DNA from: Gemmatimonadota bacterium
GTDB lineage: Bacteria; JAAXHH01
Assembly (NCBI GenBank): GCA_009838645.1
Contig: VXRC01000023.1
Coordinates: 1-35,679 of the forward strand
Reading direction: 5' to 3'
DNA length: 35,679 nucleotides
Each line of letters begins with the position of its first letter. Position 1 is the first letter of the stretch. Both the position numbers and the translations under genes were made by a program. Below the pieces are notes generated by a model, which was not told where the DNA came from, did not search any database, and saw nothing but the letters and a program-made list of their open reading frames with translations. Of the stretch, positions 1 to 35,679 are shown piece by piece.

Positions 1-971
1 TGCCCACCCACCCCACGCTGGACGACATTTTAAAGGCACGCCGATTCCTCGACCAACACCTGTCTCCGACGCCCATGTACCGGTCCGCGGGGTTCAGCGA
101 AACGCTAGGGTTGGAACTCCACGTAAAATACGAGAATTTCCAACCCATCCGCTCCTTCAAGGTGAGGGGCGGACTGTACACCATGTCCTTGCTCGACCTG
201 GCGCAGTGCGCCAGGGGGGTAACCACGGCGTCCACCGGCAACCATGGCCAGGGCATCGCTTACGGCGGCGGCGTGATGGGGATCCCCGTCAAGGTGGTCG
301 TGCCTCACGGAACGCCCGAGGTGAAGAGCGACGCCATCCGCCGCCTCGGCGCCGAGTTGGTCGTCCACGGCGAGACGATCGCCGACGGGTTCGCACGGTC
401 TCGGGAAATCGCCGAAGAGACCGGCATGGTGTACATCGAAGACGGGGAGGACTTCGGCCTCATGGCGGGCGCGGGCACCATCGGCCTGGAAATCATGGAG
501 GACCTGCCGGACGTGGACACGGTGGTGCTACCCGTGGGCGGCGGAAACCTGATCGCGGGCGTGGGCACGGCCATCAAGGCCACCCATCCGGACGTTCGTC
601 TCATCGGCGTCCAGGCGTCCAACGCGCCTTCGGTCTACCGGTCCTGGCAGGAAGGCCGGACCGTGACCACCGCGACCTGCGACACCTTCGCCGGGGGACT
701 GGCGACGACCTACCCGGGCGGCCTGGCCTTCGATGTCCTTAGAGACCGGGTCGACGAAATGCATCTCGTCTCCGAGGAAGAGATGAAGCGGGCGATCCCC
801 GTCGTCCTCGAACACACGGGGTTCATCGCGGAAGGCGCGGCCGCGGCGGTATTCGCCCTGTGCATGCGCGAGGCGGCGGCGTGGCGGGGCCGGCGCGTCG
901 CCTCGCTGTTCAGCGGCGGCAATTTAGGGATGGACGGCGTGCGCGAGATGGTCCAAAACCTGAAAGAATAG
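1..971 (+). CDS. Threonine/serine dehydratase-like PLP enzyme (5' partial)
   Basis: Fold-type II PLP enzyme that probably deaminates threonine or serine to a 2-oxo acid. The frame is open from base 3 and the residues before the first ATG (75) read PTLDDILKARRFL, a normal family N-terminus, so the true start lies just upstream of the window. The Schiff-base lysine is in SFKVRGG (codon 159-161), followed by the substrate loop STGNHGQG, the PLP-phosphate glycine loop VGGGNLIAG and the C-terminal SGGN. No C-terminal ACT regulatory domain is present, so it resembles the short catabolic (TdcB/serine racemase-like) type rather than feedback-controlled IlvA. A ThDP enzyme follows 36 bp downstream on the same strand, probably co-transcribed. 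Family is secure; substrate is not. Confidence 0.9.
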   Translation, partial: PTHPTLDDILKARRFLDQHLSPTPMYRSAGFSETLGLELHVKYENFQPIRSFKVRGGLYTMSLLDLAQCARGVTTASTGNHGQGIAYGGGVMGIPVKVVVPHGTPEVKSDAIRRLGAELVVHGETIADGFARSREIAEETGMVYIEDGEDFGLMAGAGTIGLEIMEDLPDVDTVVLPVGGGNLIAGVGTAIKATHPDVRLIGVQASNAPSVYRSWQEGRTVTTATCDTFAGGLATTYPGGLAFDVLRDRVDEMHLVSEEEMKRAIPVVLEHTGFIAEGAAAAVFALCMREAAAWRGRRVASLFSGGNLGMDGVREMVQNLKE

Positions 972-1007
972 CATCCAGCTGGCCGATGTAAGGGGAGTAA
1001 TGAAGCT

Positions 1008-2642
1008 ATGAACGTTGCGCAGGCCGTTGCCCACGTATTGAAGAAGGAAGGCGTCGAATACCTCTTCGCGTACCCGGTCAATCCACTGATCGAAAGCGCC
1101 GCGGAACTGGACATCCGCACGGTGATCGTCCGCCAGGAACGGATCGGCCTCCACATGGCCGATGCGATGAGCCGGTTGACTTCCGGCCGCAATATCGGCG
1201 TGTTCTGCATGCAGAGCGGGCCGGGCACGGAGAACGCCTACGGCGGCGTGGCGCAGGCCTTCGGGGAATCCGTGCCCATCGTGGTGCTCCCCATGGGGTA
1301 CCGGAGGAAGGTCGCACAGTTGTCACCGAATTTCCACGCCTATCTCAACTTCCAGCACATCACCAAGTCCTGCGAATACCTGGTGCTCCCCGAGACCGTA
1401 TCGGAGGTCATGAGGCGGGCCTTCACCCAGGTAAGGAACGGGCGGCCCGGCCCGGCGCTGGTGGAGTTCCCGACCGACCTGCTCGGTGAAGAGGTGCCCG
1501 GGCCCTTCGACTACCGGCCGACGCCGTCCGTGCGCGTCGGACCCGATCCGGACGCGATGCGCGACGCCGCCGAGGCCCTGGTCGCGGCGGAGCGGCCGGT
1601 CATCTACGCCGGACAGGGGGTGCACTACGCGGAGGCGTGGTCCGAACTGAAACAGCTGGCCGAGCTGCTCGAGGCGCCGGTCACCACCAGCCTGGACGGC
1701 AAGAGCGCCTTCCCCGAAAACCACCCGCTTTCCCTGGGGAACGGGGGCCGGTCGATGCCGGAGCCTGTGCACGTCTTCGTACAGAACGCCGACGTGATCT
1801 TCGGCATCGGGTGCAGCTTCACCCGGACGAATTTCGGCCTGACCATGCCGGAGGGAAAGACCTACATCCACGCCACGCTGGATCCCGGCGACATCAACAA
1901 GGACGTGGCGTGCCACTATCCGATCGTGGGCGATGCCGCGCTCACCCTCCGGGCCCTCATCGACGAGGTTTCGGACCGGTTGAAAAACAAGCCGCGGGGC
2001 CGGTACGAAGGGATCGTGACCGAAATTCAGGCGATAAGACAGCGCTGGATAAACGCCTGGATGCCGAAACTAAAGGATGCCTCCACGCCTTTCTCCCCTT
2101 ACCGGGTCATCAGCGACATGATCGACACCGTCGACATCGACCGGACCATCATCACCCACGACGCGGGCAGTCCACGGGACCAGTTGACCCCCTTCTGGCC
2201 CTCGACCACGCCCCTGAGCTACATCGGCTGGGGCAAGACCACCCAACTCGGCTACGGACTCGGGCTGGCCATGGGCGCGAAGCTGGTCCACCCGGACCGG
2301 CTCTGCATCAACGTGTGGGGCGACGCGGCCATCGGGTTCACGGGCATGGATTTCGAGACGGCCGTGCGCGAGCGCATCCCCATCCTCTCCGTGCTGTTCA
2401 ACAACCACTCCATGGCCATCGAGATTCCCGTCATGCCTACGTCGCAGGCGAAGTACGGGGCGACCGATATTTCGGGGAACTATGCCCTGATGGCGGAGGC
2501 CTTCGGCGGCTACGGGGAGCGGGTCGAGTCTCCCGACGAGATCATCCCGGCGCTGAAGCGGGGGATCAGAAAGACGGAGGAAGGCGTGCCGGCGCTGCTG
2601 GAGTTCATGACCAGCAAGGAAATCGACTTCTCGTTCTTCTAA
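1008..2642 (+). CDS. Thiamine-diphosphate enzyme, acetolactate synthase-like
   Basis: A 544-residue member of the ThDP-dependent decarboxylase/acetolactate synthase superfamily, with PYR, central and PP domains in the usual order. The cofactor-activating glutamate is E44 (VRQERIG). The Mg-ThDP motif is G438-D-A-A to N465-N466; families usually have GDG, here the third position is Ala, while D439 and N466 (metal ligands) are kept. An AGGGGAG ribosome site lies 10 bp before the ATG. The preceding dehydratase would make a 2-oxo acid (2-oxobutyrate or pyruvate) that an enzyme of this class could use; that link is inference from adjacency. No small regulatory subunit gene is next to it, which argues against a standard IlvB. 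It could equally be an oxalyl-CoA, sulfopyruvate or benzoylformate-type decarboxylase. Confidence 0.88.
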   Translation: MNVAQAVAHVLKKEGVEYLFAYPVNPLIESAAELDIRTVIVRQERIGLHMADAMSRLTSGRNIGVFCMQSGPGTENAYGGVAQAFGESVPIVVLPMGYRRKVAQLSPNFHAYLNFQHITKSCEYLVLPETVSEVMRRAFTQVRNGRPGPALVEFPTDLLGEEVPGPFDYRPTPSVRVGPDPDAMRDAAEALVAAERPVIYAGQGVHYAEAWSELKQLAELLEAPVTTSLDGKSAFPENHPLSLGNGGRSMPEPVHVFVQNADVIFGIGCSFTRTNFGLTMPEGKTYIHATLDPGDINKDVACHYPIVGDAALTLRALIDEVSDRLKNKPRGRYEGIVTEIQAIRQRWINAWMPKLKDASTPFSPYRVISDMIDTVDIDRTIITHDAGSPRDQLTPFWPSTTPLSYIGWGKTTQLGYGLGLAMGAKLVHPDRLCINVWGDAAIGFTGMDFETAVRERIPILSVLFNNHSMAIEIPVMPTSQAKYGATDISGNYALMAEAFGGYGERVESPDEIIPALKRGIRKTEEGVPALLEFMTSKEIDFSFF

Positions 2643-2662
2643 GGGTTGGCGACGCCGTGTCT

Positions 2663-2686
2663 GGGCGCGCCGCGCACCGCGCGCCC
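2663..2686. terminator. GC hairpin between convergent genes
   Basis: Perfect 8-bp stem GGGCGCGC / GCGCGCCC with an 8-nt loop, sitting in the 51-bp gap between two convergent stop codons (2642 and 2694). There is no T-run on either side, so it is at best a hairpin barrier or 3'-end stabiliser rather than a classic intrinsic terminator. Confidence 0.45.
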
Positions 2687-2693
2687 GCGCGTC

Positions 2694-3803
2694 CTACCGG
2701 TCGAAACGATCCGCCAGGAACGGGGCCATGGCTGCGGGTACCGCGCCGTGCTCCAGGTGGTCCGCGATGAGCCGGCCGGTTATCGGGGCGAGGAGAATGC
2801 CGTTGCGGAAGTGGCCCGTGGCGAGGACGAGGCGTTCCAGGCCCGCCGGGCCGAGTATGGGTTTGCCGTCCCTGGACATGGGACGCAGCCCGGCCCAGGT
2901 TTCCACGACCGGCGCTTCCGCCAGTCCGGGCGCCATGCGCAGCCCCTCCCTGATCACACCGGATACGCCGCCCGCGGTCACGCTGGCGTCGAACCCGGTC
3001 TTCTCCACCGTGGCGCCCATCAGCACGCGTCCATCCCTGCGGGGTACGAGGTACAGTTCCAGGCCGTAGACGACGCGGCCCAGGGGCGGGACGCCGCGCC
3101 CGTCGACGCAGACCATCTGGCCCCGCACGGGGTGGACCGGCGGCGGCGATCCCGGGATCCACTTCAGCAGGCCGGACCAGGCGCCGGCCGCGACAACCAC
3201 GCGTTCCGCTCCGATGCGTTCGCCGGGGACGACGACGCCGGCTGCCCGGTTCCTCCGTACGATCAGGTCGACGACCGGGTCCCCGATGCGGAATACCCCT
3301 CCTCGGGCCCGGACGGCGGCAACCAGGGCCTGGACCAGCCGCCGGTTCTCCACCTGGTGCATCCTTTCGAAGAGCAGGCCGCACCGTGTTTCAGGCGACA
3401 GCATGGGCTCGAACGCACGTACCTCCTCGCCGGTGAGTTGCTCGACCGGAAGGCCCAGGTCCTGCTGGTGGCGATACCGCTGATCCAGTTCTTCGGTTTC
3501 TGCGTCGTCGAAGGCGACCTGCAGGCCTGCTTCGGTCCGGTACTCGATGTCGATGCCGGTTTCCTCAAACAGCGCGGCGGACCAATCGGCGTACTGGTCC
3601 AGGCCCGACAGGCACAGGTCAAGATAAGCCCGGTTTACGGGACGGGCGCCCTGCGGCGCAAGCACACCGGCGGCAGCCCAGGAAGCTTCCTTGCCCGGAT
3701 TGCCCGGATCCACGAGGGTAACGCGTGTTCCGCGGCACAGCAGTTCGTAGGCGATGGACAAGCCGATGACGCCTGCGCCTACAATGACAACGTCCGTTTT
3801 CAT
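2694..3803 (-). CDS. thiO: Glycine oxidase ThiO-like FAD amine oxidase
   Basis: FAD-dependent D-amino-acid-oxidase-fold enzyme. ThiO oxidises glycine to iminoacetate (dehydroglycine) for the thiazole half of thiamine. The Rossmann motif is GAGVIG at residues 9-14; ASWAAAGVL follows, then the substrate/FAD segments GRVLMGATVEKTGFD, WAGLRPMSRDGKPILGP and ATGHFRNGILLAPITG, which are characteristic of ThiO. The ATG at 3803 is chosen because the FAD motif begins right after it; an in-frame TTG at 3830 would add nine unlikely residues. No obvious ribosome site is seen. No thiS/thiG is nearby and no TPP riboswitch core was found upstream, so the thiamine role rests on sequence type alone. A generic glycine/sarcosine-oxidase-like enzyme is the alternative. 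Confidence 0.85.
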   Translation of the reverse strand: MKTDVVIVGAGVIGLSIAYELLCRGTRVTLVDPGNPGKEASWAAAGVLAPQGARPVNRAYLDLCLSGLDQYADWSAALFEETGIDIEYRTEAGLQVAFDDAETEELDQRYRHQQDLGLPVEQLTGEEVRAFEPMLSPETRCGLLFERMHQVENRRLVQALVAAVRARGGVFRIGDPVVDLIVRRNRAAGVVVPGERIGAERVVVAAGAWSGLLKWIPGSPPPVHPVRGQMVCVDGRGVPPLGRVVYGLELYLVPRRDGRVLMGATVEKTGFDASVTAGGVSGVIREGLRMAPGLAEAPVVETWAGLRPMSRDGKPILGPAGLERLVLATGHFRNGILLAPITGRLIADHLEHGAVPAAMAPFLADRFDR

Positions 3804-3836
3804 AGTGTAGGGGCCCGGCAGGTGTCCCAAATCAAA

Positions 3837-3866
3837 ATCTTATGTTGATTTTTATTGCCATCAACA
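3837..3866 (-). promoter_or_regulatory. Candidate thiO promoter with inverted repeat
   Basis: On the minus strand, TTGATG (3864-3859) and TAAGAT (3842-3837) are separated by 16 bp, each matching sigma-70 consensus at four of six positions, in an AT-rich patch. A perfect 7-bp inverted repeat TGTTGAT-N10-ATCAACA (3843-3866) covers the -35 and spacer, where a repressor could bind. Seen by eye only. Confidence 0.35.
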
Positions 3867-3967
3867 TTGACAATATATTAAAACCCGTTTAAGGACTATA
3901 TGGCCCGACGAGGTATCGCATCGCGTAGTCAGCAGGGCCGGGCCAGGCTCACACGAAGGATTGGCCG

Positions 3968-4020
3968 GGCTCCACGCACCGCTGGCGCCGCGCGCCGCTG
4001 GCTCCACGCGCCGCTGGCGC
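3968..4020. repeat. GC-rich 21-bp direct repeat
   Basis: Two 21-bp copies (3968-3988 and 4000-4020) differing at one base, each containing GGCTCCACGC and CCGCTGGCGC, with a partial third CGCGCCGCTGG between them. They lie just past the stop codon of the Gfo/Idh gene (4030). No gene is seen in 3867-4029. Confidence 0.7.
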
Positions 4021-4029
4021 AACCAGGCG

Positions 4030-5103
4030 CTATCCTATCTCACCCGGAGCCACAGCACGATGTTCCACCATGGATCGGTAACCGGCGTTGACCAGCTGAA
4101 GCGTCTTGAGGTTGTCTCGCCCGTTGGTCTCGGGAAGACGGTCCTGTTCGATGGAAGCCATCAGTTCGCCCATCGGTCCGATGAAGGAGTCGGGTATCCA
4201 CCGTTCTTCGAAGCGGTGATTGATGGTATTGCTGGCATCGATCTTCCGGCTGGACCAGGCTAACGTGTCGGGCCGGCCGTGAGGATAGTCGTAGAGCAGG
4301 CCGAACGTCCCCGCGGCGTATCCTTCCGTCCCGTCAATGCGCAACGTCGCGAAGTTTTCCTCCGTCCAGTTGTTGTGGTTGACGGACACCAGGGCGCTGA
4401 AGGTGTCCGAGTACTCGAACACCGTAATCGACCGTGTTTCGCCGGTCGCAACATGCCCGGGATAGGAAGCGCCGGTCGACCAGACGCGCTCGGGGTCTCC
4501 GAACAGCGAACGCATGCTGTCGAAGTAATGAATACTGTGGAACATCAGGTCGAGCCCCCCGGCCTCGAGGACCCAGGGCCAGGCCCGCCATTCGGTCAGG
4601 ATGCTCACGTCGATCACGGCCGAAGCGGGTTCGCCCAGCAACCCGCGGTTCAGCAGCGTCCTGGAAGCCCTTACCGCCTGGTCCCACCGCATCTGCTGGT
4701 TCACGGCCAGCTTCACCCCGCGATCCTCCGCGATCTCGACGATCTCAACGGCTTCGGCGTATACGTTTGAAAGCGGTTTCTGGCAGAGCAGATGCTTGCC
4801 GGCCGCCGTCGCCTTCAGGACGAGTTCCTTCTGGTGCCAGGGCGGAACGGCGATGTCCACGATGTCCACGGCGGGGTCGGCGAGCAGTGAATCCACGTCA
4901 GGAAATACCCTGGGCACCTCGAAATCCCGGGCGGTCCGGTTCGCCTTGTCGACGTCCTTGTCCGTCAAGCCGACCACGTTGAACCCCGCCTTGCGGTAAG
5001 CGGGAAGGTGTGCGGCGTTAACGATCCCGCCCGCCCCGATAATGCCGATTCCATAGTCCGTTTTCGTGCCCAGTACGGGGCGGTATTCCAGATCCAGGTT
5101 CAT
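4030..5103 (-). CDS. Gfo/Idh/MocA family oxidoreductase
   Basis: NAD(P)-dependent sugar or cyclitol dehydrogenase of 357 residues. The N-terminal Rossmann fold shows IGAGGI (22-27) followed by NAAHLPAYRKAGF. The catalytic lysine lies in LCQKPLSN (K109), where most members have EKP. The C-terminal alpha/beta domain has the family HSIHYFDSMRSLFG segment. An AAGGAGG ribosome site (5118-5112) precedes the ATG by eight bases, so the start is secure. Such enzymes oxidise or reduce sugars, inositols or their derivatives; the substrate cannot be read from sequence. It stands alone, with the thiO promoter region downstream and a divergent protease gene upstream. Confidence 0.9.
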   Translation of the reverse strand: MNLDLEYRPVLGTKTDYGIGIIGAGGIVNAAHLPAYRKAGFNVVGLTDKDVDKANRTARDFEVPRVFPDVDSLLADPAVDIVDIAVPPWHQKELVLKATAAGKHLLCQKPLSNVYAEAVEIVEIAEDRGVKLAVNQQMRWDQAVRASRTLLNRGLLGEPASAVIDVSILTEWRAWPWVLEAGGLDLMFHSIHYFDSMRSLFGDPERVWSTGASYPGHVATGETRSITVFEYSDTFSALVSVNHNNWTEENFATLRIDGTEGYAAGTFGLLYDYPHGRPDTLAWSSRKIDASNTINHRFEERWIPDSFIGPMGELMASIEQDRLPETNGRDNLKTLQLVNAGYRSMVEHRAVAPGEIG

Positions 5104-5314
5104 CTCGCGTACCTCCTTGCCTGAGGTTCATTGGAAACGCAGTCATTATATCGCCGCGCGGACAGGCCCGACAGAAAAAACGACTAGAATCATCTGGCCC
5201 TGAAGCGCCTGCCAGTATATCATGCACAACCACGGTTTCCCGAATCATCACGGATCCGGAACACATAACAATGCCAGAACATCACGAAGCCCTTTCACCA
5301 CCGCAGGTCTTTTC

Positions 5315-7717
5315 ATGAGCCTGGACAGGCACTTCACAACGGGCGTCCTGCGTCGCAAGCCGTACCTGGCCGCGACCGCGGTCCTGACGGCAGCGGCGGC
5401 GGCGATGACGCAGATGCCCCTCGTGGATGACCTCGGGTTCGAGTTCGCCTTCATCACCGCCGCCATTGCCACCTTCGCCACGGGCGTGATGACCGTCCAT
5501 CTCGTGAATGGCTGGCGAAGGGACGGCCCGCAAGCAGACGGCCCGCGCAACGCCCGCCATTCAGCGCTGCTCGCCCTGCTCTTCGGGCTTTCCCTCTCGA
5601 CGCTCCTGCTGCCGATGGCCGTGATGTTCGTCAAGAGCTGGATCAGCGGTTTCTGCAACGTGCCCGAAGGGCTCGCCTTCTTCGTGCTGCTTCCCGGCAT
5701 CAGCGTCCTGTGGTCCACCTCCGTCGCGCTGCTCTGTGCGCTGGCAACGGAGCGAAGACGGCACGCCACGCTCCTTTTTCTCGGCGTCATGTTCCTTTCC
5801 ATCGGAATCAGTGTCTTTCGCCTGGCCACCCAGCCGCCTGTTTTCGCCTACAACCCCATCATCGGGTATTTTCCAGGGCCGATCTACGACGAAGTGGTGG
5901 TGATTACCTCGACGCTGCTAACGGCGCGGACGATCGTGCTCGTCAGCGTCCTGGCGATGGTCGCCGGCCTGTGCGCCTGTTTCGATCCATCGGCCCGGAA
6001 GATCCGTCCTTCGCTGTTATTTAAGTTCCGAGGCGGAGGCCCGGCCGGCGGGATATCTCGCGGAGGCCAGGACGGCGGGAGCGCCACGACGGGCATGGCA
6101 ATGCGGGTGCTGTTCCTGGTTTCGGTGGCCGTGCTGGCGGCGGCCTACGTCTACCGGGCGCCCCTGGGCATCGTGATCGACCGGGCGCATATCCAGCAAA
6201 CCCTGGGGGGCCATCGTCAGACGGTCCACTTCGACATCTATTACGATTGGAACACCATTTCGGCCTGGAACATCGATCTCATCGCCCGGGATCACGAATA
6301 TCAGCTCGCCCGGGTCATAGACTACCTGGAGGTGCCGCCTCCATCGACGCGCATCGCCTCGTATATCTACGCGTCCGCGGACCAGAAGAAAAGGCTCATG
6401 GGCGCCCGGCACACGTCCATCGAACGACCGGGATCCGATGAAATGCATCTCAACAACGCGTCGTTTCCCCATCCCGTGCTCAAACATGAGCTGGTGCATG
6501 TCGTGTCCGCCGCTTTCGGGAACGCGCTGTATGGCGGCAGCTACTGGATAGGGTTCCACGAAGGCCTGGCCGAGGCGGTGGACTGGCAGGACGCCCCCAT
6601 GAACCCGCACGAGTGGAGCCGCGCCATGCGTGAACTCGGCTATGCGCCGCCCATGGAGAACCTGCTGAGCATGACGGGCTTCTGGACGGCCGCGTCCTCG
6701 CGCAGTTACACGCTCTGCGGGTCCTTCGTTCGCTTCCTGATCGAACGCTATGGCCTCCCTGCATTCAAGAAGGCCTTTCCGGAAGGCGCCGTGGAGGAAG
6801 CTTACGGCCGGACCACGGTGGAACTGATCGCCGAATGGGAGGCGTTCGTGGACGGCATTCAATTGCGGGAAGACCAGCTCCGCATCGCCCGACAGCGGTT
6901 TATCCGTCCCTCTATTTTCAGACTGCACTGTCCCCACGAGGTGGCGGCGCTGAACGACCGGGCCTGGCAGGCCTACAATGCGCGCCGGTATAGAGCCGCC
7001 GTGCGCGATTTCGACCGCGTGCTCGAACTGGAGCCGGAGAACCCATCGGCCCTGAGGGGTTTGCTGTGGGGGACCTACAGGCTGGCGGACTACGACCGGA
7101 CCGAGTCGGTCGCCCTGCTGATCGAGCGGCCGGACCAGACCGTCGGGCTGCTGGCGGACGCCCAGTTGGTCCGCGGAGATACGGCCTGGAAGACGGGAAG
7201 GATCGACGATGCCAGGCGCAGCTACGAAGAAGTCGTGAACCTGCAAGCGTCGGCAGACATGTCGCGCGCCGCGTCCATCCGGATGGACGTGCTCGACAGG
7301 GAGCCGATCCGGGATACGATCATGACCTACCTGACCGCCGTGACCGGCCATTGGCGCCTGGTCCTGTCCGTCCGGGACACGGGCGATCTGGCGCCTGACT
7401 ACGGTGCGAGCTACTATCTGCTGGGTCGCTGGCTGTTCCGCTCCGGATCTTATGAACAGGCGCTTAAGTATCTGTCGAAAGCGTATGCACTCGGACTCCC
7501 GGGCGAGGTCGTGCGACAGGAAAGTCTGCGTCTGGAAGCCATGGCACACTTCTATCTGAAGCGGTATGAACAGGCGGCCGAGACTTTTGGTCGCCTGGCG
7601 ACGGTGGCCGGCTCGGGCGGCGCGGCCAGGACGGCGGAAGCCTGGATAGACCGTTGCCGGTGGTATCAGCAGAACGGATCGGACGGTCCCACCAGCCAGG
7701 CAAGCCGGGTAAGGTAG
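5315..7717 (+). CDS. Multi-span membrane gluzincin-type metallopeptidase with TPRs
   Basis: About 800 residues from the ATG at 5315. The N-terminal third has around seven hydrophobic segments (near residues 17-35, 41-64, 81-106, 119-142, 149-166, 200-223 and 261-281). A domain follows with zinc motif HELVH (H391, E392, H395) and a second motif HEGLAEAVDW whose E416 fits the third gluzincin ligand. The C-terminal 250 residues look like TPRs (ALNDRAWQAYNARRYRAAV; later YEQALKYLSKAYALG). The last membrane span directly precedes the peptidase, so the catalytic part probably faces the periplasm (inference). An upstream ATG at 5222 would add 31 His/Asn-rich residues with no ribosome site; 5315 has only a weak AGG, so the start is uncertain. 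Substrate unknown. Confidence 0.82.
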   Translation: MSLDRHFTTGVLRRKPYLAATAVLTAAAAAMTQMPLVDDLGFEFAFITAAIATFATGVMTVHLVNGWRRDGPQADGPRNARHSALLALLFGLSLSTLLLPMAVMFVKSWISGFCNVPEGLAFFVLLPGISVLWSTSVALLCALATERRRHATLLFLGVMFLSIGISVFRLATQPPVFAYNPIIGYFPGPIYDEVVVITSTLLTARTIVLVSVLAMVAGLCACFDPSARKIRPSLLFKFRGGGPAGGISRGGQDGGSATTGMAMRVLFLVSVAVLAAAYVYRAPLGIVIDRAHIQQTLGGHRQTVHFDIYYDWNTISAWNIDLIARDHEYQLARVIDYLEVPPPSTRIASYIYASADQKKRLMGARHTSIERPGSDEMHLNNASFPHPVLKHELVHVVSAAFGNALYGGSYWIGFHEGLAEAVDWQDAPMNPHEWSRAMRELGYAPPMENLLSMTGFWTAASSRSYTLCGSFVRFLIERYGLPAFKKAFPEGAVEEAYGRTTVELIAEWEAFVDGIQLREDQLRIARQRFIRPSIFRLHCPHEVAALNDRAWQAYNARRYRAAVRDFDRVLELEPENPSALRGLLWGTYRLADYDRTESVALLIERPDQTVGLLADAQLVRGDTAWKTGRIDDARRSYEEVVNLQASADMSRAASIRMDVLDREPIRDTIMTYLTAVTGHWRLVLSVRDTGDLAPDYGASYYLLGRWLFRSGSYEQALKYLSKAYALGLPGEVVRQESLRLEAMAHFYLKRYEQAAETFGRLATVAGSGGAARTAEAWIDRCRWYQQNGSDGPTSQASRVR

Positions 7718-7839
7718 GGCGCGGGCCGCCACCGGGCGCGTGGAGCAAGGCAGGTCCCCCGGCGTCGATGAATATCACTTACCTGCCAATGGCGGCTATC
7801 GGGTCCCGGGCGGCGGTTGTCGTGCTACAGCATCGATGA

Positions 7840-8364
7840 CTACCACCCCGATATGGACTGGTTCAGGATCTCGTCGGCCATTTTCTCGATGGCGGTCGTG
7901 AGTGCCGGCTCGCGATCGGAATCCGTACCGGTATCGATCGCGTAGTCACCGAAGGTACGCAACTGCCTTTCCTCCCAGATCACTTCCTTTTTGTCCACGG
8001 ATTCAAAACGGACGTCCACGACGATCCACAGGCGGACTTCCCGGGCCAGCGTTCCCTCGGAGAACGCCACGGACTCCTCTTGCAAATCGGTGATCACGCC
8101 GATGATCGCCGCGTCCGCCTGCCGCAGATCCACGATCCTGAATTCACCGTTGGTGAGAAACCGTTCGATCACCTCGTCCGTCAGCGTCTCCTGAATGCCG
8201 GTCTCCACGGTGGTGTTGTCAAACAGTGGTATGACGATGTTTCGAATGTCTCCGGCGCGCGATCCCTGCGAAGTGGAGTAGTAGCACGCCGTAACCACCA
8301 TGCAGGCGGAAAGCAACGGGATCAGGAAGACGGCGGGGCTTAGGCTGGGTTTCGGAATCATCAT
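7840..8364 (-). CDS. LptE-like outer-membrane lipoprotein
   Basis: A 174-residue predicted lipoprotein. The ATG at 8364 is chosen because GGAG lies six bases upstream and a signal peptide follows directly: hydrophobic AVFLIPLLSACMVV and lipobox VTAC (Cys27). An upstream ATG at 8424, abutting the previous stop, would bury the signal behind 20 residues. After the Cys come NIVIPLFDNTTVETGIQETLTDEVIERF and a repeated beta pattern, the arrangement seen in LptE/LPS-assembly lipoproteins of non-proteobacterial Gram-negatives, which partner LptD in LPS export. It is the last gene of a minus-strand run with anmK and a SpoIID-domain protein. LptE assignment is by resemblance; a generic lipoprotein is possible. 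Confidence 0.75.
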   Translation of the reverse strand: MMIPKPSLSPAVFLIPLLSACMVVTACYYSTSQGSRAGDIRNIVIPLFDNTTVETGIQETLTDEVIERFLTNGEFRIVDLRQADAAIIGVITDLQEESVAFSEGTLAREVRLWIVVDVRFESVDKKEVIWEERQLRTFGDYAIDTGTDSDREPALTTAIEKMADEILNQSISGW

Positions 8365-8424
8365 GTCCTTCTCCACGCGTTCACCGCGTGTTCGGTGGTT
8401 CGCGCGGCGCATTGGTACGCACAT

Positions 8425-9792
8425 TCAGTTATACACGCGGTCCAGCTCGATGCCGCGGTAGTAGTGTTTCAGGATCCGTTCGTACTTGTATCCCTGGCCG
8501 GCCATCCCGATGGCGCCCATCTGGCACATGCCGATGCCATGGCCATAGCCGCCGCCCTCGGCCACGATGGAATTCTGCCTGAACTTCAAATCGAACTTCG
8601 TGCTGCGGAGCATCGGCTGGCCCCGGACAGGCCGGCGCAATGCGGAACGTATCTGCCCGCTTCGCAGTGTCGTCGTCCCGTGATTCGATTTGATCTCGAG
8701 CAGTTGAACGCGCCCGGTCGGAGATCGGCTTTTTATGGACATACCGCGAAGAGAAAACTCACCCCGCTTGCGTGGGTCCAGGCCGGAAAGCCTCGTCTCC
8801 AGGATGTTCTCCAGCGTATCCTTGTTCCATTCCACGCGCCATGTATAGACCGGCGAATGACTGCAAAAGTCGCCGCTTCCGCGGTCCCGGTCTTGCACGG
8901 AGCGCAGGTACGGAATGGGATTGCCCCCCCAGGCGTCCTCGATGGATTCGGTTTCGCCCGCGCAGGTCGAGGAGTACTGGGCGGCGATCGGTTTGCCTTC
9001 GTAGGTAGCGATCATGCCGCGGGTCTCCGAAATCGCCCGGTCGGCGAGGGGCCATTCCGCGCTGTAGCCGTGGTATACCTGGTCGGCCACGGTACCGTAC
9101 AGATCGAATCCCAGGGCCTTGCGTCTGCCCAGGTTCGCCACCGTGTACGTCCGGGCCGCAATGGCCTGGGCCTTCAGCGCCTCGATGCGGTCTTCCTTGA
9201 GCTTGCCGATCTCCGGGGGGACGACCCCGCGCAGGTAGTTCTCCACGTCGAGGATGTTCACGACGGTCAACTTGCCGGTCTTGTTTGACACCACCTCCAT
9301 CGATCCGCGGTACTCCCGGTCCGCGGCTTTGAGACGTCCTTCCCGCGCGAGCGGGTTCACCTGGATCGGACCGGTATACAGTCCCTGGGCCGCGCCGCCT
9401 GGTGCGGACACGTCGATCCACGCGCCTTTCGCCTGCATTCTCCAGATCTGCCCGGAAGAGGATGTGCCGATCACTTCGCCGCTGGCCCGGTCGACGACGC
9501 GGAAGCGGCCTGTTCCGGTCAGGCTAGCCGAGTTCCGGTTTACCAGCAAGCCGATCCGGATCATCGGAAGCTGGCCGGGTTTGTACGCCCCCGTTGTCGG
9601 CGCGGTCTCGGAAGGGGCCGGCCGCGCGGTGCGATCGGACGGAAGCGGCCTGCCGGCGCATCCCAGGATCACCAGGGACAATAGAAGCACCGGCCACCAT
9701 GCGGACTGTACGCGGACCGGCACGTGGTCAGGCATGGCGCCGGCCGGGATCCGGTTTTCGGTGTTCCACATGATTGACGTGCCGAAGCGCAT
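8425..9792 (-). CDS. SpoIID/LytB-domain lipoprotein
   Basis: Peptidoglycan-active protein of about 455 residues. SpoIID-family domains bind or cleave denuded glycan strands; LytB relatives stimulate amidases. The hallmark reads VNILDVENYLRGVVPPEIG, then EALKAQAIAARTY, a later YSSTCAGETES segment and C-terminal GGGYGHGIGMCQMGA. The Glu in VVPPEIG is where SpoIID keeps its catalytic acid. A hydrophobic stretch WWPVLLLSLVILGC ends in a lipobox (Cys45), so the product is probably anchored in a membrane. The ATG at 9792 has AAGGGAAG seven bases upstream; this leaves an unusually long n-region, and ATGs at 9771 or 9735 would give a more typical signal but lack ribosome sites. Lies 38 bp after anmK. 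Confidence 0.9.
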   Translation of the reverse strand: MRFGTSIMWNTENRIPAGAMPDHVPVRVQSAWWPVLLLSLVILGCAGRPLPSDRTARPAPSETAPTTGAYKPGQLPMIRIGLLVNRNSASLTGTGRFRVVDRASGEVIGTSSSGQIWRMQAKGAWIDVSAPGGAAQGLYTGPIQVNPLAREGRLKAADREYRGSMEVVSNKTGKLTVVNILDVENYLRGVVPPEIGKLKEDRIEALKAQAIAARTYTVANLGRRKALGFDLYGTVADQVYHGYSAEWPLADRAISETRGMIATYEGKPIAAQYSSTCAGETESIEDAWGGNPIPYLRSVQDRDRGSGDFCSHSPVYTWRVEWNKDTLENILETRLSGLDPRKRGEFSLRGMSIKSRSPTGRVQLLEIKSNHGTTTLRSGQIRSALRRPVRGQPMLRSTKFDLKFRQNSIVAEGGGYGHGIGMCQMGAIGMAGQGYKYERILKHYYRGIELDRVYN

Positions 9793-9830
9793 CACGAACT
9801 TCCCTTTACGTGCTGCATCTGCGTGCCGCA

Positions 9831-11066
9831 TCAACCGGGCAGGCAAATCTTGCCCAGCACCGCGGGCCGGTCCGCGCCCGTGGCTCCTGGAAGACTGCCC
9901 GGCCTGCCCCGGACCGTCCGGTCGGCGAGTACCGCGAACGCCACGGCCTCCTTGGCGTCCGAAGACAGGCCGTGATCATCCGATGTGGATACCTCGGCAG
10001 GCGCCAGCACCCGGGCGAGTCGCTCGAGCAGAAAACCGTTTCTGGCGCCGCCGCCGCTCACGATCAATTCGTCCAGCCGCGTGACGACGGGAATGACGAA
10101 CCGTCGACAGGCGTCCTCAATGGAACGAACGGTGATTTCCGTGGCGGTCGCAAGCATATCCTCGCTACTGAGCCCGGCCTCCCGCCCCGCGCGGACCAGA
10201 TCCGACGCGCACCGGTCTCCGAAAAGTTCCCGGCCCGTGGACTTGGGCGGAGGCCGCTCGAAGTAAGGCATGACCAGCGCGTCCGCCACCAGGTTTTCGG
10301 CGGGCCTGCCGCGCCTTGCGGCCGCGCCATCCGCATCCATGTCGCGTCCCAGTTCCGCGCGGGCGACGGCATCGATCAGCATGTTGGCCGGGCCCGTATC
10401 GAAAGCCAGCACGTCATCGGGTTTCGGGTCCACGGGCAGCACCGTGAGATTCGCGATTCCCCCCAGATTCAGGAGTGCCCGGACCTTTTCGGGATGCCCG
10501 AAGAGCAGGTAGTCCACATAGGGTACAAGCGGAGCGCCCTGTCCGCCCCGGGCCACGTCCGCCGCCCGGAAGTCGCCAACCGTCACCACGCCGGTCCGCT
10601 GGGCGATCACCGAAGGATCGCCGATCTGCAGCGTCGCCCCGGTTTCCACGCCGAATCTGTTTTTCCGATCGGGGAGATGCTGGACAGTCTGGCCGTGGGA
10701 ACCGATGAGATCGATCTCCTCCATGGACAGTCCGGCGGAATCCGCAACGACGAAAGCCGCGCTGGCAAAGAGTTCCCCCAGCTCGAAATGCAGCCGGCTC
10801 AACTCGTCGGTCCTGCCGGTCTTCGAATCGGAGACTTCCATCAGCCGATTGCGCAGGCCGGGTGGAAAGGCCACCGTGTCGAAGCCCAAAACGTCCAGGG
10901 AAAGCCCGTCGTCTTTTTCGCCCAGCAGTATCACAGCCGCGTCGATCCCATCGGCGGACGTTCCCGACATCAGCCCGATGATCCGGCGGTCATGTGTGGT
11001 CTGGAATCCCGATAACACGACAGCGCTGCCTCGCACGACTGGTTGTGCTACTTGCCACCAGGTCAT
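9831..11066 (-). CDS. anmK: Anhydro-N-acetylmuramic acid kinase
   Basis: Converts 1,6-anhydroMurNAc plus ATP and water to MurNAc-6-phosphate in cytoplasmic cell-wall recycling. The ASKHA-type kinase fold shows GLMSGTSADGIDAA near the N-terminus, IGSHGQTVQHLP, FDTGPANMLIDA and the C-terminal IVSGGGARNGFLLERL, all family signatures. At 411 residues it is slightly longer than usual because about 30 residues precede the first motif; the ATG at 11066 has no clear ribosome site and an internal GTG could be the true start. It heads a minus-strand run with a SpoIID-domain lipoprotein and an LptE-like lipoprotein, placing recycling of anhydro-muropeptides beside a glycan-strand-binding protein. No murQ or nagZ is in the window. 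Confidence 0.93.
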   Translation of the reverse strand: MTWWQVAQPVVRGSAVVLSGFQTTHDRRIIGLMSGTSADGIDAAVILLGEKDDGLSLDVLGFDTVAFPPGLRNRLMEVSDSKTGRTDELSRLHFELGELFASAAFVVADSAGLSMEEIDLIGSHGQTVQHLPDRKNRFGVETGATLQIGDPSVIAQRTGVVTVGDFRAADVARGGQGAPLVPYVDYLLFGHPEKVRALLNLGGIANLTVLPVDPKPDDVLAFDTGPANMLIDAVARAELGRDMDADGAAARRGRPAENLVADALVMPYFERPPPKSTGRELFGDRCASDLVRAGREAGLSSEDMLATATEITVRSIEDACRRFVIPVVTRLDELIVSGGGARNGFLLERLARVLAPAEVSTSDDHGLSSDAKEAVAFAVLADRTVRGRPGSLPGATGADRPAVLGKICLPG

Positions 11067-11123
11067 CTCGGTCGCCGAAATCGCTGCTGGAATATGACTC
11101 GCCGACCTCCGGTTGTCAAGACG

Positions 11124-11172
11124 GTTGGCGCGGCCCCCGGCGGCTGTTGGCGCGACCCTCGCGGCTGTTGGG
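11124..11172. repeat. 21-22-bp tandem repeat upstream of anmK
   Basis: Two full units (11124-11145 and 11146-11166) sharing GTTGGCGCG at one end and GCGGCT at the other, plus a partial third GTTGGG (11167-11172). They lie in what would be the anmK 5' leader. Period is 21-22 bp; no palindrome is obvious. Confidence 0.65.
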
Positions 11173-11196
11173 CATTGTCACGGCACTCGAAAATCG

Positions 11197-11225
11197 TTGC
11201 GTAAACGCGCCTGGATTCTATTATA
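11197..11225. promoter_or_regulatory. Divergent AT-rich promoter patch
   Basis: Within a GC-rich gap the short AT-rich stretch holds a perfect TATAAT on the minus strand (11225-11220), suitable for anmK; its best -35 is TTGTAC with a long 19-bp spacer. On the plus strand TTGCGT (11197-11202), 16 bp, then TATTAT (11219-11224) could serve the NHL-repeat gene. The two -10 elements overlap, so the promoters would compete. Inferred by eye. Confidence 0.35.
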
Positions 11226-11459
11226 TCGAATATATCAACAAACCGTACAACCCGGGGGTAATGTGGTCCGCCTGGCTGCGTGGCCGGTTGGTCCGGCTGG
11301 TCTTGACCGGCAAGACTGGACTTGAACGGCACGGCTGGTCCGTCTGACTGGTCCTGTTGACTGCGCATCCGAATGGTCCGTCAGGCCTTGACTGGCACAG
11401 TTAATCCGCCCGGACCGGGACGGGACCATCCCTATTCACCAAGTAAAGCGAGGATACTC
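11226..11459. other. Intergenic stretch with degenerate CTGGTC/GACTGG repeats
   Basis: No gene seen. From about 11270 to 11400 the sequence cycles through variants of CTGGTC, GACTGG and GGTCCG with no exact period, ending at the GCGAGGA ribosome site of the next gene. The repeats are too degenerate to give unit boundaries. Confidence 0.5.
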
Positions 11460-12500
11460 ATGAGGACATCGACCTGGATCCGGTGGGTCGTTATTGCAGC
11501 CGTTGGCATTTCGATGACACTGATGAACAGTCCTGCCGCGGCCCAGAACCACGCGCCGAATCCGTATACCACCGTAGAAGGCATATGGGGCAAGCTGGAA
11601 GGGGACAGGACCTGGGGCTCCACGAGCGCGGTCTTCCCGGCCCAGGACGGCAGCGGGAACATCTGGGTCGCGGAACGATGCGGCCAGAACTCCTGCGTCG
11701 GCAGAGAGGACGTGCCGCCGATCCTGCTTTTCGACAGTGACGGCAACCTGCTAAAAAGCTTCGGCGCGGGCATGTTCGTCTGGCCCCACGGCATCTTCGT
11801 CGACTCGGAGAACAACGTCTGGGTGACGGACGCCCGGGGCGGTGTGGGTATCGGCCACCAGGTCCACAAGTTCAGCGAGGACGGGGAGTTGCTGATGAGC
11901 CTGGGCATCGCCGGAGTCGCGGGCGAAGGGGACGGCATCTTCAACCAGCCCTCCGACGTCCTGGTGGCGCCTGACGGCAGCATTTTCGTGGCGGACGGTC
12001 ACGGGTCCCGCGGAAACAACCGCATCGTCAAGCTGGCGCCGAACGGATCGTTCATCAAGGCCTGGGGTGAGACGGGACAGGCTGCCGGCCAGTTCCGGGA
12101 TCCCCATGCTTTGGCCATGGACTCCCAGGGCCGGCTTTACGTCGGTGACCGGGGCAACGCCCGGCTCCAGATCTTCGACCAGGAAGGCGAATACATCGCC
12201 ACCTGGACCCAGTTCGGACGGCCGAGCGGCCTTTTCATCGATGCAAACGACGTGCTCTACAGCGCCGACTCCGAGTCGAACGCGACCTGGGGGGCCAACC
12301 CGGGCTGGAAGCGGGGCATCCGCATCGGCAGCATCCGGGACGGCGGCTTTATATCGGCCTTCATCCCCGATCCCGTGGTGGACGCCGATAACGCCGGAAC
12401 AACCGGCGCGGAAGGCGTCGCCGTGGATGCCATGGGCAACGTGTACGGCGCGGAGGTCGGGCCCCGCATGTTGAGGAAGTACGTCATCACCGGGGAATAG
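11460..12500 (+). CDS. Exported NHL-repeat beta-propeller protein
   Basis: A 346-residue secreted protein. The ATG at 11460 follows GCGAGGA and begins a Sec signal peptide: MRTSTWIRWVV, hydrophobic core, then NSPAAAQ as cleavage site. The mature part contains NHL-type blades, for example WPHGIFVDSENNVWVTDA, FNQPSDVLVAPDGSIFVADG, FRDPHALAMDSQGRLYVGDRGNARLQIF and AEGVAVDAMGNVYGAEVG. Such six-bladed propellers include peptidyl-alpha-hydroxyglycine lyase-like and vgb-like proteins and often bind or cleave small ligands. Four to five blades are readable here. It is monocistronic, bounded by a strong terminator. The function beyond a periplasmic or secreted propeller cannot be given. Confidence 0.88.
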   Translation: MRTSTWIRWVVIAAVGISMTLMNSPAAAQNHAPNPYTTVEGIWGKLEGDRTWGSTSAVFPAQDGSGNIWVAERCGQNSCVGREDVPPILLFDSDGNLLKSFGAGMFVWPHGIFVDSENNVWVTDARGGVGIGHQVHKFSEDGELLMSLGIAGVAGEGDGIFNQPSDVLVAPDGSIFVADGHGSRGNNRIVKLAPNGSFIKAWGETGQAAGQFRDPHALAMDSQGRLYVGDRGNARLQIFDQEGEYIATWTQFGRPSGLFIDANDVLYSADSESNATWGANPGWKRGIRIGSIRDGGFISAFIPDPVVDADNAGTTGAEGVAVDAMGNVYGAEVGPRMLRKYVITGE

Positions 12501-12555
12501 TTGATCGGCAGGACGATCGTCGAATGGTCTGACCGAACTGGCCCGATCTAAACCA

Positions 12556-12604
12556 AAAAGGCGCGGTAAGTGGACCGGTACAGATTCCACGGACCGCGCC
12601 TTTT
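12556..12604. terminator. Bidirectional intrinsic terminator
   Basis: A perfect 12-bp stem, AAAAGGCGCGGT (12556-12567) with ACCGCGCCTTTT (12593-12604), with an inner GTGGA/TCCAC stem. It ends in four T on the plus strand and five T on the minus strand, and sits between the convergent NHL-repeat gene and the small four-Cys gene. Confidence 0.8.
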
Positions 12605-12658
12605 GCTGTTCCATTGAGCAGAAATCGATTGACGATCGATTGACCTCGGGGAGCTCGC

Positions 12659-12850
12659 TCACGAGCGATTCTCGACACCCGACAGTGCATTTTCGAAATG
12701 TTGGATGGCACGCTCGAATTTCTCGAGGCAACCTGGATTGCAGAACCCCACAACATGTCCGTCAAATTCAGTCAGTGAATCGCCCTGTACCGGCTTGCCG
12801 GACCAGGGACAGGTCTCATTGATGCAGTCGGCGATGTCGAGCACGGGCAT
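12659..12850 (-). CDS. Small four-cysteine YHS/TRASH-like protein
   Basis: A 63-residue protein with cysteines at 9, 14, 37 and 41. The segments TCPWSGKPV and GFCNPGCLEKF resemble the YHS/TRASH class of small metal-binding domains, so a zinc, copper or iron ligand set is likely (inference). Two in-frame ATGs compete: 12856 overlaps the upstream stop as ATGA, but the GAGGAGG ribosome site ends one base before it, whereas the ATG at 12850 is seven bases away, so 12850 is chosen. The gene is translationally linked to the Rieske protein, and the two probably act together, for instance in metal delivery or sensing. Terminator hairpin downstream. Confidence 0.75.
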   Translation of the reverse strand: MPVLDIADCINETCPWSGKPVQGDSLTEFDGHVVGFCNPGCLEKFERAIQHFENALSGVENRS

Positions 12851-12852
12851 TG

Positions 12853-14622
12853 TCATTCCTCCTCGTACAGCGCTTCGCCGCGGCTCAGCCGCAGCGCGAT
12901 CTGCGCGGTCTGGTTGAGCGCCCGCTGCGTGGGGGCGTGGGCGGCGAGATACCGGGCCGTGGCGATCAGCATGTGGTCGGCCTCGGCGCGTCCCTTCAGT
13001 TCCTCGTATTGCCGGATGCCGGCCTCGAGCATCTGGAAGCTGTGGAACTCGGCATCCTCCCGTAACAGCGAGATCGCCAGCGTGCGGAACAGCCGGTCCA
13101 CGGGGTGCCCGTCGGCCAGGTAACGATAGACCAGCCTGGCGGCCGGCTCCACCTGCTGCTGCGTGTCCAGTTCGGTCAGAAACGCGTCGAGTATCTCGTC
13201 GGTCTCACCGGCGAGATCGGCCGTGGCCCGGTCGCCCGGCAACCGCGCGGGCGGCACGTTGAGGAAACGGTCCAGGTACACGGCCATGGCGCCGTGGAAG
13301 ACGCCGCGGACCAGTTCCGGCGAACCCGTCCGCTTCAGGGCCTGGTGCAGGGCGTTCGCATACGTGAAGGTGTGCAGCACCGTGATCCAGTCGTTGAACT
13401 CGTTCTGGGTGTGGAACCGGGCGATGCACAGCGCGGCGGCATAGGTGACCGCCTGGCTGAGCTGCAGCGGCGTCATGCCGTCTCGAAGCCGGGCCAGCAT
13501 GGCGTCCACCGTGGCCTGGGGATCGTCCCCGAGGATCACTTCAGCCAGCTCACCGGGGCCGTCCCACGCATAGCCATTGGACGTCGATGCCAGCGCGCCG
13601 GGCAGCTCGGCATTCGCCCCTCGAAGAATGGCGGCCAGGTCGACGGGATGGCGCCAGGCGTTTCGCTCCTCGCTGCGCGCCGCGGCGCAAAGCTGACCGA
13701 CCGTGCTGGGCAGCACTTCATCGGCGTGTTCCCAGCCGATGTGGTCCAGCAGTTCCGTGGACTTGTTGATGAAATCCGCGACGTGACCGCCGTCCAGGAA
13801 CACGTGGTCCGTGGCGGCGCTCGTCATCATGTCCACCAGCAGCGCGGGTTCGCAGTCCATGGACACGGCCGTGAGCAGGCACCGCGTAGCGCCTTCGGTG
13901 TCGCGCACCTCGACGAAACGGCGGAACCAGCGCTTCAGCTGTTCGAAGGACAGGTTCTCCGTATCCAGGGGTTGAAGGTCGAACCGCGGCGGCTGTCCGT
14001 TGCTGTCCCGGGCGACGTGCGTCAATCCCTGGTAGAGCGGGAGGATCTGCTCGTCTCTGGGCAGATAGCCGCACAGGTTCGTCATCGCGGTCAGAATGGT
14101 CAGGCCGGGGCCCCATCCGGACGACCGGTACCGTACGCCGTACCGGCCGCCGGTCGCGGCGATATCCTTGTAGGACACCCCCGATTTCAGCAGGGCGATC
14201 ACGGCCTTGGCGTTGACCAGCGAGATGTTCTGCTCCAGGCCTTCCCTCAGGCGGTTGCGCCAGTACTCCGCGTCGCCCGACTGGTCCCGCGACCCCGAAA
14301 CCCATACATCCCCGTTCCGGGTCTCGACCGCGTACACCGGCACGTCGTCCGCGAAGAGATCGAAGGTGCAGCCGCTCTCCAGGTCGAAGTCCGCGTGGTG
14401 CCAGTGGCAGGTCAGAATGCCGTCCTTGATCGTGCCGCGGTGCAACGGAAAGCCCATGTGGGGACATCGGTTGTCCACGGCGTGCACCTGCCCGTCGTCG
14501 TGGTGGAACACGGCGATCGGACCGTCGTTGCCGTTGACGACCATGCTCCCCTTCTCCTTCAGTTCGTCCACCGATGCGACCCGGATCGGGTCGCGCAAGG
14601 CTGTCCTCGGGGTGCCATTCAT
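12853..14622 (-). CDS. Rieske [2Fe-2S] protein with large helical C-terminal region
   Basis: 589 residues from the ATG at 14622, chosen for GAGGAG seven bases upstream; the frame is open to 14721 but those residues look non-coding. Residues 12-105 form a Rieske domain with cluster ligands C53-x-H55 and C72-x2-H75 (CPHMGFPLHRG, CHWHHADFD). The remaining 480 residues are mostly helix-like, with no 2-His-1-carboxylate motif of ring-hydroxylating oxygenases that I can see, so it is probably not a standard oxygenase alpha subunit. His-rich pieces (FLDGGHVADF, LCIARFHTQNEF, AVYLDRFL) might form another cofactor site. It is followed by a small four-Cys protein with a 4-bp start/stop overlap and is divergent from a SufR-like regulator, suggesting Fe-S or redox control. 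Confidence 0.85.
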   Translation of the reverse strand: MNGTPRTALRDPIRVASVDELKEKGSMVVNGNDGPIAVFHHDDGQVHAVDNRCPHMGFPLHRGTIKDGILTCHWHHADFDLESGCTFDLFADDVPVYAVETRNGDVWVSGSRDQSGDAEYWRNRLREGLEQNISLVNAKAVIALLKSGVSYKDIAATGGRYGVRYRSSGWGPGLTILTAMTNLCGYLPRDEQILPLYQGLTHVARDSNGQPPRFDLQPLDTENLSFEQLKRWFRRFVEVRDTEGATRCLLTAVSMDCEPALLVDMMTSAATDHVFLDGGHVADFINKSTELLDHIGWEHADEVLPSTVGQLCAAARSEERNAWRHPVDLAAILRGANAELPGALASTSNGYAWDGPGELAEVILGDDPQATVDAMLARLRDGMTPLQLSQAVTYAAALCIARFHTQNEFNDWITVLHTFTYANALHQALKRTGSPELVRGVFHGAMAVYLDRFLNVPPARLPGDRATADLAGETDEILDAFLTELDTQQQVEPAARLVYRYLADGHPVDRLFRTLAISLLREDAEFHSFQMLEAGIRQYEELKGRAEADHMLIATARYLAAHAPTQRALNQTAQIALRLSRGEALYEEE

Positions 14623-14692
14623 GGTATTTCTCCTCAGGCTGCAATGTGATGACCGTGCAGTGTATCTGAATGGAATATACGTCTTACCATTC

Positions 14693-14721
14693 AATATAGG
14701 CACTCCAAACCAATAAATCAA
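14693..14721 (-). promoter_or_regulatory. Rieske-gene promoter in divergent AT-rich region
   Basis: On the minus strand TTGATT (14721-14716) and TATATT (14698-14693) are spaced by exactly 17 bp, giving a leader of about 65 bases. The surrounding 14690-14790 is the most AT-rich stretch nearby and contains an imperfect palindrome around ATAATATTATGTATATAAT (14721-14739), a plausible operator for the divergent regulator. A weaker plus-strand pair TTGTTC (14754-14759), 18 bp, TTACAT (14778-14783) could drive the regulator gene. Confidence 0.5.
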
Positions 14722-14858
14722 TAATATTATGTATATAATTTATTATTTTTTTATTGTTCCATATTTGAGAAAGCACGTTACATTTAAATAGAGATGCACG
14801 CGAAACAGGCATCGGATCTGCATTGGACAACCAGGCGCTTCGTTTTCGGAGAATGAAC

Positions 14859-15485
14859 ATGGCACACACTGAAGGCACCACCCGCCGTCAGATCCTGGAA
14901 TTGCTCAAACGCAAGGGCGAAATGACTGCCGGTCAACTCGCCAGGGAGATCGGGATCACTTCGATGGGCGTACGCCAGCACCTCAGCGGTCTGGAGCGCG
15001 ACGACTTGGTCGAGACGCGGGTCGTGCGGCAGGACAGGGGAAGGCCCGCCCACTATTTCGTCCTGACGGATGCTGCGGAGCGCCTGTTCCCGGTACGGTA
15101 CGGCCAGCTCGCGGTTGAACTGCTCGAGCAGATCGCCGAAACCGACGGACCGGAGAAGGTCGACAGCCTTTTCACCTCGCGCACGGAGCGGCTTGAAGCG
15201 GAATACAAACTTCAGATGTCCGGGCAGCCGGTCTCGGAACAGGTGCGCGTTCTCGCTGAAATCCGGGACCAGGAGGGATACATGGCCGAATCCCACGCGG
15301 ACGGCGATGAATACATCCTGGTGGAACACCACTGTCCGATCTACGAAATAGCGCGCCGTTTCCCGAAGGTCTGCCAGTTCGAACAGGAATTGTTCGAACG
15401 TACGCTCGATGCCGGGGTGCACAGGGACGAGCACAAGATAGCTGGAGACGACCGCTGCCGCTATCTGGTACGGAAACGCGACTAG
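14859..15485 (+). CDS. SufR-like winged-helix Fe-S-sensing regulator
   Basis: A 208-residue DNA-binding regulator of the COG2345 type. Residues 8-70 are a winged helix (ILELLKRKGEMTAGQLAREIGITSMGVRQHL; wing RQDRGRPAHYFVLT). The C-terminal part carries C159-x12-C172-x19-H192-x7-C200 within HHCPIYEIARRFPKVC and AGDDRCRY, the region where SufR-family repressors bind an iron-sulfur cluster. His192 stands where I would expect a further cysteine in many members (from memory). The ATG at 14859 has GGAG seven bases upstream; ATG 14853 is too close to it. Divergent from the Rieske/four-Cys pair, which it most simply regulates. No suf genes are in the window. Confidence 0.85.
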   Translation: MAHTEGTTRRQILELLKRKGEMTAGQLAREIGITSMGVRQHLSGLERDDLVETRVVRQDRGRPAHYFVLTDAAERLFPVRYGQLAVELLEQIAETDGPEKVDSLFTSRTERLEAEYKLQMSGQPVSEQVRVLAEIRDQEGYMAESHADGDEYILVEHHCPIYEIARRFPKVCQFEQELFERTLDAGVHRDEHKIAGDDRCRYLVRKRD

Positions 15486-15515
15486 AGTACCACGGCCAGT
15501 ATCTGGTACGGAAAC
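15462..15515 (+). repeat. Duplicated 3' end of the regulator gene
   Basis: TATCTGGTACGGAAAC occurs at 15462-15477 inside the last codons of the regulator and again, exact over 16 bp, at 15500-15515 just after its stop. Both copies continue NNGACT and both would encode YLVRK-x-D before a stop, indicating a 38-bp partial duplication. Confidence 0.7.
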
Positions 15516-15562
15516 AAGACTGACGGCCACCTCACGGCCTGCCTGAACTCGGGACAATTTCC

Positions 15563-16588
15563 ATGAACAAACCACGCATCTGGTACCTGCCGACACCGTC
15601 CCACACCGCCGGGGTTTTCAAGGATGAGACTTACCGACGGTTACTGGCCGGCTTCGACGTGGTGGAGAACAGGATGGACCGCGCGTTGACCGCTGGCGAG
15701 GTGGAGGAAGGCATAGCCGGTTTCGATGGACTGGTCACCGGATGGGGTGTCATGCCTTTGAGCGCAACAGCCTTGGAGCGGGCGGACAGGTTGAAGATCG
15801 TCGTCCACTCCGCCGGCTCGGTCAAGTACCTGTTCACTTCGGAGATGGTCACCAGCCAACTGTTGCCCAGGGGAATACGCGTCGTCAGCGCGCGGGGCGC
15901 CATCGCCCTCAACGTGGCGGAACACGCGGTCGGCGCCTTGATCATGATGAGCCGCAGGTGGGTCCATGACGCCCTCAATATCCGTAACAGGGGCATGTGG
16001 CGGGATCCGGACAAGAACTGGTCGAACCAGTTCCTGCGCGGCGCCACGGTGGGGATCGTCAGCGCCAGCATGGTGGGACGGGAGGTGATCCGGCTGCTCC
16101 GGCCCTTTAACGTCCGCACGCTCGTCTACGACCCCTGCCTGAGCGATTGGGACGCCGGCCGCATGAACGTGGAAAGGGTAGACCTGAACACGCTCTTCGA
16201 GTCGTCGGACATGGTGACTGTCCACGCGCCGTCCATCCCGGAGACGGACCGCATGATCGGCGCGGAGCAACTGCGGCTATTGAGGGACGACGGCGTCCTG
16301 GTCAACACCTCGCGGGGCTCCGTCCTGGACCACGATGCGCTTTACGAAGAAGCGAAGACGGGCAGGATCCAGGTCCAGCTGGACGTGACCACGCCCGAAC
16401 CCCTGCCGCCCGACCACCGATTGCGCGCGCTCCCTAACGTCGTCATCACGCCTCACAGCTCAGGCACCGGTGCTTACGGCCACCTCGAGATCGGCGAGAT
16501 CACGCTGGCCGCGCTGGAACACTTCTTCTCGGGACGGGAACCGGTACCGGGGGAGGTGGACCTGGAAAAATGGGCGCAGATCGCGTAG
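15563..16588 (+). CDS. D-2-hydroxyacid dehydrogenase family protein
   Basis: A 341-residue NAD-dependent D-isomer-specific dehydrogenase (phosphoglycerate dehydrogenase/glyoxylate reductase superfamily). The NAD-binding loop is VGIVSASMVG (163-172), followed by YDPCLS with D190 for NAD preference. Catalytic residues fall in NTSRGS (R251), TTPEPLPPDH (E279) and ITPHSSG (H298). The second loop glycine is replaced by serine (GIVSAS instead of GIVGxG), seen in some actinobacterial-like members. The ATG at 15563 has only a weak GGGAC upstream. It lies 77 bp behind the regulator, with the duplicated segment between, so read-through is possible. Substrate unknown; no serA-type ACT domain. Confidence 0.88.
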   Translation: MNKPRIWYLPTPSHTAGVFKDETYRRLLAGFDVVENRMDRALTAGEVEEGIAGFDGLVTGWGVMPLSATALERADRLKIVVHSAGSVKYLFTSEMVTSQLLPRGIRVVSARGAIALNVAEHAVGALIMMSRRWVHDALNIRNRGMWRDPDKNWSNQFLRGATVGIVSASMVGREVIRLLRPFNVRTLVYDPCLSDWDAGRMNVERVDLNTLFESSDMVTVHAPSIPETDRMIGAEQLRLLRDDGVLVNTSRGSVLDHDALYEEAKTGRIQVQLDVTTPEPLPPDHRLRALPNVVITPHSSGTGAYGHLEIGEITLAALEHFFSGREPVPGEVDLEKWAQIA

Positions 16589-16615
16589 GTGGGAGTGACA
16601 GGTTGCCGCCCGGTA

Positions 16616-17482
16616 CTAGACCCGCCGCCGCGCCGCCCTCACCGTATTCTCCATCAACATGGCCACGGTCATGGGACCGACGCCTCCGATACGTGGCGTG
16701 ATCCATCCGGCGACCTCGGCCACGTCCTCCTCCACGTCGCTGAGGAGCTTCTTGCCCTTCCGGGTGATCCCCGCGGCCACGACGGCTGCGCCTGGTTTCA
16801 CGATGTCCTTCGTGATCAGTCCGGGCGAGCCCGCGGCGGCGACGATGACATCGGCTTCGCGCAGGTGAGCGGCCATGTCGGGCACGGCCGAATGCAGAAC
16901 GGTGACCGCCGCGTTGCAGTGGGGTCTTTTCAACGACAGCAGCAGCGCCAGCGGCCGGCCGATGGTCAGTCCGCGGCCCACGATCGCCACGTTCTTGCCT
17001 TCGATGGGCACGCCGTAATGGACCAGCAGGGCGAGGATGCCGTTGGGCGTGCAGGGCAGGGGCCCCGGCTTGCCGATCACCAGCAGGCCCAGGTTGATGG
17101 GATTGAGCCCGTCCGCGTCCTTGTCGGGCGCCACGGAGAGCAGCGCTTCGTCCTCGTCGAGTCCATCCGGCAGCGGGATCTGCACCAGGATCGCGTCGAC
17201 CTCCGGATCTTCGTTCATGCGGCCGATGGTCTGCAGCAATTCCCCCTGCGAAGTGGATGCGGGCAGGTGGGTATGGATGGAACGGATGCCGATTTCCTCG
17301 CACGCCCGGTGCTTCATGGAGATGTAGGTCGCGCTGGGCCCGTCGTCTCCGACCAGGATCGTCGCCAGCCCAGGCGTGATCCCCCGCTCCCGCATTTCGG
17401 CCGCTTCATTCGCGAGCCTGGCCTGCATCTCGTCGGCCAGCTTGCGGCCGCTCATGATGACAGGGCCATTGCCGGGACTCAT
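16616..17482 (-). CDS. folD: Bifunctional methylene-THF dehydrogenase/cyclohydrolase
   Basis: Interconverts 5,10-methylene-THF, methenyl-THF and 10-formyl-THF in cytoplasmic one-carbon metabolism. At 288 residues it is the usual length. Catalytic Tyr53 and Lys57 sit in SATYISMKHRACEEIGI; other signatures are VQIPLPDGLDE, KDADGLNPINLG, PCTPNGILALL, the NADP loop IVGRGLTIGRPLALLL and the terminal GGVGPMTVAMLMENT. The ATG at 17482 has GAGG about eight bases upstream. It lies 95 bp after an HpaB-family gene on the same strand and may be the tail of the PhyH-SDR-HpaB run, where it could absorb one-carbon units released by oxidation (inference), though folD is a housekeeping gene that can sit anywhere. 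Confidence 0.97.
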   Translation of the reverse strand: MSPGNGPVIMSGRKLADEMQARLANEAAEMRERGITPGLATILVGDDGPSATYISMKHRACEEIGIRSIHTHLPASTSQGELLQTIGRMNEDPEVDAILVQIPLPDGLDEDEALLSVAPDKDADGLNPINLGLLVIGKPGPLPCTPNGILALLVHYGVPIEGKNVAIVGRGLTIGRPLALLLSLKRPHCNAAVTVLHSAVPDMAAHLREADVIVAAAGSPGLITKDIVKPGAAVVAAGITRKGKKLLSDVEEDVAEVAGWITPRIGGVGPMTVAMLMENTVRAARRRV

Positions 17483-17577
17483 TGGCTTACCTCATATGTT
17501 ACAATCCGAATTCGAGATCGCCCTTCGACTGGCTGAATCCCGGTTCAGATGGACCGCAGCAGCCAGGAGCGCGAACC

Positions 17578-19017
17578 TTACTCAATCCCAGCCGCCTTCT
17601 TCGCCACATCCATGCACCGCAGCAGGTCGTAACCCCGGAAGATCGTGATCTTCTGCGCCTCGAGCGAACCCTCGGCATGGATGGCCAGCAGCTCGTGATA
17701 GCCGCCGAAATCCGAAGCCGTGAGGTCGCGGATGAGATTGATGGCCTTCATCCGGTCCATGGTCGGCACGCCCCTACGGCCGCCCAGATAACGCTCCAGG
17801 TCGCCCTTCGTCTCTTCGTTGTGCCAGTCCGCTTCCGAAGGGCCCGTGACCAGCAGGGCCCCGGCGATGTCCTGTACGTCCCGCACGGCTTCGTGGTAGT
17901 TGTTGGCGAAATGATACTTGGCGATGTTGGTCGTGAGCGTGTCCGGAACCGCGATACCGTCCACCACCTTGCAGTCCATGGCGGCCGCGCGGGTCAGGGC
18001 GCGGACCGTCTCCGTGTAGGTGATGAGCCGCGTGGCCTTGTCGCGGATGTGGCTGGCCTTCTCCACCCCGTTGTACACGGCGATCAGCGAGGCCGCGCCG
18101 ATGAAGAGGTCGAGGAGCGGCGGCTTGTAGGACACGGCCGTGAACCGGTGGAACTCCACGAAGGCATTCGCCAGCACCCCGGCGAAGTCCCACTCGCCGG
18201 CCAGGAAGACGCGCTCGTTCGGGACGAACACGTCGTCGAACACGGTCAGCGTTTCCACCAGGTGGTGCTTCGAACTGACGGGGTGGTGATAGGTGCTCTC
18301 GCCCGAGAACCCGAAGGGGCTGGCGATGAGCCGCACGCCCGGCGTGTTGACGGGCACGGCGAAGGCCACGGCGTAGTCCCGGTCTTCTTCCGAGATGGCC
18401 CGGGTGGGCAGCACCACCACTTCGTCCACAAAGGCGGTTCCCGTGGTATGGGCCTTGGCGCCCCTGACGACGATGCCGTCGGGACGGCGCTCCACGATGC
18501 GCACGTAGTAATCGGGATGGGTCTGCTGGGAAGGCAGGCGGCTGCGGTCGCCCTTGGCGTCCGTCTGCGCCACGGCCATGCTCAGGTCGCGGTCGCGGCA
18601 TTCGGCGTGGTAGTTCTTCACGCGGTCCAGGTACCCGGTGCCGTACTTCTCGTCGATCTGACGCGCGACGAGCCGGAGCGAGAACAGGGCGTCCGTGCCG
18701 ATTTCCTTGATGAGCAGGACCACGCCGCTGCCCTCGCGGGTGCTCGTCTCGATCATCTCCCGGCGCTTCAGCAGGTCCTCCGTGTTGGCCGGCGGGAGGA
18801 AGTAGCGGCTGACGCGCTCACCCGTCTCGGGACACATTGCGGTGAACAGGTCCCGGTGCGCTTCGTCCTCGGCGAGGTGATAGTCCAGCGCCGTGTGCTC
18901 GGCGCCCACGCGCAGTTCCGGATGTTCCACGAGGTCCGGCACCCGCTCGCCGCGAAAGTAGATCGTCCTTCCGTCCCGCAATCCTTCCAGGTATTGTTCA
19001 GCCGTTCTCAAACCCAT
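17578..19017 (-). CDS. 4-hydroxyphenylacetate 3-hydroxylase (HpaB) family protein
   Basis: A 479-residue member of the HpaB/PvcC/4-hydroxybutyryl-CoA dehydratase family, an acyl-CoA-dehydrogenase-like flavin fold. Diagnostic stretches are TDAKGDRSRLPSQQ (152-165), DGIVVRGAKAHTTG (180-193) and VFDDVFVPNERVFL (259-272). In the clostridial dehydratase the Fe-S cluster uses a His and, seven residues on, a Cys; here H290 is kept but the later position is Tyr297 (FHRFTAVSYK). That argues for a flavin monooxygenase or isomerase rather than an Fe-S dehydratase, judged from memory of the family. The ATG at 19017 has GGAG eight bases upstream. It follows the SDR gene by 31 bp. No HpaC-type flavin reductase is nearby. 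Confidence 0.88.
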   Translation of the reverse strand: MGLRTAEQYLEGLRDGRTIYFRGERVPDLVEHPELRVGAEHTALDYHLAEDEAHRDLFTAMCPETGERVSRYFLPPANTEDLLKRREMIETSTREGSGVVLLIKEIGTDALFSLRLVARQIDEKYGTGYLDRVKNYHAECRDRDLSMAVAQTDAKGDRSRLPSQQTHPDYYVRIVERRPDGIVVRGAKAHTTGTAFVDEVVVLPTRAISEEDRDYAVAFAVPVNTPGVRLIASPFGFSGESTYHHPVSSKHHLVETLTVFDDVFVPNERVFLAGEWDFAGVLANAFVEFHRFTAVSYKPPLLDLFIGAASLIAVYNGVEKASHIRDKATRLITYTETVRALTRAAAMDCKVVDGIAVPDTLTTNIAKYHFANNYHEAVRDVQDIAGALLVTGPSEADWHNEETKGDLERYLGGRRGVPTMDRMKAINLIRDLTASDFGGYHELLAIHAEGSLEAQKITIFRGYDLLRCMDVAKKAAGIE

Positions 19018-19048
19018 TTTCGGTCTCCGGTCAGTTTCATGATTTCAA

Positions 19049-19798
19049 TCAGGCCGCGCTCCATCCTCCGTCGACCATCAACACGGAACCGGTCGTAAAG
19101 GATGCCTGGTCGGAAGCCAGATACAGGATGGCTTGTGCCACTTCTTCGGGTGCACCGAAACGGTCCATGGGGTGCTTTTTCTTCAGCCGTTCGTACATGG
19201 CGGTATGAGCCTGTACGGATTCCGTCATGGGGGTATCCACCCAGGCCGGCGCTACGGCGTTGACCCGTATCCCGCGATCTGCGAACTCGACGGCCAGGAC
19301 ACGCGTCAACTGGTCGAGTCCCGCCTTGGAGGCGCCATAGGCCGCCGACTTCTTCATACCCGATTGCGCGAGGATCGAACTTACGTTGACGATACTCCCG
19401 GCGCTCCGGGAGACCATCCCCGGCAGGACGGCGCGGATGAGCCGGAACGCTCCCGACAAATTGGTCCCGATAATCTGGTCCCAGATTTCGTCTGATGTTC
19501 TTTCGGCGTCCATCAATGGACCGGTCCCCGCGTTGTTGACCAGCACGTCGATCTTCCCAAAGGTGGCCGTCGTCTGGTCGACCATCCGCTGGCAATCTTC
19601 GGTGATGGCCACATCCCCGGTAACGGCCAAAGCTCGTCCGCCCGTAGCCTCTATGACGGAAACGACTTCATCCAGCGGAGCCTTCCTGCGCCCCGTGACG
19701 CAAACGGCCGCGCCTTCCTCGGCAAAGAGTCTCGCCGTAGCGGCCCCGATCCCCGTTCCGCCGCCCGTAATGAGCGCGACGCGACCTTCCAGTTTCAA
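19049..19798 (-). CDS. Short-chain dehydrogenase/reductase (classical SDR)
   Basis: A 249-residue NAD(P)-dependent oxidoreductase of typical SDR length. The cofactor motif TGGGTGIG is at 11-18, NNAG at 88-91, catalytic Ser near 140-141 (VNVSS), and YxxxK as Y154/K158 (SAAYGASKAG). The C-terminal TTGSVLMVDGGWSAA is normal for 3-oxoacyl-ACP-reductase-like SDRs; arginines after the first strand (TGRRKA) suggest NADP use. The ATG overlaps the stop codon of the PhyH gene by four bases (ATGA), so the two are translationally coupled and probably act in sequence on one substrate: hydroxylation, then oxidation of the new hydroxyl (inference). Confidence 0.93.
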   Translation of the reverse strand: MKLEGRVALITGGGTGIGAATARLFAEEGAAVCVTGRRKAPLDEVVSVIEATGGRALAVTGDVAITEDCQRMVDQTTATFGKIDVLVNNAGTGPLMDAERTSDEIWDQIIGTNLSGAFRLIRAVLPGMVSRSAGSIVNVSSILAQSGMKKSAAYGASKAGLDQLTRVLAVEFADRGIRVNAVAPAWVDTPMTESVQAHTAMYERLKKKHPMDRFGAPEEVAQAILYLASDQASFTTGSVLMVDGGWSAA

Positions 19799-20640
19799 TG
19801 CCGGCTCTCCCGGAGTGTGTGCTCGGTCATTGCGCCCTCGGCCAGTGCGCCGTCGATCAGCTCGCCGCCGGTCAGCGCACCTTCTCCGAAGATTACGGGG
19901 AAGGTCTCTCCCGTCTTGACCGCCCGCGTGGACGCGTCCATGTACGCGATGCTGAATGCCCGGCGGGGCTTGCCGGTGGAATTGCGGGCCGACCGGTGCA
20001 GGAGCAGGTTGTTCAGCAAAATGGCCTCGCCCGCCTCGGCTTCCATGTAGATACAGTCTTCATCGCGTGCGTATCTGGCCTGGTCCTCCTCCGTTGGGAA
20101 GTGCATCTCGTTGATCACGCCGTGCTTGTGGCTGCCGGGCACGACCTGCATGCAGCCGTTTTCCACCGTCGCCGAATCAAGGGCGGTCCAGATGGTCGTC
20201 TCCGGATTCGCATCCAGCCCCCACCCGATGCCGACGTCCTGGTGCCAGGGGAGATGGGTGCCGTGCTCGGCCGGTTTGTTCATGAACATGGCCCGGAAGA
20301 TGGAGACGTTCGGACCGATCAGGGCCTCCGTGACCTCCCGGAAAAACGGATGCTGCATGTATCCAAGATACAGTGGATCCAGCTGCAGATCGTCGATGCG
20401 CCGGTAAGCGAGCGTCTCCTCGCTTTCCTCGAACGTTCGTGTCGGCAGTTGACCGTACTCGCCCGTGTCCGTGTCGCGCTGCATGGGCATGCCTTCGTAG
20501 CGGACCTTGCCCAGCATGATGTCGTCGATGCGGTCGCGCATGGCCCGCAGGTGTTCGTCGGAACCCACCCGGCCCAGGCGCAGGTAGCCTTCCTCGGCAA
20601 ACCGGGCCAGCTCGCTCATGCCGAAATTATGTATGGCCAT
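19795..20640 (-). CDS. Phytanoyl-CoA dioxygenase (PhyH) family protein, first copy
   Basis: Fe(II)/2-oxoglutarate-dependent oxygenase of 281 residues, double-stranded beta-helix fold. Iron ligands are H133-x-D135 in LPWHQDVGIGWG and H215 in NLLLHRSARN; the PGSHKHG turn (168-174) and the following PRRAFSIAYMD with the 2-oxoglutarate-binding arginine are family hallmarks. The ATG at 20640 has AGAGG six bases upstream; the frame continues to 20733 but those residues cover the promoter. First gene of a minus-strand run with an SDR (4-bp overlap), an HpaB-family protein and folD. Likely hydroxylates a small organic acid, amine or natural product; substrate unknown. Confidence 0.92.
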   Translation of the reverse strand: MAIHNFGMSELARFAEEGYLRLGRVGSDEHLRAMRDRIDDIMLGKVRYEGMPMQRDTDTGEYGQLPTRTFEESEETLAYRRIDDLQLDPLYLGYMQHPFFREVTEALIGPNVSIFRAMFMNKPAEHGTHLPWHQDVGIGWGLDANPETTIWTALDSATVENGCMQVVPGSHKHGVINEMHFPTEEDQARYARDEDCIYMEAEAGEAILLNNLLLHRSARNSTGKPRRAFSIAYMDASTRAVKTGETFPVIFGEGALTGGELIDGALAEGAMTEHTLRESRH

Positions 20641-20678
20641 TTGGAACCTCTGCTTTCTGTCGATAAAGGAGTTCAGCA

Positions 20679-20754
20679 ACCGTATGACGCACGATATACT
20701 CATGTCAAGCGATATTCCGAATGCCTTTGACACAAGTTACTGTGCTATTACGCT
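20679..20754. promoter_or_regulatory. Back-to-back TTGACA promoters
   Basis: Minus strand: consensus TTGACA (20708-20703), 18 bp, TACGGT (20684-20679), facing the PhyH operon. Plus strand: consensus TTGACA (20727-20732), 16 bp, TACGCT (20749-20754), facing the SnoaL-like gene. Only 18 bp separate the two -35 boxes, so one regulator could control both. The -10 boxes are weak (three of six each). Confidence 0.5.
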
Positions 20755-20814
20755 TTACCTAAAATGGCGACGTTAGGCGGTGTGCAGATCACGCAGCTGA
20801 GGACGGAGAAGACC

Positions 20815-21198
20815 ATGACGGAACAGGACGTTCGGAACTGGCTCGACGAATATGGCCGTGCCTGGGTCGATAGCGACCCGGACCAGGTGGTGACGCTGTT
20901 TGCCGAGACGGCTACTTATCGTGAAACGCCTTTTGATGAACCAATGAGAGGACGGCACGAAATTCGGGCTTATTGGCAGAAATACGCGGTGGAAACACAC
21001 GAGGACATCGAGTTCGAATCGCAGGTCTGGGCGGTCAGGAACGATACCGCGATTGCCGGCTGGCAAGCCCGTTACACTCTGCAGGCCACCGGAGCGAGGG
21101 TCAGCCTCGACGGGACGTTCAGACTCGTGTTTTCAAGCGAAACGGGCGCTCTTCAGTGTACCATCCTCGAAGAGTGGTGGCACAGAAAAGAAATGTAA
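20815..21198 (+). CDS. SnoaL-like/NTF2-fold small protein
   Basis: A 127-residue cone-fold (NTF2/SnoaL-like) protein. The pattern EYGRAWVDSDPDQVVTLFAETATY, then GRHEIRAYWQKY, then beta strands ending EEWWHRKEM is typical of this superfamily, which includes polyketide cyclases, ketosteroid isomerase-like enzymes and many binding proteins. The ATG at 20815 has GGAG six bases upstream; an earlier in-frame ATG at 20764 would cover promoter sequence. Divergently transcribed from the PhyH operon and plausibly part of the same pathway, as a cyclase, isomerase or hydratase (inference). No catalytic assignment can be made. Confidence 0.85.
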   Translation: MTEQDVRNWLDEYGRAWVDSDPDQVVTLFAETATYRETPFDEPMRGRHEIRAYWQKYAVETHEDIEFESQVWAVRNDTAIAGWQARYTLQATGARVSLDGTFRLVFSSETGALQCTILEEWWHRKEM

Positions 21199-21230
21199 TC
21201 CTGTAGATTCCGATCGCCCCTGGTTAGTCT

Positions 21231-21959
21231 CTACAACACCCCGGCCACGCGGAAGAAGTTCTCCAGGATCTTCCGGCCGTGGGGATAGACATCGACGTAG
21301 TATTCCGGGTGGAACTGCGTGCCGTACAGGGGCCGCTCCCGGTGTTTGATCGCCTGGATCCGGCAGTTTTCGTTCGAGGCGATGAGGTCGAAATCCGGGG
21401 GCACGGTCTTCATCTCCGCGTAGTGCGACTGCCGGACGACCACCGGGTCGGGCAGCTCGTCGAACAACGGATCGGCCTTCAACGGACGCACCGGGTAGAA
21501 ACCCTCTTCGCAAAAATAGCCGAGCGCATCGGGATTGGGATCGAGCACGTCGGGTTCGCCGGGCCGCAGCGGCCGCATCATCTCGTCTTCGAGTTTCGTC
21601 AGGTTGCGAAAGCCGTCGTTGAACATGAACCCCATGAGCTGGTGGCTGGCGCACAGTCCCATGGTGGGCACGTCCGCCATCGCGTTCAGCGTATCCTCGA
21701 AGCCGTAGAACGTCTCCGGGTTGAAATGCTGGAAGAAGGTCCCGCAACCGCTGAGCAGCATGGCGCAAGGCTTCAGAGGCTCGACGATCTCCGGCGTCAT
21801 CTGCTCCTGGTGCAGCATCAGGCACGGCTGCCCGGAGATTTCCTCCAGCCGCCGCTTCAGCCGGAAATCCCGACCGTCCCTGTTGTAGGATTCCAGCGTC
21901 CCGATGCGAATCCAGATGATCAAGTAGTCATCCGTCCTGTATGGAAACCACACACGCAC
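21231..21959 (-). CDS. Class I glutamine amidotransferase-like protein
   Basis: A 242-residue stand-alone GATase1-fold protein. The nucleophile elbow is GLCASHQLMGF (C103; families usually have GxCxGxQ, here Ser-His replaces Gly-x), and the His/Glu pair is FHPEYY (H217, E219). Members take ammonia from glutamine or hydrolyse gamma-glutamyl amides (as PuuD does). No synthetase partner is in the window, which favours a hydrolase. The GTG at 21959 is the longest start; a TTG at 21923 has a better spaced AGGACGG and may be correct, leaving 230 residues beginning next to IIWIRIGTLESYN. Convergent with the SnoaL-like gene. Confidence 0.83.
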   Translation of the reverse strand: MRVWFPYRTDDYLIIWIRIGTLESYNRDGRDFRLKRRLEEISGQPCLMLHQEQMTPEIVEPLKPCAMLLSGCGTFFQHFNPETFYGFEDTLNAMADVPTMGLCASHQLMGFMFNDGFRNLTKLEDEMMRPLRPGEPDVLDPNPDALGYFCEEGFYPVRPLKADPLFDELPDPVVVRQSHYAEMKTVPPDFDLIASNENCRIQAIKHRERPLYGTQFHPEYYVDVYPHGRKILENFFRVAGVL

Positions 21960-21980
21960 ATTTCAACGAGAGTCAACCTT

Positions 21981-22231
21981 CTACCCCTTGGCGTCTTCCT
22001 CTTTTGTTGACTCGAGATACCCGATCAGCCCTTCATTGACTTTAAGGAGATGTATCGGGATGAGGTAGACCGTTCTCTCCGTTCAGCCTTGAAGGTATCT
22101 TGGCAACCAATTGCCTTTTGCAAGGCGTTCCATAAAGGAGGTGCCTCGAATCTCGACACAGCCGACCAGGGCTTGTCAGGATCGCGCAACGCATCTTTTA
22201 GAGGGTGCCACGGCATGCCAATCTCCGTCAT
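21981..22231 (-). pseudogene. Frameshifted small gene downstream of the coiled-coil protein
   Basis: Starting at ATG 22231 (or ATG 22216, which has GGAG six bases upstream), the frame reads MPWHPLKDALRDPDKPW, SRFEAPPLWNALQKAIG and CQDTFKAERRER, then drifts to a basic/Ser tail and stops at 22025. Shifting by one base near ERRER gives VYLIPIHLLKVNEGLIGYL followed by a charged tail and stop at 21981, which looks more protein-like. A single missing base would restore one product of about 84 residues. It begins four bases after the stop of the coiled-coil gene, so the two form a transcription unit. I do not recognise the family. A sequencing error is as likely as a real mutation. Confidence 0.5.
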
Positions 22232-22235
22232 GGGG

Positions 22236-22541
22236 TTATTTCTTGAGAATCTTCAAAATCCGATCCAGTGTTTCCCCTGTATGGACTAACGATTCTGAGT
22301 TAGCGGATGCAATTTCACTAACAAGATCAAGTTTCTCTTTGATCCCTTCCAAGTTGGTTTTCTGGTCCGCCACGTTGGTTTTCAGGTCCGCCACGTTGGT
22401 CTCGATTCCATCCAATCGGTTGTCAATTTTGAGGATGTGATTCAATATCGAACTCGAAGTATCTTCAAGACTGGATACCCTGCGTTCCAACCTGCTCATT
22501 CGACGTTTCATATCGGGAGTATCATCTATTACAGTCATCAT
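22236..22541 (-). CDS. Small coiled-coil protein with heptad repeats
   Basis: A 101-residue hypothetical protein dominated by coiled coil: MSRLERRVSSLEDTSSSILNHI, then IDNRLDGIETNVADLKTN, VADQKTNLEGIKEKLDLV and a C-terminal LDRILKILKK amphipathic helix. AAGGA lies five bases upstream of ATG 22541 (eight from the adjacent ATG 22538), so it is a real gene. No membrane span. Its middle is built from identical heptads encoded by a 21-bp tandem DNA repeat. It is followed after four bases by the apparently frameshifted small gene. Design is similar to the three coiled-coil proteins at 25.7-26.8 kb, but without their tail anchor. Function unknown. Confidence 0.7.
   Translation of the reverse strand: MMTVIDDTPDMKRRMSRLERRVSSLEDTSSSILNHILKIDNRLDGIETNVADLKTNVADQKTNLEGIKEKLDLVSEIASANSESLVHTGETLDRILKILKK
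22354..22395 (-). repeat. 21-bp in-frame tandem repeat
   Basis: Two adjacent 21-bp units (22354-22374, 22375-22395) differing at one base, with a degenerate third following. Each encodes one heptad (NVADLKT / NVADQKT), so gain or loss of a unit changes coiled-coil length without a frameshift. Confidence 0.85.
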
Positions 22542-22654
22542 CTGGTTCCTTACCTATCCGGGGTGGTTGTTTCGAGGGATTCGTCACAGAACGGGAGCGA
22601 CCCGTAAGTCGTCGTTTCAACTGTTGTATCCATCAAGCCACCTGGCATGGGTGA

Positions 22655-22835
22655 CTACATGAATCCCAAAACAATCAAGTCACAACGTTGGCAGATTGTC
22701 AACGCCGATTTTGTTGGCATCTCGTCAACACTCGTGTATCCCAGCCTTCTCACCTCCTATGCCATCAGATCGGAGTTTCCAGGCCGGTTTGATCTGGGCG
22801 CCGAAGGTCCAATGATCACGGGATATCATGGTCAT
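22655..22835 (-). pseudogene. Possible decayed small ORF
   Basis: ATG 22835 has AAGGAG six bases upstream and reads MTMISRDHWTFGAQIKPAW, KLRSDGIGGEKAGIHEC, then stops at 22725. A one-base shift near the end gives VDEMPTKSALTICQRCDL and VLGFM, ending at 22655. The good ribosome site supports translation of at least the 36-residue form. No family recognised. Nothing else is seen in 22542-22973 apart from this. Confidence 0.3.
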
Positions 22836-22973
22836 GTCTGACTCCTTCCAAAGTTGATCCAAATAAGCCTACCACCGTTGATCCCACGCTGATATCTTAA
22901 GAGTCGCAAATCAGGTTTCCAGTCTCGTAGATAAAACACAAATCAAAACCATCATGTGAAAAGGACCGTCATA

Positions 22974-23906
22974 ATGATCGTCATGGCTACGAACAACGGC
23001 GACGTGGGCATCCAGCAGGCGGTGGCCGCGCTCAAGGAAGGCAAGACCGCGGTAGACGCCATCGAGATCGGCATCCGGGAGGTGGAGGTGCACCGTCCCG
23101 ATCGTAGCGTCGGCCTGCACGGCTATCCGAACATCCTCGGCTATCCCCAGTTGGATGCCCTCATCATGGACGGGCGCACGCGCGACGTGGGGGCCGTAGG
23201 CGCGGTTACGGGCTACGACCACCCGATCTCGATCGCCCGCTGCGTCATGGAGAAGTTGATCCACGTCTTCCTGGTGGGTGACGGCGCGGAGCGGTTCGCC
23301 AGCGAAATGGGATTCGAGAAGAGCACCTACGTGGACCCCGAGATGCCCGAGATCTATGCGAAGCACGTGCGCGAACAGCTCGGGATCGACGACCCCGAGG
23401 AACTCCAGCACACCAAAGAACTGTGGAAGCTGAGCCACCTGGCCGTCGATCCGCAGAAGGCCGGGGGCACGACCAACTTCATCGCGCAGGACGGCAACGG
23501 CGACATCTGCGTGGGCGTCAGCACGAGCGGCTGGGGATGGAAGTACCCGGGCCGCCTGGGCGATTCGCCGGTCATCAGCGCGGGCGGATTCGCGGACAAC
23601 CGTTACGGCGCCGCGGCATGCACGGGCACGGGCGAGCTGGCCATCCGGACCGGCGCGGCCCGGAACGTGGTCACCTACATGAAGATGGGCATGTCGCTCG
23701 AAGAGGCCACGGCCGAGGGGCTTCGGGACATGAACGAACTGGACTCCCAACGCGTGGGCGGCGTGCAGATCATCTCCCTGGACGCCAGCGGCGCCCACAT
23801 GGCGGGAACCACGAGCGACCGGAAAGGCAGCCACGTCTACATGACGGCCGACATGGACGAGCCCGAATTTGTCGAAGGCATCTCGGTGCCGTACGAAGGC
23901 GCATAA
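22974..23906 (+). CDS. N4-(beta-N-acetylglucosaminyl)-L-asparaginase / isoaspartyl peptidase-like Ntn hydrolase
   Basis: A 310-residue asparaginase-2 family N-terminal-nucleophile hydrolase that self-cleaves into two chains. The expected cleavage/nucleophile site is at GGTTNFIAQD, with Thr166 the likely catalytic residue after processing; glycosylasparaginases normally have HDT or HGT here. Substrate-binding segments are kept: STSGWGWKYPGRLGDSP (R194, D197) and ACTGTGE (216-221). The N-terminal chain has GKTAVDAIEIGIREVE, the usual helix. The ATG at 22974 has AAAGGA eight bases upstream; a GTG at 22956 is less likely. Without a signal peptide it would act in the cytoplasm, cleaving beta-aspartyl or GlcNAc-Asn linkages. 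Upstream of a second PhyH gene. Confidence 0.9.
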   Translation: MIVMATNNGDVGIQQAVAALKEGKTAVDAIEIGIREVEVHRPDRSVGLHGYPNILGYPQLDALIMDGRTRDVGAVGAVTGYDHPISIARCVMEKLIHVFLVGDGAERFASEMGFEKSTYVDPEMPEIYAKHVREQLGIDDPEELQHTKELWKLSHLAVDPQKAGGTTNFIAQDGNGDICVGVSTSGWGWKYPGRLGDSPVISAGGFADNRYGAAACTGTGELAIRTGAARNVVTYMKMGMSLEEATAEGLRDMNELDSQRVGGVQIISLDASGAHMAGTTSDRKGSHVYMTADMDEPEFVEGISVPYEGA

Positions 23907-23930
23907 GGGAATCCGACGAGGCTGACGACG

Positions 23931-24028
23931 CCGTTCGGGGCCGTTCGAGGTCGGTCAAGGCCGTTCGAGGTCGGTCAAGGCCGTTCGAGGTCGGTCGGAG
24001 CCGTTCGGGGCCGTTCGAGGTCTTCGGG
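23931..24028. repeat. Ten-base-period tandem array
   Basis: From 23931 a 10-bp rhythm is kept: CCGTTCGGGG, then three near-identical 20-bp units (CCGTTCGAGG + TCGGTCAAGG, the third ending GGAG), then CCGTTCGGGG, CCGTTCGAGG and TCTTCGGG. It fills the gap after the asparaginase stop codon. No dyad symmetry or spacer structure, so not CRISPR. Confidence 0.85.
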
Positions 24029-24070
24029 CCATCCCATCGCATATAAAATAAACCCGGAGGAGCATCCCGG

Positions 24071-24805
24071 ATGAAGCTGGAGGACGCCAAGGCCCATCTC
24101 GACGAACACGGTTACGTCGTGATCAAGGAGGCGTTGACCCCGGAGCAGGCCGGTGCCCTGCGTGATCGCTCGGCCGAGCTGGCCGCAGAAGAAAAAGCCG
24201 GAGACGGTGAACACGTCTACTTCGACGGGCACGCGCAGCGGGTGTGGAACCTGGTCAACAAGGGCCGCATCTACGAGGAGATGATCCAACTGCCCCAGGT
24301 ACTTGCGCTGCAGGAACACCTGCTGGGCGACGACTGCATTCTGAGCAGCTTTACCGTCAATCTCATCGGCCCCGGCGCGCCGGCCGGCGGCCTGCACGTG
24401 GACTTTCCGCTGGGCCGTTTCCCGCAACCGCCTCCACCCTTCGCCTTCTGCGCCAACACGATCTACGTGCTCGACGACTTCACGTCGGAGAACGGGGCCA
24501 CGCGGATCGTTCCGGGCAGCTACAAGCGCGAATACACCCCCGATCCGGAAAAGGAATACGACGACGTCATCCAGCTGGACGCGCGCAGGGGCGATATCGT
24601 CATCATCCACGGCGCGACCTGGCACAGCAGCGGCGCCAATCGAACCGGGGAGGAACGGATGATTCTGCTGGGGTTCTTCTGTCGCTCGTTCATGAAGCCG
24701 CAGCAAGACCAGTTCAGGCTGGCGAGCCCCGAGGTCGTCGAGCGGGCGACACCAACCTTGAAGCGCCTGCTGGGATTCGAATCGCAGTCGGGCATGCGGA
24801 CGTAA
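24071..24805 (+). CDS. Phytanoyl-CoA dioxygenase (PhyH) family protein, second copy
   Basis: A 244-residue Fe(II)/2-oxoglutarate oxygenase. Ligands are H109-x-D111 (LHVDFPLG) and H185 (ATWHSSGANRT), with R191 for 2-oxoglutarate; the TRIVPGSYKREY turn precedes the distal His as in other members. A GGAGGAG ribosome site lies about eight bases before the ATG. It is shorter than the copy at 19.8-20.6 kb and shares little beyond the motifs, so it is not a recent duplicate. Flanked by an asparaginase and a CBM9-like gene on the same strand; co-transcription is possible, but repeat arrays and a hairpin sit in the gaps. Substrate unknown. Confidence 0.92.
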   Translation: MKLEDAKAHLDEHGYVVIKEALTPEQAGALRDRSAELAAEEKAGDGEHVYFDGHAQRVWNLVNKGRIYEEMIQLPQVLALQEHLLGDDCILSSFTVNLIGPGAPAGGLHVDFPLGRFPQPPPPFAFCANTIYVLDDFTSENGATRIVPGSYKREYTPDPEKEYDDVIQLDARRGDIVIIHGATWHSSGANRTGEERMILLGFFCRSFMKPQQDQFRLASPEVVERATPTLKRLLGFESQSGMRT

Positions 24806-24842
24806 CCCACTGACCTGAACCCACGGACCAGGACCCGCGACC

Positions 24843-24869
24843 CGAACTGGCTGCCCGTCGTCCAGTTCG
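24843..24869 (+). terminator. Inverted repeat after the second PhyH gene
   Basis: Perfect 8-bp CGAACTGG / CCAGTTCG with a 12-nt gap, followed by CAACTCCTTTTC, a weak T-run. Could end PhyH transcription before the CBM9-like gene. Upstream (24806-24842) is a loose 13-14-bp repeat beginning ACCCACTGACC. Confidence 0.4.
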
Positions 24870-24909
24870 CAACTCCTTTTCACCTTCATCACCAAAAGAA
24901 AGAACCATC

Positions 24910-25668
24910 ATGTCCGATGCACCATCGCCGAATATCGTCCCCAAGACCTACACCTGCTACCGTACCTGCGGCCCCATCACGATCGATGGAAAGCTGAGCG
25001 AACCTTCCTGGATCCGGGCGCCTCGCACGGACCTCTTCGTCGATATCGAGGGGGACCTCAAGCCCATCCCGCGCTTCGGCACGCGCGCCATGATGCTGTG
25101 GGACGACGAGTACTTCTACGTGGCGGCCGACATGGAAGAGCCGGACGTCTGGGGCACGCTGACCAAGCGCGATTCCATCATCTGCCACGACAACGACTTC
25201 GAGGTGTTCATCGATCCCGACGGCGACACCAACCACTACATGGAGTTCGAGATCAACCCCCTGAACGCCGTGTGGGACCTGTACCTGCCCAAGCCCTACA
25301 ACAAGGGCGGGAAAGCCGACCACGACTGGGACTTCGAAGGCGTGCGCCACGCCGTCCACATCGACGGCACCGTCAACTGTTCCCACGACGTGGACCGCGG
25401 CTGGTCCACCGAAATCGCCTTCCCCTGGACCAGCATGTCCGAGTACGCCGGGGTGGACTGCCCTCCGAAAACCGGGGATTCCTGGCGGGTCAACTTTTCG
25501 CGGGTCGAGTGGGAGTTCGAGCGCTACAAGGACGGCTATCTGCGGAAAGAAGGCGTGCCCTGCGACAACTGGGTCTGGTCGCCGCAGGGCGTGATCAACA
25601 TGCACGTCCCCGAGATGTGGGGGCACGTGGTGTTCTCGGATACGGTCGTGGGAACAGCGGAGATGTAA
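24910..25668 (+). CDS. CBM9-like carbohydrate-binding protein
   Basis: A 252-residue protein matching the stand-alone carbohydrate-binding family 9-like group. Readable signatures: GPITIDGKLSEPSWIRAP near the N-terminus, MLWDDEYFYVAADMEEP, HDNDFEVFIDPDGDTNHYME, NAVWDLYLPKPY, WSTEIAFPW and SWRVNFSRVEW. These build the beta-sandwich with the Ca/glycan site seen in xylanase CBM9 modules. No signal peptide is visible, so it is cytoplasmic or exported by another route. Similar proteins are common in heterotrophic bacteria with many sugar oxidoreductases. The ATG has a poor purine-rich leader (AAAGAAAGAACC). It ends 20 bp from the convergent coiled-coil gene. Confidence 0.88.
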   Translation: MSDAPSPNIVPKTYTCYRTCGPITIDGKLSEPSWIRAPRTDLFVDIEGDLKPIPRFGTRAMMLWDDEYFYVAADMEEPDVWGTLTKRDSIICHDNDFEVFIDPDGDTNHYMEFEINPLNAVWDLYLPKPYNKGGKADHDWDFEGVRHAVHIDGTVNCSHDVDRGWSTEIAFPWTSMSEYAGVDCPPKTGDSWRVNFSRVEWEFERYKDGYLRKEGVPCDNWVWSPQGVINMHVPEMWGHVVFSDTVVGTAEM

Positions 25669-25688
25669 CGGGTAGTCGTCTTGCCCGG

Positions 25689-26069
25689 TCAGGTTAGTTT
25701 CATTACGGTCAAGATGACCCCCATACAGGAAACGACAACGCCGATTGTCCATCGAAATTGCGTATTCGAGTGGGCAAACATGTCCGTTCTCATCCGTTCC
25801 ATGTCCGTTCTCATCCGTTCCATGTCTGTTCTCAGTACACCCAGATCTTCACGGGTCGCGAAGGCCTTCAGATCTTCACGGGTCGCGAAGGCCTTCAGAT
25901 CGTCTCGTGTGACGACATGCTCCAGCTTCTCCTCGATCCTGGTCAATCGGATCTTGATGTTGTCCGAACTGTAGTAAAGATCATCTTCGATCCGCCTGAT
26001 GGATTCCGCGATTTCCCGTGAACTCATCCCGGTATTGCCGGTTGGGCGTTTGCGTTTTTGATCATTCAT
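25689..26069 (-). CDS. Tail-anchored coiled-coil protein, paralogue 3
   Basis: A 126-residue protein with a basic head (MNDQKRKRPTGNTGMSSREI), an amphipathic segment SIRRIEDDLYYSSDNIKIRL, a coiled coil TRIEEKLEHVVTRDDLKAF extended by repeated ATREDLKAF and MRTDMER units, and a C-terminal membrane span (FRWTIGVVVSCMGVILTVMKL). It resembles bacterial DUF1640/CCDC90-type membrane coiled-coil proteins by layout. AAGGA lies about eight bases before the ATG. Longest of three tandem paralogues because of in-frame 21-bp and 27-bp repeats. Likely oligomeric, head in cytoplasm (inference). Function unknown. Confidence 0.78.
   Translation of the reverse strand: MNDQKRKRPTGNTGMSSREIAESIRRIEDDLYYSSDNIKIRLTRIEEKLEHVVTRDDLKAFATREDLKAFATREDLGVLRTDMERMRTDMERMRTDMFAHSNTQFRWTIGVVVSCMGVILTVMKLT
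25781..25895 (-). repeat. In-frame 21-bp and 27-bp tandem repeats
   Basis: Two identical 21-bp units (25781-25801, 25802-25822) plus a partial third encode MRTDMER heptads; two identical 27-bp units (25842-25868, 25869-25895) encode repeated KAFATREDL. All are multiples of three, so copy changes alter stalk length only. Their exact identity implies recent expansion. Confidence 0.9.
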
Positions 26070-26154
26070 CGTGTCTATCCTTGAGTTATGTGTTTATGCC
26101 TGGAACCATGTAATAATGGAACGCAGCCTTCAGTTTTTAACTGTAAGTGACGAT

Positions 26155-26424
26155 TCATGGCAGAAACCATTTGAACGCCGTAACTGTAATCCCCGCCAGT
26201 GCGAGCATGCTACCTATAGTCCACCTGATCATACTGATCTTCATGTTTGTAAGGTCTTCTCGGGTTGCGAATACCTTCAAATCATCACGCGTGGCGAAGG
26301 CCTTCAGATCATCACGTGTGACGACATGTTCCAGTTTTTTCTCGATCCGCTTGACGGATGCCGCGGTTCCGCGTCGACCTGACGTTGCATCACCGGTTCG
26401 TCGTTTGTTTTTTGTGTGGTTCAT
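26155..26424 (-). CDS. Tail-anchored coiled-coil protein, paralogue 2
   Basis: An 89-residue short paralogue. It keeps the basic head (MNHTKNKRRTGD), the core RIEKKLEHVVTRDDLKAF, one further ATRDDLKVFATREDL unit and a C-terminal span (MIRWTIGSMLALAGITVTAF), but lacks the SSREI and SSDNIKIRLTR parts and the MRTDMER heptads of its neighbours. The core nucleotide sequence is close to the flanking copies. A GGAGG lies 14 bases before the ATG, longer than usual. Sits between paralogues 1 and 3 with gaps of 36 and 85 bp. Function unknown. Confidence 0.7.
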   Translation of the reverse strand: MNHTKNKRRTGDATSGRRGTAASVKRIEKKLEHVVTRDDLKAFATRDDLKVFATREDLTNMKISMIRWTIGSMLALAGITVTAFKWFLP

Positions 26425-26460
26425 TTGCGTCTAGCGATCCTCCCAATGACGGCTGTTGGT

Positions 26461-26799
26461 TCAGGTTAGCTTCAATACGGTCAAGATGACTCCCATGCAG
26501 GAAACGACAACGCCGATTGTCCATCGAAACAACGTATTCGTGTGGGTGATCATTTCCGTTCTCAATCCTGCAAGATCCTCCCGTGTGGCAAATGCCTTCA
26601 GATCTTCCTTTGTGGCGTATGCCTTCAGATCATCTCGGGTGGTTACATGCTCCAGTTTTTCCTCGATCCTGGTCAGTCGGATCTTGAAGTTGTCCGAACT
26701 GAAATACAGATCATCTTCGATCCGTCTGATGGACGCCTCGATTTCCCGTGAACTCATCCCGGTTTCACCGGGTGGGCGTTTGCTTTTTGGATTGTTCAT
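26461..26799 (-). CDS. Tail-anchored coiled-coil protein, paralogue 1
   Basis: A 112-residue protein nearly collinear with paralogue 3: head MNNPKSKRPPGETGMSSREI, then SIRRIEDDLYFSSDNFKIRL, coil TRIEEKLEHVTTRDDLKAY with two ATxEDL units, and tail span FRWTIGVVVSCMGVILTVLKL. The span is almost identical to that of paralogue 3, implying recent duplication or gene conversion, while the repeat number differs. GAGGA lies about eight bases before the ATG. Probably first in the transcription unit of three. Function unknown. Confidence 0.76.
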   Translation of the reverse strand: MNNPKSKRPPGETGMSSREIEASIRRIEDDLYFSSDNFKIRLTRIEEKLEHVTTRDDLKAYATKEDLKAFATREDLAGLRTEMITHTNTLFRWTIGVVVSCMGVILTVLKLT

Positions 26800-27197
26800 C
26801 GCTCCTGTCCTCTTGTTTATATTGTGACTCCTTGATCATACCTACTTGATCATACCATTTGCATGCGGGACGCGGCCATCGCTCCGGGTTGCTTTTTGCT
26901 CTCTGATTCGCTCCTACCGAAGTCCGCCTTCGGGATCGGCGCCGCGAATCCTCCGGATCAACGCCCTTTAATCGTATCAGTAGTAGAGCGTACGAGTGAT
27001 CTCGTGTTTTACTTTCTTTAATAGCGATTGGCACGGCGGAGATGACGTGTGTGATCATCTCTATGCATCACTAATACGAAATTTACTTACGATTATTTTA
27101 CTCTTATTTACTAATATATAAAAAATATTTGCGTTTATATGAACATCGTTTTAATTTTTGACGATAGAGGGAAAAAACAACGAATCGTGGACATCCT
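26800..27197. other. Intergenic region between divergent units
   Basis: No gene that I can support. Holds a 12-bp direct repeat CTTGATCATACC (26831-26842, 26845-26856; period 14) near the coiled-coil gene, a GC-rich middle, and a strongly AT-rich end (27060-27180) that should carry the promoter for the DUF2089 gene. No sigma-70 pair stood out. Confidence 0.5.
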
Positions 27198-27563
27198 ATG
27201 ACCGGCGACACCGATTTGAATAACGATACCGAGTTGATTAATGGCACGGATCGGATACCGAACCCGCGTTTACCCGCCCAATGCCCGGGCTGTGGCGCGG
27301 CCCTGAAAGTCACCCGCCTGGATTGTACCGAGTGCGATACGGCCGTGATAGGCGGTTTCCACCTTCCTCCGTTAGCCCGGCTTGCCTCGGAGGATCAGGC
27401 CTTCGTGCTCTGCTTTCTCCAGACCGGCGGCAATCTCAAGGACATGGCCGAACACTACGGCGTCTCCTACCCCACGCTGCGGAACCGCCTCGATGACCTG
27501 GTCGAGCATCTGGATTCGTTGGCGGCGGATCGCCCGGAGGAAGAACTCGACGAAGCAAGCTGA
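27198..27563 (+). CDS. DUF2089 family zinc-ribbon/HTH protein
   Basis: A 121-residue probable cytoplasmic regulator. Zinc ribbon C29-x2-C32 and C43-x2-C46 (AQCPGCGAALKVTR, LDCTECD), then a helix-turn-helix-like region FLQTGGNLKDMAEHYGVSYPTLRNRLDDLVEHL, the DUF2089 signature. Such proteins sit beside membrane proteins in many bacteria and probably regulate them or a membrane-stress response (inference). The acidic C-terminus (RPEEELDEAS) ends 33 bp before a YIP1-like gene. No good ribosome site; the AT-rich leader may be leaderless or weakly translated. Confidence 0.88.
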   Translation: MTGDTDLNNDTELINGTDRIPNPRLPAQCPGCGAALKVTRLDCTECDTAVIGGFHLPPLARLASEDQAFVLCFLQTGGNLKDMAEHYGVSYPTLRNRLDDLVEHLDSLAADRPEEELDEAS

Positions 27564-27596
27564 TTCTGATGCGCATTCCATAGTAGGACGCCAGCC

Positions 27597-28607
27597 ATGG
27601 ACGCTTCCCACACCATCGCTTCCCACACACGCAAGACACCAGTCTGGCGCATGTGGCTGTTCAATCCCTTCCACTACCTGGCCGGCGGGCCGGCGCTGGC
27701 CTGGGGCCTGGCATGCATCATCTTGACCGCCTGGCTCGGCGGCGCATTCGATTACCGTTACACGGGCACGCTTTCCTTCCAGCTTTCGACGCCGACGCCA
27801 ATCTGGCTCGCCATAGCGCAAGGCCTTTTGGCGTGGCTAGTTCCCAGCGCCCTGCTCTACCTTGCCGGCCGCGGTCTCAGCCGTAGCCGCGTACGCCCCA
27901 TCGACGTCTTCGGTACCCAGGCCCTGGCCCGTGCGCCTGGTCTGCTCGTGGCCCTGATCGTGTTGTCCCCGCCCTTTCGCGACTTCACGGACTCTCTGAT
28001 TGCCCAGGGCGCCTCTCACTTCTCTGTCGCACAGCTAACCGGCCTCATCGCGGTAGGTACGGTGATGGTGTTGCTGCTGGTCTGGATCGTGCTCCTCATG
28101 TACCGCGCCTTTTCCGTTTCGTGCCATGTCGCCGGTGGCTGGGCGATTGGTGCATTCATCGCCGCCATCGCCGTGGGCGAGGTGGCCACTGGAGCGACGG
28201 GACAGCTCCTGCAGGGCACCGTCGCTCCTCAGCCTGTTGTCAGCATTCCCGTCCAGTCCGATCAACAACATCGGGCCGCGCAGCTGACCACACGGATCCT
28301 CCAGGGGTACGAACAGGGCCGCTTTGAAACTCTGAGCTCAGAGGAGGCCACCGAGGGATTTCGCGTGGGTTTCACCGTGGAGGTACAACGTCAGAACCAC
28401 CAGGCCATTCGACTGATGTTCGGCGCCTTCGAGGGCCTGGACTACGTCGAAACCCGGTACATGGACAGCCAGCCACACCTGCTGATCCACCGCTTCAGAG
28501 GCCGGTACGGGGCCGCGTCCCAGCCACCCGAAGTGCGCGTCGTCCTCGACCGGTACGGCAAGCTGGCGGGTCTTTGGATCAAGCCCTGGCAGGACGAAAT
28601 GCAATGA
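27597..28607 (+). CDS. YIP1-like membrane protein with C-terminal soluble domain
   Basis: 336 residues. Five hydrophobic segments (about 35-51, 68-91, 112-126, 145-172 and 180-200) follow an N-terminal FNPFHYLAGGP, the YIP1-family opening. After the last span a soluble domain of some 125 residues (from QQHRAAQLTTRILQGYEQG to LDRYGKLAGLWIKPW) looks like the small DUF3887-type domain, with the run AGLWIKP near the end. AGGA lies nine bases before the ATG. Overlaps the next gene by four bases (ATGA), so YIP1-like and PH-like proteins are made together and probably form a membrane complex. Function not established. Confidence 0.8.
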   Translation: MDASHTIASHTRKTPVWRMWLFNPFHYLAGGPALAWGLACIILTAWLGGAFDYRYTGTLSFQLSTPTPIWLAIAQGLLAWLVPSALLYLAGRGLSRSRVRPIDVFGTQALARAPGLLVALIVLSPPFRDFTDSLIAQGASHFSVAQLTGLIAVGTVMVLLLVWIVLLMYRAFSVSCHVAGGWAIGAFIAAIAVGEVATGATGQLLQGTVAPQPVVSIPVQSDQQHRAAQLTTRILQGYEQGRFETLSSEEATEGFRVGFTVEVQRQNHQAIRLMFGAFEGLDYVETRYMDSQPHLLIHRFRGRYGAASQPPEVRVVLDRYGKLAGLWIKPWQDEMQ

Positions 28608-29056
28608 GCACCTATCGCCACACCCAGTTCGGCACGGTCAATGTCATCATCATTATCGCCATCCTGCCGCTGGTCATTCTGCCCGCGTGGCTGGCCGGAG
28701 CGGCACCCCTCGCGTGGATGATATTGATCTTCCTGCTCGGTGTCCTGGCGCTGTTCCACAACCTGACCGTCACGATCGATGGCCAGGACCTCCGCATCAG
28801 TTTCGGCATCGGCCTGATCCGGAAGCGGTTCCCCCTGGATCGGATCGAGTCCTGCCAGCCGGTCAGAAACTCCTGGCTTTATGGTTGGGGGATCCGACTA
28901 ACGCCGCGGGGCTGGCTATACAACGTATCGGGTCTGGAAGCGGTGGAGCTGAAGATGAAGAGCGGCAAGACCTGCCGCATCGGAACGGACGAGCCCGGGG
29001 TCCTGGCCGCCGCGCTTGAGGAGGCGCTGGACAGCTCGAGTACAGGAGTAGAGTAA
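28604..29056 (+). CDS. Membrane-anchored PH-like domain protein
   Basis: A 150-residue protein: two membrane spans (about 12-34 and 37-53) then a bacterial PH-like beta barrel (LTVTIDGQDLRISFGIGLIRKRFPLDRIESC, ending GIRLTPRGWLYNVSG and KTCRIGTDEPG). The start codon overlaps the preceding stop as ATGA with AGGACG seven bases upstream; an ATG-like start at 28574 would overlap too far. Third gene of the DUF2089/YIP1/PH set. The PH domain would lie at the inner face of the membrane. No enzyme motif. Confidence 0.82.
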   Translation: MSTYRHTQFGTVNVIIIIAILPLVILPAWLAGAAPLAWMILIFLLGVLALFHNLTVTIDGQDLRISFGIGLIRKRFPLDRIESCQPVRNSWLYGWGIRLTPRGWLYNVSGLEAVELKMKSGKTCRIGTDEPGVLAAALEEALDSSSTGVE

Positions 29057-29270
29057 ATCCTTGAGTTGTCGAACCTACGATTCTCTTCGGTATCAGAATA
29101 GATATATGAGATGCAGGTTGATTGAGGCCTTGGTGACGTTTGTGACAGACCGACTGTGTGAAGACCATGATTCCATATTTAACTCACGCTTGTAGCATTT
29201 GCTTGCACGGAGTACCCGAATGAACGTTATTTGATGTAGACGTACGCCAAACAACTCCAAAGGGGCATCC

Positions 29271-29519
29271 GTGAGCAAAGGACTGGTCAGAACAGTAATC
29301 AACCTGGAAGACAAGCAGAAAGCGTGGCTGGACCAACAGGCCGCACTGCGACGTGTATCCAGGGCCTCGTTGATTCGTCAGGCAGTCAGCGAATACCAGG
29401 CCAAGGAAAGGCGTGGCTCGGATGTTTCATTGCATGAGGCACTCGAACAGACCGCAGACATCTGGCAATCCGGTGACGGCCTTGAGTACCAGGTGCAAAT
29501 CCGCAAGGAATGGCTTTGA
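29271..29519 (+). CDS. Ribbon-helix-helix antitoxin (CopG type)
   Basis: An 82-residue antitoxin with GTG start and AAGGGG five bases upstream. The N-terminal strand LVRTVINLEDKQKAWLD and helices RRVSRASLIRQAVSEYQ make a ribbon-helix-helix DNA-binding dimer; the C-terminal tail (LEQTADIWQSGDGLEYQ) would wrap the toxin. It is three bases ahead of a PIN-domain gene, the standard VapBC arrangement, and probably represses its own promoter in the 214-bp gap upstream. No operator palindrome was identified. Confidence 0.88.
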   Translation: MSKGLVRTVINLEDKQKAWLDQQAALRRVSRASLIRQAVSEYQAKERRGSDVSLHEALEQTADIWQSGDGLEYQVQIRKEWL

Positions 29520-29522
29520 GTC

Positions 29523-29900
29523 ATGGCGAGATACCTGCTGGACTCGGTTATCGTCATTGACCACTTCAACGGCGTTGATGCAGCGAGGGAGTTCCTGGCC
29601 GCTCACGGTCAAGATTGCGTGATATCCGTCATTACCCGCGCAGAGACGCTAGCTGGATTCCCTCCCGAATCTGAACCGTTGGCTCTCGAGCTCCTGGATC
29701 AGTTTGCCGCATTGCCAGTTACCATAGAAGTCGCCGATGCCGCCGCAAAGTTGAGACACCACCACGGCATGAAACTTCCGGATGCAATTCAAGCGCCCAT
29801 TGCAATACAGGAAGGAATGTCCTTGGTCACTCGAAACACGCGAGACTTCAAGGCTGACGGTCCGGTCGCAGTGACGATCCCCTATCAATTACCTCGATAA
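29523..29900 (+). CDS. PIN-domain toxin (VapC-like)
   Basis: A 125-residue putative ribonuclease toxin. Acidic PIN residues are present: D7 (YLLDSVIVID), E41 (ITRAETLAG), D87 (KLPDAIQAP) and D108 (VTRNTRDF), the Mg-binding set. The usual IAATA after the third acid reads QAPIAIQ, a minor variation. VapC toxins cleave initiator tRNA or rRNA loops; this target is unknown. Co-transcribed with the RHH antitoxin; convergent with exonuclease III. Confidence 0.9.
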   Translation: MARYLLDSVIVIDHFNGVDAAREFLAAHGQDCVISVITRAETLAGFPPESEPLALELLDQFAALPVTIEVADAAAKLRHHHGMKLPDAIQAPIAIQEGMSLVTRNTRDFKADGPVAVTIPYQLPR

Positions 29901-30003
29901 ATCCACAAGTAGAATGATTCCGCAGTGACGCCTACGCCATCGAAGAAGCGCTGGGGAATGCAAGCTGCCATCGCGGAATTGAGGTTGTGGCCGTGCACTC
30001 AAC

Positions 30004-30780
30004 TCACCCCACCCCCACCTCAATCCCGATGGGGCAGTGGTCCGAACCCATGACGTCTGGCATGATCCACGCGTCGGAGACTGAGGGCATCAGGTCCGCG
30101 GTTACGTAGAAGTAATCGATGCGCCAGCCCACGTTCCGCTTTCTCGCTCCGGACATGAGGTGCCACCAGGTGTAGTTGTCCGGCCCTTCGTCGAATTGCC
30201 GGAAGGTATCTACGTAACCCATATCAACGATCTTGTCGATCCACTCGCGCTCCATGGGAAGGAACCCGGAGATCTTCTCGTTGTCCTTAGGACGGGCGAG
30301 GTCGATGGCGTTGTGTGCAGTATTCACGTCGCCGCAGATGACCAGCTTTTTGCCGTCCGTGCGGAGCGATTCCCAGTGCGCCAGGATGGCCTCGTAGAAA
30401 TCCATCTTGTACTGCAGCCGTTGGGCGTTCTGCTTGCCGTTTGGGAAGTACACGTTGAACAGGGTGAAATCGGGATATTCCAGAACCAGAGTCCGACCTT
30501 CCGAATCGAATCGCTCCTCGCCAAACCCTTTCGCAACGCTGATGGGTTCGTGGCGCGTGTAGACACCAACGCCGCTGTATCCTTTTTTCTCCGCTTCTGA
30601 CCAGTAACTCGTATATCCGTCGACATCCGTGATCTTGGCGTCCAGCTGCGACTCCTGGGACTTGGTTTCCTGGATGCACAGGATGTCCGGCGCCTCTTCC
30701 TGGAGCCACTCGATAAATCCCTTCTTCGCCACCGCCCTTACCCCGTTCACGTTCCAGCTCAACAGATTCCATGAAGACAT
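30004..30780 (-). CDS. xth: Exodeoxyribonuclease III
   Basis: AP endonuclease and 3'-5' exonuclease of base-excision repair, 258 residues. Catalytic motifs: LLSWNVNG (N10), CIQETK (E38, metal), YSGVGVYTR, GDVNTAH (D and N of the active site), RIDYFYV and GSDHCPIG (the terminal Asp-His). The ATG at 30780 is chosen because AAGG lies eight bases before it; a GTG at 30789 is too close. It starts five bases after the stop of the topoisomerase gene, so the two form an operon of DNA-maintenance genes. Confidence 0.96.
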   Translation of the reverse strand: MSSWNLLSWNVNGVRAVAKKGFIEWLQEEAPDILCIQETKSQESQLDAKITDVDGYTSYWSEAEKKGYSGVGVYTRHEPISVAKGFGEERFDSEGRTLVLEYPDFTLFNVYFPNGKQNAQRLQYKMDFYEAILAHWESLRTDGKKLVICGDVNTAHNAIDLARPKDNEKISGFLPMEREWIDKIVDMGYVDTFRQFDEGPDNYTWWHLMSGARKRNVGWRIDYFYVTADLMPSVSDAWIMPDVMGSDHCPIGIEVGVG

Positions 30781-30785
30781 GAAGA

Positions 30786-33110
30786 TCACCTTTCCTGGTT
30801 GATGCTGTTATTGATTACAAATTCCACACTCACGACATCCGTCCGTTCGATCCGGTCACCTCTCGCACGGTGGCTTCGGATGGGGAAATCGTCGGCCTTG
30901 AGGTACTCGCCGGTCTCGCGGACTTCGCGATCCTGCAACGACTCCTGATCGGTCGAATCCTCTCCAGCCCCTTGCTTTAATTCCTCGACCGCCACATCCC
31001 CCAAAGTCACCACGATCTCCGGATCGACCTCTGCCGTGAAATCCAGCAACTCCGAATCCCCCGGTACGAGTTCGTAGAGCTGGTTGATCCGGCAGCGGTC
31101 CATGGTACAGCGCTTGATGCAGGCGTAGCCTTCGAGATCGCGGTAGGCGACGGTGAAGACGCGGCCCGGTTCCTCCATGGCGCAGTACAGGATATCGAGG
31201 TCGACGTACATTTTGTCAAGGGTATTGTGGACGCCCGCGACGCCTCCGGATCGCACGATCACGACGCGGTCGTAGAGGGAGACGTTGAAGAGGGGCTTGC
31301 CGCTCTCGATGGTGTAGCCCATGTACCCGGATTCAGTGTCGTAACGGAGCACCAGGTCGCGGGTCGCGGCGTCGCGTTCCTGCACCGGCGTGAAGGGTTT
31401 GACCTCCGAACGGCGGGGATGCTCGTCGCGGTAGCCGCGGATGAGCTGCTCCAGGAAATCGATGGCGAAATCCGTGAGGTGATGAAGGTTGTGGAGCACC
31501 GTCCTGAGCTGGCTTTCGATCTCCCGCATCTCGGCTTCGGCCCGGTCGATGCCGTAGCGGGTGATGCGGAAGATCGGGATGTCGAGGAGCCGGTCCAGGT
31601 CCGCTGTAGTCAGGCTGTCGGCCGTGATGATGTCTTCCACGGCGGCCATGCGCCGCGTCGCGGTCAGTTCGTGGCGGATCGCCGCCAAAAGCGACCGCAC
31701 CAGGCGACGATGCGCCTCCGGTCCGTGCCCGACCGCGTCCAGGTTCCGGGCGATCATCTCGCGGCTCGGACCGTAGTGTTCGAAGTCCAGGCTGCGGTAG
31801 ACGGTCGTCAGCAGGCTGCGGGCCGCGTCGCGGATCTCCGCCGGCGCGTCGTTGAGTTCGATCATGCCCCGGTCCACGGCGCGGGCCGTGGTCGAAACGG
31901 GACTGTACCGGGCGATTGCCTCGCGCACGGCGGCGTATACACCCTCGATGTTGTCGATGTCCTCGATATCCTTGTATATACGGTTTTCGATGAAGACCTG
32001 CTCGAGCCTGCGGGCGCGGAGCCGGGCGCGCAGGTCCCGCTCCTCGATCTTCAGTTCCGCTGCGAGGATCTCCAGCAGCCGGTTCGTACTGTGCCGGATC
32101 ATGTCCGTCACGGTCATCACGCGGGGATGGCCGTCGCTGATGACCAGCAGGTTGGCGGAGAGGGTGACCTCGCAGGACGTGAAGGCGTACAGTCCCCGCA
32201 GGATGTCGTCGATTTCCGCGGTTTCCGTGTCGGGGTCCGTTCGGATCTCGATCTCCACATCGTCCGTGGTGTAGTCGTTCAGTCCGGACACCGCAATGCG
32301 CTTCGACCGGGCCGCCTCCTCAATGGATTTCATCAGGCTTTCCGTCGTTTCGCCGAAGGGAAGCGCGCGGACCATGACGACGCCGTCGTCCCGGGGCTCC
32401 AGCCGGGCACGTGTATACACGCGCCCGTTTCCGTCCTCGTATTCGCTTACGTCCATGAGCCCGCCTGTGGGGAAATCGGGGTACAGGTGGAAGGGCTCGC
32501 CCTTGAGGCAGGACACCTGGGCTTCCATGACCTCGATGGGGTTGTGGGGCAGGATGCGGGTGGACATGCCCACGGCGATGCCTTCGGCGCCGAGGATGAG
32601 CGCCACCGGCACCTTGGCCGGGAAGACCACCGGTTCGCGGGCGCGCCCATCGTAGGAGTCCACGTATTCCGTAATCTCCGGGCTGAGCAGCACTTCCCGG
32701 GCGAGGGGCGTGAGCCGGCATTCGATGTAGCGCGCGGCTGAAGCCTGGCCGCCCGTAAGCACCGAGCCGAAATTGCCCTGCTTGTCGATGAACAGGTCCT
32801 TGTTGGCGAGCGAGACCAGGGCGCCGAAGATGGACTGGTCCCCGTGGGGATGGAACCGCATGGTCTGGCCGACGACGTTGGCCACCTTGTGGTACTTGCC
32901 GTCGTCGATCTCGAAGAGGGTATGCAGGATGCGGCGCTGAACGGGCTTCAGGCCGTCGTCGATCTCCGGAATCGCCCGGTTCTTGACGACGTAGGTGGCG
33001 TATTCGAGGAAGTAGTGGTCGTATAGGGTTTCGACGTCGGCCAAGATCGGACCCCGGCAGTGGCGGGAACACGTATCGGTTTCCGTACGAATGCAGGCCG
33101 GAATCTGCAC
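30786..33110 (-). CDS. parC: Topoisomerase IV subunit A-like protein (ParC/GyrA family)
   Basis: Type IIA topoisomerase breakage-reunion subunit, 774 residues. Signatures: LKPVQRRILHTLFE, YHKVANVVGQTMRFHPHGDQSIFGALV (with an unusual Gln-Ser-Ile-Phe after HPHGD), catalytic Tyr128 in ASAARYIECRLTP, and the later PNFPTGG-like DFPTGG. The tight match to YHKVANIVGQTM-type sequences points to the ParC of the Bacteroidetes-like group. No QRGGKG-type GyrA box is seen, supporting ParC over GyrA. The GTG at 33110 gives 23 leading residues before DVETLYDHYF; a TTG at 33044 would start directly at that conserved point. The ATPase partner (ParE) is not adjacent. Followed by exonuclease III. Confidence 0.92.
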   Translation of the reverse strand: MQIPACIRTETDTCSRHCRGPILADVETLYDHYFLEYATYVVKNRAIPEIDDGLKPVQRRILHTLFEIDDGKYHKVANVVGQTMRFHPHGDQSIFGALVSLANKDLFIDKQGNFGSVLTGGQASAARYIECRLTPLAREVLLSPEITEYVDSYDGRAREPVVFPAKVPVALILGAEGIAVGMSTRILPHNPIEVMEAQVSCLKGEPFHLYPDFPTGGLMDVSEYEDGNGRVYTRARLEPRDDGVVMVRALPFGETTESLMKSIEEAARSKRIAVSGLNDYTTDDVEIEIRTDPDTETAEIDDILRGLYAFTSCEVTLSANLLVISDGHPRVMTVTDMIRHSTNRLLEILAAELKIEERDLRARLRARRLEQVFIENRIYKDIEDIDNIEGVYAAVREAIARYSPVSTTARAVDRGMIELNDAPAEIRDAARSLLTTVYRSLDFEHYGPSREMIARNLDAVGHGPEAHRRLVRSLLAAIRHELTATRRMAAVEDIITADSLTTADLDRLLDIPIFRITRYGIDRAEAEMREIESQLRTVLHNLHHLTDFAIDFLEQLIRGYRDEHPRRSEVKPFTPVQERDAATRDLVLRYDTESGYMGYTIESGKPLFNVSLYDRVVIVRSGGVAGVHNTLDKMYVDLDILYCAMEEPGRVFTVAYRDLEGYACIKRCTMDRCRINQLYELVPGDSELLDFTAEVDPEIVVTLGDVAVEELKQGAGEDSTDQESLQDREVRETGEYLKADDFPIRSHRARGDRIERTDVVSVEFVINNSINQER

Positions 33111-33304
33111 CGGCGCGCATCAGATTCCGGGGGAATAAAGCAATCGCTGCATTGAACTTATACGTTTCCGGGACGGATTACAATACATTTGTACCGGTGT
33201 CATGCGGTAAGGGTTGCCCGCGGGGCCTTTCCCATGCATAATGGACCAGGTTGTGCGTGGCGATCCTGCCACCTGACCCATGAACCTTTCAAACCGGCCA
33301 ACCA

Positions 33305-33369
33305 CTGGCCGAGACTACTGACCGAGACTACCGACCGGGACCACCGACCGGGACCACCGGACGAGACGA
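33305..33369. repeat. 13-bp tandem repeat, five units
   Basis: Five 13-bp units run without gaps: CTGGCCGAGACTA, CTGACCGAGACTA, CCGACCGGGACCA twice, CCGGACGAGACGA, then the AAGGAG ribosome site region of the MBL-fold gene. Located between the topoisomerase start and the MBL gene. Confidence 0.88.
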
Positions 33370-33388
33370 ACCAAGGAGCCTTAGTTCC

Positions 33389-35248
33389 ATGCCTTCCCAT
33401 TGGAAACGAATTGAAGAAGGTATCTACCGATTTCAGGACAGTTGCATCGTCTATGCCGTCGAAGGACCGGAGGGCGTCGTGCTGGTCAACGCAGGCACCG
33501 GCGAGGCCGCGGACCACCTCGAAGAGATCGCGGGCGGCAGGCCGGTGACGGTCCTGCTCACCCACCACTTCCGCGACCACACGGACGGCGCCATCAGGCT
33601 GCACGAGAAGGGGGCCCGGATCCTCGGCCCGTACTGGGACCAGGAGTATCTCGTCGACCCGGAACAGCACTTCCGCGAACGGCAGCACTGGAACTCCTAC
33701 GACAACCGGTGGGACCGCTTCTCGCCCGTCCGGCCCGTGCCGGTCGACGGCTGGCTGATGGACTACGAGACGCGCGGGATCGCGGGGCTGTCGTGGGAGG
33801 TCGTGCCCACACCCGGCATGACCAATGGCGCGAGCAGCTACGTTGTGAACGTTGGCGGCCGGCGCATCGGATTCGTCGGCGAGGTGATCTGCGGGACCGG
33901 GAAGACGACCCGCCTGGCGCCCCTGCAGTACAACTACAATGACTACACGGGTGCGTGGAACCTGTACCACGCCGTCAACCGGCTGCTCGCGGTCGGTGCG
34001 GACCGGCTGCTCCCGAGCCTGGGGGACCCGGTGGAGGATCCGGCCGGGGCCATCGCGGCCTTCAAGGCGAACCTGAAGCGCCTCGAGGAGATCCAGCCCG
34101 GCGTCGCCGAACCGATGGAGGACTCGGACGAGGACGATATCGAAGAGGTGCTGCCCCACCTGTACCGCTCGAAGTACGCCGGCGCGGAGACCCATTTCGT
34201 GCTCAGCGACACGGGCAAGGTCATGTCCATCGACTACGGCTACAACCTGAAGACCGGGTTCCAGCCGGCCAAATCCCACGTATCCAACCGCAGGCCGATC
34301 CTCCACGGGATCAGCGGGCTCAGGAAGCGCTTCGGGATCGACCGGATCGACGCGACGCTCGTCTCCCATTTCCACGACGACCACGTCAACGGCATCCCCA
34401 TGCTCCAGCGTCTGTTCGGGACGGAGGTCCTGGCGGGCGCGCAGTTCAGCGACCTGCTCGAGCACCCGGTGAAGTACGACCGGCCCTGTCTCTGGCACGA
34501 GCCGATCCGGGTGGGCCGGCACATCCCCAACGGGACGACCGTCCACTGGGAGAACATCCCCATCACGCTGTATCCCATGTCGGGGCACACCCGGTTCGCC
34601 ACGTTGATCTGCATGGAGATCGACGGGACCCGCGTGGTCCACACCGGCGACCAGGCCTTCTTCAACACGGAGGGCGGCGTGGGCTACCAGGCCGGTGCGC
34701 GCATGTTCACGAACCACGTCTACAAGAACGGGCTCGACCCGGGATGTTATAAAAGGTTCCTGGAAGACCTTCGGCGCTTTGAACCCGATCTGGTCATCAC
34801 GGGCCATACCCGCCCGTACCGCACGTCACCCGAATGGTATGCCGAGATCGGCCGGGCCGCGGAGGCCTTCGACGACGTGCACACCACCCTCATGCTGCTG
34901 GAGGACGACGAAGCCCACTTCGGCGCCGAGTCCCAGGGCGGCAAGCTGGTGCCCTACCGGGCCCACGCGCCCGAAGACGGACCGATCGAGTTCACCGGAT
35001 GGGTGCTCAACCCCTTCCCCACGGAGCAGCCGGCCCGCCTCCGGCTGGTGGGGCCCGACGGCTGGCAAAGCGAGACGGTGACCTTGTCCCTGGGACCGCG
35101 GGAACAGAAGGAGATCCGCCTGGTGCTGCACGTTCCTGAGGGCACGCAATGCCGGCGGCAGCCCGTGGCGCTGAACCTGACCGTGGGCGGGCGGCCCTTC
35201 GGGCAGGTGACCGAGGCCCTGGTGACGGTGGGAATGCCGAAGTGGTAG
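33389..35248 (+). CDS. Twin metallo-beta-lactamase-fold protein with C-terminal beta domain
   Basis: A 619-residue cytoplasmic protein with two MBL-fold modules. In the first (about 10-230) the motif reads LLTHHFRDHTDG, with H59, D63, H64 but Phe61 where HxHxDH needs His, and the later TPGMTNGAS has Met for the usual His; it looks catalytically degenerate. In the second (about 250-490) HFHDDH (H327, H329, D331, H332), MSGHTRF, HTGDQAFF and ITGHTRP form a full two-metal site. Residues 525-619 are a beta-sandwich-like tail (NPFPTEQPARLRLVGPDGW). AAGGAG lies ten bases before the ATG. Likely a hydrolase of unknown substrate; the first domain may be structural or substrate-binding. Confidence 0.87.
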   Translation: MPSHWKRIEEGIYRFQDSCIVYAVEGPEGVVLVNAGTGEAADHLEEIAGGRPVTVLLTHHFRDHTDGAIRLHEKGARILGPYWDQEYLVDPEQHFRERQHWNSYDNRWDRFSPVRPVPVDGWLMDYETRGIAGLSWEVVPTPGMTNGASSYVVNVGGRRIGFVGEVICGTGKTTRLAPLQYNYNDYTGAWNLYHAVNRLLAVGADRLLPSLGDPVEDPAGAIAAFKANLKRLEEIQPGVAEPMEDSDEDDIEEVLPHLYRSKYAGAETHFVLSDTGKVMSIDYGYNLKTGFQPAKSHVSNRRPILHGISGLRKRFGIDRIDATLVSHFHDDHVNGIPMLQRLFGTEVLAGAQFSDLLEHPVKYDRPCLWHEPIRVGRHIPNGTTVHWENIPITLYPMSGHTRFATLICMEIDGTRVVHTGDQAFFNTEGGVGYQAGARMFTNHVYKNGLDPGCYKRFLEDLRRFEPDLVITGHTRPYRTSPEWYAEIGRAAEAFDDVHTTLMLLEDDEAHFGAESQGGKLVPYRAHAPEDGPIEFTGWVLNPFPTEQPARLRLVGPDGWQSETVTLSLGPREQKEIRLVLHVPEGTQCRRQPVALNLTVGGRPFGQVTEALVTVGMPKW

Positions 35249-35256
35249 GTCCGGCG

Positions 35257-35282
35257 CGATGGTGAAGCAGTCGAGACCATCG
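35257..35282 (+). terminator. Inverted repeat after the MBL gene
   Basis: Perfect 7-bp CGATGGT / ACCATCG with a 12-nt loop, just past the stop at 35248. No T-run follows, so termination would need another factor. Confidence 0.35.
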
Positions 35283-35338
35283 TCTAAGTTACGTCTTGTA
35301 TACTCATTGTATCCTCAACAACACGAAAGGAAGGATCC

Positions 35339-35679
35339 ATGATCGGTCAGACCAGCCTGGCGTCGCTGCCCTCGCTGCGCGCTTACGACAGCCGCCGGAT
35401 TTCCAGCTGGAATACCTCCGGAGAAAACTCCGATTTCTGGCGCATCGAAGCCGGCGAGAAGCGCGTCATCGGCGAGATCGACGAACCGGGATGCATCAAG
35501 CACCTGTGGATGACGCTTGGACTGCCGGCGGAGGACTACTGCCGGCGCATCGTACTACGCATGTACTGGGACGGCAGCGCGGAACCGAGCGTGGAGTGCC
35601 CCATCGGCGATTTCTTCGGACTCGGCCACGGCATGCGCAAGGATTTCATCACCGCGCCGCTGCAGATGAGCCCGCAGGA
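35339..35679 (+). CDS. GH172 (DUF2961) family protein, N-terminal part
   Basis: The ATG at 35339 follows GAAAGGAAGG and reads into the window edge, so only the first 113 residues are seen. ISSWNTSGENSDFWRIEAG, EIDEPGCIKHLWMT, LRMYWDGSAEPSVECPIGDF and FGLGHG are DUF2961 signatures; the family is GH172, whose characterised members are alpha-D-fructofuranosidases or arabinofuranosidases and difructose-dianhydride synthases. No signal peptide is evident, so action is probably cytoplasmic. 90 bp follow the MBL gene; a hairpin lies between. Confidence 0.88.
   Translation, partial: MIGQTSLASLPSLRAYDSRRISSWNTSGENSDFWRIEAGEKRVIGEIDEPGCIKHLWMTLGLPAEDYCRRIVLRMYWDGSAEPSVECPIGDFFGLGHGMRKDFITAPLQMSPQ

Follow-up and report, generated by a model that had tools for sequence, protein, structure and literature searches.

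The described enzymes closest to the one considered here are the questin oxidases (DUF4243, PF14027), represented by BTG13 (7y3w-y), AflY (8yxs) and PaD (8z4q-s), the last a hydroquinone dioxygenase, and the alpha subunits of ring-hydroxylating dioxygenases (RHO). On the regulatory side, SoxR responds to redox-active compounds and not to iron. Its regulons elsewhere comprise a small number of redox enzymes, among them a monooxygenase and a quinone oxidoreductase (PMC4146615). In cyanobacteria SufR represses itself and the divergent suf genes (PMC7058544), and C203, C216 and C244 of the M. tuberculosis SufR (Rv1460) are functionally required (PMC6034842). The locus described here pairs a Rieske protein with a SufR-like regulator, and the evidence links a common, unnamed family, whose members mostly carry no annotation beyond "Rieske (2Fe-2S) protein" and which has a 480-residue domain without a Pfam entry, to non-heme iron oxygenase chemistry and redox-stress sensing.

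The initial annotation of the window (the whole stretch of 35,679 nucleotides that was analysed) described a Rieske gene, a gene for a four-Cys protein and a divergent regulator gene, and all three are present where it placed them (Table 1). The fusion of a Rieske domain to a helical region of about 480 residues in one chain was also confirmed, with a PF00355 match at residues 13-85 of the 589-aa protein in a Pfam profile search (E=5e-16) and a confident AlphaFold model in which the C-terminal region is all-helical (pLDDT 88.5). All 41 family members have the Rieske ligands unchanged, and the protein has the N-terminal Rieske domain with CxH...CxxH expected of Rieske non-heme iron oxygenases. 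Family members were found in Latescibacterota, Poribacteria, Bacilli, haloarchaea, cyanobacteria and rhizobia, while a search of a viral library returned nothing; the Rieske-helical protein is widespread, undescribed and most likely an enzyme.

Table 1. Features of the Rieske/SufR-like locus, in window positions.
Feature	Position	Strand	Remarks
Four-Cys TRASH/YHS-like mini-protein, 63 aa	12659..12850	-	ATG 12850; alternative in-frame ATG 12856 not conserved
Rieske-helical protein, 589 aa	12853..14622	-	ATG 14622; AGGAGA ribosome-binding site upstream
C-terminal all-helical domain, residues 113-589	12856..14286	-	no Pfam family; best fold match 8yxs
Candidate metal-site motif 4, R521-Q530 (REDAEFHSFQ)	13033..13062	-	compare DDGHLAK of BTG13
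Candidate metal-site motif 3, VLHTFT (H417)	13363..13380	-	compare LHSVT / MHMVT of fungal enzymes
Candidate metal-site motif 2, H273 to F284 (HVFLDGGHVADF)	13771..13806	-	compare fungal HPLIQLGFGIEF / HGIIHIGMALEF; comparison after the fact
K139	14206..14208	-	invariant in all 41 family members, paralogues included
Rieske [2Fe-2S] domain, residues 13-109	14296..14586	-	ligands C53, H55, C72, H75
Divergent intergenic region, 236 bp	14623..14858	.	AT-rich core about 14700-14779; conserved in genus
Imperfect 27-bp dyad TGAATGGAATATACGTCTTACCATTCA, candidate operator	14667..14693	.	just downstream of Rieske -10
Sigma-70-like promoter (predicted) for Rieske gene, TTGATT-17-TATATT	14693..14721	-	consensus match
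TTGTTC ... TTACA(A)T, conserved, candidate promoter of SufR-like gene	14754..14783	+	inferred by eye
SufR-like winged-helix regulator, 208 aa	14859..15485	+	HTH residues 8-54; TIGR02702 alignment
C159-x12-C172-x27-C200, predicted cluster-ligand set	15333..15458	+	invariant in 12/12 aligned homologues

The initial annotation had proposed comparing the C-terminal region with known folds. Searches of Pfam, NCBIfam and PDB sequences gave no match for this region, and a fold search with the full-length protein matched the Rieske domain only. Structure comparison of the C-terminal domain using Foldseek led to 8yxs, a non-heme iron dioxygenase, as the best PDB match (E 5.4e-3, probability 1.00, 465 columns), followed by a match with an E of 0.13; the likeness is remote, with a TM-score of only 0.38-0.40. 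The 8yxs entry names its chain oxidoreductase AflY, and a profile of questin-oxidase-family proteins matches this chain. BTG13 and PaD, the other solved questin oxidases, were absent from the 50 best fold matches. PF14027 did not match any of the 41 family members at E<=1, nor were members of PF14027 matched in the window's own genome. Profile-profile comparison of the domain with the questin-oxidase family gave P=0.017 (1 of 120 column-shuffled controls scored as high), with the peak of the match at the LHxxT motif, a likeness at the sequence level that is suggestive only. Classical RHO membership was ruled out by the all-helical domain, by the lack of a C-terminal RHO Pfam model in the 41 family members and by the lack of RHO structures among the fold-search matches of the domain.

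Within the domain, K139, H280, D283, K287, E290, E318, E319, H417 and H527 are strictly conserved in the 38 core members, and 38 of 38 (bacteria and archaea) share some 30 invariant polar residues, with many His, Asp or Glu among them. An ordered pattern of three motifs was found in 18 of 41 family members, in none of 342 background ORFs and in none of 20,500 shuffles, and its comparison with the fungal questin-type enzymes, which are quinone-cleaving iron oxygenases, was made after the fact. In the motif alignment Gln530 takes the place of a lysine that is carboxylated in BTG13. The N-terminal His motif of the questin oxidases was not recognised in the domain; K139 lies nearby. One divergent homologue (L096) with an intact Rieske site lacks H273 and H417. 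The initial annotation had seen no oxygenase iron motif in this region, which holds for the classical Rieske-oxygenase motif, but strictly conserved His, Asp and Glu residues are present in the region, and the structure that it matches best is a non-heme iron dioxygenase.

Two other readings of this domain were weighed. It may be an enzyme unrelated to the questin oxidases, such as another helical metal enzyme or one with a different cofactor, in which case the Rieske domain would feed a different reaction and the redox regulators would report a toxic substrate or product. The lack of a significant profile match to any family and the remoteness of the fold match to 8yxs (TM 0.40) are consistent with this, but the motifs are colinear with positions conserved in the fungal questin-type enzymes and an independent fold search picked the same superfamily, so that we regard it as rather unlikely. 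Alternatively, the protein may be no oxygenase at all and serve as a Rieske electron-transfer hub or redox-sensing adaptor, with a HEAT-like helical scaffold that docks partners and has no metal of its own. The domain is indeed all-helical, its other Foldseek matches are generic helical proteins of low confidence, and partner enzymes are not conserved. Additionally, paralogues in the window's own genome keep the Rieske site and have lost most of the His set, and therefore the scaffold can persist without these residues. However, the invariant polar residues of the core members are more than a scaffold would need and the top fold match is an iron dioxygenase, which makes a hub or adaptor somewhat less probable still than an unrelated enzyme.

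The alignment of the regulator with TIGR02702 SufR covers its full length (E=8e-42), at 143 bits, which is below the 178.8 cut-off. An Fe-S-sensing ligand set of the SufR type had been proposed for its C-terminus, and C159, C172 and C200 have the same spacing as C203, C216 and C244 of M. tuberculosis SufR. The 11 genus genomes searched each have this one SufR-family gene and no other, and in all of them except for one case at a contig end it stands at the Rieske locus. The divergent Rieske/SufR-like pair was found in all genus genomes in which both sides are visible and in one further genus of the family, so this pairing is solid within the window's lineage. The region between the two genes is the compact AT-rich divergent promoter region first noted, with a GC content that falls to 0.07 at 14720-14759, and it has 3 sigma-70-like consensus matches against 0.4 expected. 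With respect to a SufR operator, several dyads were seen in this region and none was kept across all relatives; the palindrome of the dyad listed in Table 1 is clear only in the window's closest relatives. An element at 14674-14698, which overlaps this dyad near the Rieske start, occurs once per genome, though once-per-genome occurrence of a 25-bp pattern proves little.

The four-Cys gene is a less constant part of the locus. Its length of 63 residues and its four Cys agree with the initial annotation, whereas the proposed coupling to the Rieske gene by a 4-bp overlap does not stand. A close relative keeps the ATG at 12850, 7 nt downstream of AGGAGG, but not the ATGA overlap start at 12856. 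The mini-protein therefore has 63 aa, and its start lies 2 nt beyond the Rieske stop. It is under purifying selection (dN/dS 0.17-0.38), its four-Cys metal-binding pattern is conserved in four genomes, and it scored below the gathering score with both YHS (E=0.0011) and TRASH_HVO_1752_C (E=0.0044). Over 34 aa it also shares 53% identity with the tail of a Rhodobacter glutathione S-transferase. The divergent pair of Rieske gene and regulator is thus kept in the lineage but the three-gene neighbourhood is not: because only 4 of the 12 genus genomes have the four-Cys gene, and fixed neighbours of the Rieske gene are absent outside two Latescibacterota lineages, the three-gene module was ruled out as a general system. 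No reductase or substrate-pathway gene next to the Rieske gene is conserved. In the SufR and SoxR clades alike, a 2-hydroxyacid dehydrogenase gene lies 3' of the regulator gene, yet the two proteins are only 30% identical and non-orthologous, and an alpha/beta-hydrolase considered as a ring-cleavage partner in Microvirga and Paraburkholderia was rejected as the two hydrolases are unrelated.

In six loci of another clade, a SoxR gene occupies the same divergent slot facing the Rieske gene. This sister-lineage SoxR exceeds the TIGR01950 cut-off (about 197-200 bits against 116.9, E about 1e-59), has CX2CXCX5C (CIGCGCLSLRLC), and the gap between SoxR and the Rieske gene contains the SoxR-box palindrome CTTCAAGTATACTTGAAG. 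Five genomes with a single SoxR apiece were searched for sites within 2 mismatches of the local SoxR box, and in all five this box is the only one; more divergent boxes would be missed by this search. The SufR-like and SoxR pairings fall in separate clades of the tree. Therefore two unrelated Fe-S sensors face the same enzyme, SoxR in the sister lineage and the SufR-like protein in the window's lineage, an arrangement suggestive of a response devoted to redox-active chemicals. With one sensor and one target, the SoxR lineage has a simple, testable circuit that points at the substrate class.

These observations also bear on the self-controlled redox or iron-homeostasis system suggested in the initial annotation, taken here as an iron or Fe-S homeostasis module in which the Rieske protein would be a reporter or storage partner, the four-Cys protein a metal binder and SufR the sensor. 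Metal or cluster ligands are present in all of its parts, and SufR-type sensors control Fe-S assembly elsewhere. However, the suf operon of this genome lies on another contig (C49) and has its own Rrf2 regulator, and SoxR, the sensor in the sister-lineage slot, responds to redox-active drugs; for these reasons iron homeostasis is not favoured. With the four-Cys gene so sparsely distributed in the genus and such neighbours absent in most homologues, we consider this module improbable, and the least probable of the readings considered.

The reading we prefer, at about even odds (roughly 0.5), is a Rieske-fed oxygenase that acts on redox-cycling, quinone-like compounds under dedicated SufR-like or SoxR control. 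The Rieske [2Fe-2S] domain would receive electrons from a reductase for delivery to a non-heme metal within the helical domain of a single-chain oxygenase. This domain would be a distant relative of the questin-oxidase-type iron dioxygenases, with a metal that activates O2 for the oxidation of a redox-active aromatic or quinone-like compound. The SufR-like protein may be a dedicated repressor and autoregulator whose cluster-loaded form binds the AT-rich divergent region; oxidative or redox-cycling stress would remove or oxidise the cluster and derepress both divergent genes. In the sister lineage SoxR would fill the corresponding role as an activator acting at its box. The four-Cys protein would be a lineage-specific, non-essential accessory that binds metal or thiols. 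Regulation of the Rieske gene by the facing Fe-S sensor is likely. The genes present and their conservation, the divergent arrangement, the families of the regulators and the spacing of their ligands, the SoxR box, the helical fold as predicted and the conserved residues are direct observations, whereas we infer the catalytic metal, the O2 chemistry, the substrate and the sense of SufR regulation. A more tentative proposal, slightly short of even odds, is that the family, which is widespread across bacteria and haloarchaea, is a new class of oxygenase coupling a Rieske domain to a helical iron domain of the questin-oxidase type whose ligands are altered (K139 and Gln530 for the His and carboxylated Lys of BTG13), and that SufR-like proteins and SoxR, two unrelated Fe-S stress sensors, have each recruited it separately as their dedicated output. 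It would then be the first protein of the questin-oxidase fold, as far as we are aware, to be fed by a Rieske domain.

Compared with RHO alpha subunits, the protein has the same arrangement of an N-terminal Rieske domain and a larger C-terminal domain in one chain, but the latter is all-helical and not a mixed helix-grip catalytic domain, has no C-terminal RHO Pfam match, and the classical 2-His-1-carboxylate motif was not recognised in it. The questin oxidases provide the best fold match, over nearly the whole length of the domain, and their conserved H..L(E/D)F, LHxxT and (E/D)DxxH motifs have candidate counterparts in the domain that follow one another in this order. It differs from them in its fusion to a Rieske domain, its lack of a PF14027 match, Gln530 and the unrecognised N-terminal His motif, and an extra length of about 130 residues relative to bacterial members. 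The mini-protein shares C-x4-C-x22-C-x3-C, with CPWSGKPV...GFCNPGC, with the TRASH/YHS Cys domains, although it is free-standing, only 63 aa long and below the family cut-offs. Like SufR of cyanobacteria and Rv1460, the regulator has a full-length alignment, a winged helix and the x12/x27 Cys spacing, and it is divergent and upstream of its presumed target. Unlike them, it is below the curated cut-off, is paired with a Rieske enzyme and not with sufBCDS, and is unlinked to the suf operon, which has an Rrf2 regulator of its own. As in the small SoxR regulons of the non-enteric bacteria Streptomyces coelicolor and Pseudomonas aeruginosa, the sister lineage has SoxR, a box and a redox enzyme as the apparent sole target. 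It deviates from them in that the target is Rieske-fused, a kind of SoxR target of which we found no description, and in that a SufR-like protein fills the slot in the window's lineage. This exchange of SufR for SoxR at one gene suggests that the presumed signal, damage to Fe-S clusters by redox-active compounds, outweighs the particular sensor.

The three genes that the initial annotation placed at 12659-15485 were confirmed, with one start codon corrected, and the AT-rich region between the divergent genes, a proposed promoter region, was found as well. The four-Cys gene had been described as starting within a 4-bp overlap. However, the overlapping ATG is absent from the close relative L001, which keeps only the next ATG, 7 nt after AGGAGG, so the product likely begins at that second ATG.

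Features at and around the divergent locus
Feature	Position	Strand	Remarks
Rieske gene	14622 to 12853	minus	589 aa
Four-Cys gene	directly after Rieske gene, start 12850	minus	63 aa likely product
Divergent intergenic region	between Rieske and regulator genes		236 bp; core 7% GC
SufR-like regulator gene	14859-15485	plus	
2-hydroxyacid dehydrogenase gene	15563-16588		directly downstream of regulator gene; position kept throughout genus
Putative anhydro-N-acetylmuramic acid kinase gene, by appearance	9831-11066	minus	start ...GLMSGTSADGIDAA

The regulator aligned end to end with the SufR model TIGR02702 (E 8e-42), scoring 143 bits, under the cut-off of 178.8. It is the only SufR-family gene in all 11 genus genomes searched and is divergent from the Rieske gene in ten of them; the sequence covered in the eleventh genome, G007, stops just past the regulator and includes no Rieske gene. 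The pairing is also kept in L009, a locus from the same family whose Rieske protein is 71% identical. In one Brevibacillus locus, a gene situated 1.6 kb downstream of the Rieske gene (L080:6103-6708) encodes a SufR-like protein (41% identical); other Brevibacillus loci lack it.

Another Latescibacterota clade, whose Rieske protein is 57% identical, has a true SoxR as the divergent gene in six loci, with CX2CXCX5C in all six and TIGR01950 matches above cut-off in the three scanned (E about 1e-59). The gap separating SoxR from the Rieske gene contains the palindrome ACTTCAAGTATACTTGAAGT, perfect in five loci and altered at one position in the sixth; in the Rieske direction the palindrome is preceded by TTGACT, and by our reading a weak candidate -10-like hexamer follows 19 nt on. 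When 2 mismatches or fewer were allowed, the site was unique in each of five genomes of 5.0-6.3 Mb, and the single SoxR that scores above cut-off in each of these genomes adjoins the palindrome. In a midpoint-rooted maximum-likelihood tree, the SufR-paired and the SoxR-paired Rieske proteins each form a clade of their own with full support; Bacilli, haloarchaea and others are nearer the SufR clade than the SoxR-paired proteins are. Genes for the same enzyme have thus come to face either of two unrelated Fe-S sensors. The downstream 2-hydroxyacid dehydrogenases of the two clades are only 30% identical and were left out of the system.

The proposed three-gene system holds only in part: the pairing of the Rieske enzyme with an Fe-S sensor is genuine and turns up again with another sensor, whereas the four-Cys protein is a lineage-specific addition, found in 4 of 12 genus genomes. 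Its gene is under purifying selection (dN/dS 0.17-0.38 against three relatives), and a profile search gave a weak YHS/TRASH likeness. Among plasmid sequences its sole relative is a four-Cys tail at the C-terminus of a Rhodobacter glutathione S-transferase (53% identity over 34 aa; L141:178-1053), a protein in which Pfam names the transferase parts only.

Pfam recognised the Rieske domain alone in the window protein and 40 homologues, and NCBIfam and PDB sequence searches gave nothing further for the C-terminal 480 residues. In GTDB genomes 126 loci of the family were confirmed, and the 80 kept came from Latescibacterota/'Gemmatimonadetes' MAGs, Poribacteria, Bacilli and haloarchaea. The family is also plasmid-borne in rhizobia, Paraburkholderia, cyanobacteria, Priestia and haloarchaea. 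On Halorussus and Haladaptatus plasmids (L107, L164) genes for both subunits, alpha and beta, of a class I ribonucleotide reductase come after the Rieske gene, and on Nostoc and Gloeothece plasmids (L106, L163) an SDR oxidoreductase gene adjoins the Rieske gene, on opposite sides in the two. Another contig of the window genome carries two tandem paralogues, 26-28% identical (L139, G000:C17; 1548-3299 and 3383-5179, minus strand), with the Rieske site intact and most C-domain histidines gone, beside a sulfite-oxidase-like molybdenum enzyme (207-1502). Such pairs recur in the genus and in genome G054.

In a confident AlphaFold2 model built on a 41-sequence alignment (pLDDT 88.4 full length, 88.5 C-domain), a small beta Rieske domain precedes an all-helical C-domain. 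With the whole chain as query, the fold search matched only Rieske proteins. The C-domain gave one standout, 8yxs (AflY, entered as a 'non-heme iron dioxygenase'; probability 1.00, E 5.4e-3), over 465 aligned columns at a TM of 0.38-0.40, below 0.5; the second-ranked match had E 0.13. 8yxs belongs to the questin-oxidase family, as a profile of PF14027-type proteins matches it together with BTG13 and the hydroquinone dioxygenase PaD, both absent from the 50 best C-domain fold matches. The PF14027 profile did not match the Rieske-helical proteins. Profile-profile comparison of the two families gave P=0.017 (1 of 120 column-shuffled controls equally high), with the best local match at an LHxxT motif conserved in both. 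By eye, three motifs are colinear between the families: H273..DGGH.(A/L)DF with BTG13 HPLIQLGFGIEF and PaD HGIIHIGMALEF, VLHTFT with MHMVT/LHSVT, and REDAEFHSFQ with DDGHLAK. The ordered pattern, defined after looking, is present in 18 of the 41 family members and in none of 342 other ORFs or 20,500 shuffles; the window protein, with Ala at one position, falls outside it. K139, H280, D283, K287, E290, E318, E319, H417, H527 and Q530 are invariant in 38 core members, and the distant homologue L096 is without H273 and H417. Together these data suggest, with a probability of about 0.7, that the C-domain is related in fold to questin oxidases, and that it holds a catalytic metal is somewhat favoured.

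The enzymes matched by the C-domain fold act on hydroquinones and anthraquinones (enzyme names from their records). The simplest joint reading of this match and the make-up of SoxR regulons would be an oxygenase against redox-cycling aromatic compounds. The Rieske-helical protein may destroy or modify such compounds with power delivered through its built-in Rieske domain, its expression being triggered when they upset an Fe-S sensor. Outside enterics, SoxR controls small sets of genes for redox enzymes and transporters, a monooxygenase and a quinone oxidoreductase among them, whose expression is induced by redox-active metabolites, for example actinorhodin (PMC4146615).

Across 12 aligned sequences the regulator's C159-x12-C172-x27-C200 does not vary, and it has the same spacing as C203/C216/C244 of Rv1460, the M. 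tuberculosis SufR, which are needed for function (PMC6034842). By position the window regulator is not the local suf regulator, because the suf operon of the same genome (Rrf2-sufB-sufC-sufD-sufS; contig C49, L140) adjoins an Rrf2-type regulator, not SufR. In cyanobacteria, SufR is encoded upstream of its target in divergent orientation and is autoregulatory as well (PMC7058544); the window regulator is likewise divergent upstream of its presumed target.
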